From an uncultured Akkermansia sp. (lineage in GTDB: Bacteria; Verrucomicrobiota; Verrucomicrobiia; Verrucomicrobiales; Akkermansiaceae), in contig CANQSS010000002.1 in NCBI GenBank assembly GCA_947626545.1, forward strand, positions 1-64,000: 64,000 bases of DNA. The letters are read 5' to 3'. Made by a program: the position numbers and the translations under genes. Within the stretch, counting starts at the first letter, position 1. Each line of letters starts with the position of its first letter. This document shows, piece after piece, positions 1 to 64,000 of this stretch. Below the pieces are notes generated by a model, which worked only from the letters and a program-made list of their open reading frames with translations, did no database searches and had not been told where the DNA came from.

Positions 1-3000
1 CTGTGCTGCTCGGAGAAGAAGCTCGTGCCCTCCACCCAGACGTGCGTGGTCTTGCATGGGCGCTGCTGCTGCGTTGCCTCATCGTTGCCTTGGCAGCGCA
101 GGCGTGCAGCCTGCAGGGCGTGATCGCGCACGCGGCTCGTCTGGTTGCGCAGGGCAGCGCCCTGCGCCGCGGAGACTGAGGTGAGCGTGCTACCCGCCAT
201 GGCGGCGAGAGTCCGGTGGGCGACTGCCGGATTGCTCTCCATGGCACCGGCTATAAATTCTGCCATACGCTCCACATCCGGATCAACCCCGTTGATACTG
301 CTGCGCAGTACATGACCGGACACCAAGGCGGCACCGGCTTTCTCGTTGAATGTTTCAGCAAAGGCAATCACCGGGTTGACATCCTGATCCATCAGGGTGA
401 GTGATACGGTGCTACCCAATGTTTCCGTTTCTGCCGCGGGCGTTGCCTGCCGGAACAAAGCGATCCTCTTCTCCCTGGCTTCCGCAACAGCAGCTTCGCT
501 GTTCATGAACGAAACGTAGGCCTCCTTGTAGCGCCAATTGAGCGTGCCTGTCAGCTTCACCTTCACGTCCTTGTCCAGCTGTTCTCCGATAGTATCTTCC
601 AGTAGAGTGTTGTCCGTGTACGTCCCATGCACCGCGTACACATGCGCTCCTCTCATGATGACCACGTTCTTCAAATCCTCATTCGAGGCGATGATATCCT
701 TCAAATTGTGGATCTCAAAGATCGTTCCGGCTTCGATGATGATGTTCCGGCTCACGCTGACCATCGTGTCGCTCGCACTGTCCTGCCACAGATCTCCATT
801 GCTCAGATCCATGAAGATGCGCGTTGTCGCATTCTTGCGCAGGACGAGATCCTTCTGCACCCGGAGCGGTTCCTCTGAAGCATCCGACAGGATCATGACG
901 CTTTTCTCGCCACTGTTGTCCAGTGTGCCGTCAATGTTCGCTCCGTTAAGTGCATATTCACCCTGCATGGTCGTATCGCCGGTGATGGCGCCCGAGAACG
1001 TGCCTTCCCCTGTCAGCGTGACGCCTTCTCTTGCCGTCACCTCTTTTTCCCCCTCCAGATTCTGAAGGGTGACCGCGTTGTTTCCGAAGTCGGCGCTTTT
1101 AGCTTTGCCCATTTGGAAGGTTAGTTCCTCGCCCAGCTTCACACCCTCACCCATACCCATGGTGAAGTTACCATCCAGCACAACGGTGCCGGAGCCGGTG
1201 ATGCTACCCTGGCTGCCGGTCAAATCCTGACTTTGGGAGAGCGTGAGCTTGCCGTCCACCTGCAGTTCGCCACTCTTAGCATTTTCCTTGTCGCCGAGAG
1301 AAAGCTCGCCGTCGATGAAGCTGTCATTGCCGCCAATCGCCAGCTTGCCCTCCTCCACGGCGACATCCCCACCGGCTTTCAGATCGCCGTCCACAGTCAG
1401 ACTTGCGTCTCCGGTCTTTCTGAGATCAACTTCATCTCCGGCAACTATGTTGCCGTGGAGGGTTGTATCGCCCGTGGGAACAAAAGCGGACTCCTCATGT
1501 TTGTTTTCGAATGCCACGATGCCGCTTCCCTGGATCTCCAAGTCTGTACTGCCTTCGAGCTGCCTGACGACTCCATCCTGTCCCTCTGCCGTCACCGTTG
1601 TCCGTTCATCAATTACCACTTTGTCGAATTGAGAAAGTGTTTCGGCATCCACACTCACATGACCCACGGCATCTTCAGTTCCGTCAGCGGCCGCATCCCA
1701 TACATTGCTCTTGCCGGACAAGATAAGCTTACCCTTTTCGGCATTCCAGCTCTCGACACTCAATCCCCATCCTGTTCCAAGTGTGAAGTGCTCCTTCGCC
1801 CAAGTCTCGGAATTCTCGCCTGTCAACCTGCCGTTTGTGAGCCAAACCTCCAGAGTGATGTGGCCCCTTTGGGCGGCGACCAGCTTCCCATCAAGATCCA
1901 ATTTAATTTGGACACCATCCGCTACATCTACGATACTCTGATCACCGGCATCACCTGCATTCGTTCCGAATTGCATGATGGCTTGCTTGCCTTCAAGCGC
2001 TTCTTCTCCACTTTCCCATACGTTTTGCTCCGTGACCTTGAAGCTGTCATCGGCATGCAGGGTCAGGGTACTCCCCTCCTTCAGTCCGGTGAGGTAAGTG
2101 TCTTTGCCCGCCAGTTGGATGCTTGTGATGCGCGCGGCGTCCACTCCGCCAAGATCCACCGCGCCGGTGTACGTGTCACCGGTCCGGATGGCTAAGCTAC
2201 CCGCGTAGTTCCCGGCATTTGCCAGGCTCCCGCCGTGCATGGTGATGCTTCCTTGCGCTGCCTGATTGCCCAAGTCGTAGCTGCTCGTCTTCCCTTCCAT
2301 GGTGACGGCGCCATTCATGCTCCCGCCGCTGAGGGTGAGTTTCGCTCCTTCACCCAGTGAGAATTTCGCGCCTTCACCAATGCTTCCACCTTCCTGGGTG
2401 TAGCCGGTGCCCTCCCCGCTCAGTGTGACGGAGGTGCCGTTGATTGTCCCGTTGCTCTGCGTCATGGTCGCGCCGCCACTCAGATCCAACGTGCCACCGG
2501 TAATCTGACCTCCATCTTGTCTCATGCTCGCGCTGCCGCTCAGTGTGATGGAGGCACCGTCGATTGCTCCTTTGCTCTGCGTCAGGTTTGCACCATCGCT
2601 CAGCGAGAATGCCGCACCTCCACCGATGTTCCCACCCGCTTGGGCGAAGCTGGCTCCCTCCGTCAGGGTGAAGGTCGCACCGCTGATTGTGCCACTTGCT
2701 TGGGTGTAGCCAGTGCCTCCCCCGCTCAATGTGACGGAGGTGTCGTTGATTGTCCCGTTGCTCTGCGTCAGGTTTGCACCATCGCTCAGCGAGAATGCCG
2801 CACCTCCATCGATGCTCCCACCCGCTTGGGCGAAGCTGGCTCCCTCCGTCAGGGTGAAGGTCGCACCGCTGATTGTGCCACTTGCCTGAGTGTAGCCAGT
2901 GCCTTCCCCGCTCAGTTTAATGGAGCCGCCCTTGATCGCTGCCTCTCCCTTCTGACTCATCTGAGCGCCGTTATCGAGTTGCGTGTTTTGCACCCCATAG

Positions 3001-6000
3001 CTCACTCCGCCGGCTAAGGTCAGACTCGCTCCGCTGCCAAGCTTCACGTTGCCCTTGCCGCTTATGCTCCCGCTACTCTCTTCACTCATCTCCGTGGCCC
3101 CGGTTAACGCCAACGTCCCGTCCACCTGCAACTTGCCTCCGCTCATGGCAAGTGTTCCGATGCTGTTGGCTCCCCCCGAAAGAGCAAGGGTGCCTTCTTT
3201 CACCTCCACGGTGCCGCTACTCTCCAAGTTCCCATGCACGTTTAACGCCGCATCTCCTGTCTTTTCAAGGGTCGCTGCCTCCAACCCCGTTCCTTCCACG
3301 CGAATATTCCCGTAAAAGTTCGTGCCGCCATTGTCGCCGTTGGTATTCTCATTGTGCAGCTGCACGGTGTGGCCGGCTGTGGCTCCCGATTCTGTCTTCA
3401 CGATGAAGTCGCCGTGCGTCTTTTCGTCACTTCGCAACTGGTGGACGATGGTGGTGGGCGTCTCTTCCTGCGTGGTCGGCAGTGTGAGGGTCAGGTCCTT
3501 GTCCGCAATAACTGCGCTGTAGTTGTTCAACAGATCTGCCACGTCCACGTTTTGTCCGTTGCGCGAGGCGATCCATACGCCCTCCGTGCTGCCCGTGAGG
3601 ATCAGGTGTCCGCCTTCTGCATCACTCAGCAGCAGTACCTTGATACCGTCCAGTCCTGTCTCCAGCACAAAATGCTCTTTCAACCACGCTTCCAGCTCCT
3701 TTTGTCCTCCTTCCGGCATTCCGCTGAAGCTGCCATTGGTGAAGAGGATTTCCAGCTGCCCTTCGATGTCCTTCAGCACCTCGTTCTCCAGGCGCAACTG
3801 TAGCTTACCGGCCTCACCGAAGGCGATTTGTCCTTTTCCATCCCGGAACTGCACCATCGTTCCTCCCGCCGGTTCGGTTTGTCCTTCGCGGTACACGTGT
3901 TGCACGCCCACTACCATCGCATCCCCTTCCCTGAAGGTGAGCGTGCTGCCGCTCTTCAAGTTGCGCAGTTCCGTTCCGGAGGCCCCGATCCGGACCTGGG
4001 TGATGCGTGCAGCATCGACTCCGCCAAGATCCAACGAGCCGGTGTATGTAGCATCGGTCTGAATGGCCAGGTTCCCCGCGTATTTCTCAGCATTTGCCAG
4101 ATTTCCGCCGTGCATGGTGATGCTTCCCTGCGCGGCCTGATTGCCCAGGTCGTAGAGGCTCGTCTTTCCTTCCATGGAGACAGCGCCATTCATGCTCCCG
4201 CCGCTGAGAGTGAGGGTCGCTCCGTCCTTCAACGAGAATGTCGCGCCTTCACCAATGCTTCCACCCGCCTGGGTGAAGCTAGTGCCCTCGGTCAGGGTGA
4301 AGGTCGCACCGCCGATTGTGCCACCCGCCTGGGTGTAGCCGGTGCCTTCCCCGCTCAGTTTAATGGAGCCGCCTTTGATCGCTGCCTCTCCTTTCTGACT
4401 CATCTGAGCGCCGTTTTCGAGTTGCGTGTTTTGCACCTCATAGCTCACTCCGCCGGCTAAGGTCAGGCTTGCCCCGCTGCCGAGCTTCACATTGCCCTTG
4501 CCGCTTATGCTTCCGTGACTCTCTTCACTCATCTCCGTGACCCCGGTTAGCTCCAGCGTCCCGTCCACCTGCAACTTGCCTCCGCTCATGGCAAGTGTTC
4601 CGATGCTGTTGGCTGTTCCACCCAGAGCAAGGGTGCCTCCTTTCACCTCCACGGTGCCGCTGCTCTCCACGTTCCCATGCACGTTCAGTGCCGCATCTCC
4701 TGTTTTTTCGAGGGTCGCGGCTTCCAGTCCTGTTCCTTCTACGCGAACATCCCCGTAGAATTCCGTGTCGCCATTGTCGCCGTCGGCATTCTCACTGTGC
4801 AGCTGTACGGTGTGGTTGGCTGTGGCTCCCGATTCTGTCTTCACGATGAAGTCGCCGTGCTTCTCTCTTTCATTTTGCAACTGGTTGACGATGGTGGGTG
4901 TCTCTTCCTGCGTGGCCGGCAGTGTGAGGGTCAGGTCCTCGTCCGCAATAACTGCGCTGTAGTGGTTCAACAGATCCGCCACGTCCACGTTTTGCCCGTT
5001 GCGCGAGGCGATCCAGATGCCCGACGAGCTGCCCGTGAGTATCAAGCGTCCACCTTCTGCACCACTCAACAGTAGCACCGGGAGTCCTGCATCCAGCACA
5101 AAGTGCTCTCCCAGCCACGCTTCCAACTCCTTTTGTCCTCCTTCCGGCATTCCGCTGAAGCTGCCATTGGTGAAGAGGATTTCCAGCTGCCCTTCGAGGC
5201 CCTCCAGTACCTTGCTCTTCAGGTGCAACTGTAGCTTACCGGCCTCACCGAAGGCGATTTGTCCTCCTCCTTCCTGGAACTGCACCATCGTTTCTCCTGC
5301 CAGTTCGGTTTGTCCTTTGCGGTACACGTGTTGCTTGCCCACCACCATCTGATCCCCCTTCCTGAAGGTGAGTGTGGTATCTTTCATAAGCCCAACAATT
5401 CCACTGTCACCAGCGTTGGTGAGCGAAACCTGTTTTACCAGCGATGCGTCCAGTCCCCCCAAATCCACCGTGACCAGAGTATCCGAAACGTCGGATCGGA
5501 CAAAGACCCCACGTTGGAATGCTGCCTTCTGGTAGTCGCTTGTTAGAGCCTTGTTCGAGAGCTCAAGTTTTCCCCCTGCCATGACGACATCGGCGTAGAT
5601 TGTCGTCGGATTGGTTTCTTCATCAGTATAATCCAGTTTGAAGGTGGAACCTCCGCAGATGGTGATCGAGGCTTCAGAAACCCCTTCCATGCCTATGGTA
5701 GCTGCGCCCGCAATGGCAAAGACGGCGTCGCTAACCGTGATTGTCGTAGAGCACGCTCCTACCTGATCCGGCACCGCAGAAGTATTTACCGTGGCTGCCT
5801 CGCCCGTGGTCTTCGAGTGCAGGACAAACTCTCCGCCGTTTGTCACGTTGATGGTGACGCCGGAGGAAGTTCCCTTCGAGACGATGCCGATGTCGCCTTT
5901 GGTGGTGAACTTGCTATTCTTACCGTCTACGTTGATGAGCACCGTTGAGGTCTCGTTGTCCACTTCTGAAGTGTCGGCAATGCGCGAGAAATCGCCGCCC

Positions 6001-6854
6001 CAATATTTGCCCCCCGATTCTATCTGAATCGTTGTGGTGAGAATATCTTTTCCAGAAGTTGTTGCGTAAGCGGGATTCCGTGCTCCCTTACCGAGCGTAT
6101 CCGACCCGGAGCATTCCCCATTATACTCTCCTCCTTTGAGTGTAAGCGTTGTTGTTGCTGTACACGTAGTTTCCGTACCATTAAAAGCTTGCGCTTCTCC
6201 AACGATCACAGAGCCTGCACGGAACTCACCTCCCTTCTCCACCTCGATGTTGGTAATCATTTCGCATCCTCCACGGCCGCCAGCTGCTCGCGACAGGGTT
6301 AGCGTCTTTCCGTCTTTTCTGGCGCAATTCAACGTTCCTCCCTGATGGATTTTGATAATGCCCGTCAATGTTCCTGCCACTGCACTAAAAAGATCCGGTG
6401 GCGTGTTGGATGACAAATCGGGGTATGAATCGCTCCACCTCAACTCGCCACTTAAATCGATGGTTGTTCGACCGGTTGCCCCCCAACCGTACCGTGTGTA
6501 GCCCAAAGTGGTGCCAGTAGTGGCATTTTTCCCTCTGCAAATTTCCAAAGCACAGCCAGCACCTACGGTGATTTGATTGTGATCTCCAATAAAAGTCACA
6601 TGATAATCTAAATCTCCCGATGCCGTCTTCACGCATACCTCACCCTCCGAATCGTCCTTCTGTATGGTCAGCGTGACATCTTGATAGTATCCTTGTTGGA
6701 TGATGTTGTCGTCTGATAATCCAGTGCCACGCGTAGCTCCACCTGGCATTTTCTCTTGCGGAGCATACGTGAACGAAACCTCCGCCGATGACCGGGAAGC
6801 AGACAGCACGGCGAAGAGAGCAGATAATAATGCGACGGGCAAATGGAGTTTCAT
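1..6854 (-). CDS. Very large autotransporter / passenger beta-helix adhesin, C-terminus truncated by the window edge
   Basis: Manual translation of the minus strand from ATG at 6854 (MKLHLPVALLSALFAVLSASRSSAEVSFTYAPQEK...) stays open in one frame to position 1 (~2284 codons). It has a signal peptide, Gly/Ser/Thr-rich repeats (SGGxxTQSNGTINGTSVTLSGEGTGYTQ) and a C-terminal segment VERMAEFIAGAMESNPAVAHRTLAAMAGSTLTSVSAAQGAALRNQTSRVRDHALQAARLR...HVWVEGTSFFSEQ typical of verrucomicrobial autotransporter barrels. Missing from the ORF track because no stop lies in the window. Confidence 0.9.
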   Translation of the reverse strand, partial: MKLHLPVALLSALFAVLSASRSSAEVSFTYAPQEKMPGGATRGTGLSDDNIIQQGYYQDVTLTIQKDDSEGEVCVKTASGDLDYHVTFIGDHNQITVGAGCALEICRGKNATTGTTLGYTRYGWGATGRTTIDLSGELRWSDSYPDLSSNTPPDLFSAVAGTLTGIIKIHQGGTLNCARKDGKTLTLSRAAGGRGGCEMITNIEVEKGGEFRAGSVIVGEAQAFNGTETTCTATTTLTLKGGEYNGECSGSDTLGKGARNPAYATTSGKDILTTTIQIESGGKYWGGDFSRIADTSEVDNETSTVLINVDGKNSKFTTKGDIGIVSKGTSSGVTINVTNGGEFVLHSKTTGEAATVNTSAVPDQVGACSTTITVSDAVFAIAGAATIGMEGVSEASITICGGSTFKLDYTDEETNPTTIYADVVMAGGKLELSNKALTSDYQKAAFQRGVFVRSDVSDTLVTVDLGGLDASLVKQVSLTNAGDSGIVGLMKDTTLTFRKGDQMVVGKQHVYRKGQTELAGETMVQFQEGGGQIAFGEAGKLQLHLKSKVLEGLEGQLEILFTNGSFSGMPEGGQKELEAWLGEHFVLDAGLPVLLLSGAEGGRLILTGSSSGIWIASRNGQNVDVADLLNHYSAVIADEDLTLTLPATQEETPTIVNQLQNEREKHGDFIVKTESGATANHTVQLHSENADGDNGDTEFYGDVRVEGTGLEAATLEKTGDAALNVHGNVESSGTVEVKGGTLALGGTANSIGTLAMSGGKLQVDGTLELTGVTEMSEESHGSISGKGNVKLGSGASLTLAGGVSYEVQNTQLENGAQMSQKGEAAIKGGSIKLSGEGTGYTQAGGTIGGATFTLTEGTSFTQAGGSIGEGATFSLKDGATLTLSGGSMNGAVSMEGKTSLYDLGNQAAQGSITMHGGNLANAEKYAGNLAIQTDATYTGSLDLGGVDAARITQVRIGASGTELRNLKSGSTLTFREGDAMVVGVQHVYREGQTEPAGGTMVQFRDGKGQIAFGEAGKLQLRLENEVLKDIEGQLEILFTNGSFSGMPEGGQKELEAWLKEHFVLETGLDGIKVLLLSDAEGGHLILTGSTEGVWIASRNGQNVDVADLLNNYSAVIADKDLTLTLPTTQEETPTTIVHQLRSDEKTHGDFIVKTESGATAGHTVQLHNENTNGDNGGTNFYGNIRVEGTGLEAATLEKTGDAALNVHGNLESSGTVEVKEGTLALSGGANSIGTLAMSGGKLQVDGTLALTGATEMSEESSGSISGKGNVKLGSGASLTLAGGVSYGVQNTQLDNGAQMSQKGEAAIKGGSIKLSGEGTGYTQASGTISGATFTLTEGASFAQAGGSIDGGAAFSLSDGANLTQSNGTINDTSVTLSGGGTGYTQASGTISGATFTLTEGASFAQAGGNIGGGAAFSLSDGANLTQSKGAIDGASITLSGSASMRQDGGQITGGTLDLSGGATMTQSNGTINGTSVTLSGEGTGYTQEGGSIGEGAKFSLGEGAKLTLSGGSMNGAVTMEGKTSSYDLGNQAAQGSITMHGGSLANAGNYAGSLAIRTGDTYTGAVDLGGVDAARITSIQLAGKDTYLTGLKEGSTLTLHADDSFKVTEQNVWESGEEALEGKQAIMQFGTNAGDAGDQSIVDVADGVQIKLDLDGKLVAAQRGHITLEVWLTNGRLTGENSETWAKEHFTLGTGWGLSVESWNAEKGKLILSGKSNVWDAAADGTEDAVGHVSVDAETLSQFDKVVIDERTTVTAEGQDGVVRQLEGSTDLEIQGSGIVAFENKHEESAFVPTGDTTLHGNIVAGDEVDLRKTGDASLTVDGDLKAGGDVAVEEGKLAIGGNDSFIDGELSLGDKENAKSGELQVDGKLTLSQSQDLTGSQGSITGSGTVVLDGNFTMGMGEGVKLGEELTFQMGKAKSADFGNNAVTLQNLEGEKEVTAREGVTLTGEGTFSGAITGDTTMQGEYALNGANIDGTLDNSGEKSVMILSDASEEPLRVQKDLVLRKNATTRIFMDLSNGDLWQDSASDTMVSVSRNIIIEAGTIFEIHNLKDIIASNEDLKNVVIMRGAHVYAVHGTYTDNTLLEDTIGEQLDKDVKVKLTGTLNWRYKEAYVSFMNSEAAVAEAREKRIALFRQATPAAETETLGSTVSLTLMDQDVNPVIAFAETFNEKAGAALVSGHVLRSSINGVDPDVERMAEFIAGAMESNPAVAHRTLAAMAGSTLTSVSAAQGAALRNQTSRVRDHALQAARLRCQGNDEATQQQRPCKTTHVWVEGTSFFSEQH
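2581..2952. repeat. Two near-identical 186-bp (62-codon) tandem repeats inside the autotransporter gene
   Basis: gtcaggtttgcaccatcgctcagcgagaatgccgcacctcca... at 2581 recurs at 2767 (offset 186 bp, in frame). Confidence 0.85.
2911..5400. repeat. ~1.44-kb duplicated module inside the autotransporter gene (copies ~2911-3970 and ~4354-5400)
   Basis: Long near-identical blocks at offset ~1431-1443 bp, e.g. ctcagtttaatggagccgcc at 2911/4354 and acgtccacgttttg at 3541/4981. Confidence 0.85.
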
Positions 6855-6931
6855 ATTGTTTTTATTGGTTGTTTTTTGAAAGAGAAGGAGCATTGCGATT
6901 TCTATCGCTGCAGCATCTCCGGGGAGAGTCT

Positions 6932-7106
6932 ACGTATTTAGAATACGTATTAACGCATGCATAAATCTTTGATGATGTAAATCTTGCAAAAACACAAACA
7001 ATCATATTTTTCGCCTTTATGGTAAGAGAGACCTCTCAATAAAGCATTGAATATGAAAGATAAAAATTTTTCAAATAGAGACTTGACATACGTATTCTAA
7101 AAACGC
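6932..7106. promoter_or_regulatory. Candidate invertible promoter segment A (inverted sites 6932-6948 and 7090-7106), upstream of the autotransporter
   Basis: ACGTATTTAGAATACGT at 6932-6948 and inverted partner ACGTATTCTAAAAACGC at 7090-7106. CTTGACAT (-35) sits inside the segment at 7082-7089. A minus-strand -10 TAGACT lies just outside the left site. Confidence 0.7.
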
Positions 7107-7130
7107 AGAGCAAAGGGAAAAGGAGAACAA

Positions 7131-8139
7131 ATGAAGGAAGAAAGCAAGAACATAACTGAGGAAGAGCGAGCGCTCATTATCATGATGAGGTCTATCAAAG
7201 TACAAGCGCATGAAGTGATGCGCTTTGTGCAAGAGGGGCTGAAGCGAGGAGGCGGCAAATTGCGGCGAGCGGAACGCTGTCTGGAGCTGGGAGAGGAGGG
7301 AATGAAACGCAACCGGCAAACGGTGAGTTTTTGCACAGGCGGTAGAAGCAGCAGCGGAGGAGAAAAAGGAGAGACGGGCGCGCACGCAGAGTGGCTTTCG
7401 GCAAGCGATGAGACGACTGATGCGCGAGTGTCCGCAGGTGAAGTTACGACGTGTGCGCAGCATACGCAGCGAGGAATGCGCCGCATGGCTGGAGAGGGCA
7501 TATACCACACCAAGCCAACGCAAGAAGGCACGCGTGGCGCTCAGCAGTGTATTCAGCACAGCCAAACGTCGCGGTTGGTGCTCCGAAAACCCGATACGCA
7601 GCATCCCTGTGCCTCATATCCGAGAAAAGAGCATCAGCATCCTCAGCAAAGAGGAACTCACACGTTTAATGCACACCGCCGAGACATTCAATGGCGGCTC
7701 TTGTCTCGCTCCGCTGGCTATCATGCTCTACGCCGGAGTACGCCCCAACGAAGTGGAGCGGCTGTGCTGGGGCGACGTGCGGCTTGAAAACGGCAGGATT
7801 CTTATCGCACCGCGCCACAGCAAGACCGGAGGCGCGCGCCACGTTACCATCTTCCCACCATTAGCTCGCATCCTGCAGCGCATCCGCCGCCCTGATGCTG
7901 AACGAATCTGTCCGCCGAACTGGAGACGACTCCAAACCCTCCTGCACCACGAAGCCGGCCTCACCGCATGGCAACCGGATGTCCTGCGCCACACTTTCGC
8001 CACACACCACCTCGCCACCTTTCGCAACTACGCCGAGCTGCAGCTCGAAATGGGTCACCGCTCTGCCGAGCTGCTGCGCACTCGCTACATCGCGATGGAG
8101 GGCATGTACCACCATGAGAATTCCCTGCTTGTCAACTAA
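7131..8139 (+). CDS. Tyrosine recombinase/integrase with an apparent frameshift at a T5 run (7328-7332)
   Basis: Good SD (aggag) before ATG 7131. Frame 7131.. gives ...MKRNRQTVSF and frame 7408.. gives the catalytic domain. Removing one T joins them as RQTVSFAQAVEAAAEEKKERRARTQSGFRQAMRRLM.... Catalytic elements: GVRPNEV, HSKTGGARHV, DVLRHTFATH, EMGHRS, RTRYI. Confidence 0.85.
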
Positions 8140-8148
8140 ACATCCTAG

Positions 8149-8360
8149 GGCAACCGCATTAGAAAATGCGGTTGCCATGTACGATGTACGATTTATTAAT
8201 AATGTGCGCATTGCGCAGATTTTTTTCGAATCATTAATGTGTGCTGAGATTCCTCTAGATCCGTCATTATGATGACCACCGGTTATCACGGTTTTTGATA
8301 CGTATGAACAGTGATATCGGTCAATAAGAGCATTTTTCCGTTGATGAACTCCTCTTAAAG
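8149..8360. repeat. Dispersed element type I (palindrome + heptamers + conserved ~170-bp body)
   Basis: GGCAACCGCATT-AGAA-AATGCGGTTGCC, ATGTACGATGTACGATTTATTAATAATG..., ...TTTTTGATACGTATgAACAnTGATATCnG body shared with 15706-15938 and 23353-23589. Confidence 0.85.
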
Positions 8361-8363
8361 CAC

Positions 8364-8747
8364 ATGGGATTGACCACATGGAAGGATGCACCGGAGGGCA
8401 AAACCATCGAGAGCGATGTTGTCGTAGTGAAAAATTACCTGTCAGAGGAAGAAATGAGGCAGCTCAATCGCCCGGTGAATGCTTACTTGAATTATGCTAA
8501 GACGATGGCTCAACGTAAAATTCCCATGACGATGCAGGATTGGGAACAACGACTCAACGGATTCATCCGCTTGTTTGAATACGATGTGCTCGCCGATGCG
8601 GGCAAGGTAACAGCGGAGATCGCGCGTCTGCACGCCGAAAGCGAGTTCGAGAAATACCGGGTGATTCAGGATCGCGAGTACCTTTCGGACTACGACCGCT
8701 ACCTGTTGGAACTGGAGGGACGCTGCAAGAAAAAGGAGCAACCTTGA
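8364..8747 (+). pseudogene. RhuM-family protein, C-terminal fragment
   Basis: HMGLTTWKDAPEGKTIESDVVVVKNYLSEEEM...MTMQDWEQRLNGFIRLFEYDVLADAGKVTAEIARLHAESEFEKYRVIQDREYLSDYDRYLLELE resembles the RhuM C-terminus; the N-terminal portion is absent. Confidence 0.7.
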
Positions 8748-8815
8748 CGCCCCTCCGCAAGGAGAGAATTCTCGGGACGCGTGAATGGTGAAATATCTGC
8801 TTGAATGAATGGCTA

Positions 8816-8988
8816 ACGTATTGGGAATACGTATGTCAAGCCATCAGTCAGAAAAAACAATCTTTTCTTTTCAGTGACTTGCAAAGTCAGGTCATTGCTT
8901 TCGGCAAAGAAAAGAGTGCAATTAGTGGTTGGCTTGTCGCTTCATTGCGAGTGAGATACGCTCGAAGCTGTGCGTATTCCCAATACGC
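8816..8988. promoter_or_regulatory. Candidate invertible promoter segment B (inverted sites 8816-8832 and 8972-8988), upstream of the OMP gene
   Basis: ACGTATTGGGAATACGT followed by ATGTCAAG (minus-strand CTTGACAT) at 8816-8840; GCGTATTCCCAATACGC followed directly by TATACT at 8972-8994. Confidence 0.7.
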
Positions 8989-9021
8989 TATACTTCCCTC
9001 GTCCAAGTGGACAACGATCCT

Positions 9022-9678
9022 ATGAAAAAGACAGCTATTACATTATTGGCGTGTGCTGCGCTCGGCGTCGCATACGGACAGGAAGAGCAGCAGAAGAGCG
9101 GATTCGGTCTCGAACTGAACGCCGCTTACAACTTCGCGCTGAAGGATATCTCGAAAGCTGAAGAAGGGGTGCCTGCTTTCAAGGTGGATACATATGGCGT
9201 GGATTTGACCGCCTTCTACGCCTTCAACGAACATCATGCCGTGAATATCCGCTTTGGCTATGCAACGGGCGATGATGAGCATACTTTGTATGATTCATAC
9301 AATGGAATCGTGATTTCGGATAATATAAAGGTGGAGGTACAGAATATCTACATTATGCCCGGATATCGCCTGAAGACTTCTTTGAACGACTCCTTGAGTT
9401 TCTTCGGTGGTGTCAATGTGGGTCTCGCTCAGACAAAAGGAAAAATTGAGGAAAGTTTTGTGGGAGAAAGCTACAGCGAGAGCAAGAGCAAATGGGGCTT
9501 CGCATGGAGCGCGGAAGTCGGATTGGCGCAGAAAATTGCCAATACTGGATCCGTGACCCTTTCCGTACAGCTTATGCAGATGCTGGGACGCCCTGATTTC
9601 GGGGATGAGTACGAAAGCGCTAAGGCAGAGAGCCAACTCAACCTCGGCGTGCGGCTGGGTTACAGCTGCCAGTTCTGA
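9022..9678 (+). CDS. Outer membrane beta-barrel protein (porin-like)
   Basis: Signal peptide MKKTAITLLACAALGVAYGQ, alternating amphipathic strands, terminal aromatic (YSCQF). The ORF track start at 8929 is an extension; ATG 9022 gives the signal peptide. Confidence 0.8.
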   Translation: MKKTAITLLACAALGVAYGQEEQQKSGFGLELNAAYNFALKDISKAEEGVPAFKVDTYGVDLTAFYAFNEHHAVNIRFGYATGDDEHTLYDSYNGIVISDNIKVEVQNIYIMPGYRLKTSLNDSLSFFGGVNVGLAQTKGKIEESFVGESYSESKSKWGFAWSAEVGLAQKIANTGSVTLSVQLMQMLGRPDFGDEYESAKAESQLNLGVRLGYSCQF

Positions 9679-9701
9679 GGAAGCAGTCAGCAAAAATCAC
9701 A

Positions 9702-9740
9702 AAGCAGGCGGGGTTTCGCGAAGCCTCGCCTGCTTTCTTT
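9702..9740. terminator. Bidirectional hairpin terminator between convergent genes
   Basis: AAGCAGGCGGGGTTTCGCGAAGCCTCGCCTGCTTTCTTT between OMP (+) and RND pump (-). Confidence 0.7.
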
Positions 9741-9825
9741 CGGGATGCGATGATGATATGTTGTTTGAGGGAGGCATTAATCGTTCGCCGATAGGAGCAT
9801 CCGAGGAGCCCTTCTTTTTCCACGA

Positions 9826-12800
9826 TTATTGGCTCTCCCTGAGGTAGGGAGCAGAGATTTTATAGACGGCAGGGAGGACGAGGAGGTTGAGGATAGTGGC
9901 GCTGATGAGGCCTCCGAGCTGGACAACGGCGAGGGGGGCGAGAAGTTCACCTCCGGGTTGGTTCCCTGCAAAGACGAGGGGAAGGAGACCGAGGATGGTA
10001 GTGAGGGACGTCATCATGATGGGCACCACCCGCTCAAGGGAGCCGATGCGGATAGCCGTCTCAGGGGCATTGCCCTCCCTCTCCAGCGAGCGGTAACGGT
10101 TCAGCAGGATAAGCCCGGAGCGGATGGCAAAGCCGATCACCGTCACAAAGCCGACGAGGGAGCTCACGGAGAGGATGGGTGGGATGTAGGCGGAGCCGTG
10201 CAGAAGCGAGGAAAGGGTATCCGGCGAGGCGAGAAACACCGCCGCAATGCCGCCCACGAGACAGAGCGGAATGTTGATGAGCGTGATGAGCGCACGCCGC
10301 ATGCCTCCCAATGAACCGGCCAGAAGCATCACGATGAGCACGCAGACGATGCCGCCGACGATGAGCAGCCGCATTTGGGCTTGCTCGCGACTCTTGATGG
10401 TGCCGGAGTAATCCACACTACAGCCGAGTTCATGCATGGCGGGTTCAAGCTTCTCGCGGCAGGCGCGTGCCAGATCACCCGTGTTGGAGTTCGGCGCGGG
10501 ATTGCAGGAGATCATTGCCTTTCGCAGTGAATTATCGCGTAGAATGAGATTGGTGACCTCCTCGCGATACACTTGTGCAGCATCGCCGAGACGAAGGGCT
10601 CGTCCGCCGGGGGCGACGAGTTGCAGATTGCGGATGTCATCCACACTGCGGCGTAAAGCAGGATCAAGGCGCAACACGACATTCCAGTGGTCGAGATTGC
10701 GGGTGATAGAGCCGACGACAAGCCCGTTCAGCGCGGCAGAGACCTGCTGCGCGGCGTCGGCCATGGAGAGACCATAGGCAGCAAGCGCCTCGCGATTGTA
10801 ATTAATGCGGACGGAGTCCACGAGCACCTCGCGATTGGCGCGCGCATCCGCCACCTCCGGCATGGAAGAGAGAATCTGCGCGGCACGTTCAGCCGCCATG
10901 CGGATTTGCTCCAATTCAGTGCCGTAGATATTGATGGCTATTTCGGAGTTTGAGCCCGAGAGAGCCGAACTGATGCGATGGGCAAGAGGAAAGCCAATCA
11001 TGCCGCCGGCGCCCGGAATGCCGTGGATCACGCGGCGGATATCCTTTTGCAGCGTCTCCTGGTCGTGGGAGAGATCCACGCGCACCAACAGCTCGGAAGC
11101 GCTCACAGGCTCGGCATGCTCATCGTTCTCTGCGCGTCCCGTTCGCTGTGCCACACTTTTGACACCGGGAATTTTCCCCAGCTCAACCATCACGCGGTCC
11201 GAGATTCGCTGCGTCTCCGCCAGCGAGGTTCCCGGTACGGTATTCACAAAGACCGTGTAGCAGTCCTCATTGAAGGGGGGCAGGAAACTTGTGCCAAAGG
11301 TAGAGGCAAGCCAGAGAGCGGCAATGGTCAACAGCGTGAGGCAACCGACGACGGTGCGGGGGAAGCGCAGGCAAAACCCAAGGACTGGTCGGTAGAGACG
11401 CTTCGTGAGCTGTATAGTTTGAGATTCCCCGCCTTTTTGTCGCGAGGGCTTAAACCAAAGCGTACAGAGAGCGGGAACAAGAGTGAGCGCCACCAGAAGA
11501 GAAACCGCCATTGCCAGCATGTACGAAATGCCGAGGGGACGGTAGAACTGCCCCTCCAACCCGCTCAGGAACAGCAAGGGAGCGAATACAAGCAGGATGA
11601 TGACGGAGGAATAGGTAATGGAATTGATGATCTCCCCCTTGCTCTGCATCAGCACCTCAAAGCGTGATTTCTGCTGCTCGGGGGGCAAGACAGCATTCGC
11701 ATTCAGACTCCGCCACGCGATTTCCACGAAAATGATGGCGTTGTCAACCACATCTCCCACAGCCACAGCCAGACCGCCGAGCGTCATGATATTGACCGCC
11801 AGATCGAATGCAGGAAAGCACGCCATGCCGAGCAACACGGACAGGGGCATGGTGAGCAGGGTGATGATGGCCGTGCGTAAGTTGAGCAGGGTAAGCAGAA
11901 TGACCAGCATGACTACCCCGGCTGCAATGAGAAGCGTACGCTTCCCGTTCTCCATGGAAAGTGAAATGAAATCCGCTTGTCGGTACGCATCCGCATGCAG
12001 TTGCATGTTCTTCGGCAACTCGCTCTTGCGAAATTGCTCCAGCGTTGCTTCCAATTTCTCGGTGAGTTTGAGCGTGTTGGCTCCCGGCGCTTTCTGAACG
12101 GAGAGGATGACGGCCTGCTGCCCATTGAAACCGGCATTGCCGCGGCGCGGGGCTCCTTCGACCACAACCTTGGCCACGTCCTCCACGCGCAGCGTGCTGT
12201 CTGCGCGTCCCGGGATGGGAGTGCGCGCCAGGTGATCCGGCGTCATAGTTCGTGAGTCCTGCTGCACCGGAAGTTCCTGCCCCGAGACATCTTCCAGGTA
12301 TCCTGCCGGGGCTGTGCTGCCGGCGGATTCCAGAGCATTGCGCAAATCATCGAGCATCGTGCCGGACTGGCGCATCCTCTCGGGGTCATAAAGAACTTGG
12401 AACTCCGGAAGGCGTCCGCCCAGCACCGTAACTTGCCCCACTCCCGGGATAGCGAGCAGGCGATTGCGCAGGCGGTACTCTGCGACGCGCCGCATCTCCA
12501 GTGCATCTGCATCTCCGGTGATGGCAATGAGCATAATTTCCCCGGTTACGGAGACGATCGGAGCGATTTCTGTCTCTGCCTGGGACGGAAGGGAGCTTCG
12601 CACCACGGCAAGCCGCTCGGAGACGATCTGTCGCGCACGGTACACATCCGTGTTCCAGTCAAAATCCACCCACACAAAGGAAAGTCCTGCGCCGGAAGAA
12701 GAACGTACCTCCTTCACACCTGTCGTGCCGCGCAGGGCAGATTCCAGCGGGATGGAAATGTACTGCTCCACTTCCTCCGCGCTCAACCCCCCGGCCTCCG

Positions 12801-12948
12801 TTTGAATCGTGACACGTGGGACTTTCAACTCCGGAAATACATCCACGGGAAGCCGCCACACAACCAACGCGCTACATACGGCCAGGACGAGAGCCAGAAG
12901 AAGGACGGTCAATCTATTGCGCAGGCAGAAGGAGACGAGGAAGTTCAT
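9826..12948 (-). CDS. CusA/CzcA-family heavy-metal efflux RND transporter
   Basis: 1040 aa; RND architecture, AVGDVVDNAIIFVE motif, two six-TM blocks. Confidence 0.92.
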   Translation of the reverse strand: MNFLVSFCLRNRLTVLLLALVLAVCSALVVWRLPVDVFPELKVPRVTIQTEAGGLSAEEVEQYISIPLESALRGTTGVKEVRSSSGAGLSFVWVDFDWNTDVYRARQIVSERLAVVRSSLPSQAETEIAPIVSVTGEIMLIAITGDADALEMRRVAEYRLRNRLLAIPGVGQVTVLGGRLPEFQVLYDPERMRQSGTMLDDLRNALESAGSTAPAGYLEDVSGQELPVQQDSRTMTPDHLARTPIPGRADSTLRVEDVAKVVVEGAPRRGNAGFNGQQAVILSVQKAPGANTLKLTEKLEATLEQFRKSELPKNMQLHADAYRQADFISLSMENGKRTLLIAAGVVMLVILLTLLNLRTAIITLLTMPLSVLLGMACFPAFDLAVNIMTLGGLAVAVGDVVDNAIIFVEIAWRSLNANAVLPPEQQKSRFEVLMQSKGEIINSITYSSVIILLVFAPLLFLSGLEGQFYRPLGISYMLAMAVSLLVALTLVPALCTLWFKPSRQKGGESQTIQLTKRLYRPVLGFCLRFPRTVVGCLTLLTIAALWLASTFGTSFLPPFNEDCYTVFVNTVPGTSLAETQRISDRVMVELGKIPGVKSVAQRTGRAENDEHAEPVSASELLVRVDLSHDQETLQKDIRRVIHGIPGAGGMIGFPLAHRISSALSGSNSEIAINIYGTELEQIRMAAERAAQILSSMPEVADARANREVLVDSVRINYNREALAAYGLSMADAAQQVSAALNGLVVGSITRNLDHWNVVLRLDPALRRSVDDIRNLQLVAPGGRALRLGDAAQVYREEVTNLILRDNSLRKAMISCNPAPNSNTGDLARACREKLEPAMHELGCSVDYSGTIKSREQAQMRLLIVGGIVCVLIVMLLAGSLGGMRRALITLINIPLCLVGGIAAVFLASPDTLSSLLHGSAYIPPILSVSSLVGFVTVIGFAIRSGLILLNRYRSLEREGNAPETAIRIGSLERVVPIMMTSLTTILGLLPLVFAGNQPGGELLAPLAVVQLGGLISATILNLLVLPAVYKISAPYLRESQ

Positions 12949-12951
12949 GGC

Positions 12952-14256
12952 TCAATGCTCGTGTTCGTGGTCGTGCTCATGCTCCCCCTCGGTTCCACCC
13001 TCTTCGTGTCCATCGTGCTCATCCGCTTCGTGGAATTTGCCATCGGCGTGGAAGTGCCCCACTTTTTTGAGCCCCGTTGCCGAGGGGATACTGTACTTAA
13101 GTTCATAGCCGCCCTTGACGACGATTTTCTGCCCCGGCTTAAGACCTGCAACGGAAACCATCCCAGCGTGACTCTCCCCGGCGTGCACCTTTACCATGGC
13201 GTATTTTCCTTCCTTCAACTCGATGAAAACGACATCATCCGTTCCCACGCGCACGAGGGCAGATTCCGGGATACTCACCATGCCCGGCTCTGCAGGCGCG
13301 TTATACAGATCGATGCGGCAGAGCTGTCCGGCGCGTGCTTCCTGCGGCAGGGAGGACGGGGTGAAGTAGAGGCTTCTCGTTTGAGTGCCGGCGTTCACCT
13401 GGTCGGAGAGTCGCCATGTGCCCGTGAGCTGTACATTCTCCCTCCCTACAGGTAGAAAAGCGTGTACCTCCGCGATGCATGGGGTGTCGGCGGCATAGAG
13501 GGAACCGACAATTTCCATGGCGGCAGGGTCACTCATGGTGATAACCGACGCCCCCTGTTCTCCCCAGCTATTCTGGGTGGCAGCAATGTCGTTGACAATG
13601 CCGTCGGATTGCGCCCGAATGAGGAGAACGGGGAGACCGTTCTCCGTAATTTGCTCGGCATCCGGAGCGAGGGAGCGAAGGCGCGTTTGTGCGATGGAGA
13701 GTTCCCGTTCCGCACGGGCTGTTTCCGCTAACTTAAAAGAGAATTGTACTTCCAATTCGCTGTTTTTCGCACCGACTTCAGAAAGTTTCAAAGTACGCTC
13801 CCTCAGAGCAGAAAGTTCCGTTTTGCAGCGTTTCAGATCTGCTTCCGCACTCTCTACTGCTGCCGCTTGATCCGCGTAGATCGGTGAAGTAAGCTTGTAG
13901 AGCACATCTCCCTTCTTCACAGCTTGCGCACTCTTCACCAAGAGGTGAATCTTGCCGCTGCACGGAAGGGAATATGTCTGCATAGCATGCGCCGGTGCCG
14001 TGAGATAGCCGTAGAGCGAGCGCGAGAGGGAAAGTGTCGTTTCCGGGATTGTCTCCACCTGCAGGTTTACAATGTAGCGGGAGTACGAATCCACTTCGAC
14101 TACTTTTGCCTCGGCGGCGTGGTCGTGCCCGCTTGGGGCGGGATCTGCCTCCTGTCCGTGGAGAATCGGTGTGGCGAGTACAAGGTAAGAGCACAGCAGA
14201 GGAAGGCAACCGTGGGCTGCCTTCATCAGAGAAGATGTGAAGATGAGGTTACTCAT
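12952..14256 (-). CDS. Efflux RND periplasmic adaptor subunit (CusB/CzcB-like) with His-rich C-terminus
   Basis: MFP-type adaptor sequence; C-terminal EADEHDGHEEGGTEGEHEHDHEHEH; operon with RND and TolC. Confidence 0.88.
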   Translation of the reverse strand: MSNLIFTSSLMKAAHGCLPLLCSYLVLATPILHGQEADPAPSGHDHAAEAKVVEVDSYSRYIVNLQVETIPETTLSLSRSLYGYLTAPAHAMQTYSLPCSGKIHLLVKSAQAVKKGDVLYKLTSPIYADQAAAVESAEADLKRCKTELSALRERTLKLSEVGAKNSELEVQFSFKLAETARAERELSIAQTRLRSLAPDAEQITENGLPVLLIRAQSDGIVNDIAATQNSWGEQGASVITMSDPAAMEIVGSLYAADTPCIAEVHAFLPVGRENVQLTGTWRLSDQVNAGTQTRSLYFTPSSLPQEARAGQLCRIDLYNAPAEPGMVSIPESALVRVGTDDVVFIELKEGKYAMVKVHAGESHAGMVSVAGLKPGQKIVVKGGYELKYSIPSATGLKKVGHFHADGKFHEADEHDGHEEGGTEGEHEHDHEHEH

Positions 14257-14293
14257 TTTTATGCGTCGTTATGCCGGGTTCCCACGTGGCGAA

Positions 14294-15643
14294 TTATGTT
14301 TTAGAGGGCAAATTCCCGCTTTCGTGGTTAAGAGGTACGGGTGACTGCCCCCAAGGAGAGCCAATGCGGAGGAAAAACAGGGCGGTACGTACTTCCAGCA
14401 GCTGGGCAAGACAATCCAAATAAGCGAGCTTGCTCATGTAAGTCTCATGTCGCGTAGCGGCCAGAACGGTCAGGGCAACTTCCCCAAGTGTGTATAATTT
14501 TTCCTGGTTTTCCGCACTCTGCTGCAAGCTCAACAAACGTGCATACACGGCGCGGCAATGCTCGGTGAGCAGCTTTTGCCGAGCCGTAAGAGCATGCGCT
14601 TCCTGCAGCAATTCGTGCCACTGCCGAACGGTGCTTACTGCGGCCAATTGGCGTCCGCCGGCCGCACGAGCAATCGCTTCGCGGTTTCTGTTCCAGAGAG
14701 GCAGGGTAAAACCAACCGATAAAGTGAGCTTTTTGTCTCCGTCTTCCCTCGCGTACCCCGGAGAAATCTCGAGACTAGGGTATTGCTTTCGGATTTCCAT
14801 GCGCAGTTCCTCTTCAGTCGCTTTGTGCGCCACAAGAGCAGCGCAGATGCGTGGATGCCGCAGCAGTTCATCTTCACTCGGCGTCGGCATGGGTTCGGGC
14901 GGAGTGGCGGGCAGTTCGCCTCCGATTTCGATTTCGCCAACAGCCGGGTGCAGCCCCAGCATAGAAATGAGTTCCAAATGTCGTTGCTGATGATTCGTTT
15001 CCTCTTCCTGACGTTCTTTGACGACAGAGATAGAGCGTTGCTCCGCCTCATAGAGATCAGCGGGGGAAATCTCTCCCATCTCCTGCAAGCGCTTGAGGCT
15101 CTCCAATTCTGCTGCCACCATTTTCTCCCTCTGCCGCATGATAGCGAGTTTGGCATGCGCGGTTCGGATGAGATTCGCCAAGGTGTCAAGGCGCACGAGG
15201 TAGTCTTGCTCCATGGCGCTGAGTTCCTGCAAATCTCTGATGCTATACAGTTCTGCCACCCGTTTGGCAAGACGCGGCACGCCGGTCACAGGCAGACTAA
15301 GCGTGGGAGAGAGGGAGAAGTTGTACAAGCGCTCGGTGATATCCCTCTCGCCACCCAACTCGTAACTCGGATCTTCCCACAATCCCGCATAGCGTGCCGC
15401 CTTCCGCTTGTTTAACCAGCCAAGCCTTGCTTCCATCAGTTGCGGGTTGAAGAACAATCCAATGAGTCGCATACGCTGCTGTTTGAGCACACACCCCGTC
15501 GGCAATACCTCCTTCGAAATCGCCAACCATTGCTCGGTGTCACGTCGCAGGTCTACCGCTTGCGGTCGGTACGCCACACAGCTACCGATCGCCAGAGCGG
15601 TCAGGAGAACGAAGATACTCTTCTTCACGTTGCCTGCTTCCAT
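14294..15643 (-). CDS. TolC-family outer membrane efflux protein
   Basis: 449 aa coiled-coil OEP sequence, lipoprotein-like N-terminus, same operon. Confidence 0.85.
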   Translation of the reverse strand: MEAGNVKKSIFVLLTALAIGSCVAYRPQAVDLRRDTEQWLAISKEVLPTGCVLKQQRMRLIGLFFNPQLMEARLGWLNKRKAARYAGLWEDPSYELGGERDITERLYNFSLSPTLSLPVTGVPRLAKRVAELYSIRDLQELSAMEQDYLVRLDTLANLIRTAHAKLAIMRQREKMVAAELESLKRLQEMGEISPADLYEAEQRSISVVKERQEEETNHQQRHLELISMLGLHPAVGEIEIGGELPATPPEPMPTPSEDELLRHPRICAALVAHKATEEELRMEIRKQYPSLEISPGYAREDGDKKLTLSVGFTLPLWNRNREAIARAAGGRQLAAVSTVRQWHELLQEAHALTARQKLLTEHCRAVYARLLSLQQSAENQEKLYTLGEVALTVLAATRHETYMSKLAYLDCLAQLLEVRTALFFLRIGSPWGQSPVPLNHESGNLPSKT

Positions 15644-15705
15644 GCGTACTCTACCCTAGCCACTATACCCTTTATCTTCACCAACTCAAGGTGAAAATAC
15701 GTCAA

Positions 15706-15938
15706 GGCAAACGCATTAGAAAATACGTTTTCCATTTACGACGTACGAGGTGCGATCTACGATTTATTGATAACGTGCGCATTGCGCAATTTTTTCGAAT
15801 CATCAGCGTATGAAGGGGCGTCTTTAGAGCCATCATCATGATGACCGCTTGTTGTTATGATTTTTGATACGTATAAACAATGAAATCAGGCTGCAAAAGC
15901 ATTTCCTTCGTTGATTGACTTCTCTCAAATGCGTTTGC
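15706..15938. repeat. Dispersed element type I, full length with inverted GGCAAACGCATT-like ends
   Basis: Left GGCAAACGCATTAGAAAATACGTTTTCC; right ...CTCAAATGCGTTTGC; body shared with 8149-8360 and 23353-23589. Confidence 0.85.
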
Positions 15939-16063
15939 ATCTCGTTCTCCCCAAAATTGGGTTGATCTCAAAATCGTGAACCACCAAGGGCGACCGCATT
16001 CTCTAATACGATCGCCCCTCGTTACCCGCTCACAATCAGGGTCTATTTAACCCCTGTGAGTAC

Positions 16064-17380
16064 TCATTCGCCTTGCTGCTCTGCGGCGGGAAACACTTTC
16101 GCCTTCTTCACCAGTTGATCCATCACTTTGGAGGTAATGAGAGTGGAACGGATACCCATGATGCGGTTCTCCCTTTTCAACTTGCGGATGTAGGTCTTAA
16201 TATTGCTCTCACCGTCGCGCTTGGCCATACGGAAGATTTCGTTTGTGAGCTCACCGTCACTCACAGTGATTTTCTCCTTGTCCGCAATCTGTTGCAGAGC
16301 AAAGTACACGTGCAGCGATCGGATAGCATCCTCGCGCGCTTCATTGCGCAAACTGTCCGAATCCTCCTGGGGGTTAAAATTGCCGGCACGCATCGCAGCG
16401 TATCTCTTACGCCACAGCATCTCCTCAGTCTGACTTTTCACTAAACTTTCCGGTAGCGAGAAGTCCAGCTTGTCAGCCAAGTAATCGGTAATTTGGTCAG
16501 CCTTAGAGTCTTCATTGTTCCGCTCCTTGGAAGCCTTCATGTTTTTGCGCACTTCCTCACGCATTTCGTCCATGCTTTCACCCGGTACCAAATCTTTGAG
16601 CAATTCTATCGTAATCTCAGGCACTCGCTTCTCGAGTACCTGTTTCACATCGCAGGCAAATTGCATCTCTTTGCCCTGCAACTCAGCGATGGGGAAAGTG
16701 TCCGACAGTTTGTCATTGATGTCGCGATGCTCGCCCGGAGCTGCTCCCACCAATCCTGCACTCAATCCCGGCAAAAAGGTATCGGTGAGTGAGAGGCGAT
16801 AATCTTCACACCCCTCCATAAAGCCTACCTGCTTGCCGCAATATTCTGCTGTAGGCTTGCCCTCCACGCTAGTCTTGAAATCCAACACCACCATATCCTC
16901 CGCCGTAGCAGGGCGCTCGACCGGTTCGTGCGTCGCATTGCTCTCTGCGTACTTCTGAAGCGCCTCCTGCACTTCCTCATCGCCCACCTCCGTACTCCCC
17001 ACCGTCACCTCTATCCCCTCGTATTTCGGCAACTCAAAGGCTGGCAGGAGCGTCAAATTGCCGTGCGCTTCGTAAGCGCCCCCCTCTACCTCTTTCACCT
17101 CCATGTCAGAAAGGCTGAGAACACGGAGTTCCTTGTTCTCCTCGAACATCTTCTGCCGTGCATCCTCAGCAATCTGCTCTTTCAGCAACTCCTCAATCTC
17201 CTTGCCGAAGCGCTTGAGCAGCACGCTTGCCGGCACCTTGCCCGGACGGAATCCGTCCACTCGTGCAATCTGCCCGTAATTCGCCAGGAACTTTTTGCGC
17301 ATCACCTGCACCTCTTCCGCTGTAGCTACCGCGCCCAGCGTCGCCTCACAATCATTTTTCTTTTCAAGCGTGATCTCCAT
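16064..17380 (-). CDS. tig: Trigger factor
   Basis: 438 aa; N-terminal ribosome-binding motif ([18 protein letters not shown]), PPIase and C-terminal domains. Confidence 0.92.
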
Positions 17381-17488
17381 ATCGGGGTAATGTTAAAGGA
17401 GCGCCCATTGTACCCCATGTTCTCCAAATTGCAAGCCCATTATGCGTCTGCCCTTCGCGCCGCTCGACTACCGCTCTTTCCCAATCAA

Positions 17489-17579
17489 CGGAGCGGGGGG
17501 GATTCGAACCCCCGGTACGGGTTTATGCCCGTACGACCATTTAGCAAACGGTTGCTTTCAGCCTCTCAGCCACCGCTCC
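17489..17579 (-). tRNA. tRNA-Ser (anticodon GCT)
   Basis: GGAGCGG...ACCGT-TTGCTAA-ATGGT... long variable arm, GGGGG-TTCGAAT-CCCCC T arm, CCGCTCC acceptor. Confidence 0.92.
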
Positions 17580-17672
17580 AGTCGTGCGCAGGTAGTATAA
17601 TGGTACTTGACCGAAACGTCAACCGTAAAATGCGCCCCATTCCAAAAAAAATGCACCCGCACCAGTTTAGCA

Positions 17673-17701
17673 TTGACCTAATCCCTCGAAAAGAGCATAA
17701 T
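17673..17701 (+). promoter_or_regulatory. sigma70 promoter of mdh
   Basis: TTGACC-17-CATAAT, 9 nt before ATG 17711. Confidence 0.6.
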
Positions 17702-17710
17702 GCCGCGCGT

Positions 17711-18691
17711 ATGAAGACTCCCGTAACTGTGACCGTGACCGGCGCTGCCGGCAATATCGCCTACTCCCTCCTTTTCCGCATCGCTGCGGGAGAAATGCTG
17801 GGCGCTGATCAACCTGTTGTGCTCAAGTTGCTCGAAATCACGCCGTGTATGGACAAGCTGCACGGAGTTGTGATGGAGCTCGATGACTGCGCGTTCCCTC
17901 TGCTGAAGGAGATTGTGGCGACGGATGACCCTGCGGTCGCCTTCAAGGATGCCAACTGGTGCATGCTCGTGGGTTCCGTACCCCGCAAGGCAGGCATGGA
18001 GCGCAAGGATCTGCTCAGCATCAACGGCAAGGTCTTCGTCGGACAAGGCAAGGCCATCGCAGAGAACGCTGCGCCGGATTGCAAGGTGTTCGTGGTGGGC
18101 AACCCCTGCAACACGAATTGCCTCATTGCCCTGCACAATGCAACAGGTTTGCCGAAGCAGAACTTCTTCGCCATGACGATGCTCGACGAGTTCCGCGCCA
18201 AAAGTCAGTTAGCTGCCAAGGCGGGCGTACCTGTTTCCTCTGTCACCAATATGACCATATGGGGCAACCACTCTTCCACCCAGTACCCGGATTTCACAAA
18301 TGCCAAAATCAATGGCAAGCCCGTGACCGAGGTGATCTCTGACACTGAATGGCTGAAAAGTGAGTTCATCAAGACTGTGCAACAGCGCGGCGCAGCCATT
18401 ATTCAGGCTCGTGGCGCCTCCTCCGCTGCCTCCGCTGCCAATGCTGCTCTCATGACAGTGAAGAACCTTGTCACTCCCACTGCCGAGGGCGATTGGTTCT
18501 CTGTGGCAAGCTACTCTGATGGTACCAAGTATGGACTGCCGGAGGGCATCATCTGCTCCCAACCTACCCGTACCAATGCGGATGGCTCCCACAGCATCGT
18601 GGAGGGGCTGCCCATTGATGCTTTCTCACGCGAGAAGATTGATGCGTCCTGCAAGGAACTCCTCGAGGAGCGCGCTGAGGTCCTCGGCTAA
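17711..18691 (+). CDS. mdh: Malate dehydrogenase
   Basis: [31 protein letters not shown]...GNPCNTNC...TMLDEFRAK; true start inside the longer ORF 16928-18691. Confidence 0.93.
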
Positions 18692-18716
18692 TCTGCAAGA
18701 CAGCACGCCACTTTCC

Positions 18717-18750
18717 GGCCACTCCGTTTCTCTCCGGAGTGGCCTTTTTT
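18717..18750 (+). terminator. Rho-independent terminator of mdh
   Basis: GGCCACTCCG-tttctct-CCGGAGTGGCC-TTTTTT. Confidence 0.9.
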
Positions 18751-18777
18751 ATCTCTCTTCTATCTTCTCATCTCACT

Positions 18778-18864
18778 AGGACAACCGAGTTCAGAATAAA
18801 GTGGAAAAGTAGAGAAAACTCTCCAAGCAGCGCAAATGGCAAACGCATTTCCAATGCGGTTGCT
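18778..18864. repeat. Dispersed element type II (partial)
   Basis: gtggaaaagtagagaaaactctcc...GGCAAACGCATTTCCAATGCGGTTGCT. Confidence 0.75.
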
Positions 18865-18869
18865 ATGTC

Positions 18870-19343
18870 TTACTGCTTCCTCTCCTGCACGGGGTCCTGC
18901 GGCACATCAATGGCCTCAATTCTGACGACGGGACGCACGGGAAAGAAAGCCTGATGTTCCTGCACATAATAATGATTCACGGTGAAACGAACTATATCTC
19001 CCGGCTTAAGTCGGGAAATAAAGTCAGCTACCGCCGCATCCTGACCCGGCGTATCTTTGCGTACTTCCACAACAGCCGTATCTCCTTCGCCGATTTTTTC
19101 ATCACCGTATTCCCCATTTTTTTTGTAATGTTCATTGCGCAGCACGCGGAAATGAGCCAGCGTGGCGGCATGGTCGCAGCGATCCGGGCAAAGAGTGGTC
19201 CTATGCCGACACGGATGATGCTGAATTCCCTCATACTGGGCTACCACGGTATTGGAAGCCAGCAAGTCTGCTTTTTCCGGCAAGGGAGAGGCACAAACAC
19301 TCAACCCCGTTAGTATGGCAACGAGTATCACTTGTATTCTCAT
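18870..19343 (-). CDS. Secreted hypothetical protein with Cys/His-rich segment
   Basis: Start at MRIQVILVAILTGLSVCAS (signal peptide); HHPCRHRTTLCPDRCDHAATLAHF. Confidence 0.65.
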   Translation of the reverse strand: MRIQVILVAILTGLSVCASPLPEKADLLASNTVVAQYEGIQHHPCRHRTTLCPDRCDHAATLAHFRVLRNEHYKKNGEYGDEKIGEGDTAVVEVRKDTPGQDAAVADFISRLKPGDIVRFTVNHYYVQEHQAFFPVRPVVRIEAIDVPQDPVQERKQ

Positions 19344-19360
19344 TTTTCTTATGTGTGTTG

Positions 19361-20305
19361 TTAGTTTTCGCGTCGCAGTAAACAGCAGAATCCTCCGGCG
19401 CCTGCCCCGTGGTGCGGCAACAGGCGATACGCTGGGAAATCTGCCAGCCATGTTCGGTATGGCGTCAACGACGGGATTTCGCACGCTTTGAAGCCTCTAA
19501 CGCGTCGCGTAATATACGCCATCACTCGTTCATTTTCCTCCACATCATAGGTGCAAGTCGTGTAGAGTAAATGCCCGCCGGGAGCCACGCAACGCACTGC
19601 AGCAAGCAAGATGCCACGCTGCCGCTTAGCATTTCCCTGCACCATAGAGGCGCCAAGGCAGCCGGGATTCTTCATACCCTTGCACAGCAGGGATTGCCCG
19701 CTGCATGGGGCATCCACCAAAATGAGGTCAAAAAGCTCGCCGGATTTACCCCACTGATCCGGTCGTAAACCTGTAATTCGTGTGTTGGGCAGCCCGCAAA
19801 GTTCAGCATTTTGCCGCAAAATACCGCGACGGGCGGCATTCACCTCGTTCGCCGTGTGATCATGCAGTGCCACCTGAGCAGCAAGCAACATGCTCTTGCC
19901 GCCTGGCGCCGCGCACATATCCAGACTACGCTGCGGTTCCTGCGGTAAGGCAGAAAGGGCTGCTCCCTCCCAGCACGAAGAGAGATCCAACACGTAATAC
20001 AGTCCCGCCGCGTAATCTGCGTGCCGCGTCGGGATTTCCCCAGCGGCTGGTATCCGAACACGAGCCGGCAGCCAGGGGAATGCCGTTCCGACCTCGCAGG
20101 CAAAAGGTGGTTCATACCCTTGCAGCGCACGCGGGGAAAGCACCACGGCTTGCCGTCCTGCATTTCCGGCCCGCATAGCGCGCAACAGGGACTCCGCAGG
20201 TTCACCGTGCAACTGCAGTCTCTCGCATAGACGCTGCTCTGCCCTAGCAGGAGTAATTGGATCTTCAGCGTGCATGTGGTAAACGTCAGTTTTGCGACAA
20301 GTCAT
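19361..20305 (-). CDS. RsmB/NOP-family class I SAM-dependent RNA m5C methyltransferase
   Basis: DMCAAPGGKS, DAPCSGQS, YTTCTYDVEENE motifs. Confidence 0.88.
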   Translation of the reverse strand: MTCRKTDVYHMHAEDPITPARAEQRLCERLQLHGEPAESLLRAMRAGNAGRQAVVLSPRALQGYEPPFACEVGTAFPWLPARVRIPAAGEIPTRHADYAAGLYYVLDLSSCWEGAALSALPQEPQRSLDMCAAPGGKSMLLAAQVALHDHTANEVNAARRGILRQNAELCGLPNTRITGLRPDQWGKSGELFDLILVDAPCSGQSLLCKGMKNPGCLGASMVQGNAKRQRGILLAAVRCVAPGGHLLYTTCTYDVEENERVMAYITRRVRGFKACEIPSLTPYRTWLADFPAYRLLPHHGAGAGGFCCLLRREN

Positions 20306-21230
20306 CTAGCGCCAAACGCGCAGCGCCAATGATTCCGGCATCACTGCCCAGCTTCGCGGGCAATACCTGTAATTTGGCAAAGTGAGGCGGATAGATCTGC
20401 GTCCGCAGGTACCGCCGTAAGGGCGAAAAAAGCAGTTCTCCCGCCTTCGAAATGCCTCCACCAATAACGAAAGCTTGCGGGTTGAGGATATAATGACAGT
20501 TGAGCAGACAGGTGGCCAATTTACGCGCTGCATCATCCCACAACGTTTGTGCAACCTCGCAACCCGCCCTCGCCGCATTCTCCAAATGAACCGGTGTTTC
20601 CATCTCGGCTGATGTCCCTTCCGGTATCGTTGCATACAGCATCCTTGCTTCCCGCATCAGTTCATTGTTGCCGATGTAATCTTCCACAGCTCCACGATTG
20701 CCGTAATGGCCAATGCGTCCGCGGTAGTCGATAGATACCTGTCCGATCTCCCCGGCGGCGCCCAGATGCCCACGCAACAGCTGTCCATTTGCCACAACGC
20801 CGGCACCCACTCCCGTGCCGAGCGTCAGACAAACCACATCGCGCATCCCTTGCGCTGCTCCCAATCGCCACTCTGCATACGCCATACAGTTTGCATCATT
20901 CTCCACCGAGGCCGGTAAACCGCATATCTCTTCCAATATCTGCCGTATTGGCACATTGTACCACCCCGGCACATTTGTGAGCGAATCAACCGTTCCCCTC
21001 TCATGATCTACAAAGCCTGGCAACCCCATTCCCACCGCGCGCACTGCCGGGAAGTGCTCTCGCAGCAAGCGCAGTTTCTCGCCCAGCCGCTCCGTGAGCT
21101 CCTGCGGCGTATTGCATTCACGTGTATTCACAGGCTCACTTCTCTGCACAATCTCAGCCCCACACACCACCGCTGCTTTCAGCGAGGTTCCCCCCATATC
21201 CACCCCTATGCTCAGCTCTTCGTTCTCCAT
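20286..21230 (-). CDS. ROK-family sugar kinase / glucokinase
   Basis: GVDMGGTSLKAAVV, GLPGFVD, LGTGVGAGVV, ROK signature. Confidence 0.88.
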   Translation of the reverse strand: MENEELSIGVDMGGTSLKAAVVCGAEIVQRSEPVNTRECNTPQELTERLGEKLRLLREHFPAVRAVGMGLPGFVDHERGTVDSLTNVPGWYNVPIRQILEEICGLPASVENDANCMAYAEWRLGAAQGMRDVVCLTLGTGVGAGVVANGQLLRGHLGAAGEIGQVSIDYRGRIGHYGNRGAVEDYIGNNELMREARMLYATIPEGTSAEMETPVHLENAARAGCEVAQTLWDDAARKLATCLLNCHYILNPQAFVIGGGISKAGELLFSPLRRYLRTQIYPPHFAKLQVLPAKLGSDAGIIGAARLALDDLSQN

Positions 21231-21283
21231 CACATTCGCATTTTAGCACACCTCGGCGTCCATGAAAAGCGCAATACACCAAA

Positions 21284-21375
21284 GGCAAACGCATTAGAAA
21301 ATGCGTTTGCCATTTACGATGTATGATGTACGATGTACGATTTATTAATAATGTACGCGTTGCGCATGTTTTCAC
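21284..21375. repeat. Dispersed element type I (5' part only)
   Basis: Perfect GGCAAACGCATTAGAAAATGCGTTTGCC (21284-21311) plus (ATGTACG)n and TTTATTAATAATGTACGC. Confidence 0.85.
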
Positions 21376-21446
21376 AGATTCTCAATGTCCATGGAGATGG
21401 GAAGTTCGCGAGCGGCAAAAGCGTCCTCCTCCGGACATGCCGTGCT

Positions 21447-23309
21447 TCAAATTACTTCCCACGGTGTGTTGGCGAGGGAGCCATAAAGGGGATTGGCATA
21501 CAGCCGACGGGCGAGTGAGGCTGGAGAAGAAATCCCAGCCAGAAATCGACGACGCTGAGCATCGCGATCAAAGGTCGGCAATGCGGCATCCACGGGCAGT
21601 TCCTGCGCCGCAGGCACAGGCGGGAGTGCAGGAACCTCTCCACGGCAGGCTGAGCAATGGCCACAAGGGGCGCGCAAAGGTCGCCCGGTGAAATACGCCT
21701 CCAGCGCGCTGTTTAGACAAGTGGGGGCGGAAAGCATCTCTTCTAGCAGAGCGAGGCGCTCCAAATCGGCATCTCTGCGGGCAGCGTACAGTGCATTCAA
21801 CTCGTCAGCCACGGCATCGGAATCCACATCTCTCTCCCCGGGAACAATGCAGAGGGCTCGCTGACGAAAAGTAAGCTTCCACTCACCTGCACGCTCACAT
21901 TCGGTAAGCTGTTCCACGGCTTCGGCAAAGGAGCAATTCCATGCAGTCGCAGCATCTTCCACCTCACCATCTCGATGTCCGTCCAACCAGCGCAAGCGCG
22001 TGCTTTCCTGCACATCTCGGCCACGCAAAATATCGGTCAGAGCGTAGAGGGGACGTACTTTGTAATACTTGTATCCCTGCGATTCCACATGCACGGCCTT
22101 TCGTGCCACAAGCAGCTCAAGCACCCGCTGCGGCACATCTTCCGCTACATCGCACGTGACGCCCAGTTCCCAGAGCGAAACCACTCGGGGTGCTGTCGGC
22201 AACAACCAACGCACACAACGCAGGATCCCCTCCGCATCCGGCATCGCAGCATGGACGCGATTATGTGCACTCACACGGTCTGCGCCACTGAGCAACACCA
22301 GCGAGGTAGCGGGCAATCCATCGCGCCCGGCACGCCCGCTCTCCTGCAGGTACGCTTCCGGAGAGGCTGGCATGTTCACATGCACCACACTTCGCACGTC
22401 CGGCTTATCAATTCCCATGCCGAAAGCGATAGTTGCCACGAGAACGTCCGGTTTGTTGTCCAGAAAAGCATCTTGAAGCTTCTCGCGCAGCTCGGTGGGC
22501 AATCCGGCGTGATAACATGCTGCCGGTATACCCCATTGCTTTGTCATCGCCGCCGCCAATTCCTCCGCTTTCTTCCGCGTGCGGGTGTACACGATGCAGG
22601 GGCGATTGTACGGAACACTGAGGTATTGGCTCAACACCTCCTCCGGCGAATCAGAGCAGATAACACGCCGTAAAATATTGGCTCGATAGGGAGAAATTTC
22701 CACTACGCAGCTGTCGGAGATTCCAAAGGCACGGCACAGCTCCTCTCTCACGCGCGGTGTTGCAGTAGCGGTGAATGCCATCGTGCAGACGAAGTGCTTC
22801 TCCGCTGCCCAAATGGGCAATCGTAGATAATCTGGACGGAAACTATGCCCCCACTGCGAAATACAATGTGCCTCATCCACCACGAAAATCTGCAACGGCG
22901 CATGCGACAACGCCTCGTTGAGAACCGGACTTTCCAGAGATTCCGGCGCTACATACAAAAGCTGTAGATTTCCTGCAGCAAGCTCTGCTAAAAGAGTCTC
23001 CCGTTCCTCTGGCGCCAGCGTAGAATCATACCGCGCCGCACGCACTCCTATGCTGCACATGTATTCGACCTGTTCCCGCATGAGAGCCAACAACGGAGAC
23101 ACCACCACCGAGGTGCCCCCACGTAACAACGCAGCCGCTTGATAACACAGACTTTTGCCGTAACCCGTGGGCAGCAATCCCAACACCGACTTCCCCTCCA
23201 CTGCTCTCTGAATGAGTTCGTCCTGTCCCGGTCGCAACGACTCTTTGCCGAAGCGTCTCAACACCTCCACTTCATCATTTTTCTCCAGTTCAGCTCTCCC
23301 GCTTACCAT
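21447..23309 (-). CDS. recQ: ATP-dependent DNA helicase RecQ
   Basis: FGKESLRPGQDE, GLLPTGYGKSLCYQ, VDEAHCISQWGHSFRPDY, QESGRAGRDG. Confidence 0.92.
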   Translation of the reverse strand: MVSGRAELEKNDEVEVLRRFGKESLRPGQDELIQRAVEGKSVLGLLPTGYGKSLCYQAAALLRGGTSVVVSPLLALMREQVEYMCSIGVRAARYDSTLAPEERETLLAELAAGNLQLLYVAPESLESPVLNEALSHAPLQIFVVDEAHCISQWGHSFRPDYLRLPIWAAEKHFVCTMAFTATATPRVREELCRAFGISDSCVVEISPYRANILRRVICSDSPEEVLSQYLSVPYNRPCIVYTRTRKKAEELAAAMTKQWGIPAACYHAGLPTELREKLQDAFLDNKPDVLVATIAFGMGIDKPDVRSVVHVNMPASPEAYLQESGRAGRDGLPATSLVLLSGADRVSAHNRVHAAMPDAEGILRCVRWLLPTAPRVVSLWELGVTCDVAEDVPQRVLELLVARKAVHVESQGYKYYKVRPLYALTDILRGRDVQESTRLRWLDGHRDGEVEDAATAWNCSFAEAVEQLTECERAGEWKLTFRQRALCIVPGERDVDSDAVADELNALYAARRDADLERLALLEEMLSAPTCLNSALEAYFTGRPLRAPCGHCSACRGEVPALPPVPAAQELPVDAALPTFDRDAQRRRFLAGISSPASLARRLYANPLYGSLANTPWEVI

Positions 23310-23352
23310 TCACTCGTATCATACACGCCGATCCCCACCACGTCAAGCCCAA

Positions 23353-23589
23353 GGCAAACGCATTAGGCAATGCGTTTGCCTATGTACGATGTATGATGTA
23401 CGATGTACTATTTTATTAATAATGTACTCATTGAGCAGATTTTTTCGGATCATTAATGTGTACTGAGATCCCTTCAGAGCCATCATCATAATGACCGCTG
23501 CCTGTCACGATTTTTGATACGTATAGACATTGATATCAGCCAATAAGAGTATTTTCTCTGCTGATTGACTTGTCTCAATTGCGTTTGCC
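23353..23589. repeat. Dispersed element type I, full length (237 bp) with terminal inverted repeats
   Basis: Left GGCAAACGCATTAGGCAATGCGTTTGCC; right CTCAATTGCGTTTGCC; body shared with 15706-15938. Confidence 0.88.
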
Positions 23590-23819
23590 CCGCAAACGCA
23601 CCGCAGCATACGCACTTGAGTAATGCCAAAAAGCGCAAAAAACAATGAATCATAAGTTAACTCACTGCCACCCTGCCCCGAAAGCAAAATGCTCACGCAT
23701 CTTGTCCGAACGACCTACAACCGTCAGCAGTTTCGTGAATAGAAAACGCGTTCTTTCATACGATCACCCCGGAGCGGCACTCCAACAGTACCACTATCGA
23801 GATGCCGCAGGAGAGGAGA

Positions 23820-24899
23820 TTATTTGTGGAGTTTCACATTACCACGGGACGGGGTCTGGTGAACGACTTGTCTGAATCGTTTACGGCTTGCCGCAGCCGA
23901 CATGCTGTGCGAGATAGAACGTAGCACGGCAATCACGAGTAGCAATGCCACAATCCCCAGTACGATGTAGTGCCACCATGCGGGATCCTCGATACCCACC
24001 TTTTTGAGCCAATCAGGGGGAGTCATCAGGAAAGTCGCAGTCTCGGCAGCACGCTGGCCTTTGTCGAGTTTGATACGTAACTTCTCACCCCCTCGTCCAG
24101 CAGATCCTGCAGACGATGACCCGGAGGCCTTGCCCATGGCAGTGGATTCTACTTGGGGACGAGCAGGCGCTTGCTCTCGCGCAGAAGGACGGCGGACGGT
24201 CACGGTAAATGTATGCTTGGACGGCGTGACAGCGGCAGACTCGGTAGAAGGAACAGAAGCTTGGTCGCCGGACTTGAGAGGGATAGCGCGGCGACGATCT
24301 TCATCCTTGTACAAAGCGGCCAAATGCTCGGGGGTCCAGTTTTCCCCCATAGCCGTATATTCGGTATCCTTGGAAACTGTCTTTAGAGTCCAACGATTGG
24401 TAGTAGGCATGCGTGAAAAGAGCGATACTCGAATAATACGCTTGCGACTCTCATCCGTTTCCACAAAAAGCATAGACTTGTCTTTCAGTTTTTTCCGCAG
24501 AGCATTTTTCAGTCCAAAGGTGTCTTGCACCATCTGGCGCGCTTGTTCATCTTTCGGCGGGTTCCATTTCGCCTCTTTGTCAAATTTTCCGGCGGCGATA
24601 GTGTGGGCATCAGCTATGCCCTTTTTACGGGGCACAGGCTTGTCGTAAATCACCGCTATGAGCACAGCCTCCTGCGTTTCCGAGTTGAAATCCGCAAATA
24701 TCGTCATGCCGTTCTGTTTCCACGTGCGGCGAATACTGCCGTCATCCAACACTGAAGACTCGTAATCTTTGCTCAGTGTGGTATCGGCTTCGTCGCGAGT
24801 CATAGGTATGTGAAGCTGGCTGAGCTCGACGGCCCACGAAGACGCAAGATTCGTGACAATGACACCGAAAAGCAGAAAGAGAAAACGTAGATACGACAT
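23820..24899 (-). CDS. Hypothetical secreted / single-TM protein
   Basis: Signal peptide at N-term, TM segment near C-term (WWHYIVLGIVALLLVIAVL). Confidence 0.6.
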   Translation of the reverse strand: MSYLRFLFLLFGVIVTNLASSWAVELSQLHIPMTRDEADTTLSKDYESSVLDDGSIRRTWKQNGMTIFADFNSETQEAVLIAVIYDKPVPRKKGIADAHTIAAGKFDKEAKWNPPKDEQARQMVQDTFGLKNALRKKLKDKSMLFVETDESRKRIIRVSLFSRMPTTNRWTLKTVSKDTEYTAMGENWTPEHLAALYKDEDRRRAIPLKSGDQASVPSTESAAVTPSKHTFTVTVRRPSAREQAPARPQVESTAMGKASGSSSAGSAGRGGEKLRIKLDKGQRAAETATFLMTPPDWLKKVGIEDPAWWHYIVLGIVALLLVIAVLRSISHSMSAAASRKRFRQVVHQTPSRGNVKLHK

Positions 24900-25004
24900 G
24901 GTACGTATGAGTTCTTGTTATTCGTGGTGCAGAAGGAAAGACCCCCTTTTATATCACCCGAGTTCTCTTGTCAAGCTTTTTGTTATGACAATCGTAAATA
25001 AAAT

Positions 25005-25691
25005 TTACTGTCTCCATGAGCCTGTGCCGACAGGAAGACGCCCCTCACCGACAGGTTGGTAACGCGTGGAAGCTGTATTGCCAAGAAGGGGAATACCGAG
25101 AGCGGCATGCCAATACTTACTCATGCTCAGTCCCGTGTAGCAGCCATAACTCACGCACTCGGCACCGGGAGCAAAGGCTGTGCGCGAGATGCGGAGGGCG
25201 ATATCTTTTTCGTGGATCCACTGCTTAGAGGAACCGATGATGCTGTTGCTGTAGTCCAGCATAAAGGCGTGAGCATTGGAGTGACCAAAATAGATGAAAG
25301 AAGAAATGAGTCCTCTGTTACGCCCCGCGCGATTAATGGCACGGCAGGCTTCATTTGAAGAATCCACCAGCACGAGATGAGCAGCATATTTGCGAGCTGT
25401 TTCGCGGATACGGCTCACATAATCCACGCCCTCCTCTCGACTACGCGAAACGTAGGCGGGGCGGTACACGATCCAGACAAACTCTTGTTTTGGGTTTTGA
25501 GCACGCTGCATCTGCATACGTATCGTAGAAGCGCGCACAAAGTTGGCCCACCAATTATCGTGTTTGGCCGGACCTCGCAAGTATTCCCACGATTTCAGCG
25601 CAACCCCTCCGGTCAAAATCACCTCTACCCCGCTGGCGGAAGAAAAACCACAGCACAAGATCAGGAAGCAAAGTTTGAGCCACCGCGCCAT
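25005..25691 (-). CDS. Secreted hypothetical protein, possible clan-CD (caspase-like) hydrolase
   Basis: Signal peptide; FIYFGHSNAHAF ... AECVSYGCYTGLSMS resembles the His/Cys block spacing of clan CD peptidases. Promoter TTGACA-17-TAGCCT-6-ATG. Confidence 0.5.
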   Translation of the reverse strand: MARWLKLCFLILCCGFSSASGVEVILTGGVALKSWEYLRGPAKHDNWWANFVRASTIRMQMQRAQNPKQEFVWIVYRPAYVSRSREEGVDYVSRIRETARKYAAHLVLVDSSNEACRAINRAGRNRGLISSFIYFGHSNAHAFMLDYSNSIIGSSKQWIHEKDIALRISRTAFAPGAECVSYGCYTGLSMSKYWHAALGIPLLGNTASTRYQPVGEGRLPVGTGSWRQ

Positions 25692-25747
25692 GCGCAGAGG
25701 CTACTCTCAGCAGAAGCAGATGTCAAGCTGCGAAATCGTCAGCGCAG

Positions 25748-25835
25748 GGCAAACGCATTAGAAAATGCAGTTGCCAATTTACAACGTGCGATTTATTGAT
25801 AACGTGCGCATTGAGCAGATTTTCGCTCTTCGTAT
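25748..25835. repeat. Dispersed element type I (5' part)
   Basis: GGCAAACGCATTAGAAAATGCAGTTGCC ... gatttattgataacgtgcgcattgagcagatttt. Confidence 0.8.
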
Positions 25836-25930
25836 ATTTTTGTGGAATGACTCCACGAAGCAATTCCACAATGTCGGCAACATTCCAAAATTTGCGTTGA
25901 CCCTAACCCTACATGTCATGCCTGACGTAC

Positions 25931-25971
25931 TAAAAAGAGGCTTGCCGTGTTACCGACAAGCCTCGATTTTT
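25931..25971 (-). terminator. Hairpin terminator downstream of tRNA-Ala
   Basis: Minus strand GAGGCTTG-tcggtaacacgg-CAAGCCTC-TTTTT. Confidence 0.8.
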
Positions 25972-25975
25972 AACC

Positions 25976-26048
25976 TGGAGCATAGCGGGTTCGAACCGCT
26001 GACCTCCTCAATGCCATTGAGGCGCTCTACCAACTGAGCTAATACCCC
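25976..26048 (-). tRNA. tRNA-Ala (anticodon GGC)
   Basis: GGGGTAT acceptor / ATGCTCC, CCTCA-ATGGCAT-TGAGG anticodon arm, AGCGG-TTCGAAC-CCGCT T arm. Confidence 0.92.
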
Positions 26049-26376
26049 TCCTTGGTTGAACGGGGAAGATTATAGTGGCAAGAAGCCTCCTTGGCAAGCA
26101 AAAAATGTGAAAAAATTTGGATCCGTACCACCCGCATTGCCTCGCAAATAAAGTTATCGAACAGGCTCTAAAACAAGGATAGAGTTTTTCTGGAAACACG
26201 ATACCTCGAATTTAGAGCACAGTTTTGCCCAAATTTCGTGATTTTGATCATATGGGTTTGCCATAATGCTTGAAGTGGGAAACAAGTTTCGGTCGGTTCT
26301 CCATGAAAAGACGAGATGGTTATAGGCCATCTCGCGTAGATGTTTCACAACAAAAGCATGGAGAAAACTAGGCAAG

Positions 26377-26880
26377 GTGCGACCGTATTTCTCTGCACAG
26401 TTACTCGGAAAATTGGGGGATATGAGCTTGACAACAGAGAGCTCTCCAACTATGATTCCCAGCATGAGATGGTGCGACCGAAGCATGCTCCTGAACTTGA
26501 TCGTACCTGCAATGGGGGTGTGCATGGTGTGCGATGCACAGGCGGGAGGAGAACAGTTGATCTGTGAACAGTTGGAAAAGGGTTTGCGTGAGCAGCTGCA
26601 GGTGTTGCGGAGTATGACGGATGGCACGACGGTGCAAACGAGTTTACCCGCACTGGATCACGTACTCAATAAACTTCGTACCCTCAAGGCGAAAACGAAT
26701 GATGCAGAACTGTGGCGCTACATTGATAACACGCCCGGGGTGAAGCAACCGCTCATCACGATTTTGGAAGATACGATGGTGCAACTGCAACGAATTGAGC
26801 AGGCAAATTTTTTTGAAAATAATGAGCTGCGACGTCGGTTGACGCCGATGGTAAGATCAGCTCCGACGCCTCGCGTATGA
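26377..26880 (+). CDS. Hypothetical protein (start uncertain)
   Basis: Helical ORF, MLLNLIVPAMGVCMVCDAQAGGEQLICEQLEKGLREQLQVL... Confidence 0.45.
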   Translation: MRPYFSAQLLGKLGDMSLTTESSPTMIPSMRWCDRSMLLNLIVPAMGVCMVCDAQAGGEQLICEQLEKGLREQLQVLRSMTDGTTVQTSLPALDHVLNKLRTLKAKTNDAELWRYIDNTPGVKQPLITILEDTMVQLQRIEQANFFENNELRRRLTPMVRSAPTPRV

Positions 26881-27147
26881 ACCGACTGCTTCTTTCTGCC
26901 GGAGAAGCTCTTGGAGATGTGCCAGTTCGGCGTCCATGTATTCCGGCAGATCATGACGGTGGCGAGCCATCTCAGCAAACACCTCATCACGGTAATCTAT
27001 AGCGTGTCGATACGACTCCTCTTCTGAACCGTACTGTAAATCTGAGAAGTAACGCGTGATGATGCGTCCACAGCGCTGGATGCTGACCCTCCAACCTTGG
27101 AAATCGGTATTCTCGTATGTATAGCGGGTGATATTTCTGTTTCTCAT
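26857..27147 (-). CDS. Small protein resembling bacterial AP2/ERF-like DNA-binding domain proteins
   Basis: MRNRNITRYTYENTDFQGWRVSIQRCGRIITRYFSDLQYGSEEESYRHAIDYRDEVFAEMARH: GWRV.I.R.GK...F.D...G..EA...A..YRDE pattern. Confidence 0.45.
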   Translation of the reverse strand: MRNRNITRYTYENTDFQGWRVSIQRCGRIITRYFSDLQYGSEEESYRHAIDYRDEVFAEMARHRHDLPEYMDAELAHLQELLRQKEAVGSYARRRS

Positions 27148-27198
27148 AATCGATCGCGTAGTGTCTGAAGAGCTCAGACCACACACGTTTCCGAATAG

Positions 27199-27470
27199 TT
27201 GAATAACTTACAGATTTCTTGCCCGTGGATCACACTCCGTGCCGCACGTACAAAGTCACTTATATATCTTGTTTCCTACAACAGAGGATCGTTGCAAAAT
27301 TCAGTAGGAGTCGAACTCATGCTCTACAGCGGAGCACGACCGACCGAAATGGCACGCATCCGTCGAGAAGACATACGCGCTACGTCTCGCCCATCGTAGA
27401 GGACAAGGCGCGTGCGTACCGGTCCCGCGCTGTCTCGTCTGACGCAACCGTCACTGCGGCATGAGAGTTA
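27199..27470 (+). pseudogene. Degenerate tyrosine recombinase remnant
   Basis: VELMLYSGARPTEMARIRREDIR (cf. IMLYAGVRPNEVERLCWGDVR in the 7131-8139 recombinase), frame-shifted continuation YVSPIVEDK, then QPSLRHE (cf. QPDVLRHT). Confidence 0.65.
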
Positions 27471-30047
27471 TTTGAACGTGATGACCCCATCCTCGGCGTT
27501 AATGTGAATGGTGGAGCCGTCCGGGAACTTCCCCTCCAAGATGGCAATGCTGAGCGGGTCGAGGATATCGCGCTGAATGGCGCGCTTGAGTGGACGAGCG
27601 CCGTACACGGGATCATACCCATGCTCTGCCACCAGATTGGCGGCAGCATCAGTGAGCTCCAATCTGAGCCCGCGGGCAGCCAACCGTCTGCGCACGCGCT
27701 CAAGCTGGATATCGACAATACGCTTGAGGTCATCTACACTGAGTCGGTCAAAAATGATGATGTCATCCACGCGATTGAGAAATTCCGGACGAAAATGGCC
27801 ACGCAGGGCATCTAACGCTTTTTCATTACGAGTGGCTACTTCTTTCTCATCGAGGATGAAACGCGAGCCGATATTGCTTGTCATGATGAGCACGGTATTG
27901 GTGAAATCCACCGTACGACCTTGTCCATCGGTGATGCGCCCATCGTCAAGTACCTGCAACAGCACATTGAAGACATCTGGATGAGCCTTTTCGATTTCAT
28001 CGAATAATACCACACTGTAGGGGCGACGGCGCACGGCTTCCGTGAGTTGTCCGCCCTCGTCGTACCCCACGTATCCCGGAGGTGCACCGATGAGACGCGA
28101 AACGCTGTGCTTTTCCATATACTCAGACATATCTATGCGCACCATAGCGGCCTCGTCATCGAACAGAAACTCAGCAAGGGCTTTTGCCAATTCTGTTTTG
28201 CCCACGCCTGTGGGACCCAGAAAGATGAAGGAACCGAGAGGACGATGTTCATCCTGCAACCCTGCGCGGGAACGGCGCACAGCATCCGCCACTGCCTTGA
28301 CCGCATCCTTTTGCCCAATGAGGCGCTGCCCCAGGCGCTCCTCCATGTGTACGAGCTTTTCGCGTTCGCCTTCCGCAAGTTTGGTAGCGGGGATGCCCGT
28401 CCACGAAGAAACCACCTTGGCAATGTCTGCTTCGGTCACCTCTTCCTTTAGCAAGCCTTCACCGCTGCTCTGGAGATCAGCCAAGGCTTTGCGAGCCTCA
28501 TTCAGAGCGTGCTCAGCGGTCGGGAGCTCGCCGTACTTGATTTCAGAGGCTCGGGAGAGCTCTCCCTTGCGTTCGGCCTGCTCAGCTTGGGTACGTAGAG
28601 AGTCAATTTTCTGCTGAGTTTCACGAGCACGTTGAACAACCTGCTGTTCACTCTTCCAACGCGCAAGCAAGGCAGATGTTTTTTCTTTATTATCGGCCAA
28701 TTCCTTGGTGATTTTTTCCAAACGTTCGCGAGAGGCTTCGTCTTTCTCTTTTTCTAACGCCTGTCGCTCCATCTCCAGCTGCATGCCGGTGCGGTTCAAT
28801 TCATCGATTTCAGAGGGCATGCTATCCAACTCGATTTTGAGGCGAGCGGCAGCTTCATCCACCAAATCTACGGCCTTGTCCGGCAGGAAACGGTCGGTGA
28901 TATAGCGATTACTCAGTGTAGCAGCGGCCACGAGAGCGCTGTCGGTAATATGCACACCGTGGTGGACCTCATAGCGCTCTTTAAGCCCACGCAGAATAGC
29001 GATGGTATCTTCCACGCTCGGTTCAGCGACAAAGACGGGTTGAAAGCGGCGCTCCAGTGCGGCATCCTTCTCGATGTACTTGCGGTATTCATCCAACGTG
29101 GTGGCGCCGATGGTACGCAGTTCGCCACGAGCAAGAGCCGGCTTCAGCAAGTTAGCAGCATCCATGGAGCTATCGCCTCCCGCTCCCGCGCCCACCAGTG
29201 TATGCAGTTCATCAATGAAGAGGATGATCTGTCCATCGGAGGCGCTCACCTCTTTGATAAAAGCTTTCAGACGTTCCTCAAACTCACCACGATATTTGGC
29301 ACCGGCGAGCATGGAGCCGATATTGAGGGAAACGAGTCGCTTATCCTTCATGCCCTCGGGCACATCTCCATTCACAATGCGGCGGGCAAGCCCCTCTGCA
29401 ATGGCCGTCTTACCCACGCCGGGCTCTCCGATGAGCACAGGGTTGTTTTTTGTACGCCGTGAGAGGATTTGGAGCACGCGGCGAATTTCCGCATCGCGAC
29501 CAATGACGGGATCTATCTTCCCTTGTCGAGCGCGGGCAGTCAAATCAGTGCCGTACTTTTCCAATGTCTGATACTTTTCTTCTGGATCTTGGTCGGTGAT
29601 ACGCTGGTTGCCGCGTACCTCCTTGAGTGCCTGCAGGTACTTCTCTCGTGTCAAACCGCATTCTGTCAGCAATTTACTCAGCTGATCGTCCGCTTCGTAG
29701 ACGCCGAGTAAAAGGTGCTCTGCACTCAGATAGTCATCCTTCATCCTCTTACGTTGATCCTCGGCTGCGTTGAGCACGCGATCCAGCGCGGCGCCAATAC
29801 CCGGACTGCCTGCCACAGCGCCCTGCTGCCGCGGTTGGCGAGCCAGCAAATCTGTCAGCGAACGTTCCAGCTTAGATGCATCAGCCCCCGTTTTTTGCAA
29901 CACTGCACCGAGCACACTGCCTTCCTGGTGAAGCATGGCGAGTAAAACTTGCGCCGGCAAAATCTCTGCCCTGCCAGCCGCCTGCGATGCGCGCTGCGCT
30001 GCCTGCAAGCTTTCCATCATTTTTGTGGTCAGGTTATTGTTCATCAT
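27468..30047 (-). CDS. clpB: ATP-dependent chaperone ClpB
   Basis: Clp-N, two Walker A motifs ([18 protein letters not shown]), middle domain; start likely [15 protein letters not shown]. Confidence 0.94.
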
Positions 30048-30198
30048 GCCTGTTTGATAACACAAACCCGTGCGCGTGTTCAAAAATAAGGCGATTTTTT
30101 TAATACAAAGTCCCGGAATGATGAAGACTATTGCGTAAGAAACGGAACCGACAGGGAAAAATGCTCGAATTGGTCAATACTTCATGACATCGTTAATG

Positions 30199-30545
30199 AG
30201 TCGCGTTCTTCCTTGGGACGGATGCACACGTGTCCCAATAAAATTTTCTCCGGACTCATTCAACCCATTCCTCATGCGTTTCCAACAGCCAAAGGAAGTA
30301 AGCCTGACAGGATGTCAAACCATTGACGATTCGGCATAGCAGTGAACCCGGCACAGCGTTACACCAGACGCTTTCTTCCTATCAACGCATCATCACTTCA
30401 AAAATTCCGCTACGCCCCTGCTTCGCCAAATTCGCGCGCAAGCGCGGGAATTTCCAAATCGTAAATCGTAAATAACCAATGGTTTATGTTGCATGATATG
30501 CCATTACTACCATTGGGGGTGCTTTTTCTTGGGACGGATGTATTT
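30199..30545. repeat. Dispersed element type III, with the right end of another copy abutting its left end
   Basis: TTCTTCCTTGGGACGGATG|CACACGTGTCCCAATAAAATTTTCTCC ... AAATCGTAAATCGTAAATAA ... GGGGGTGCTTTTTCTTGGGACGGATGTAT. Confidence 0.8.
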
Positions 30546-30627
30546 GCTGCGTGCTGATTGTTGATTTCGCTTGACACAGAGCTCGTCTTTTGCTAGGAGG
30601 TAGAGGGAGAATGGTGAGCAAATAATT

Positions 30628-32088
30628 ATGACTCGAATTTTTAAGATGAACATGCGTTGGATGAGGATGGCTGCTTGTATGGTGGTGGCGCTGTGTGCCG
30701 ACAATGTGTACTCCCTGGACGTAGGAGCGGCGTGGAAAAACGGTGAATTATGGAAGATGAAGCGACAACCAAAGTTAGATGATATGAGCTTCGAGAGTGT
30801 GAGTGACACGTGCACGAGAGTCATTCAACGCAACCTTGTTACTTTTGGACGACACCAAGTGGAGGGAAACGTCACACTAGATTGGAAAGCGTCTTCCGGT
30901 GGAGCAAAGACACCCGACGATGGAGTTAAGACGGCAAAAGACAATCAGAAAGATAAGACGGATGAAAAGCAGAAAAGCCCGACTGATCTGGAAGTCGAAC
31001 GCGCGAAGAAGTACGGTGAACTTTGCCGGGTAACCTGCGAAATATACAACCGTAACGATTACGGAGAAATTAGCAAAGAGGCTTTTGATAATTACGTATC
31101 TTCCTACAAAACGGAGGTGGGAAGAATCTCCGGGGCGAAAATGACAAAAGTACGTATGTCGGCCAGCAAATCCGCCACCAAGGTAGAGGCATTCCAATGG
31201 GAGATGCCGCAAGGAGCAGCTCGACTGTATACGGCAACCACTACGGTAAAGAGAGACAAGAAGAAGGATGAGAAAAAGGAGGAAAAGAAGGAGGAGAAGA
31301 AAACGAAGGATGGGGGGGTGCGTATGGAGTACATTCGCTTGGTATTAGCTCCGGACGTAGCAAGTCTGGAGAAAAGTGTCACGCATGAGAAAGAGGAGAA
31401 GCACAACCAAAAGAACTCTGTAGTCAAGGAAAAAAATGGCATAACATGGATTAAGGGTCTGCCCATGGTGGAGCAAGGTATGAAGGCGGCAGCTCTGCCT
31501 GCCCAACTGACGCGTCTGCTCATGTATTACGGAGTGGAAGGGGTGAGCATGGATGCAATATCAGCGTTCTGCGAAACCCCGGATGAGGATGGATACAAAC
31601 GAGAGGACATGGATGAGATCATACGGCAGGTGGCACACGAATACCGGTTGAAAGTGAAAGATGTGTCATCTCAGTGGGCTGGACGCGAAGACTATATGAA
31701 GGATTATACTTCCAAAGCGCGTAAGGAGGGGAAACTTATGGGAGATGGGGACGCAATAGACACGCTGTCTTTGGACCCGGAGCTTTGGCTTTCTCTCTTT
31801 GCAAAGAAAAAGTCAGATTGTAACAAGTGGCTCGGCAGTATACGCTCCTGCATTGATGCCGGGACTCCCGTAATTTGGCTAGTCATGCGCGGCGATTTCT
31901 ACGCGGACGTCACGGATTCGAGGAACACGAAAGGTGCTCACCTTCGACTTATCATCGGGTATGATGCCACCAAAGGTAAGGAAAAAATCATCTACACAGA
32001 ACCATGGGGAGAGAAGGGTGAGCGCTGTACGATGGAGCTAATCAAGGCGTATGCCGCTACAGATGCTGCCCTTATTTTGCGGCAGTAA
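30628..32088 (+). CDS. C39-like papain-fold protein with apparently lost catalytic Cys (pseudo-peptidase)
   Basis: GLPMVEQGMKAAALPAQLTRLLMYYGVEGVSMDAI ... GAHLRLIIGYD...YTEPWG; Q and H retained, expected Cys is Ala. Confidence 0.6.
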   Translation: MTRIFKMNMRWMRMAACMVVALCADNVYSLDVGAAWKNGELWKMKRQPKLDDMSFESVSDTCTRVIQRNLVTFGRHQVEGNVTLDWKASSGGAKTPDDGVKTAKDNQKDKTDEKQKSPTDLEVERAKKYGELCRVTCEIYNRNDYGEISKEAFDNYVSSYKTEVGRISGAKMTKVRMSASKSATKVEAFQWEMPQGAARLYTATTTVKRDKKKDEKKEEKKEEKKTKDGGVRMEYIRLVLAPDVASLEKSVTHEKEEKHNQKNSVVKEKNGITWIKGLPMVEQGMKAAALPAQLTRLLMYYGVEGVSMDAISAFCETPDEDGYKREDMDEIIRQVAHEYRLKVKDVSSQWAGREDYMKDYTSKARKEGKLMGDGDAIDTLSLDPELWLSLFAKKKSDCNKWLGSIRSCIDAGTPVIWLVMRGDFYADVTDSRNTKGAHLRLIIGYDATKGKEKIIYTEPWGEKGERCTMELIKAYAATDAALILRQ

Positions 32089-32103
32089 AACAGGTGGTTA
32101 TGC

Positions 32104-32592
32104 TCAAGCTTCTTCGTTCGCGTAACGTTCACGAGACTCGCGCAGGATGGTAACGGCACGCTCAATACCGAAGAATTCGCCCACTTCCGTCTTCTTGTTC
32201 TGCAGTGTTTTGTAAGTGGAGAAAAAATTCTGAATTTCTTGGAGGTAATGAGGCGGCAAGTCATGCAGGGTACGCACGTGCTCGTAGCGTGGATCCCCCA
32301 CATTGACGGCAAGAATTTTCACATCTGGTTTACCACCGTCAATCATATCCATGCCACCGATGATACGGCAATCCACGTAACAACCCGGAAAGGTAGGCGA
32401 AGAGGTGAAGACGAGGATATCCAAAGGGTCTCCATCTAGATATTTTGTCGCTTCCACAAAACCGTACTCAGCAGGGTAATAAACGGAGGAGTAGAGGACA
32501 CGATCCAGTTTGATGTGGCCGGTCTTTGCATCCACCTCGTACTTATTGCGGCTCCCCATGGGAATTTCAATGCGTGCTTCGACGGTCTCCAT
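32104..32592 (-). CDS. ppa: Inorganic pyrophosphatase
   Basis: IEIPMGSRNKYEVDAKTGHIKLDRVLYSSVYYPAEYGFVE...GDPLDILV; start METVEAR chosen from promoter TTGACA-17-TAGCAT-7-ATG. Confidence 0.92.
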   Translation of the reverse strand: METVEARIEIPMGSRNKYEVDAKTGHIKLDRVLYSSVYYPAEYGFVEATKYLDGDPLDILVFTSSPTFPGCYVDCRIIGGMDMIDGGKPDVKILAVNVGDPRYEHVRTLHDLPPHYLQEIQNFFSTYKTLQNKKTEVGEFFGIERAVTILRESRERYANEEA

Positions 32593-32641
32593 GGGGGGCA
32601 TGCTAGCAGTTTCATTGAAACCTGTCAAGACCTGACTCCAG

Positions 32642-32668
32642 GGCAAACGCATTAGAAATGCGGTTGCC
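32642..32668. repeat. Solo dispersed palindrome
   Basis: GGCAAACGCATTAGAAATGCGGTTGCC. Confidence 0.85.
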
Positions 32669-32689
32669 CTAGCAATGCGCTTGCTGGGC

Positions 32690-32718
32690 TTGACAAGATG
32701 GGGCTGATAAGCTATGCT
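32690..32718 (+). promoter_or_regulatory. sigma70 promoter of ribH operon
   Basis: TTGACA-17-TATGCT. Confidence 0.75.
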
Positions 32719-32763
32719 TTTTGACGGATGCGCAAGCGTCCCGCTGTACGCACTCAAATTGTT

Positions 32764-33240
32764 ATGTCACGAGAAAGCAATATGGTTCCGCAAATGGAGC
32801 AGCGCGAAATGCGCGTAACGATTGTAGCATCGGAATACAATAGGCATTTCACGGATGGTCTGTTGAAAAATTGCGAGGAAGAGTTGAGGCTTTACGCGCC
32901 TCGATCGCTAGTGAAAGTGGTTCGAGTACCAGGCGCTTTTGAGGTGCCGGTGATAGTCAACCGCGAACTTGCACAAGCCGAGGATTTACGAGCCCATGTC
33001 GTGATTGCTCTGGGTGTAATTTTGCGTGGGAGCACAGCGCATGCAGATTTGATTGGTGAAGCCATTACTCGTGAGCTCCTGCGTGCGGCATGCAGAAGCC
33101 TTGTGCCTGTCATTCATGAAGTTCTGCTGCTCCAAAATGAGCAACAAGCCCAAGAACGTTGCCTTGGCAATGAGCTCAACCGCGGGCGTGAGGCGGCGCG
33201 TGCGGCAGTTACTATGTTCCAAGTCACGCAGTCCAACTAA
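32764..33240 (+). CDS. ribH: 6,7-dimethyl-8-ribityllumazine synthase
   Basis: VTIVASEYNRHFTDGLL, VPGAFEVPVIV, ALGVILRGSTAHADLI. Confidence 0.9.
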   Translation: MSRESNMVPQMEQREMRVTIVASEYNRHFTDGLLKNCEEELRLYAPRSLVKVVRVPGAFEVPVIVNRELAQAEDLRAHVVIALGVILRGSTAHADLIGEAITRELLRAACRSLVPVIHEVLLLQNEQQAQERCLGNELNRGREAARAAVTMFQVTQSN

Positions 33241-33255
33241 CCTACACTCACGGAT

Positions 33256-34170
33256 ATGCTCAGCCAACGACAAATCCGCAAGTCAACTCTGCTGCTCATC
33301 TACGCCATGGAAACGCAGGGAGTGGACCCACTTGCCCAAGATTCTTTTCCTTTTGACTCTTACTGGTCTCTCGTCTCTGAGAATGATGCCAAGCGTTACG
33401 CCAAGGTGCTGGCCAAGGCAACTCTGCATGAAACTCGATCGCTCGGCGACTTACAGGATTCACTGCGGAGCCGCACGGAAAACTTCTGCGCCACTGCCAC
33501 AACTCACCCGAGGCTGCAAGCTCTTCCTCCCGATGCACGGGAGCTGCTGCGTCTTACGCAGGCCCTACCTACGCACATCCATTACTTGCGCCGACACATG
33601 GATACTGTCGCAAGTGATCAGGAGGTTGCAATGCTGAAGGAGCACGGCGATGGCGTCATCCGCACCTGCGTCCGCATGTGCGAGCTGGCTCAAAATATGC
33701 TGCCTGCGCTGGAGGGCGAAACGGGAGAAGCTGTCGAGGCCTATGCCGGGGTATTGCGCCGCGTACGAAAAGCTGCAGCCGGCTGCGCACGATTGGCGCA
33801 TCCGGAACAAATTGAACCACGAAACGAACACACCGACTTGGCACGGTACGCGGAAGCCGTGCGCGAACGCCGCCCTCTCACCGAACAAATGGCGAGGGAT
33901 ATATTTTCACAGCGTGGAAAATGGGAAGAACTTTTGCGCACCCTTCTGCGCAACTATGTGCCTGAACGCCTCAACACTGTGGACCGCTGCATCCTCTACA
34001 TTGCTTTCAACGACTTGATACAGCGCAAGCTCGATCCCGGCATTGTCATCTCGGAGGCTTGCGTTCTCGCAGATGAATTCTCCGGCGGCAAAAGCGCGCC
34101 CTTTATCCACGGCATTATCGCCACGGCCGTCATGCAACTCATGCCAGACGCACCTCAACCCGAAGCTTAA
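33256..34170 (+). CDS. nusB: Transcription antitermination factor NusB family
   Basis: C-terminal LLRNYVPERLNTVDRCILYIAFNDLIQ...VISEACVLADEFSGGKSAPFIHGIIA. Confidence 0.85.
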   Translation: MLSQRQIRKSTLLLIYAMETQGVDPLAQDSFPFDSYWSLVSENDAKRYAKVLAKATLHETRSLGDLQDSLRSRTENFCATATTHPRLQALPPDARELLRLTQALPTHIHYLRRHMDTVASDQEVAMLKEHGDGVIRTCVRMCELAQNMLPALEGETGEAVEAYAGVLRRVRKAAAGCARLAHPEQIEPRNEHTDLARYAEAVRERRPLTEQMARDIFSQRGKWEELLRTLLRNYVPERLNTVDRCILYIAFNDLIQRKLDPGIVISEACVLADEFSGGKSAPFIHGIIATAVMQLMPDAPQPEA

Positions 34171-34178
34171 CAACAATC

Positions 34179-35027
34179 ATGGCTAACTTCTTCAACAAAC
34201 TGATCGACAAGCTACTCGGCGAGCCAACCATCGATTGGGATGAACTGGAGGCTGACCTCATTTCCGCTGACATCGGCGCAGCACGCGTCATGCGCATGCT
34301 CGGTGAATTACAAGAACGTGATGAACACGACGCTTGCGAAATCGTGGATTATATCAAGCAACAACTCCGTTCTGCTTTCCCTGCCACGCCGCCCGCTCTG
34401 CCAATGACTCAGGATGGTCACCCCTGCGTCATTCTGCTCATCGGGGTAAACGGTGCAGGTAAAACCACCACCTGTGCCAAGCTTGCCCACATACTGCAAA
34501 AGCGCGGTGAAAGCGTGCTGCTGGCAGCTGCGGACACCTTTCGTGCCGCTGCGGTGGAGCAACTGGAGCGTTGGGCCACGCGTCTGCACATTCCTCTCTA
34601 CAAAGGCCAGCCTAACCAGGATCCCGCCTCCGTGTGCTACGAGGCTCACACTCGCGCCCTGCGCGAAGGGACGCGCTTCCTGATCTGCGACACAGCCGGT
34701 CGTCTGCACACGCGTCACAATCTCATGGAGGAGCTCGCAAAAATCCGCCGATCTCTTGCCAAGCAAGACGCCTCTGCGCCCCACGCTTGCTATCTGGTGG
34801 TAGATGCCACCACGGGAAGTAACGCTCTGCTGCAAGCGCGTGAATTCCACAAAGCTGCGCCGCTCAACGGTCTTATCATCACAAAATTAGATGGCTCTGG
34901 TAAGGGTGGCGTGGCTGTCGCCGTACAGGATGAGCTAGGCATTCCCCCAGTATGGATCGGAACTGGCGAAAGCGAAGACCAGCTTCGTTCCTTTGATGCC
35001 AAAAGCTACGTGGACACGCTGCTCTGA
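34179..35027 (+). CDS. ftsY: Signal recognition particle receptor FtsY
   Basis: GVNGAGKTTTCAKLA, AADTFRAAAVEQLERWA, DTAGRLHT, TKLDGSGKGG. Confidence 0.93.
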   Translation: MANFFNKLIDKLLGEPTIDWDELEADLISADIGAARVMRMLGELQERDEHDACEIVDYIKQQLRSAFPATPPALPMTQDGHPCVILLIGVNGAGKTTTCAKLAHILQKRGESVLLAAADTFRAAAVEQLERWATRLHIPLYKGQPNQDPASVCYEAHTRALREGTRFLICDTAGRLHTRHNLMEELAKIRRSLAKQDASAPHACYLVVDATTGSNALLQAREFHKAAPLNGLIITKLDGSGKGGVAVAVQDELGIPPVWIGTGESEDQLRSFDAKSYVDTLL

Positions 35028-35034
35028 TTCGACC

Positions 35035-36099
35035 ATGCCCCCGGCTCGCCCCCTACTTTGCGGATTCACCCGAGATGCACTGGTCGGCGCTTTGGCCGAG
35101 CTCGGCGAAACTCGTGCCTACCGCGCCACCCAACTTATGGAGTGGATTTGGAAAAAGCGAGCGTCCGATTTCGAGCAAATGACCAACCTGCCTCCGGCTC
35201 TGCGCCACGGCCTCGCCGAGCGTTACTCGCTGTGCCCCCTCGCTGTGGTGGATCATTCGCAATCTGCCACGGGTCGCACCCGCAAGCTGCTCTGCCGCAT
35301 TCAGGATGATGAGCTGGTGGAAATGGTGCTCATCCCGGCCGCCGTGGGTGATGCAGGCACGCAGAGTACCCGGCTCACACTTTGCGTTTCTTCCCAGGTT
35401 GGCTGCGCGTTCGGTTGCAAATTTTGCGCCAGTGGGTTGCACGGACTCAAACGTAACCTCACCACCGGCGAAATCATTGGTCAAATTTTCGCTGCTGAGC
35501 GGGAGGCGGGCGAGCGCGTGGATAATCTCGTGTTCATGGGTATGGGCGAGCCCCTCGCCAACACTGAGAACCTGCTCCCTGCTCTGCGACTCATCACCGA
35601 TCCGCACGCTCTCGCCCTCAGTCCTCGCCACATCACGGTCTCCACATCCGGCAATGTGCCAGGGTTGCTGAAATTGGCAAATAGCGGCATTCCAGTGCGA
35701 CTGGCAGTCTCACTTCACGGTGCCACGGATGAAGTTCGCTCTCGCATCATGCCGGTGAATCGGCGTTGGCCGCTCGCCGAACTCATTCCTGCGTTGGAGA
35801 CGTGGCAAGCCAGTTCCAAACACAAAATAACGCTGGAGTACATTCTCATTTCCGGTGTGAACAATGCACCACAGCACGCCCAGGAACTTGTCTCTCTGGC
35901 ACAAAGACTTCGAGCCAAAGTCAATCTCATCCCCTACAATCCCGTGCAGGGGTTGGACTGGCAGCGCCCCTCGGAAGACGCATGCCGTTCGTTCTGTCGC
36001 ACCCTCCTTTCTCACCACATCCCTACAACCCTGCGCTACGAAAAAGGCTTGGATATCAACGCTGCGTGTGGGCAGCTGCGTTTGCGGCACACATCGTGA
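35035..36099 (+). CDS. rlmN: 23S rRNA (adenine(2503)-C(2))-methyltransferase RlmN
   Basis: Radical SAM CAFGCKFCASG, VFMGMGEPLAN, INAACGQL. Confidence 0.93.
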   Translation: MPPARPLLCGFTRDALVGALAELGETRAYRATQLMEWIWKKRASDFEQMTNLPPALRHGLAERYSLCPLAVVDHSQSATGRTRKLLCRIQDDELVEMVLIPAAVGDAGTQSTRLTLCVSSQVGCAFGCKFCASGLHGLKRNLTTGEIIGQIFAAEREAGERVDNLVFMGMGEPLANTENLLPALRLITDPHALALSPRHITVSTSGNVPGLLKLANSGIPVRLAVSLHGATDEVRSRIMPVNRRWPLAELIPALETWQASSKHKITLEYILISGVNNAPQHAQELVSLAQRLRAKVNLIPYNPVQGLDWQRPSEDACRSFCRTLLSHHIPTTLRYEKGLDINAACGQLRLRHTS

Positions 36100-36107
36100 C
36101 TCTTTCC

Positions 36108-36310
36108 ATATTTGTTCCCATAAAATTTCTCCATGCCCATTTAACACGTCCGCGCACGGTTCCACCATGCCCCTCCGGCCCTGCTTCGTCAAGTCCGCGC
36201 GCAAGTGCGGGAACTCCTCAAATTGTAAATCGTAAATTATAAACGTATTATGATACATTGTGCGTCGATAACTGCGAGTCGGGATCGTTTTTTCTTGGGA
36301 CGTATGTGGA
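36108..36310. repeat. Dispersed element type III
   Basis: TTTGTTCCCATAAAATTTCTCC ... AAATTGTAAATCGTAAATTA ... GGGATCGTTTTTTCTTGGGACGTATGTG. Confidence 0.8.
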
Positions 36311-36383
36311 AAAATTGATTCACCCTAAAAAAATTATCTTGACTTAGCGTTTAGTTCATTTATACTGCCAGTAACCTATTGCC

Positions 36384-36719
36384 ATGAAAAAATTTTTCAT
36401 ACCTGCCATTTTGATCGCAGCAGCCGTGCCCTCCCTGATGGCCACGCCGGATATGACCCCCAACGATGTGTCGGAAGGGGCACTGAGGGATGTGGCAACC
36501 GACCGGCAGAAAGCCAGTCTCGATGCCCACGATAAGGCAACAGCCAAGGCCGAAGAAGAACGGCAGAAGGCTATCAAGGAGGCCAAAGAAATTACCGAGA
36601 GAAATGATGCGGGGCTGAAGAAAACCATTCAAAAACGCCATCTCAACAGTATGCTTCCTCCCTGTGATCGTGAACCGGAAGCCCCCCGGGAACCGGGCGA
36701 TTACCACATTCGCTACTGA
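36384..36719 (+). CDS. Small secreted Ala/Lys/Glu-rich hypothetical protein
   Basis: Signal peptide MKKFFIPAILIAAAVPSLMATP; flanked by promoter TTGACT-16-TATACT and a terminator. Confidence 0.7.
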   Translation: MKKFFIPAILIAAAVPSLMATPDMTPNDVSEGALRDVATDRQKASLDAHDKATAKAEEERQKAIKEAKEITERNDAGLKKTIQKRHLNSMLPPCDREPEAPREPGDYHIRY

Positions 36720-36745
36720 TTTCGGAGGCGACAGACTCTCTTTTC

Positions 36746-36774
36746 AAGCGCACCCCGAGTAGGTGCGCTTTTTT
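36746..36774 (+). terminator. Rho-independent terminator
   Basis: AAGCGCACC-ccgagta-GGTGCGCTT-TTTT. Confidence 0.9.
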
Positions 36775-36795
36775 GCGGGATCCATCGCAGGACGC

Positions 36796-37491
36796 TCATT
36801 TTGGACGACAGAGAAGAATAGCTGTGCCGCGCGGGCAGCGTGGTGAGTCGTCGCCCACAAACCGCCATCGCAAGCTGTGCTCACCTGTTTCCAACTTCAG
36901 CAGCGCGAGAAGTTTCAAATTGTCCTCTCCTCCTGAACGGCGCGGACAGCACAAACCGCGCATTCCCTCGGCCATCAGATGACCACGCCCGCAGTCCTGC
37001 AATTCGATCAGCAATGCGTAGATGCCTGCATGATCGACGCATAGCGATATCTGTGCCGTATATGCGTCCCGATCTCTCCGCCAAGGCATCGGTAATTCTC
37101 CACAGGGAGTGGGAGATGAGGAAGAAGAGATAGGACGATCCGCCGGGCGCGCGGAGCGGGACTCCCTCAAGCGCTTCATAGCCGACAGCAACGTGCTGAT
37201 CACCACTCCGATGAACACGACCACCCCGACAAGTAGCCAAATTTTTACCGCTGCGTATGCCCATTCATTCTGCCCGGCAAGCATGGCTGTGAGCATGCCC
37301 GCACAGAACGCCAACATGATCCACAGCCCGGCGCGAAATCCGAGTACCATACTCGGGAACAACACGAAAAGCACCGCATAGCGCGCAAACATACGCAGGT
37401 TGAGCGGTGTGTTGCCCAGAAACTCCGCCAGCGTGAGCTTCATGAAAAGGCGCTCCAGCTCCGCGCGGGTGGTCTGTGAATCCAGCTTCAT
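36796..37491 (-). CDS. Hypothetical two-TM membrane protein
   Basis: Hydrophobic segments YAVLFVLFPSMVLGFRAGLWIML and IWLLVGVVVFIGVVIS. Confidence 0.6.
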   Translation of the reverse strand: MKLDSQTTRAELERLFMKLTLAEFLGNTPLNLRMFARYAVLFVLFPSMVLGFRAGLWIMLAFCAGMLTAMLAGQNEWAYAAVKIWLLVGVVVFIGVVISTLLSAMKRLRESRSARPADRPISSSSSPTPCGELPMPWRRDRDAYTAQISLCVDHAGIYALLIELQDCGRGHLMAEGMRGLCCPRRSGGEDNLKLLALLKLETGEHSLRWRFVGDDSPRCPRGTAILLCRPK

Positions 37492-38327
37492 AGCGCATGG
37501 ACGCTCACCGCCATGTGCAACTCATGACTCTCCCCGGCGTGCAAGATCAATTTTTCGTCCGGAACTACAGTCGTCTCTACGGCCAAGAAGGAATGGCTCG
37601 TGCCTGGCTCCACGTCACTCATGCCGGCAGCTCCCACTTCCCCGGGGTTCCACACCACGCAGGATTTCGAGCCGCGTCGTGTTATGCGCAAGACGCGCCC
37701 CCACGCTGCATCATTCACGCAGATCTCCCGCTCAGTAGCCACCGGGTAATAGATGCGGTCGATATGCCCGGCAGGCACCAGCGGAGCCTCGCTGTGTGCA
37801 ACCGCATCAGTCGCATATTCGGTAAAGGGGACACCTTCCAACCCAGTGATGCTCACACGCTCGTAATCACTCACCGAGAAATAGGAATGCAGAGCCGCTG
37901 AGAAGGGCATATCTTCCGGGGCCTGCCGTGTGCGTAACGTGATTTCCAGCGTGTCACGACTCATGTGCAATTCGTACTCAGCCACAGGGTGCCCCGACAA
38001 ACGCAGCGCATACTCCAGCCGTGCCTCTCCCTCCGTCAACTCCTCGCCATGCTCAAACTGCCACATGCTGATGCGAGCGAGTCCGTGAGAAGGGTTGTTT
38101 TTTTGCTCCGTTGGATGCTTACCAAACCACGGCCAGCAGATGGGAATGCCGCCGCGCAAGGCTTTGCCCTCGGCATACACTGCCGTCCCGCTCATGTAAA
38201 ATACCGGCCTGCCACCACTCGGCGTCCATCCCAAAACATGCGCCCCGTACTGCGATACCTCCAGCGTGCCCAGCAGTGTCTCCACCTTCTGCACCGGAAA
38301 GCCATGACATGTTTCTGTCGTGATCAT
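37488..38327 (-). CDS. D-hexose-6-phosphate mutarotase (aldose 1-epimerase family)
   Basis: RGGIPICWPWFGKHP...HGLARISMW; start MITTETCHGF from promoter TTGCAC-17-TATAAT-6-ATG. Confidence 0.88.
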   Translation of the reverse strand: MITTETCHGFPVQKVETLLGTLEVSQYGAHVLGWTPSGGRPVFYMSGTAVYAEGKALRGGIPICWPWFGKHPTEQKNNPSHGLARISMWQFEHGEELTEGEARLEYALRLSGHPVAEYELHMSRDTLEITLRTRQAPEDMPFSAALHSYFSVSDYERVSITGLEGVPFTEYATDAVAHSEAPLVPAGHIDRIYYPVATEREICVNDAAWGRVLRITRRGSKSCVVWNPGEVGAAGMSDVEPGTSHSFLAVETTVVPDEKLILHAGESHELHMAVSVHAL

Positions 38328-38370
38328 GCCCCCATTATACACAAGTTCGCTTCCGGGTGCAATGCGCAAG

Positions 38371-38949
38371 TCATTTGCTGCGTACGTTGACGGAACGGAC
38401 ACAATTTTCACCCATCACTTCGTTGAGCGTGCGAATGAGCCCCTGACGTTGGCGGCGCAGCTCAAAACAGACGGTGGGATGGGGGGCGCGGATCGTTGCG
38501 CAGCCATCACGAAGAGATACCAGAGTGGATTGCGAAGCCACGAAGTCGCCCATGGCACGGTGCCACACCTCTGCCAAAAATTCCGGGGCGAATTGCGTCT
38601 CTTGCAAGTCCAGCCGACTCACCACTTCTGTGAGAATAGATGTAATATCTCGCATGTTGGCACCGGTTGACAAAGGAGCAACGCCCCCAAACATGTCCGC
38701 CTCAGCCTGACGCTTCATGCCGGCACGGCGGGTGGCGTAACGCTCCGGACGAAGAGTGTCATCCGGGTAGTGTACCATATTGTAACGCGGAACCTTGGCA
38801 GACGCAGGGGTATGGGGCTGCGGCTCAGATGGCGCGGCACGTCGTCTGCGCCCGGACGATATCATCCGGCGGCGCGGCGCTGATGAATTGCCTTCGCGGG
38901 GCATGTGAAGAACGCGAGACCCCGGGCGGCAATCGCCTCCCGAGGTCAT
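38371..38949 (-). CDS. DUF721/DciA-like protein
   Basis: C-terminal DciA/DUF721-like region (WHRAMGDFVASQSTLVSLRDGCATIRAPHPTVCFELRRQRQGLIRTLNEVMGE). Confidence 0.65.
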   Translation of the reverse strand: MTSGGDCRPGSRVLHMPREGNSSAPRRRMISSGRRRRAAPSEPQPHTPASAKVPRYNMVHYPDDTLRPERYATRRAGMKRQAEADMFGGVAPLSTGANMRDITSILTEVVSRLDLQETQFAPEFLAEVWHRAMGDFVASQSTLVSLRDGCATIRAPHPTVCFELRRQRQGLIRTLNEVMGENCVRSVNVRSK

Positions 38950-38967
38950 GCTGCTTGATAAGATAGA

Positions 38968-39201
38968 TTACTCACCATCGTCACCAATAGCCTGGACGGG
39001 GCATCCCTCCAAAGCCTCGGTGCATGTGGCTACTTCATCGTCCGTACCGGGCTGCCTCTTCACGTATGAAACGCCTTCGTCATCATCACGGGCAAAGAAG
39101 TCCGGTGCGGATTCGCGGCACAAGTCACAGTCGATACAGCTGCTATCGACATAGAACTTACCGGGTACATTTTTCTCATTTTTATCGTCTTTTTCAGCCA
39201 T
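38968..39201 (-). CDS. Ferredoxin
   Basis: CIDCDLCRESAPDFF...CTEALEGCPVQAI. Confidence 0.88.
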   Translation of the reverse strand: MAEKDDKNEKNVPGKFYVDSSCIDCDLCRESAPDFFARDDDEGVSYVKRQPGTDDEVATCTEALEGCPVQAIGDDGE

Positions 39202-39305
39202 AATGTGCAGGGCTCATTTCGGCCCGCAGATATTGTTTCTGATTTTTTTGCTAAATGCAACCCTTTTTTATTGCAAGATAGTTTTTTTCACGGCAGAATG
39301 AGGAC

Positions 39306-41222
39306 ATGAACGCACGGCGGGATGAGCAGATAGACCCCTCAAAGGTTTCAGACTCCAACACTTCAGCTACCACGAACCGAGTCTGGTGGGTCGATGCCCT
39401 CCTGGCCCTCACAGGTGGGGTTGTCATGGCCTTTGCCTTTCCTCCATACGATTGGGGAAATCTGGTATGGCTAGCTCTGCTGCCTCTGCTCACTGTACTC
39501 TGGCGGGGAAAAATCGGGTGGAAACGCTCCTTTGCCATGGGCTGGCTGTACGGCATGGGCTGGTATTGCGTCAGTTTCTGGTGGATCCACGAGGTGGGGT
39601 ACGTCTTCGGTATTCCCCAAGCGCTCTTCATGGCTGTTGCCTTTGTCCCGCTCATGGCGGTGTACGCTTGCCTGCCGGGTCTGTGGGCGAGTTTGGCAGG
39701 CACCTTGCTGCGACCTCTTCTTTCCCCGGCTCCCATCGGGAATGACGCCCCACAGGCTGAGCGCAAAAAAGAGTGGACTGCCTGGGCGAAAGCAGATTTG
39801 CTCTCCACTCTCCGCAGTGCCATCGGCTTGGGCTCGCTCTGGGTATGCATTGAGTGGCTCCGCGCACATGGCACGCTCGGCTTCAGTTGGAACAGTCTCG
39901 GCTCCGCCCTCTACGGCGGTCTCTCCTTCGTGCAATGGGCTGAGTTCGTCGGCAGTTCGGCGCTCTCCTTCATCCCCGTGGCTACAACGGTGATTATCTG
40001 GTGCGCTGTGCGGCGTACGGTGATGCATTTCAAAGGCGTTGGGATTGGTTGCCGTCCTTGGGATTTCTACGGAGCAGTGATTCTGCTCTTCATGCTCTTC
40101 AGCGGTGGACTGTGGATGGCACAGGAATACGCCCCCAACAATATGCTTCAACGCCCGGACGTTTTACCCCTTCCGGTACTCGCCGTGCAAATTAACAAGG
40201 ATCAGACAGAGCACATCACTGAACCTCGCTCCCCAGATCAGTACCGCCTCTACTTGGACTCCACTGTGCAGGCTTTCAACGAGATCGCTCGCGACACCAT
40301 GCGCCGTGCCCAGCAAAATGAGGAGGTCGGGCTGACCCTGCAACTGCCCGTGTGGGTGATCTGGCCGGAAAGCGCCCTCCCTTTCCCCTTCCTGCGCCGA
40401 GAAGATACTCTGCAGCGCTTGCCGGACCGTATCAGCGAGCAGTACCTGTTCACGGGCAATGCCCTGCCGCTGGCTCGCCAACGCGTGCGCGAGCTGGGGG
40501 GGCAGGATTTCGTGCTTTTCACGGGTGTGGATGAGATGCTGCTGCAAATCGACGGTGATGATGCGCGATGCAAAGGTCTGCTCAACTCCATGGCATGCAT
40601 ACCGAGCGACTTCGAGAGTATCCGTACCGCTTCCAAGCAGCACCTCATGCCTTTCGGCGAGTACATTCCCCTCGCGCAGGATGTCAAATGGATCGGTGAG
40701 GCCTACTCGCGCATCACCGGCACCCAAGTGGGCGAGGGTATCCGCCCCGGCTGCGGCACGGAACCTCTCCCCACCCCGCTTCCCGGTACCCAGCAGAGCA
40801 TCGGAGTCATCCCGGCGGTGTGCTATGAAGATACCGTGGGCGATTTGCTACGCCTTTTTGCCCGCCCCGGGGCCCAGGTCATCGTCAATGTGACGAACGA
40901 TGGTTGGTTCCGCAAATCCTCCTGCGGTGTGCAGCAGGCGCGCGCTGCCGCCCTGCGTTGTATCGAGCTGCGACGCCCGATGGTTCGCGCTGCCAACATG
41001 GGCGTGTGCTGCTCCATTGCACCGAACGGAGCCGTCATCCACGCTCTGCTGAAAGGCGACGGCACCCCCCACCTGCCCGGCTACAGCTACGCGGTTCTCC
41101 CGGTGGACACGCGGGCCGGTCTTACTCTCTATGCCCGTTTTGGTGACTGGGCCGTGGCTCTCTGCGCGCTACTGACCAACCTCTCCGCGTTTCTTCCCCT
41201 GCTCCGGCGGCGCCGAGCGTAA
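39306..41222 (+). CDS. lnt: Apolipoprotein N-acyltransferase
   Basis: TM N-terminal half plus nitrilase-like domain (WPESALP, KQHLMPFGEYIP, VCYEDTVGD). Confidence 0.9.
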   Translation: MNARRDEQIDPSKVSDSNTSATTNRVWWVDALLALTGGVVMAFAFPPYDWGNLVWLALLPLLTVLWRGKIGWKRSFAMGWLYGMGWYCVSFWWIHEVGYVFGIPQALFMAVAFVPLMAVYACLPGLWASLAGTLLRPLLSPAPIGNDAPQAERKKEWTAWAKADLLSTLRSAIGLGSLWVCIEWLRAHGTLGFSWNSLGSALYGGLSFVQWAEFVGSSALSFIPVATTVIIWCAVRRTVMHFKGVGIGCRPWDFYGAVILLFMLFSGGLWMAQEYAPNNMLQRPDVLPLPVLAVQINKDQTEHITEPRSPDQYRLYLDSTVQAFNEIARDTMRRAQQNEEVGLTLQLPVWVIWPESALPFPFLRREDTLQRLPDRISEQYLFTGNALPLARQRVRELGGQDFVLFTGVDEMLLQIDGDDARCKGLLNSMACIPSDFESIRTASKQHLMPFGEYIPLAQDVKWIGEAYSRITGTQVGEGIRPGCGTEPLPTPLPGTQQSIGVIPAVCYEDTVGDLLRLFARPGAQVIVNVTNDGWFRKSSCGVQQARAAALRCIELRRPMVRAANMGVCCSIAPNGAVIHALLKGDGTPHLPGYSYAVLPVDTRAGLTLYARFGDWAVALCALLTNLSAFLPLLRRRRA

Positions 41223-41315
41223 CGAGCAATCACCCACTTATTGTAAATAATTTAGGTTTGTATTCTAAAAATTTTACTAGCAAACCGGGAGGCTATGTGG
41301 TAGTATAGCCACGCT

Positions 41316-42986
41316 ATGTTGTCGGACAGAACGAAAGCCGGAATCGAGCGGGCCCCGCACCGCAGCTTGATGCGCGCCACAGGTATGACGGATGAGGACA
41401 TCAAGAAGCCTTTCATTGCCATTTGCAACTCCTTTAATGAAGTGATACCGGGGCATGTGCACCTCAACAAGGTGGCAGAGCTCATCAAAGATGAAGTGCG
41501 CAAAGCCGGAGGCACTCCCATCGAATTCAACCTCATCGGCGTATGTGATGGAATCGCCATGGCACACCAGGGGATGAAGTTTTCCCTCGCCAGCCGAGAA
41601 CTAATCGCCGACAGCGTGGAAACTATGTTGAGCGCTCATGCATTCGACGCCTGCATCTGCATCCCCAACTGCGACAAAATTGTCCCCGGCATGCTCATGG
41701 GCGCGATCCGTTGCAATATCCCGACGATCTTCTGCTCCGGCGGTCCCATGGCCGTGGGCAAGGGACGCCACGGCGAGGATTTGGACCTCAACAGCGTGTT
41801 CGAGGCTGTCGCTGCGTGCACGGCGGGCAAAATTTCCGAGGATGAGCTGCACGATGTGGAGTGTCACGCCTGCCCCGGGGCGGGTTCCTGCTCCGGCATG
41901 TTCACGGCCAACTCAATGAACTGCCTGTGCGAGGTGCTGGGCATCGCTCTGCCGGGTAATGGCACAATCGGAGCCACTTCCGAGGAGCGCAAACAGCTCT
42001 GGAAAGCCGCCGCTCGTCGAGCCGTTGAAATAGCTAAACAGGGAGGTCCCCTGCCCCGCGACCTCGTCACCATGGAGAGTATTGACAACGCTTTTGCTTG
42101 CGACATGGCGATGGGCGGTTCCAGCAACACGGTGCTGCACACCCTTGCCTTTGCCAACGAAGCAGGTCTGAACTATGACCTGCGCCGCATCGATGAAATT
42201 TCCAAGCGCACGCCGAATATCTGCAAGGTGGCGCCCAGCTCCCGCTACCACATGCACGATGTCCTGCGCGCGGGCGGCATCATGACCATCCTCGCAGAAA
42301 TCAACAAGATCCCGGGCGCGCTGCACACACAGGTACCAACGGTGTCCGGCAGGACTCTGGCCGAACAGATTGAGGGTCTCTCCACTCAGGATCCGGCGGT
42401 TATTCGTACTGTTGAAAATGCTTATTCCAAAGATGGAGGTCTGGCCGTACTCTTCGGGAATTTAGCGGAGCAAGGCGCCATCGTGAAAAAAGCCGGTGTG
42501 CTGCCGGAAATGCTTGTACACCGAGGTCCGGCTGTTATTTTCGAGAGCCAGGAAGAAGCTTGCGCCGGTATCCTGTCCGACAAAGTGAAGCCCGGTGATG
42601 TGGTGGTTATCCGTAATGAAGGTCCCAAGGGCGGTCCCGGCATGCAGGAGATGCTCGCGCCCACCAGCTACATCATGGGCAAGGGTCTCGGCAATTCCGT
42701 CGCTCTCATTACCGATGGCCGCTTTTCCGGCGCGACTCACGGCGCCTGCATTGGCCACGTTTCCCCGGAGGCGGCGGAGGGGGGCCTCATCGGCCTGCTG
42801 AAAGACGGCGATATGATCTCCATCGACATTCCCGCGCGCACGCTCACTGCCGAGCTCAGCGAACAGGAAATTGCCGAGCGTCGCAAAAACTGGAAGCCAA
42901 CCATGCAGGACATCCCGAGCCGTTGGCTGAAACGCTACCGCAAGCTCGCCATGAATGCCAGCAAGGGAGCCGTGCTGGAAGCCTGA
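41316..42986 (+). CDS. ilvD: Dihydroxy-acid dehydratase
   Basis: [43 protein letters not shown]. Confidence 0.94.
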
Positions 42987-42999
42987 TACTAAGAGAACC

Positions 43000-44490
43000 A
43001 TGAGTGATACAACTGAGACAGCGTCCGGAAGTCGCAACCCGTTGGTACGATATTTTTCCGAGTTTGGCGTGCTGCGCGAGTGCGGCGTCAATTTTTGGCT
43101 TACTAACTTTATTCAGTTCTTCGATGGTCTGGCGTATTTTACGCTCATCATCGTATTTGCCCTCTTCCTGAAGAACTACTGCGGCTTTCGGGATGCGGAT
43201 GCGCCGTTTTGGGTGGGCATGTACACGCTGTTCCTTTCCCTGTTCGTGTTCGCCGTGGGCACCATTTGCGACATCATCGGCCTGAAACGCACCTACCTAG
43301 TGGGCTTCAGCATGCTCATCCTCGGACGCCTTATCTTGGGTCTTGGTTCGGATTTCGGCATGCGCCTGCTGGATCTCTCGCAGGATCACTCGCGCTACAT
43401 CGTCATCGGCGGCATTGCCATCATGAGTTTCGGCTCCGCCTTCATGAGTCCATGCATCTCCACTTCCATCCGCCGTTTCACCACGCTGCGCGCTCGACCA
43501 ACTGGGTTTAACTTTTATTACCTCTTCATGAACATCGGAGCGTTGCTGGCGGGTGTTGCCATCGTAGATCCGATTCGCAAGTGGTTCCCCGGGCCTGACG
43601 GTCTGCAAATGGTGGTCAATTTCGGCACCTGCTGCGAGATCATAGCTTTCACTTTCACGCGCTTCATCAATGAGAACTTTTACGCTGTTCCGGAGGAGAA
43701 GATTGCCACTTCCAAAGCCTCTTCACGCCGCCCCTTGCAACTCATTGGCGAAGTCATCCGCGAACGACCTTTCCAGAAGCTGCTCATCTTCCTCGTCCTC
43801 ACATTGGGGGTTCGCCTCGTGTTCACCTTGCAGTTCATGATCATGCCGCAGTACTACACACGCACGATCGGCGATGATTTCCAGCTCGGCTTCATGAACT
43901 CGCTCAATCCTTTTATCATCATCACCGGCCTCATTGTCATCATCCCTGTTCTCAAATATTTTTCCACGGTTAAGTTGATGATCTGGGGTATGTCCATTTC
44001 TGCTCTCTCGCTCATCTTGATGGCAATCCCCCCGGAGTGCTATTTCATCTTCCCCGGCATTGATACCGTGAGCCAGGCCTACTTTGTGGCCATTTTCCTG
44101 CAAATTATCATTTTCGCTTGCGGCGAGCTTCTCTTTTCCCCGCGTTTCACCGAATACGTGGCGCGCGTGGCGCCGAAGGACAAAGTGGCTTCTTACATGT
44201 CGCTCTCCGGATTGCCCATGTTCATCGCTAAACCCATCAACGGCGTGGTTGGCGGTCTCTTGGTCTCCTACATGTGCTACGACGGTATTGCGGCGAAAAT
44301 TGATACGGGTCACGTGAGTTACTGGAGCTCGCCGGAGTTTATGTGGACCATTTACTTGGTATTGGCTGTTATCTCGCCGCTGGCTATTATCTTAACCAAG
44401 AATATGTTTGTGTCGGATCATCCGGAAGAAGATGTACCGGATGAAAACGAGGAGAGAAAAGAACTCGCCACCCAGGAAGTTCAAGCCTAA
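43000..44490 (+). CDS. MFS transporter (possibly POT/peptide-type)
   Basis: ~12 TM, MFS-like; start MSDTTETASG. Confidence 0.8.
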   Translation: MSDTTETASGSRNPLVRYFSEFGVLRECGVNFWLTNFIQFFDGLAYFTLIIVFALFLKNYCGFRDADAPFWVGMYTLFLSLFVFAVGTICDIIGLKRTYLVGFSMLILGRLILGLGSDFGMRLLDLSQDHSRYIVIGGIAIMSFGSAFMSPCISTSIRRFTTLRARPTGFNFYYLFMNIGALLAGVAIVDPIRKWFPGPDGLQMVVNFGTCCEIIAFTFTRFINENFYAVPEEKIATSKASSRRPLQLIGEVIRERPFQKLLIFLVLTLGVRLVFTLQFMIMPQYYTRTIGDDFQLGFMNSLNPFIIITGLIVIIPVLKYFSTVKLMIWGMSISALSLILMAIPPECYFIFPGIDTVSQAYFVAIFLQIIIFACGELLFSPRFTEYVARVAPKDKVASYMSLSGLPMFIAKPINGVVGGLLVSYMCYDGIAAKIDTGHVSYWSSPEFMWTIYLVLAVISPLAIILTKNMFVSDHPEEDVPDENEERKELATQEVQA

Positions 44491-44510
44491 CCCTACTTTT
44501 CCCCAAACAC

Positions 44511-45260
44511 ATGAATACGACAGACAAACCCGAGACACGCAACATTCACTGGGGACCAATTGTGCAAGACATGGTGATCCTGATGGGAGTGATGGGGTTG
44601 CTGGGCTACCTGAGCAGTTTGGTGATGGAGATATTTGAAACAAAGGCGGTAACGGATTCCCTCGTCTCTCTCATCCGCAAGGAAGATGTGAAAGATGGTC
44701 GCGACCTCCCCTTTGCCCGCGAGCTAGCTCACGGTATTGCACAGCATGCAGACTTTGTCAACACGCGCGACAACACCGGACGTACTCCGCTCATGTGGAC
44801 GGTGTATGTGAACTTTAACGACCCCGCCGAAACGAAGAAAAAGGATCAAACGCGCCTTTTCTACCTTGATGCCCTGCTTTCTGTCCCGGGTATCCGCATG
44901 AACGAACGTGACAACGACGGTTTCACTGCGCTTCACTGGGCGGCTTGGAGTGGATTGCCCGCATGCACGGAAAAGTTAGTGAAGGCAGGACTGGATATCA
45001 ATGCGGGGGAAAACTCCGGCTTTACACCTCTCATGCTGGCCGCTATGCGTGGCAATGCAGAAACCGTGCAGAAGCTGCTGCAACTGGGGGCCGATGCAAC
45101 CCGCACCCGCGCCAATGGAGATACCGCAGCGAGTTTGGCTGAAAGTCGCGGCGATGCCTACCACAAACGCGATTCGAGCGTTTACACTTTGCTCTATTCT
45201 GAACACAGGGACGCCGATTATAACCGGGTGCGCAAACTGCTGCCTGCTGCGGAAAAGTAA
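44511..45260 (+). CDS. Membrane-anchored ankyrin repeat protein
   Basis: DNDGFTALHWAAWSGLPACTEKLVKAGLDINAGENSGFTPLMLAAMRGNAETVQKLLQLGAD. Confidence 0.85.
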   Translation: MNTTDKPETRNIHWGPIVQDMVILMGVMGLLGYLSSLVMEIFETKAVTDSLVSLIRKEDVKDGRDLPFARELAHGIAQHADFVNTRDNTGRTPLMWTVYVNFNDPAETKKKDQTRLFYLDALLSVPGIRMNERDNDGFTALHWAAWSGLPACTEKLVKAGLDINAGENSGFTPLMLAAMRGNAETVQKLLQLGADATRTRANGDTAASLAESRGDAYHKRDSSVYTLLYSEHRDADYNRVRKLLPAAEK

Positions 45261-45319
45261 TCTCAGCCCCACAATCATACATCGTACATCGTACTTCATA
45301 CATAGGCGCCGCTAGGCGC

Positions 45320-46516
45320 CTACAGCACATCCCCCCACTCCGGCAGAGGCTGGGTTTTTGAAAGGCCGCAAATGTGATCCACCAAGCGATCCCATTCCTT
45401 ACGCCCTTGCAGAATTTCGATGCGGATGCGCAGGAAGAAGAGGGGTACATCCATTTCTTCCGGCTTCAAAAACCGTACGGCATCCTTTTCTGTGGTCACG
45501 ATGAAATCGATGGCCCGATCGGCACAACGCTGCACAAAGGCCTCCATCTCTGCTTGGTCAAACCAATGATGGTCGGGGTAGCGGCGTCGTATCTCAATGT
45601 GCGCTCCCTGCTGCTCCACAAGCGTCTCAAAACTTTCCGGTCGAGCAATGCCGCTCAGGCAGGCCACATATTTATCCTTGATCGCGGTCAACGGCATCTT
45701 CTCCCCGGTGAAAACATTTTCCAAGTAATCCGGCGTGTGATTTGTCACGATAATATCAGCCACCTTGTTGTAGCGGCGTATGGTAGCAATGAGTTCATCC
45801 TGTGGCTTGCCCCCACTCTTAGTCAGGATGATGTAGTCCGCTCGCGCCAACGATCCTCGAGGCTCGCGCATGGTACCGCGCGGCAACAACGCCCCTGTGC
45901 CAAACGGAAACCCGCAATCTACCAGCACCACGTCAATTTCATGCCGAAGCTTGAGATACTGCATGCCGTCATCCAATATCAAGGTGTTGCATCCCAGCTG
46001 CTCAATGGCAAAAATACCCGACTTTACACGATCTTTATCCACCAGCACGGCGACTCCATCCAAATTCCGTGCCAGCATAAACGGTTCATCACCAGCATAG
46101 AGCGGAGAAAGATAGCGGGTACTCCCATCGCTGGCTATTTTCGGGATATTTCGCACCCGCCGTCCGTTTACATCTTTCCATATCTGTGGTTTAGATAAGT
46201 CCGCGCTCTTGTATCCACGCGTCAGAATAGCGCATTTTCGCCCTCGCGCCGCCAACGTGCCCGCCAAAAACTCGACCACCGGGGTTTTCCCCGTTCCCCC
46301 TGCCGTGATATTCCCAACACTCACCACAAATGTTCCCAGGTAATGTACCGTGCACAGTCGCCGCCGAAAAAGGAAAAGCCGCGCCTTCACGATGATGTAG
46401 AAAAACCAGCTGGCCACACGCAGCGCACAGCGCATACTCCACGCTCGAAATCCGTGCGCTCGGTTGAATATCACATCCGTCCCCCACTCCTCCAGCTCAT
46501 CCATACGTGACTTCAT
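45320..46516 (-). CDS. lpxK: Tetraacyldisaccharide 4'-kinase
   Basis: SVGNITAGGTGKTPVVEFLA; start MKSRMDELEE from promoter TTGACA-18-TATGAT-9-ATG. Confidence 0.9.
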   Translation of the reverse strand: MKSRMDELEEWGTDVIFNRAHGFRAWSMRCALRVASWFFYIIVKARLFLFRRRLCTVHYLGTFVVSVGNITAGGTGKTPVVEFLAGTLAARGRKCAILTRGYKSADLSKPQIWKDVNGRRVRNIPKIASDGSTRYLSPLYAGDEPFMLARNLDGVAVLVDKDRVKSGIFAIEQLGCNTLILDDGMQYLKLRHEIDVVLVDCGFPFGTGALLPRGTMREPRGSLARADYIILTKSGGKPQDELIATIRRYNKVADIIVTNHTPDYLENVFTGEKMPLTAIKDKYVACLSGIARPESFETLVEQQGAHIEIRRRYPDHHWFDQAEMEAFVQRCADRAIDFIVTTEKDAVRFLKPEEMDVPLFFLRIRIEILQGRKEWDRLVDHICGLSKTQPLPEWGDVL

Positions 46517-46586
46517 GCCGCCCTCATCATACCCCATCCCTCCTCAGATTGTCAAGTTGACAATTCGTAAATCCTAAATCATAAAA

Positions 46587-46811
46587 GGCAAACGCATTTG
46601 GATAAAGTCGAAAAATAGAGAAAATTTCGCAAATCATGAATAGGCGTCCCCTCCCCCCGTCCCTTTGTAACTACGCCCACGCACGGTTCTATCACATCCC
46701 CTCGCTCCCGCTTCACATCCCGCGCAACGCGCGCTCACTTCCCAAATCGTACATCGTACATCGTACATCGAAAATCGTACATAGGCAAACGCATTTCCCA
46801 ATGCGTTTGCC
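46587..46811. repeat. Dispersed element type II, full length (225 bp)
   Basis: GGCAAACGCATTTGGATAAAGTCGAAAAATAGAGAAAATTTC ... (ATCGTAC)n ... GGCAAACGCATTTCCCAATGCGTTTGCC. Confidence 0.88.
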
Positions 46812-46823
46812 TTGGGCGTTTAC

Positions 46824-46852
46824 TTGACAGGCGGGACAAGCTTCGCTAGAAT
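46824..46852 (+). promoter_or_regulatory. sigma70 promoter, leaderless arrangement
   Basis: TTGACA-17-TAGAAT-6 nt-ATG (46859). Confidence 0.8.
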
Positions 46853-46858
46853 GCGCGC

Positions 46859-47155
46859 ATGACGACTCCGGCTATGACCATCGATCGCGAACAACTGAAA
46901 AAAGCAATTTTTGAGCAATGTTCACTCAGCCCGCAAGATGGCATTTTCGCAATGCGGAACGGAGAAATCAAGTGTGCCCGACGAAACGATGCAGGCGTGC
47001 TCTGCGAGCTTATCAGCGGAGTCGAGCTGGGACGCATGCTTGCAGGGGATGCCATGTTTTCGTACAGCGAAGCGGAGCTTGCCAAATGGGTGAACAATAT
47101 GGACCTGACCCCTTTGCAAGCGAAACTGGACTCGGCTCAAGGCAAACACATTTGA
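46859..47155 (+). CDS. Hypothetical protein whose last residues and stop lie in a dispersed repeat
   Basis: 98 aa; C-terminus ...QGKHI* encoded by CAAGGCAAACACATTTGA. Confidence 0.65.
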   Translation: MTTPAMTIDREQLKKAIFEQCSLSPQDGIFAMRNGEIKCARRNDAGVLCELISGVELGRMLAGDAMFSYSEAELAKWVNNMDLTPLQAKLDSAQGKHI

Positions 47156-47351
47156 GTGAAGTGAGAAAAGTAGAGAAAATTCTCCAGGCAATGGATCAAG
47201 CCTAATCACGTTCATCTTCGAACACGAATTTCCCGAATCGTACATAGGCGTCGCCAGGCGAAATTCCCGCGCCTCCGGCGCGCTATAATCCAAATCGTAC
47301 ATCGTACATCGAAAATCGTACATAGCAAACGCATTTACTAATGCGTTTGCT
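47141..47351. repeat. Dispersed element type II (211 bp)
   Basis: GGCAAACACATTTGAGTGAAGTGAGAAAAGTAGAGAAAATTCTCC ... AGCAAACGCATTTACTAATGCGTTTGCT. Confidence 0.88.
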
Positions 47352-47360
47352 CCGGTGTAC

Positions 47361-47633
47361 TCAGGCCTGTTTCTTTTCTGAGTCCTCAGGGGTGTTGCGG
47401 GCAACTTGGGCCTCCGCCTCCGGAGAATTGTCGTCTTGGGAATTTGTGGGAGAAGGGTGCTCAGCATTCATGAGCTCTCGCTCAAAATCGCGTTTTGCCT
47501 GGCGCAGAATCCCCAAGCTTTTTCCCAAGTTACGGGCAATTTCCGGCAGGCGTGATGCACCAAAAACAACTAGACAAATAATTGCCAGTATAAACCACTG
47601 GGTAGGGGATCCGAGATAGGCAAGCATCTGCAT
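47361..47633 (-). CDS. tatA: Twin-arginine translocase TatA/TatE family subunit
   Basis: SPTQWFILAIICLVVFGASRLPEIARNLGKSLGILRQAKRDFERE. Confidence 0.88.
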   Translation of the reverse strand: MQMLAYLGSPTQWFILAIICLVVFGASRLPEIARNLGKSLGILRQAKRDFERELMNAEHPSPTNSQDDNSPEAEAQVARNTPEDSEKKQA

Positions 47634-47750
47634 GCCGCTATTCTACGCGATGGCGTTCATCATGTCAAGTGGATGAAAATCGCCCGCGGAAATCAATGTT
47701 TTTGCTTGCTAAGCTCCCTAATTTGTGTTTTATTAGCACCCGTTCACACC

Positions 47751-48248
47751 ATGAAGTCATACACCATCTTTGAGAAGATCGACGAAGAGACGCTCAACGT
47801 CTTTTTGGAATGGATGCGTAATCAGGAGCGCAACGTGTACCGCGCCGCTGTGTCTGAGTTGGCCGCGCTAAAAAAATTGCGTCCCCTCTACGTCCGGCAG
47901 AAGCCTGTGGCAGAGCAATTTGCCTGGCTCAAGAAGATGCTCGCGTGGAAGCCGGCAGAAACTATCGGCGATCACTTGTTGCAGGTGTGGCTAGTGCGCA
48001 AACATACAGAGATGCTCGTGTCCTTCCTCAATACGCTGGGGATTGAGCACAACGGCCAAGGGGTGGTAGATAATTTGCCCGACTCGCTCGACCCCGAAAA
48101 ACTGAAAAAGGGTGTGGACGATCTTTTCGAGAAGTACCCGGCGGGCACGGTGTCTCTCTACCTGCACATGTTCCAGAATCAAACACCGGATGGCTGGACT
48201 GAGCTGCAGGAGATTTTGGACACGGATCCTCGCATCACGCTGCGCTAA
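47751..48248 (+). CDS. Hypothetical protein
   Basis: MKSYTIFEKIDEETLNVFLEWMRNQER...; coding-like composition, upstream of tadA. Confidence 0.65.
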   Translation: MKSYTIFEKIDEETLNVFLEWMRNQERNVYRAAVSELAALKKLRPLYVRQKPVAEQFAWLKKMLAWKPAETIGDHLLQVWLVRKHTEMLVSFLNTLGIEHNGQGVVDNLPDSLDPEKLKKGVDDLFEKYPAGTVSLYLHMFQNQTPDGWTELQEILDTDPRITLR

Positions 48249-48266
48249 TTCCTGCCGCTGCTCTGC

Positions 48267-48755
48267 ATGACCGAGGACGAGCAATTCATGCAGCAGGCGC
48301 TGCAGGAGGCCGCCAAGGCAGAGCGCGCCGGTGAAGTGCCTTGTGGCTGCGTGATTGTGAAGGAAGGAAAGATCATAGCGCGCGGCTGGAACCAGGTGGA
48401 AACGCTGAAGGATGCCACCGCGCATGCGGAGATGATTGCCCTCACTGCCGCAGAGGCTGCCGTGGGTGATTGGCGTTTGGAAGGGTGCACGGTTTATGTG
48501 ACCAAAGAGCCCTGCCCCATGTGCGCGGGTGCGCTGGTGCATTGTCGTCCCTCCCGCGTGGTATTCGGCATGGCCGATCCGAAGGGAGGCGCCTGCGGCG
48601 GGTGGATCAATCTGTTGGACAGCAATCCGCCGCTTAATCACAAATGCCCGGTAGTGGGTGGGGTGCTCTCAGAGCAATGCAGCGAGCAATTTCGTGGCTT
48701 TTTTCGCCAAGCGAGAGCTCTGCAAAAGCAGGACCAACCTGCGCAACCGCTATGA
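48267..48755 (+). CDS. tadA: tRNA adenosine(34) deaminase
   Basis: HAEMIAL, PCPMCAGAL deaminase motifs. Confidence 0.92.
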   Translation: MTEDEQFMQQALQEAAKAERAGEVPCGCVIVKEGKIIARGWNQVETLKDATAHAEMIALTAAEAAVGDWRLEGCTVYVTKEPCPMCAGALVHCRPSRVVFGMADPKGGACGGWINLLDSNPPLNHKCPVVGGVLSEQCSEQFRGFFRQARALQKQDQPAQPL

Positions 48756-49246
48756 TCCCTCGCCTCGGCATTTTTCTTCATGGCTCTCCGGCCTGGCCTA
48801 CGGAGCAATGGATATCCTCCTGCGAGCATGTCTTGCTGCAGCTTTTGCCGGATCTGCTGGCTGCCCCGCGCGGGCCGCAGCACGTGCTCTCCACGTTGCA
48901 ACATATCGAGGTCTCGCTGGTGGATGATGCCACCATCGCAGGCGTGCATGCCGAATTCCTCAATGACCCGACGGCCACAGACGTCATCACTTTTCCATAC
49001 GGAGAAATCATTGTGAGCTACGAGACTGCCGCCCGCTACGCCGCGCAACACGACATCCCCGAACCGGAGGAGCTCCTGCGCTACATCGTGCACGGTCTCA
49101 CCCACCTGCACGGATACACTGACACTACGCCGGCAGAACGCGAGGCTCTTTTCGCGGTGCAAGAGCACTTCATGAACCGCTGTCTCTGCTCCCCCGACTC
49201 CGTCCAATTTATTGCGACAACCTCCAAGGCAAACGCATCTGAATAA
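48752..49246 (+). CDS. ybeY: Endoribonuclease YbeY (rRNA maturation factor)
   Basis: NDPTATDVITFPYGEI, HGLTHLHGYTD; ATGA overlap with tadA; C-terminal KANASE* encoded by a repeat. Confidence 0.9.
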   Translation: MIPRLGIFLHGSPAWPTEQWISSCEHVLLQLLPDLLAAPRGPQHVLSTLQHIEVSLVDDATIAGVHAEFLNDPTATDVITFPYGEIIVSYETAARYAAQHDIPEPEELLRYIVHGLTHLHGYTDTTPAEREALFAVQEHFMNRCLCSPDSVQFIATTSKANASE

Positions 49247-49383
49247 GACGCAAAGGGTAAAGAAAATTCCTAAATCGTTCATAGGCGCCGCCAAGCACCC
49301 CCGCCCCCCCGTGCCGCAGGCGCGCGAACTTTTCAATCGTACATCGTACTTCGTACATAGCAAACGCATTTCCTAATGCGTTT
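49228..49383. repeat. Dispersed element type II between convergent ybeY and aroC
   Basis: GGCAAACGCATCTGAATAAGACGCAAAGGGTAAAGAAAATTCC ... (ATCGTAC)n ... AGCAAACGCATTTCCTAATGCGTTT. Confidence 0.85.
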
Positions 49384-50470
49384 CGAAGCCGCATTGCGCC
49401 CGCTGGCGCAGTAAATGATCCATCAACGTCAGCCTCGCCATAGCTTCCACGATGGGTACCGCGCGCGGCAGGACGCAGGGGTCATGCCGCCCTTTGCCAC
49501 GGAGAACGGCGGGCTGGTGCGTATCCGTCACTGTCTCCTGCTCGGTCATAATGGTGGCGGTTGGTTTGAAAGCGAGTCGCATCAGGATATCCTCGCCATT
49601 GCTGATACCACCCTGAATGCCGCCGGAGTTGTTCGTGCGCGTGCGCACTTGGTCGCCGCTCATGTAAAATGCGTCGTTGTGCTGCGAGCCCGTCAGCAGA
49701 GCCGCGCGGAAACCGCTCCCCACCTCAAACCCTTTGCACGCGGGTATGCTCAGCATGGCGTGACCGAGCGTGGCTTCCAACTTGTCGAAAACGGGATCAC
49801 CCAACCCCACCGGTACGTGCCGCACAACGCATGCCACCACGCCGCCCAAGGAGTCTCCTTTGCTGCGCGCTTCGATAATGGCGCGCTGCATATCCCCAGC
49901 CACGGCGAGATCAGCCGTGCGCACGGGATTGGCTTCTACCACACATCCTTGTACCTGCTGCGCAGGCAACGTACAGTGTATGTCGCCCACCTGCTCCACC
50001 CACGCCAGCACCTCCAGCTCCGGGCAGAGTTGCGCGAGCGCCGCCTTGGCCACAGCCCCGGCTGCCACGCGCCCGATGGTTTCCCGTGCGCTTGCTCGTC
50101 CACCGCCAGCCCACGCACGTATGCCGTATTTTGCATCGTACGTGTAATCTGCGTGCGAGGGGCGATAGGTGTGCTGCATCTCGTCATAGGCAGAGCTGCG
50201 CGCATCTGCATTGCGCACCAAAATGGCGATGGGCGTTCCCAGCGTCAGCCCGTCATCGCTCACGCCGCTGAGGATTTCCGGCGTGTCACTTTCCTTGCGC
50301 GGGGTCGTCAATTCGCTCTGCCCCGGCCGCCGACGGGCAAGCTCCGCGCCTACGGTTTCTACGGTGAGCGGCACCCGCGGCGGGCACCCATCTATCACCA
50401 CGCCAACCCCCGCCCCGTGGGACTCGCCCCACGTGCTGACTCGAAAAAGCTCTCCGAATGTACTCGACAT
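49373..50470 (-). CDS. aroC: Chorismate synthase
   Basis: [47 protein letters not shown]. Confidence 0.93.
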
Positions 50471-50522
50471 ATTCTTGATGCCTTTATCATAGCGCAGAAC
50501 TACAACATAAGCAAGGAAAACA

Positions 50523-50637
50523 CCAGCAAACGCATTGGAAATGCGTTTGCCATGCACGACGAAGGCAGACGGGGTCTGCCCATGTACGTTGTACGATGTA
50601 CGATTTGGAAATTCGTGCGCCTGCGGCGCGAAAGGTA
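50523..50637. repeat. Dispersed mosaic element
   Basis: AGCAAACGCATTGGAAATGCGTTTGCC, GGCAGACGGGGTCTGCC, (ATGTACG)n, GTGCGCCTGCGGCGCGAA. Confidence 0.82.
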
Positions 50638-50656
50638 AATTCGAGGATAACGGGAA

Positions 50657-51247
50657 TTATTCTCGCAAGATATCTTTCTCGCTCAATCTCCCGCCGTCAT
50701 TCCATGCGCCAAACATCTCGCCACGGCGGGTGAAATCAATAAACTTTGCAAGACGCCGGGCGAAGAGATCCGGCTGCTTGCGTTTGATCTGAATGGTATC
50801 AATGCGCACGCGACGGTACAGCTCCGGGAAAGAGCGAAAATTCCGCCACACGACTTGATCGGCACGCAACGTTGCCAGGACATCTTCGGCAATGCAGAAG
50901 CGCCGCGCGCGGGACAACGCTTCGCTGCCGGCAGGTGTCATAAGGCCGAGGCGGATCAGGCGAGCGCAACGAGCTTTGTTGAGTTCACTCCAGTTGGAAG
51001 CGGAACCCGGGCGGCGGGGAGAAAAGCGCTGCCGGGTCACCCCATCCTCCATACGCCGCACCACGCTGTCAATCCACCCGAAGCACAACGCCTCTTCCAC
51101 GGCATCCAGATAGGACAGAGCAACCGGTGCGGCCTGAGCGACCCGTGTCACCTGCACCCAGCATTCTCGGGCGTGCGCAGCATGCTGAAGGTACCAATGC
51201 CGCAAACCTGCGCGGTCCAACCCATCCAATTTGGCAGACAAAGCCAT
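50657..51247 (-). CDS. YdeI/OmpD-associated family protein
   Basis: YLDAVEEALCFGWIDSVVRRMEDGVTRQRFSPRRPGSASNWSELNKARCARLIRLGLMTPAG. Confidence 0.85.
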   Translation of the reverse strand: MALSAKLDGLDRAGLRHWYLQHAAHARECWVQVTRVAQAAPVALSYLDAVEEALCFGWIDSVVRRMEDGVTRQRFSPRRPGSASNWSELNKARCARLIRLGLMTPAGSEALSRARRFCIAEDVLATLRADQVVWRNFRSFPELYRRVRIDTIQIKRKQPDLFARRLAKFIDFTRRGEMFGAWNDGGRLSEKDILRE

Positions 51248-51255
51248 ATGCCATT

Positions 51256-51329
51256 CACGATTTACGATTTACGATTTACGATTTGCAAAGTTCCCGCGCT
51301 TGCGCGCGAAATTTTTAGTGCGTTTGCCG
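51256..51329. repeat. Dispersed mosaic element
   Basis: (ACGATTT)n, CCCGCGCTTGCGCGCGAA, TGCGTTTGCC. Confidence 0.75.
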
Positions 51330-51331
51330 TG

Positions 51332-52369
51332 TTAGTTGGCACGGTTGGCGGCGTTGATTTTCGCCATGGACTCCATAATGCGATCGTTCACGCTGTGGAG
51401 CAGCATACCGTCCGCCATGCGGCAAGCGTTCAGGATGGCGGTGGCATTTGCGGAGCCGTGGGCGATGATGGACACGCCATTCACGCCCATGAGCGGGCAA
51501 CCACCCACGCTGTCCGCGCTCATACTCGTTGCGATGCGGCGGAAGACCTTACTCATGGCGAGTGCGCCGAGCATGGCAAGGGGACTCTCCTTGATGCCGG
51601 CCTTGAGCCAGTGCGAAAAAGCTTTGGCAGTAGCCTCCACGCTTTTGAGCAGGATATTCCCCGTAAAGCCGTCAGTGAGAGCCACATCAAGCTCCGTTTC
51701 GAAGAGATCGTGTCCTTCGCAATTACCGGTATAGTTGAAGGGGAGCAGTTCCCTCTCATTGAGACCTTGCAACAGGTGGTGCGCCTCTTTGGAGAACTCG
51801 CTGCCTTTGCAGTCTTCGGTGCCATTGCTCATCACCGCCACATTCGGCATGGGGCGGCTGTAGATATAGCGTGCCATCATGGCGGACATGACCGCATAGC
51901 CCACCAAGTGGCTGGGCTTGGCATCGGGATTGGCCCCTGTATCGCTCACCAACACATAGCCATGGACGCTAGGCATGGGGGAGACAATGCCGGCGCGCTC
52001 TATGCCTTCCAGCAGGCGCAGCTTGATGGTACTGGCCGCCACGGCGGCTCCCGTGTTACCGGCGGATACCACAGCATCGCATCCTCCACTCTTCACAAGA
52101 TCGACAGCCATGCTCATGGAAGAGTTTTTCTTCTGGCGCACGGCAGCCAGACCACTCTCTTCCATGGACACTACCTCCGGCGCATGCAGAATTTCGATTC
52201 GAGGATTTGAGCCGATGCCGGACGCATCGCACGCACGGCGCAGGGTCGTTTCATCGCCCACCAAGTAGAGTTTCTCGAGAGAGCTGAGATGCTCCAGCGC
52301 CAGCTTCGCACCATCAATATTGATTTGCGGTGCGTTATCACCACCCATGGCATCCAATGCAAGTTTCAT
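51332..52369 (-). CDS. plsX: Phosphate acyltransferase PlsX
   Basis: MKLALDAMGGDNAPQINIDGAKLAL; GNTGA motif. Confidence 0.93.
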   Translation of the reverse strand: MKLALDAMGGDNAPQINIDGAKLALEHLSSLEKLYLVGDETTLRRACDASGIGSNPRIEILHAPEVVSMEESGLAAVRQKKNSSMSMAVDLVKSGGCDAVVSAGNTGAAVAASTIKLRLLEGIERAGIVSPMPSVHGYVLVSDTGANPDAKPSHLVGYAVMSAMMARYIYSRPMPNVAVMSNGTEDCKGSEFSKEAHHLLQGLNERELLPFNYTGNCEGHDLFETELDVALTDGFTGNILLKSVEATAKAFSHWLKAGIKESPLAMLGALAMSKVFRRIATSMSADSVGGCPLMGVNGVSIIAHGSANATAILNACRMADGMLLHSVNDRIMESMAKINAANRAN

Positions 52370-52452
52370 GATTCCGCTAGGCTGCTAGACTGCTTGAGCG
52401 TACTCTACCATCCCACGCAAAAATGTCAATGAAAAAGAAGAGAGAGCCTGAC

Positions 52453-52493
52453 CATTTACGATTTACGTGCAAAATCCCCGCGCTTGCGCGCGA
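52453..52493. repeat. Dispersed mosaic element fragment
   Basis: CATTTACGATTTACG + CCCCGCGCTTGCGCGCGAA. Confidence 0.65.
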
Positions 52494-52561
52494 ACTGGCT
52501 GATGGCTGTGAGGTCAATTTTTTCTTGCTTTTTCGATCCGCTTCGCTTACTAATGAGTCGT

Positions 52562-53596
52562 ATGGCAGCAGAGACACAAACCGGAGATGCATTGCGCTGG
52601 CCGGCAGAGTGGGAGACGCAGGAGGCTGTGTGGCTCACTTGGCCGCACCGCGCTGAATTGTGGAATGGCGGTCTCGCCGAACTGGAGCAGCATTTTGCGC
52701 GACTCGTCGCAGCCATTGCCCAGCGAGCTTGTGTACGTCTCAATGCCGCCTTTGACCTCCACTCCCACATTCGCCGCCTGCTTCCTTCCGCATGCAATGT
52801 TGAGCTTTTTGATCATCCGAGCGATGACGTTTGGTGCCGTGACCACGGTGCAATCTTTGTGCAGCGTCGTGATGGTTCGCTGCAAGCTGCTAATTGGCGC
52901 TTCAATGCGTGGGGCGGCAAGTTCCCGCCGTGGGACAAGGATGACGCGATTGCGCCGCTCATGGCTGCCTCCCAGCACATTCCCTGTCTGAGCAGCGAGA
53001 TGATATTGGAGGGCGGCGCCATTGAGGGCAACGGCACAGGACTGGTGCTCACCACCGAGGCGGTTCTGCTCAACCCCAACCGCAACCCTTCTGTCAGCAA
53101 AGCCGATGTGGAGCGTGAATTGTACCGCATGCTCGGCACGAAGCGCGTGTTTTGGCTCGGCTCGGGTATCGAGGGCGATGACACCGATGGGCACATCGAC
53201 GATATGGTGCGCTTTGTGCGCGAGGACGCTGTGGTGGCGGTTTGCGAAGACAACCCGGCGGCGCCCAATTACCGTGCCCTCGCGGAAAACAACGAGCGCC
53301 TGCAAGACCTGCGCACGCTCTCCGGCTCCCATGTGGAGGTGATTCCTCTGCCCATGCCTTCCCCCCTTATCCGGACGGACTGGCGACTGCACCAATTGCC
53401 GGCCAGCTATGCAAATTTTCTCATCTGCAACGGCGCTGTTCTAGTCCCCATTTTCGGCCGCGACAAGCAAGACGACACCGCGCTGGGAATCCTCCGCGAG
53501 GCTTTCCCGGGCACACAGGTCATCGGCATCGATGCGCGACCCTTTGTGCTGGAAGGCGGCGCCATTCACTGCCTGACCCAGCAGCAAATGCATTAG
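52562..53596 (+). CDS. Agmatine deiminase / porphyromonas-type peptidyl-arginine deiminase family
   Basis: WETQEAVWLTWPH, DVWCRDHGAIFV, LEGGAIEGNG, GHIDDMVRF; stop lies in a repeat palindrome. Confidence 0.9.
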   Translation: MAAETQTGDALRWPAEWETQEAVWLTWPHRAELWNGGLAELEQHFARLVAAIAQRACVRLNAAFDLHSHIRRLLPSACNVELFDHPSDDVWCRDHGAIFVQRRDGSLQAANWRFNAWGGKFPPWDKDDAIAPLMAASQHIPCLSSEMILEGGAIEGNGTGLVLTTEAVLLNPNRNPSVSKADVERELYRMLGTKRVFWLGSGIEGDDTDGHIDDMVRFVREDAVVAVCEDNPAAPNYRALAENNERLQDLRTLSGSHVEVIPLPMPSPLIRTDWRLHQLPASYANFLICNGAVLVPIFGRDKQDDTALGILREAFPGTQVIGIDARPFVLEGGAIHCLTQQQMH

Positions 53597-53890
53597 GAAA
53601 TGCGCTTGCTCATTTACGATTTACGACGGAGGCAGACGGGGTCTGCCTATGTACGATGTACGATGTACGATTTGAAATTCCCGCGCTTGCGCGCGAACTT
53701 GGCGAAGCAGGGGCGGGAAGTGAGTCATGAAGCCGTGTACGGGGTGGTTAGAAAGGGGCGGAGGCGCCTAGCGTCGCCTATGTACGAAGTACGATGTGCG
53801 ATTTGGATTGTAGTGCGTTGCAGGCGCGCGAACTTACCAAATCGTAAATGGATTGCATGTTGGGATCACTTTTTTCTTGGGACGGATGTG
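53582..53890. repeat. Dispersed mosaic element with a type III right end
   Basis: AGCAAATGCATTAGGAAATGCGCTTGCT, heptamers, CCCGCGCTTGCGCGCGAA, AGGCGCCTAGCGTCGCCT, GTTGGGATCACTTTTTTCTTGGGACGGATGTGT. Confidence 0.82.
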
Positions 53891-53958
53891 TGCGTTTAAC
53901 CCGCGAATTTAAATTCACTTGCCAAAGGGGGCGAGGGCTGGTAAACTCGGCGAGTCAC

Positions 53959-54032
53959 GCTCCGATAGCTCAGTTGGATAGAGCACAAGCCTTCTAAGCT
54001 TGGTGTCCCGCGTTCGAGTCGCGGTCGGAGTG
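53959..54032 (+). tRNA. tRNA-Arg (anticodon TCT)
   Basis: GCTCCGATAGCTCAGTTGGATAGAGC, CAAGC-CTTCTAA-GCTTG, CCGCG-TTCGAGT-CGCGG, TCGGAGT. Confidence 0.92.
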
Positions 54033-54058
54033 CTCTTGAAGGAAAGAGGCGCCGTGGT

Positions 54059-54952
54059 TTACGACAATTGAGCGGTAAGTTTAAAGTGGAGTTTTGCCAC
54101 ATCTCTCAGGCGAGAGGAGCCATGCAGGGCGACAAAGCGGCGTGCGGCATCCAGGACATGGGGAGCGCAGCCCAACGGAAGTTCGCATTTCGCCGCTCGG
54201 GCAGTCTTGTTCATCCACTCGACAAAACGCGCGCGCGCCAGAATAGAGGCAGCGGCCACGGCGATGTCCTGCTCGGCACGTGGGTATTGCTCGATCTGTA
54301 CGGGCAGATGGTACTGGCCGAGTGCACGACGCAGAACCCACTCATTGGCGAATTGGTCGCTGAGCGCGCGGGGGCAGGCGGGAACCTTCGCGTGCAGAGC
54401 AGCAATGACGCGGGCGTGCCCCCAGGCGAGGAGTTTGTTGAGGTTGCCCGTTTGGGTGTAGAGATCATTATAGCGGGCGGGACCGATGCAGAGTACTTCG
54501 AAGGCCATGCCGGGGAGGTTTTTAATTTGCTCCGCCATGTGGGAAATTTGAGCGTCACTGCTGATCAGTTTGCTGTCTCTGCATCCGATGCGCAAGAGAG
54601 GTTCAGCGAGCTGAGCATCGGCATATACGCCTGCCACAACCAGCGGACCGAAGTAGTCGCCCTTGCCACTCTCATCCACTCCGAAGTGCGGGGAAATGGG
54701 AGGGGGGGCATTGTCGTCGCCCGGTGTTGAAAGAGCCTCCGGCAACATGAGACGCAAGAAATTCTGCGTGCCGTGCCCCTGCACAACCAAACGGCGTCGC
54801 TTGGCGAAATAGGACACGTTCACATCCATCCCTTGAAAGCTGAAGAGGGCGTATTCGCGCTGTTGAGCGCAAAAAGCGGGAGAAGAGCTCAGGCGAGCTT
54901 GGAGCTGTTGTGCCGCCGCCTCGGTCAGTTCACCGCTGTATTGATTGTCCAT
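54059..54952 (-). CDS. rnhC: Ribonuclease HIII
   Basis: GVDESGKGDYFGPLVVAGVYA, TGNLNKLLAWGHA; start MDNQYSGEL chosen from promoter TTGACC-17-GATGCT-7-ATG. Confidence 0.9.
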   Translation of the reverse strand: MDNQYSGELTEAAAQQLQARLSSSPAFCAQQREYALFSFQGMDVNVSYFAKRRRLVVQGHGTQNFLRLMLPEALSTPGDDNAPPPISPHFGVDESGKGDYFGPLVVAGVYADAQLAEPLLRIGCRDSKLISSDAQISHMAEQIKNLPGMAFEVLCIGPARYNDLYTQTGNLNKLLAWGHARVIAALHAKVPACPRALSDQFANEWVLRRALGQYHLPVQIEQYPRAEQDIAVAAASILARARFVEWMNKTARAAKCELPLGCAPHVLDAARRFVALHGSSRLRDVAKLHFKLTAQLS

Positions 54953-55063
54953 GTCGCTTAGCATCTACCCAATTCGCATCTTGGTCAACCCCAAAATTGC
55001 GCCCTTGAAGCTACCAATTGGGCATGTTGACACAAAAAAATAAGGCGAAGGCGTTTTTTTTGT

Positions 55064-55092
55064 GTGACAAATGACTGGAAATGCGCTATCTT
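55064..55092 (+). promoter_or_regulatory. sigma70 promoter of HU gene
   Basis: GTGACA-17-TATCTT. Confidence 0.6.
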
Positions 55093-55127
55093 ACGCACAG
55101 CCTTATTCATCATAAAGCAAACACACC

Positions 55128-55427
55128 ATGTCAAAAACAATTACAAAAAGAGAGTTGGTCAACAAGATCTGCACCGAGCTGAATGGCAACCTCACCCAGA
55201 CAGATGTGCTGGAGGTGATCCAGAAAGCAGTGGAGCTTATCACGGCTTCACTGGGGGCGGGCGATCGGGTTGTACTGCGTAACTTCGGCACCTTCGTGGT
55301 GAAAGAAGTGAAGGCCAAAGTTGGTCGTAATCCCAAGGATCCCGCCAAGGATGTCCCCATTCCCGCGCGCAAGGTCGTCAAGTTCAAGGTGGGCAAGACT
55401 CTGAAGGAGACAGCCGCCAAGAGCTAA
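55128..55427 (+). CDS. HU-family DNA-binding protein
   Basis: MSKTITKRELVNKICTELNGNLTQTDVLEVIQKAVELITASLGAGDRVVLRNFGTFVVKEVKAKVGRNPK. Confidence 0.92.
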   Translation: MSKTITKRELVNKICTELNGNLTQTDVLEVIQKAVELITASLGAGDRVVLRNFGTFVVKEVKAKVGRNPKDPAKDVPIPARKVVKFKVGKTLKETAAKS

Positions 55428-55450
55428 GACTAATTGCTGAATACTATTCC

Positions 55451-55488
55451 GGGAGCGCAGTCATTCATGTGGCTGCGCTCTTCTTTAT
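55451..55488 (+). terminator. Hairpin terminator after HU gene
   Basis: GAGCGCAG-tcattcatgtgg-CTGCGCTC-TTCTTT. Confidence 0.75.
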
Positions 55489-55498
55489 GCCCACGTAG

Positions 55499-55578
55499 GG
55501 CAAACGCATTTGGATGAAGCGGAAAAGTAGAGAAAATTCTCCATCGTAAATCGTCCACAGGCTCCGCCAAGCTCTCAG
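55499..55578. repeat. Dispersed element type II (5' part)
   Basis: GGCAAACGCATTTGGATGAAGCGGAAAAGTAGAGAAAATTCTCC. Confidence 0.82.
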
Positions 55579-55812
55579 GGCAAACGCATTAGAAAATGCG
55601 TTTGCCTATGTATGATTTACAACACGCACGACGGCTGTAAGTGCGTGTTGTACATAGGCGGCGTTCCGCCGCCTCCGCCCCTTTCTAACCACCCCCGTAC
55701 ACGGCTTCAGACATCCCGTCGCGTCCGCTCTGCATCCCGCGCAACGCGCGCGAATTTCCAAATCGTACATCATACATCGTACATGGCAAACGCATTTTCA
55801 AATGCGTTTGCC
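55579..55812. repeat. Dispersed element with long terminal inverted modules (234 bp)
   Basis: Left GGCAAACGCATTAGAAAATGCGTTTGCC-TATGTATGATTT; right AAATCGTACATCATACATCGTACAT-GGCAAACGCATTTTCAAATGCGTTTGCC. Confidence 0.9.
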
Positions 55813-55833
55813 CTGCTTCTCCATTGAAGCAAC

Positions 55834-55862
55834 TTGACAAGCACGGGCGTTTCCTCTATTCT
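55834..55862 (+). promoter_or_regulatory. sigma70 promoter, leaderless arrangement
   Basis: TTGACA-17-TATTCT-6 nt-ATG (55869). Confidence 0.75.
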
Positions 55863-55868
55863 GAAGCC

Positions 55869-57761
55869 ATGATGGACGAGCAACTCAAAGCATTGTGCGA
55901 AGAAGCGCGGGGGTATGCCGACAGAATTGAGGGGATGAGCGAGGCGAGTCCCGAGCTGCGTGCCGTGCTGACACGTGGGAGTCGAGAAATACGGCGCAGT
56001 CTGGCGCGCTTCGATTCCAAGCTGTTGCTCATGGCAACCATCGGGTCGGTGAAAAGCGGGAAATCCACGCTCACCAACTGCTTGTCACGCCGCAACCTTT
56101 GCGCGACCAAATTGGGACTGGAAACAACGCGCCTGCCCATGATTATCTTGGCGAGCGATGACGGCACAGAGCGCATGGAGCTGTTTTCCCCGCTGGCGGC
56201 AGATTCGCTGAGCGAGCAGGAGCTCTTTGAGCTGGTCATCGACTACTTGCGCCACATTGCTCCTCCCGAATTTCACGAGAAAGTTTCGATTGACCGCCGC
56301 AACATCACCCAGGCGAATCTGGATGCTTGGGCGCAAGGGCACACCAGCGCCGGTTGCGCCGCCATCTTTCTGGTAGAACCAAAAGCCCGCCTGCTCGAGG
56401 CCGGCATCGGCATCATCGACATGCCGGGCATGGATGGCCTCACGTCCAACTGGCACGATGAAGAGCTGCATGAGTGGATGAATGAAAATGCGGATTACTT
56501 CCTGCTGGTGCAGAGTTCTTTCGCCGCGCTCACACCGGATACCCGCGACTACCTGCGCGCCGCCATGGAACGCTCCCAGCGCCCCATCCGCGTAGTGCAA
56601 AACCGCATCGAGGCCCAATTCTGGCTCTCTCCCGCGGACCAAGAGCAACAGCAGGAAGTCCAGCAAATCACCACCCAAAAACAACTCGGCGACTTTATCC
56701 GGAAGGTCATTCCCGGCTCGTGGGTCAATGCCGGGCTTGCCTGGTGGCAACTCGATGCACACCACGACGCGGAGCTCCCCGATTCCGCCGACACCCCCTC
56801 TCGCCGCGATTCCAACCTCGATGCGCTGGAGAATGAGGTGCTGGCCGACCTGAGCCACCCGGAGATAACGCTGCAGCGCAACTCGGCGGACTACCTGCTC
56901 AAGACCCTGGAGGGACTGGACAACCGGCTCAAGGATTTTGCGGCACAGAGCCGCACGCACATCTCGCACGTGCATGAAATTCAGGCTTCCGTCCACGGGC
57001 TTATCGATGCCGCTCGCCTGCGCGAATCGATCGAAAGCAGCAACCTGCACGATGGACGTCTGCGCTGCGGATACCTCGCTGACCAAGCGAAGCAAGCGCT
57101 CAATAACCGCTTGGACGCCATCCTCGACCTCGCGGTGGACGGCTATTTCCCCACAGATTGGATGACGCAAAACATGCTCGCGCAGGAACTCAATCGCATC
57201 CGCGCCAAGGCCGAGAATGATTTGGGCGACCTGACGGCTGAGCAGGAAACGCACGTGCTCTCACCCGCAAAAATATGTGAGCTCACCGAGCTGGAAAAGG
57301 AAAAGATTGCTCAATGCGCCGCTATATTGAAACACCGCCCGGCTGAAGAGATTGAGAAAGATTACGTGAAAGCCGTGCTCAACGCATGGGAACACGTGCC
57401 GCTGGATTGCAGTCCCATTCCTCTGGGGGAGCTGAAAGAAACGACTTTCCTGGGTATGATCAATCGCTCCTGCAGCTACAACAAGACTGTGCCCGAGTGG
57501 CGGCGTGTGGGACGTGAAAATATCGCGGTACGACTCGATGCATGGAAAAAGAAGGTGGGGGAAGCCATGGAACGCTTCGTATCACGCCGCATTGCCGCGC
57601 TGGAGTCCTGCCTCGTCGCAGAGCTGACCGACTTCGAGCAATCCGAACAAATCGGCCGTACCATCGCAACGGCGCAGGCGGACATCGAACTGGTGAACAC
57701 GCTGCGCAAATCGCTCTCAACCACGCTGCTCACCGCGCGCCGCCTCAAAGCTCTGCAATAA
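55869..57761 (+). CDS. Dynamin-family GTPase
   Basis: P-loop GSVKSGKST, LETTRLPMIIL, IIDMPGMDG, helical C-terminus. Confidence 0.8.
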   Translation: MMDEQLKALCEEARGYADRIEGMSEASPELRAVLTRGSREIRRSLARFDSKLLLMATIGSVKSGKSTLTNCLSRRNLCATKLGLETTRLPMIILASDDGTERMELFSPLAADSLSEQELFELVIDYLRHIAPPEFHEKVSIDRRNITQANLDAWAQGHTSAGCAAIFLVEPKARLLEAGIGIIDMPGMDGLTSNWHDEELHEWMNENADYFLLVQSSFAALTPDTRDYLRAAMERSQRPIRVVQNRIEAQFWLSPADQEQQQEVQQITTQKQLGDFIRKVIPGSWVNAGLAWWQLDAHHDAELPDSADTPSRRDSNLDALENEVLADLSHPEITLQRNSADYLLKTLEGLDNRLKDFAAQSRTHISHVHEIQASVHGLIDAARLRESIESSNLHDGRLRCGYLADQAKQALNNRLDAILDLAVDGYFPTDWMTQNMLAQELNRIRAKAENDLGDLTAEQETHVLSPAKICELTELEKEKIAQCAAILKHRPAEEIEKDYVKAVLNAWEHVPLDCSPIPLGELKETTFLGMINRSCSYNKTVPEWRRVGRENIAVRLDAWKKKVGEAMERFVSRRIAALESCLVAELTDFEQSEQIGRTIATAQADIELVNTLRKSLSTTLLTARRLKALQ

Positions 57762-57775
57762 TCCCCCCCGCATGG

Positions 57776-57857
57776 CTTTCAAAATTCCGCTCTGCATTCG
57801 CTCCGCTTCCCCACGCCGCAGGCGTGCGAATTTCTCAAATCGTAAATCGTAAATTAA
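57776..57857. repeat. Dispersed mosaic element fragment
   Basis: ACGCCGCAGGCGTGCGAATTTCTCAAATCGTAAATCGTAAATTAA. Confidence 0.75.
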
Positions 57858-58376
57858 ATGTCAGGCGTACATGCCGAGGTCGTTTTCTACGCCGTGAGCG
57901 CGAATCCCGTTCGTCGTGAGGAGCAGCGTCGTTCCCGGTGCGCCTCCGGCTGCGTACGCCTCGGTGTGCTGCGTTTACGCTCCACTGCCCTGCACCGCCT
58001 GCTGCTCGAAATGCCCGTGCAAACCGGTGGGTGGATGAGCGCAAACAGCCCTTTTGCCCGCGCCGGACTCGTCCCGGACGACACAACGTGGGGAGCCTAC
58101 AATCCCGCCGACCTCCCGGATACCTGCTTCCCGAACATCGGCAGTACCGAGCTGGGCACCGAGCGCACCGGCAAATTACGCGGCTTTCGTGTGCCCGACC
58201 CGCCCGGCACCGGACGCACGTTTCTCATGGTGCACTTTGCAGAACGTTACGGGTCGGAAGGCTGCATCTCCACCCCGGATCCGGCCGCCTGGCAGCAGTT
58301 CTGCTCCATCATGGCTGACCTGCATGCGGCTCATGTCCCGACCATCCCCCTGCGCATTTACTACTGCCCACTCTGA
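57858..58376 (+). CDS. Hypothetical protein, weak L,D-transpeptidase-like H...SxGC motif
   Basis: TFLMVHFAERYGSEGCISTPDPAAWQQF. Confidence 0.5.
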   Translation: MSGVHAEVVFYAVSANPVRREEQRRSRCASGCVRLGVLRLRSTALHRLLLEMPVQTGGWMSANSPFARAGLVPDDTTWGAYNPADLPDTCFPNIGSTELGTERTGKLRGFRVPDPPGTGRTFLMVHFAERYGSEGCISTPDPAAWQQFCSIMADLHAAHVPTIPLRIYYCPL

Positions 58377-58452
58377 TTCCCCCCCGCGCCGCAGGCGCGC
58401 GAATTTCCAAATCGTAAATCGTAAATGATCAACGTCTTTCAATGCGTTTGTT
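58377..58452. repeat. Dispersed mosaic element fragment
   Basis: CCGCGCCGCAGGCGCGCGAATTTCCAAATCGTAAATCGTAAATGA...TTTCAATGCGTTTG. Confidence 0.75.
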
Positions 58453-59269
58453 GTTTCCCTTTCCCAAAGAGCCAGGCGATGCAAAACACGACGCCCAGCA
58501 GCAAAATAATGGTGGCGCCGAGGTGCAGGTTCAGCGGATAGGAAAGGAAAAAGGCGAGTGCCGAGCAACCGCCGCCGATCAAGCCGGCGCCCAGGAACAT
58601 CGTGGAGGCTCGGTTGGTGAGCAGACGCATGATGCCCGCCGGAGCCACCAGCAACCCCAGGGTGAGAAGCGCCCCCACCGCCTGCAGCGAGGAAACGAGC
58701 GCCAACACGATGAGCGCGTACACGGCGTAGCTGGTCGTTCGGGTCGGCAGTCCCAAGCTGGTAGCCGTGCGCGGGTCGAAGAGCCACAGGAGCAGCGGAC
58801 GCTTGAAAATCGTGATGCCCAGCAAGGCGAGCGCGCCGATGGCATAGGCCACGCAGAGGTCGGCAAAGCTCATGCTCAAAATATTGCCGAACAACCAATC
58901 ATCCACCCTCTGCTGCAGTCCGAGGCGCACGAGAATGACGTAGCCAAGCGCAAAGGCGGCGGAGTGAATAATGGAGAGTGCGGCATCGTGATGCAATGCG
59001 GAACTGCGTGCCACAAACAGCGAACTGAGCCCCACCAGCAGACCCGCCACCACCGCGCCGATCAACGCACTCCATTGCCCCAGCCCAAAAATCAGGATAC
59101 CCAGGGCAATGCCCGGCAGAAGCGCGCAGCTCACCGCGCCGATTTGCAGGGACGAACGCCTCAGCACCACCAGCGCACTCACATACCCGTCCACAAATCC
59201 GATGACGACGCAGCTCCACAGCGTGCGCAGCGCGACTGGCTCGGTGAGATATTGAAGAAAGTCGTTCAT
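58439..59269 (-). CDS. Metal ABC transporter permease (ZnuB/MntB family)
   Basis: ABC-3 family permease sequence; stop codon lies in a repeat. Confidence 0.87.
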   Translation of the reverse strand: MNDFLQYLTEPVALRTLWSCVVIGFVDGYVSALVVLRRSSLQIGAVSCALLPGIALGILIFGLGQWSALIGAVVAGLLVGLSSLFVARSSALHHDAALSIIHSAAFALGYVILVRLGLQQRVDDWLFGNILSMSFADLCVAYAIGALALLGITIFKRPLLLWLFDPRTATSLGLPTRTTSYAVYALIVLALVSSLQAVGALLTLGLLVAPAGIMRLLTNRASTMFLGAGLIGGGCSALAFFLSYPLNLHLGATIILLLGVVFCIAWLFGKGKQQTH

Positions 59270-60027
59270 GAGTAGGCTCGGTGAAGATTTTCCTGTGTCA
59301 ATGTCTGCGCACAGGGACCGAATGCCACCTGCTCGCGGCGCAGCAACAGCGCATAGTCGAAATAGCGCGCGGCATGCTCCACATCGTGGTAGCTGGCGAT
59401 GACCAACCTCCCCTCGTGCGCAAGCTCACCGAGCAGTGTACCCAGTTCACTCGTCCCCGGCGCATCCAGCCCGGTGAATGGTTCATCCAGCAGCAGAATA
59501 TGCGCCTCCTGCGCCAGGGCGCGCGCCAAAAAAGCACGCTGGAGCTGCCCGCCGGAAAGCTCGCTGATCTGCCGCTGCTGCAGCTCGGTTATGCGCAGGG
59601 TGTGCAGGGCTTTATCGACGATGAGGGCATCGTGCTCTCCCGTGGATCGCCATGGCCCGAGGGAGGGGTAGCGCCCCATTTCCACCAGCTCGCGTACTGT
59701 GATGGGGAAGGAGAGATCCACCTGGCTGCGCTGTGGAAGCCAGGCGACTTCGCGCCGTGTGCAATGCAGCGGTTTGCCGTCCCAGAGCGCCTCTCCCCCG
59801 GTGGTTGGCATGATGCCCGCCAGCACATTGAGCAAGGTCGATTTCCCCGCGCCGTTGGGACCGATCAGCGCCAGCGTATGCCCGCAATGGATGCTGAAGT
59901 TCAGCCCGACAAGCGCCGGACGGATGCGCGAGGAGTAGGACGCGCTCAAGCCTCGCACCTGCAACTCATGCGGGTGGTGGTTCGGGTTGGCGGCGCCCCA
60001 GCATACGTGATCGTGGTAATTTACCAT
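59266..60027 (-). CDS. Metal ABC transporter ATP-binding protein (ZnuC-like)
   Basis: LIGPNGAGKSTLLNVLAG, LSGGQLQRAFLARALAQEAHILLLDEP; start MVNYHDHVCWG. Confidence 0.9.
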   Translation of the reverse strand: MVNYHDHVCWGAANPNHHPHELQVRGLSASYSSRIRPALVGLNFSIHCGHTLALIGPNGAGKSTLLNVLAGIMPTTGGEALWDGKPLHCTRREVAWLPQRSQVDLSFPITVRELVEMGRYPSLGPWRSTGEHDALIVDKALHTLRITELQQRQISELSGGQLQRAFLARALAQEAHILLLDEPFTGLDAPGTSELGTLLGELAHEGRLVIASYHDVEHAARYFDYALLLRREQVAFGPCAQTLTQENLHRAYS

Positions 60028-60470
60028 CGGAAGATAAAGATAGCGTGCAGCTCGCCCGCGCCGGTATCTGTCCACTGCGTATCCGACACAGCGCGCCGAC
60101 CGAGCGGCATGATTTCTATGGTGATGGCCCTGTTGGCAGGAAGCGCGTTTGTCCACCGGGTCTGCACCTCCAGCTCCACCACGGAACCCGGAGAAACGTC
60201 GGGCAGCGGGAGGCTGCCGCACCACATGCCATCGCGGTCGGGTGTCAGGCGCAGAATCTCCCTGCCCTCGCGGCGTATGCGGATCTCCTCAGCCCCTTCC
60301 GTGCAGCGCACCAGCACCGGGGTGGACACCATCGCAGCCTCCGCCGCAGGGCTAGTTTCTTTCCCAGCTTCAGGCGCGGGCAGCTTCGCAAAATACAGCA
60401 GCGGTGCCCCTGCTGCAACGACTCCCAGCAGGGCATACCCTATCGCGGCTATGGGATGCTTCATGATCAT
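60021..60470 (-). CDS. Small membrane-anchored periplasmic protein within the Znu-type operon
   Basis: N-terminal TM; overlaps upstream SBP stop (60467-60470) and downstream ATPase start. Confidence 0.65.
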   Translation of the reverse strand: MIMKHPIAAIGYALLGVVAAGAPLLYFAKLPAPEAGKETSPAAEAAMVSTPVLVRCTEGAEEIRIRREGREILRLTPDRDGMWCGSLPLPDVSPGSVVELEVQTRWTNALPANRAITIEIMPLGRRAVSDTQWTDTGAGELHAIFIFRW

Positions 60471-61333
60471 CTTTGCTCATCCATCAACCCCTCGCGTATG
60501 GCACGCAGGTTTGCTCGAAAAATAGTCTCGTACGACGGCTGCCCGGGCACGACGCCGTCCATGGATAATTCCCCCACGGAGGCATCGGCGGATTCGGCGA
60601 TATTCTGCAGAAAACGCGGCGCCTCACGCAGTTCAGCGTACACGCGGCGCACCCCTCGGCGGCGCAATTCGCGAATCAACTGCGCCACGCTCGCCATGTC
60701 CCCCTCGCTCTCCACGGCCGCACCCTGCACTGCCACGGGATGCAAGCGAAAAGCCGCGCAAAAATGACACATGGCGGCGTGCTCCGTCACGAGCGTGCGC
60801 CGCTCTGCCGGCACTCCTGCCAGCGCCAGCCGCGCCTCGCGGGTGAGGGCATCCATTGCCTGCGCATACGTGGTCAGCCTCGCCCGTATCGCCTCCCTTT
60901 TCTCGGGCAATTCCTCCACCAACGCCGTGGCTAGCATGTAGGCGGCCCTCTTCATATTTTCCGGTGCATTCCACCAATGCGGGTCGGCGGCGCCCTCCGG
61001 TGTCATCACATCCGGTGCGGCCTCCCCGAGCTCCAGCACGCGCACCGGCGGATCATCTGCCGAAAAACTCTCGCGCAGGGCGTCCAAGTACGGCTCCACG
61101 CCCTTGCCACAAGCCAGCAGCAGCCGACTCCGCGCGGCATGCGCAAGCTCCTGCGCGCCGGGTTCAAAACGATGCAGCTCCCCGTGGCGCGGAAACAGAT
61201 CCACCACCTCTACCTCTCCCCCCCCCACGCGCCGCGCCATCTCACTGAGCAGCGGGTGCAAACTTGCCACGCGCAACGGCTCCGCCCACACCACATGGAC
61301 AACGACCAGAGCTAAAAGCACGATGAACCGCAT
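60467..61333 (-). CDS. Metal ABC transporter substrate-binding protein (ZnuA-like)
   Basis: Signal peptide, FPRHGELHRFEPGAQELAHA, HAAMCHFCAAF, DGVVPGQPSYETIFRANLRAIREGL. Confidence 0.88.
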   Translation of the reverse strand: MRFIVLLALVVVHVVWAEPLRVASLHPLLSEMARRVGGGEVEVVDLFPRHGELHRFEPGAQELAHAARSRLLLACGKGVEPYLDALRESFSADDPPVRVLELGEAAPDVMTPEGAADPHWWNAPENMKRAAYMLATALVEELPEKREAIRARLTTYAQAMDALTREARLALAGVPAERRTLVTEHAAMCHFCAAFRLHPVAVQGAAVESEGDMASVAQLIRELRRRGVRRVYAELREAPRFLQNIAESADASVGELSMDGVVPGQPSYETIFRANLRAIREGLMDEQR

Positions 61334-61339
61334 AACCTG

Positions 61340-61383
61340 AGCATAGCGGCGCCACCGAATTTTGTCAATAAAGTAATGACAAA
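61340..61383 (-). promoter_or_regulatory. Promoter and putative operator of the Znu-type operon
   Basis: Minus strand TTGACA-17-TATGCT-6-ATG; inverted repeat TTTGTCA-9-TGACAAA (61361-61383) overlaps the -35. Confidence 0.65.
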
Positions 61384-61384
61384 C

Positions 61385-61728
61385 GCCACATCCGTCCCAA
61401 GAAAAAGCGATCCCAACACGCAGTTATCGGCGCTTATTGTAGCATAATATGTTCATAATTTACGATTTACGACGGACGAAAAATCGGCAAGTTGGCATCG
61501 CGTACCCATAAACCATTCTAATTGACAACACGCAATATTTTGAGAGTTTCGCTGCGCTCCCGCTTCGCTTCCCGTCCCTTTGTAACTACCCCTCCGCGCA
61601 CAGTTTCATCACATTCAGCTCGCGTCTGCTTCGCGAAATTCCCGCGCCTCCAGCGCGCTAAATTCCCAAATCGTACATCGTACATCGTCCATCGTACATG
61701 GGCAAACGCATTTTCAATGCGTTTGCGT
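61385..61728. repeat. Dispersed mosaic element, type III left end and type I/II right end
   Basis: CACATCCGTCCCAAGAAAAAGCGATCCCAACA ... AAATCGTACATCGTACATCGTCCATCGTACAT-GGGCAAACGCATTTTCAATGCGTTTGC. Confidence 0.82.
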
Positions 61729-61764
61729 TGACATTTTCCGCGCGCGCTATATAATAACCGGCGT

Positions 61765-63453
<1,689 letters not shown>

Positions 63454-63457
63454 ACCC

Positions 63458-63885
63458 ATATCTGTTCCAGGAAAAAGCACCCCCAATAAGTGGTTAACGG
63501 TGCATGTTGGGGCATAAGCCTCTGATTATTTACGATTTACGATTTACGATTTGCAAATAGTGCGCAGCAAAGCTGCGGCAACTGCAAAGCAAATGCGGAC
63601 GCGTATTCGTAAAGCCGTGATCGGACGTTGTTACAAAGAGGCGGTGGCGCCTATGACGATGTGACCAAGCCGTGGACGCAGCTTTGCATGATTCCGCCCC
63701 TTTCTAACCACGTCCGCACGCGGTTTCATGATTCACCTCCCGCGCCTGCTTCGCATCCTCGCGAGCCGGAGGCGAGCCAAATTTCTAAATCGTAAATCGT
63801 AAATCGTAAATAATCATGGGTTTATTCTCCATAATCTGCCGTTACCTGCCTGTTGGGACCGCTTTTTCTCGCTCCGTCTGTGATA
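63458..63885. repeat. Dispersed type III-like element, long form with inverted ends
   Basis: Left CTGTTCCAGGAAAAAGCACCCCCAA; right TTGGGACCGCTTTTTCTCGCTCCGTCTGTG; internal (CGATTTA)n and (CGTAAAT)n arrays. Confidence 0.75.
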
Positions 63886-63911
63886 TTTTTTTGAGAAATC
63901 GAAAAAAATGA

Positions 63912-63940
63912 TGGACATCTCCCCCAAAAAGAGGTAGACT
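63912..63940 (+). promoter_or_regulatory. Strong sigma70-like promoter near the window end
   Basis: TGGACA-17-TAGACT, followed by GC-rich sequence with no obvious ORF. Confidence 0.5.
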
Positions 63941-64000
63941 GCGGGAAGCCTTGTGGGGGGTCCGGGGTGCGCGTGCTCCTCTTGTTCCTCGGGCTCTACT

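Follow-up and report, generated by a model that had tools for sequence, protein, structure and literature searches.

The analysed window, the first 64,000 nucleotides of contig C2 in a 2.7-Mb Akkermansia genome of 146 contigs, very probably carries an inversion (phase-variation) switch at positions 6932-7106, in which a split sigma-70-type promoter lies before a gene of the autotransporter family. The -35 half of this promoter would be moved by inversion and the -10 half would stay in place. The same design was found at a second locus in the window and, with matching site centres throughout, in a collection of related genomes.

The putative switch at 6932-7106

Site a, ACGTATTTAGAATACGT (ACGTATT-TAG-AATACGT, 6932-6948), lies on the adhesin side of the element and site b, ACGTATTCTAAAAACGC (ACGTATT-CTA-AAAACGC, 7090-7106), on the recombinase side; read inverted, site b has the central triplet of site a. 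Between them is an AT-rich segment of 141 bp (6949-7089). The highest-ranking inverted repeat that a repeat finder returned for the region has 22-nt arms, at 6929-6950 and 7088-7109, with 91% complementarity. The element thus has the inverted repeats around a short, mostly intergenic segment by which invertons are recognized.

A -35 half-promoter, TTGACA, is present on the top strand at 7083-7088 and, as assembled, faces away from the adhesin. The -10 half-promoter, TAGACT, is located in the fixed flank on the bottom strand (6927-6932, read 6932 to 6927) and faces the adhesin. Inversion of 6949-7089 in silico resulted in TTGACA-17 bp-TAGACT on the minus strand, with site a as the 17-bp spacer. 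In the assembled orientation the -35 position reads CGTTAA, i.e. the switch is OFF. The first-pass annotation had claimed these sites, hexamers and spacing, and every coordinate was exact; the inversion product and the OFF state that it predicted were both reproduced.

The controlled gene (3-6854, minus strand; the listed ORF begins at 6893) encodes an autotransporter-family surface protein starting with MKLHLP. It had been described as a giant autotransporter. This ORF runs past the contig start and its beta-domain is therefore not in the window, so that the assignment comes from a paralogue, G000:C18, which has the same N-terminus, is full-length at 2908 aa and has an autotransporter beta-domain at its C-terminus (PF03797, E = 6.1e-40).

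The window was searched for ACGTATTNNNAATACG with up to two mismatches, which gave 14 matches against 0.52 expected; none of 100 shuffles reached 14. The genome (G000) as a whole contains 11 exact copies of CGTATTNNNAATACG and none of its reversed control.

The window contains a second such switch, not included in the first-pass annotation, at 8816-8994, also assembled OFF. Its left site (8816-8832) has the centre GGG and its right site (8972-8988) the centre CCC. The -35, TTGACA (8834-8839, minus strand), faces away from the gene, and TATACT in the fixed flank (8989-8994, plus strand) would serve as the -10 with an 18-bp spacer once the segment is inverted. The gene (9022-9678, plus strand) encodes an outer-membrane beta-barrel protein (PF13505). 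Two orthologues of this switch, L016 and L146, have the same orientation. Elsewhere in the window, at 8149-8176 and near 18843, 32647, 50530 and 61706, there are dispersed REP-like palindromes of the GGCAAACGCATTnnnAATGCGTTTGCC type, which are unpaired, unlike the switch sites. A RhuM-family C-terminal fragment was observed at 8364-8747 (PF13310, profile positions 150-249 of 252); this gene is probably truncated.

The following mechanism is proposed. The -35 would sit just inside one end of the ~141-bp segment and the -10 just outside the opposite, adhesin-side end, with the 17-bp recombination site itself as the spacer between them. The two palindromic sites would be paired by a tyrosine recombinase of the adjoining family, strands would be exchanged across the matching central triplet, and the segment would flip. 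In the ON state the -35 would meet the -10 and the giant autotransporter would be transcribed; in the OFF state, as in this assembly, the -35 would face the recombinase gene, where it would find no -10. Judging by the sequence, we infer that the orientation of the segment sets transcription of the adhesin.

Inversion between genomes and the promoter rule

Comparison of orientations among relatives, suggested in the first-pass annotation, gave a positive result. Another Akkermansia species has, at G084:C7 (L151), a gene orthologous to the window adhesin (85% over 651 bp). Over 145 bp upstream the flanks share 93.8% identity; the segment itself is 65% identical in direct alignment and 78% when inverted. 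Toward the adhesin orthologue this locus reads TTGACATACGTATTCTAAATACGTAAACT, or TTGACA-17-TAAACT, the arrangement that the window switch would be expected to have when ON. Beyond the second site its flank differs from that of the window. Three further loci were found both ways: L013, in the same genome as the window, and L060 (flanks 97% and 96%, segment 97.4% only when inverted), L175 and L187 (flanks 88% and 100%, segment 98.6% only when inverted), and L020 and L147 (segment 85% identical, inverted only). Both orientations between conserved flanks, as expected of an inverton, are therefore seen between genomes. Among locus pairs matching at both flanks, 4 are inverted and 28 have the same orientation.

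The segment at 6949-7089 presumably also flips within one population. Related A. muciniphila switches have been proven to flip by reads (PMC11892184; PMC13343947). In the window genome, 5 of the 11 exact sites have a contig end no more than 250 bp away; contig breaks near sites are expected from mixed orientations or from repeats, and this observation is only suggestive.

Across the window genome and its relatives CGTATTNNNAATACG forms inverted pairs about 155 bp apart. From the subclade of the window genome, 71 distinct site pairs in 11 genomes were collected. In every pair TTGACA or TTGACG is present just inside the segment on one side. The pattern with which most loci were collected required the -35, so that only the -10 result and the pairs of the window genome count as independent evidence; there, six CGTATT pairs were first found without this requirement and all six have the -35. 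The central triplets, with one site reverse-complemented, agree in 71 of 71 pairs, and shuffling of partners within genomes gave a mean of 21 and a maximum of 34 agreements. Such agreement is what strand exchange across the site centre requires. A centre of odd length is never symmetric, and between palindromic arms the centre alone would therefore set the polarity of a site. Three apparent pairs (L136, L168 and L019), whose centres matched at two of three positions, were discarded as combinations of unrelated sites.

In 56 pairs the downstream protein showed which side is the gene side. All 56 gene-side flanks have TAnnnT at a distance of 17 or 18 bp, as does 1 of the 56 opposite flanks. This difference indicates that the promoter is split, with the -35 inside, the -10 outside and the site as the spacer. 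Applied to the consensus orientations of the assemblies, the -35/-10 rule placed 49 of these switches in the OFF and 7 in the ON state; some switches could therefore flip rarely. A private triplet address for each switch was considered and ruled out, since within a single genome many switches share a triplet. Switches that share a triplet (10 of the 23 collected in G084 and 8 of the 17 in G008) could recombine with each other.

In two loci, L008:3242-3858 and L179:71-688, the spacing is 602-603 bp instead of ~156; the extra ~446 bp of L008 appears to be an insertion, perhaps the remnant of a mobile element. A scan of viral contigs gave one exact -35-plus-site match, in a 196-kb contig classed as viral (L220, IMGVR_UViG_638275561_000001).

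Each site is itself a palindrome, and related unpaired palindromes occur elsewhere in the window, as would be expected if the repeats were operators bound by a regulator or terminators forming RNA hairpins, with static DNA in between. This reading was rejected as extremely improbable: orthologous loci have the segment inverted between conserved flanks, the triplets agree in every collected pair although an operator loop would put no constraint on them, and recombinase genes adjoin the pairs. The invertible promoter put forward in the first-pass annotation is instead supported by the inverted orthologue, the -10 rule and the adjoining tyrosine recombinases.

The target of the switch could also be questioned, since the assembled -35 faces the recombinase gene at 7131-8139, whose start is only 25 bp past site b. 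That flipping chiefly switches this gene and not the adhesin is, however, highly unlikely. The recombinase side has CAGAGC where a -10 would be, and TAnnnT is absent from 55 of 56 opposite flanks. Many switches have no recombinase neighbour yet always have a surface-protein gene, and inverton-linked invertases were reported to be mostly non-regulatable (PMC11892184).

Tyrosine recombinases and site classes

The gene at 7131-8139 (plus strand) is a frameshifted copy of a tyrosine recombinase, a defect that the first-pass annotation does not mention. Its reading frame is interrupted by a single base, five T instead of four at 7328-7332, which may be an assembly error. The catalytic integrase domain (PF00589) was detected in the C-terminal ORF, 7408-8139 (E = 1.7e-14), and in an intact copy (E = 4.8e-14). 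Intact recombinases with 99% identity are present on C76 and C4 of the genome, each beside the same kind of site pair. As the adjacent copy is frameshifted, the enzyme acting at the window switch is probably one of the intact copies, provided in trans. Recombinases with 99% identity were also found in uncultured Akkermansia MAGs named 'Lapin' (L055 and L089). Lapin is French for rabbit, and the host is probably a rabbit.

The frameshift, together with the imperfect outer arm of site b (AAAACG instead of AATACG), raises the question of whether this copy, although of a genuine switch family, is a relic frozen in the OFF state. We regard this as unlikely. The intact recombinases elsewhere in the genome speak against it, and the central triplets of the window sites are still matched. 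Moreover, in three genomes every site beside a recombinase of this type has kept the AAAACG arm, as have many solo switches, which indicates that it is tolerated or functional.

Identity with XerC or XerD was rejected: the scores were 42.8 and 42.7 bits against NCBIfam equivalog cut-offs of 335 and 330. A search of solved structures with the recombinase returned only a weak XerC-like match, 4a8e. A serine-invertase system was ruled out by the neighbouring gene being a tyrosine recombinase.

Members of the recombinase family are present in 76 of the 77 genomes of the genus, mostly in several copies. A site pair ends at the start of 43 of the 52 family members with sufficient upstream sequence; for control ATGs the figure was 5 of 81. 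Mapped onto a tree built from 57 recombinases, the label 'neighbouring arms CGTATT' required 3 changes against 7.6 after shuffling, and none of 500 shuffles was as low. All eight rows with CGTATT arms fall in one group of 12 rows with moderate support (83/93). This clustering indicates that arm sequence and recombinase lineage go together.

Two recombinases of a 63% class start 7 nt after the right site (L012:1756-1778 and L013:1472-1494), with a -35-like TTGCGT facing the gene; their transcripts would be nearly leaderless. A 65%-identical recombinase with a site pair was found in a contig labelled Lachnospiraceae (L059, CANPYY010000071.1). It clusters with an Akkermansia copy and the contig is probably mis-binned.

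The arms of the window sites are CGTATT/AATACG and not the CGGATT/AATCCG of the class already published for the genus. The published motif, CGGATTNNNAATCCG, is present in 70 of the 77 genomes, in up to 97 exact copies. CGTATTNNNAATACG was found in 23 of the 77 and is frequent in only one group: G084 has 41 copies, G008 30, G087 20 and G000 11. The same four genomes have 2, 8, 1 and 1 CGGATT sites, respectively. The two classes are thus largely exclusive by lineage, a distribution that suggests a change of specificity in one lineage.

Pairs of the CGGATT type were analyzed in two other genomes of the genus. In this small sample the central triplets match in 18 of 18 pairs, and in 15 of 18 just one of the two sides has TTG where the -35 would be. 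TA is present at the -10 position in 12 of 15 flanks opposite the -35 and in 2 of 15 beside it; the states are mostly OFF. A design common to the genus may be envisaged, in which the site is a 17-bp spacer, the -35 is mobile, the -10 is fixed and the 3-bp centre picks the partner, and in which arms and recombinase co-diverged so that one lineage had its whole set of switches re-coded, with CGTATT replacing CGGATT. We give this proposal about an even chance of being correct.

Relation to known invertible promoters

Invertons of A. muciniphila with the motif CGGATT..AATCCG and the site CGGATTnnnAATCCG are attributed to Jiang et al. 2019 in PMC11892184 (group 138) and PMC13343947. Flipping of one near autotransporter-domain proteins was tracked by reads in mice (PMC11892184), and a capsule switch proved to be phase-variable (PMC13343947). 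These invertons resemble the window switch in belonging to the same genus, in having short inverted sites (~150-310 bp apart) and in adjoining surface or autotransporter genes. In the 18 pairs checked they also share the -35 inside, the -10 outside and the matching triplet. Both of their orientations have been seen in reads (PMC11892184, PMC13343947). The window class differs in its site, CGTATTnnnAATACG, its CGTATT arms, its own recombinase clade and its occurrence mainly in one subclade. Invertons in Akkermansia are therefore already published, and the CGTATT class with its own recombinase clade is a variant of them.

In E. coli the invertible promoter ipuS controls the autotransporter UpaE and is neighboured by the tyrosine recombinases IpuA and IpuB (PMC6083910). 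As in the window, it is an autotransporter promoter that inverts, with a tyrosine recombinase gene across the element. The ipuS element differs in being 260 bp long with 7-bp repeats, in containing both promoter and start site, in having its distal repeat in ipuA and in being a single locus (PMC6083910); the window class has many copies and a promoter split by the site.

The window switch would act much as the E. coli element fimS does, which is inverted by the tyrosine recombinases FimB and FimE and whose promoter turns a surface adhesin ON or OFF. The fimS element has 9-bp repeats, holds an entire promoter and occupies one locus, whereas the promoter of the window class is split by the site and some species have tens of copies per genome. 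The complete promoter inside the segment that characterizes fimS and ipuS was not found here: only the -35 is inside and the -10 is in the fixed flank.

No description of a split invertible promoter was found in the literature searched. The same holds for the CGTATT class together with its recombinase clade, for the triplet rule and for a site that serves as promoter spacer, although their absence from the literature that could be read counts only weakly toward novelty. The Akkermansia promoter motif already published did not pass a test of promoter orientation (PMC11892184), and this may be because the segment holds only half a promoter.

Akkermansia, a gut commensal that lives in mucus and has been studied extensively, has a surface that varies from cell to cell. 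With the rule of a -35 inside and a -10 outside, any assembly or set of reads would reveal whether each of tens of adhesin and outer-membrane genes is ON or OFF. The two site classes with their matching recombinase clades would, in addition, provide a natural system for the study of site choice by tyrosine recombinases.

Follow-up and report, generated by a model that had tools for sequence, protein, structure and literature searches.

Does the segment between two palindromic sites, c and d, upstream of an outer-membrane beta-barrel (OMP) gene of an uncultured Akkermansia sp. act as an invertible promoter? And if so, which enzyme would turn it? A sequence-only reading of the window (the whole stretch of 64,000 nucleotides analysed here) had proposed that c/d is one of two independent switches, placed on either side of a single recombinase that runs both. 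The invertible promoter for the OMP gene finds support in a flipped relative of the locus in genome G070 and in an exact inversion at a sister locus. We consider it very probable that c/d is an Akkermansia inverton: a split promoter, invertible by site-specific recombination, that would switch an 8-stranded barrel gene ON and OFF. The part assigned to the neighbouring recombinase fared less well.

Anatomy of the c/d locus

The window was re-read around both sites. The sequences and coordinates of c and d stand as claimed, as do CTTGACAT on the minus strand directly after site c (8833-8840), the TATACT directly after site d, separated by 27 nt from ATG 9022, and the exact inversion of 15 bp (8817-8831 against 8973-8987). 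As in other invertons, an inverted pair of short repeats flanks an intergenic segment upstream of a gene. At one mismatch or less, CGTATTNNNAATACG occurs four times in the window, compared to 0.03 expected from dinucleotide shuffles of the window.

Table 1. Features of the c/d locus and the neighbouring recombinase cassette, in window positions.
Feature	Position	Strand	Remarks
Site a of the neighbouring a/b switch	6932..6948	+	core TAG
Site b of the a/b switch	7090..7106	+	core CTA; ACGTATTCTAAAAACGC; upstream of the recombinase
Tyrosine recombinase gene (PF00589)	7131..8139	+	+1 T at 7328-7332, frameshifted
C-terminal fragment of a RhuM-family gene (PF13310)	8364..8747	+	conserved neighbour of c/d in relatives
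Recombination site c	8816..8832	+	ACGTATT-GGG-AATACGT; would form part of the promoter spacer; recurs in 43 pairs
Invertible segment, 139 bp between the 17-bp sites	8833..8971	.	inner segment reverse-complemented in the G070 relative
-35 box TTGACA, mobile promoter half	8834..8839	-	points away from the OMP gene as assembled
Recombination site d	8972..8988	+	GCGTATT-CCC-AATACGC; would be the 17-18 bp spacer in the ON state
-10 box TATACT, fixed promoter half, outside the invertible segment	8989..8994	+	TANNCT-type box target-side in most pairs
Target gene, 218-aa outer-membrane beta-barrel (PF13505)	9022..9678	+	OmpA/Ail/OmpX-like 8-stranded fold, as modelled

What would a flip do to the OMP gene? 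With -10 and -35 boxes assigned by E. coli-like consensus only, the gene at 9022 has no -35 in the assembled orientation, and the best current -35/-10 pair upstream of its ATG matches 7/12 consensus bases. Inversion of 8833-8971 in silico, with the borders taken from the sequence-only reading, creates the anticipated TTGACA-18-TATACT, a match of 11/12 that is reached by 6 of 127,920 window positions. The difference between 7/12 now and 11/12 after the flip agrees with the prediction that c/d is OFF as assembled. By this promoter score, orientation is predicted to control OMP transcription. We infer promoter activity and current switching in this Akkermansia sp. strain. Since tyrosine recombinases cut within the core, the actual crossover would fall inside the sites, and the inner arms would be carried along with the segment. 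Such a crossover would make TTGACATACGTATTCCCAATACGCTATACT and leave the 18-bp spacer as it is.

In the mechanism we favour, a tyrosine recombinase, most likely acting in trans from an intact relative of the broken neighbouring gene, would bind the palindromic arms and exchange strands within the core at the centre; with c and d in inverted orientation, the outcome would be a flip of the segment. In the assembled OFF state the -35 TTGACA would face left, away from the OMP gene. In the ON state it would adjoin site d, whose 17 bp would then, as the spacer, separate the mobile -35 from the fixed -10 TATACT. A core match would be needed for strand exchange, so that pairs whose cores differ, such as c/d with GGG and a/b with TAG, should switch independently under the same enzyme. 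From these sequences, independent switching of a/b and c/d is plausible.

The product of the target gene (9022-9678) matches PF13505 (OMP_b-brl) with E=5e-12. A model built from 12 relatives has eight strands at a mean pLDDT of 81 and matches OmpA, Ail, OmpX and OmpW. As modelled, the target is an 8-stranded OmpA/Ail/OmpX-like barrel, and its loops differ among relatives.

Matched cores and inverted loci in relatives

Is this arrangement peculiar to one locus? Our comparison covered relatives that are Akkermansia MAGs, mostly from rabbit gut, and the strain's own genome, which was searched by pattern and by region. Exact site pairs at the c/d spacing occur in 13/76 genus genomes; a reversed-pattern control at the same spacing gave 0 matches in these 76 genomes. 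From regions fetched out of the 13 genomes we collected 43 pairs, with slight mismatch allowed and a TTGAC-like box required inside one end. The sequence-only reading had pointed to matched centre trinucleotides within c/d (GGG/CCC) and a/b (TAG/CTA). This feature extends to the whole set: the core trinucleotides are reverse complements of each other in 43/43 pairs, with 13 different trinucleotides represented, and shuffling of partners among the 43 leaves 6.4 matching cores on average and 16 at most. The core also varies among c/d orthologues (GGG, TGG, CGG, CAG), with both ends altered together and the match kept within each pair. Core matching fits the strand-exchange homology expected of tyrosine recombinases.

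Read toward the target gene, nearly all 43 pairs share the layout CTTGACATA-CGTATTNNNAATACG-(N)TANNCT: CTTGACATA adjoins one site in nearly all of them, and a TANNCT-type box lies on the target side in most. The sites are spaced about 156 bp apart, with centre distances of 153-159 bp plus one of 602; given this spread we make no claim of helical phasing. The exceptional pair (L016 2742-3358, G000:C4) is core-matched and lies upstream of an intact recombinase copy; its 602-bp spacing perhaps reflects an insertion within the invertible segment. Look-alikes of ACGCATTnnnAATGCGG at 2-3 mismatches resemble terminator-type hairpins and were set aside.

Strict restriction of recombination within each pair, as had been suggested, is not general. 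One core can be common to several loci of one genome (TGC, for example, in 7/11 pairs of G068), so the core alone does not bar exchange between loci. Assembly breaks in G000, at contigs C47, C48 (start) and C119 (end) (L020, L021, L022), fall at sites with a CCA/TGG core or within about 70 bp of them, as would be expected if such a site is common to several loci or present in both orientations.

Does the segment turn around in nature? A flipped form of the c/d locus is present in one relative, G070, where the flanks are 87% identical to ours and the inner segment is 53% identical in the forward direction versus 79% as the reverse complement. Before the OMP gene of this relative stands TTGACA-18-TATACT. 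Since its right-hand site has decayed, this locus may be locked ON and is not a clean reversible example. A sister locus shows an exact inversion: G067:C64 and G071:C53, near-identical loci from two species, have flanks that are 88-100% identical and an inner segment that is 53% identical forward but 99% as the reverse complement, with breakpoints at the sites. Two OMP switches, G065:C95 (ON) and G066:C35 (OFF), likewise align at 61% forward and 85% reversed. Both orientations of the inverton are thus observed at the level of comparison between species. In assembled state, 31 of the 43 pairs are OFF, 3 ON and 9 ambiguous by a simple -10 score, and we counted this strong OFF bias among assemblies against the switch explanation.

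The gene behind the inverton at G071:C53 (L154) and G067:C64 (L139), which stands in opposite orientations in the two species, encodes a glycosyltransferase of family 25, and at both loci the adjacent recombinase homologue contains an in-frame TAG. In second tandem OMP genes the promoter, TTGACATGCGTATTCTGAGAGCTTTATACT, is fixed, with TTGACA present and the recombination site decayed; examples of such a locked-ON promoter derived from a decayed site are found at L120 3197, L121 6125, L122 2829 and L123 2602. Behind the switches stand OMP barrels and large surface proteins of the MKLHLP type, the latter with weak PATR matches; a GT25 glycosyltransferase, an HsdM methylase, a helicase and an SPFH protein each occur once as a target. 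The HsdM-type DNA methylase gene stands behind a CGTATT switch in L155 (G071:C87, 2594-4345), which makes phase-variable restriction-modification possible. In L137 (G066:C3, 3095-5500) the switch precedes an SNF2/helicase protein and has a TATACT/TATACA box on both flanks; both of its orientations might be ON for one side.

Which recombinase would turn the segment?

In the local recombinase gene, positions 7328-7332 read TTTTT, versus TTTT in four relatives, two of which come from the same genome, and the extra T leaves the reading frame frameshifted rather than intact. This T may represent a genuine frameshift, a variant produced by slippage or a mistake in the assembly. The gene matches PF00589 with E=1.7e-14, and the motifs LRHTF, GH and RYI are present; in the close relatives, however, Asp takes the place of the first His in HxxR (QPDVLRH). 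The strain's own genome holds an intact copy on contig C76, 100% identical over the C-terminal 243 aa, an intact copy on C4 with 98% identity, and four more at 71-73%, one of them with an internal stop codon. With a frameshifted local gene and this many relatives of it in the genome, the view that one recombinase runs both switches is not supported in the form proposed. That c/d lies across the recombinase from a/b also seems incidental: three relatives keep the switch and the OMP gene with no recombinase there, and the recombinase cassette occurs at other places. From these comparisons c/d would best be regarded as one of a genome-wide set of switches served in trans, rather than as the second half of a two-switch cassette; the identity of its recombinase is inferred.

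Recombinases of the cassette family are usually preceded by a core-matched site pair of their own. Such a pair also stands before four homologues from human-type species, at 42-45% identity. Homology between the recombinase cassettes begins at site b, whose outer arm, in the window (7090-7106) as in L016, L132, L068 and L093, always reads AAAAACG where AATACG would be expected, with CAGAGC, not a -10, coming after it. A phage origin of the window segment was considered and is unsupported, with no match in a search of a phage collection.

Could the enzyme come from elsewhere? A single genus-wide recombinase, unrelated to the a/b cassette, might drive all switches and leave the cassette recombinases to serve their own pairs only; one of the 37-43% homologues that lack a switch of their own would be a candidate. 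Genome G010 speaks for it, with 14 CGGATT pairs, a single homologue above E 1e-6 and no site pair beside that gene, as do G067, G068 and G071, which have CGTATT pairs and lack the CGTATT-type recombinase of 98-100% identity. Because of these three genomes, and because the arms beside recombinases of about 70% identity are mixed (CGGATT, CGAATT, CGTATT), we also dropped a rule of one enzyme for one arm. The arms of the cassette recombinases, however, are those of the c/d pair, and we regard the genus-wide enzyme as unlikely, at perhaps one chance in a few.

A second alternative holds that c/d was once a working switch and is now frozen OFF, its own recombinase broken and the paralogues not acting on it. 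The frameshift in the adjacent gene fits this, and locked forms are known in the family (G070, and the second OMP copies of tandems, which have TTGACA and a site that has decayed). In such locked copies, however, the sites have decayed, whereas c and d are intact with matching cores; the C76 copy (100% over 243 aa) and the C4 copy (98%) are intact too, and the extra T could be an assembly error or a slippage variant. A frozen c/d is improbable in our judgement. More improbable by far is a third alternative, in which the 17-bp palindromes are operators and a dimeric repressor attached at both ends holds the DNA in a loop and blocks the promoter without any inversion: near-perfect palindromes with a 3-bp centre, located between the -35 and -10 positions and about 156 bp apart, would suit it, yet it needs no match of non-palindromic cores within a pair (43/43 match), recombinase genes bear the same site pairs, and the exact inversion between sites by which orthologous and sister loci differ largely refutes it. 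Palindromes acting as terminators were considered alongside this operator reading, and the terminator-like ACGCATTnnnAATGCGG sequences were left out here too.

Relation to known invertons and significance

How does our preferred reading, an invertible split promoter served in trans, relate to the invertons already described in this genus? The repeat motif CGGATT..AATCCG of Akkermansia reportedly goes back to Jiang et al. 2019. The arms of c/d are CGTATT/AATACG and depart from that motif, and a pattern search of the strain's own genome yielded no perfect CGGATT pair. Among the CGGATT pairs fetched here the cores match in 20/20, and most have a TTGAC-like box beside one site. Hybrid CGGATT/AATACG sites link the two types. 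Like the A. muciniphila invertons, c/d belongs to the same genus and has inverted repeats of about 17 bp, some 155-185 bp apart in that comparison, a TTGAC-like box by one site, matched cores and a surface gene as its target (autotransporters being one example). Unlike them, its arms read CGTATT..AATACG instead of CGGATT..AATCCG, a change of one base per arm; CGTATT pairs are confined here to a clade of 13 genomes, and their main targets are OMP_b-brl and large MKLHLP-type surface proteins. By sequence, c/d is a member of the known Akkermansia invertons, as a CGTATT arm variant.

Three other systems frame the comparison. Mpi of Bacteroides fragilis belongs to the serine recombinases, and the segment it flips contains whole promoters; c/d has a tyrosine recombinase as its predicted enzyme and a promoter split across the site. 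The E. coli elements fimS and UpaE are single elements with the whole promoter inside: as proposed for c/d, a tyrosine recombinase inverts a promoter-bearing element and so switches a surface protein, but a regulon of core-coded pairs, as proposed for Akkermansia, is not known there. P35 (mpl) of Mycoplasma penetrans, which belongs to another phylum and has other targets, shares with the Akkermansia set the many short, independent inversions of promoters, one surface-protein gene each. Invertons with CGGATT..AATCCG repeats have published experimental support in Akkermansia (PMC13343947, PMC11892184), including 32 invertons in one group of A. muciniphila, some near autotransporters and with reads in both orientations (PMC11892184), and the cps1 inverton of capsule switching (PMC13343947). 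The literature also gives 38 mpl genes for M. penetrans (cited in PMC10502178), global switching of many surface loci by one enzyme for Mpi (Coyne et al. 2003, cited in PMC11892184) and a tyrosine-recombinase switch for UpaE (PMC6083910). The portions of the literature covered contain no description of a split promoter with the site as spacer, or of core matching; Jiang et al. 2019 and supplements lay outside that search.

Could the matched cores amount to a code? On a wider reading, to which we give slightly less than even chances, the invertons would form a core-coded regulon: the site is the -35/-10 spacer, the pair-locked 3-base core allows dozens of surface switches to be served by a few recombinases while the chromosome stays unscrambled, and bound recombinase also blocks the ON promoter. 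If true, the core would be free to differ between loci and locked within each pair, and a recombinase sitting on its site would couple switching to repression. Switch state, target side and partner site can be called from sequence alone through CTTGACATA-CGTATTNNNAATACG-(N)TANNCT, so that the catalogue of invertible promoters in this important gut genus becomes a code that can be read. Matched cores offer a direct test of how one enzyme family can drive many independent switches, and any recombinase gene equipped with a switch of its own is a concrete candidate for the enzyme behind the Akkermansia invertons.
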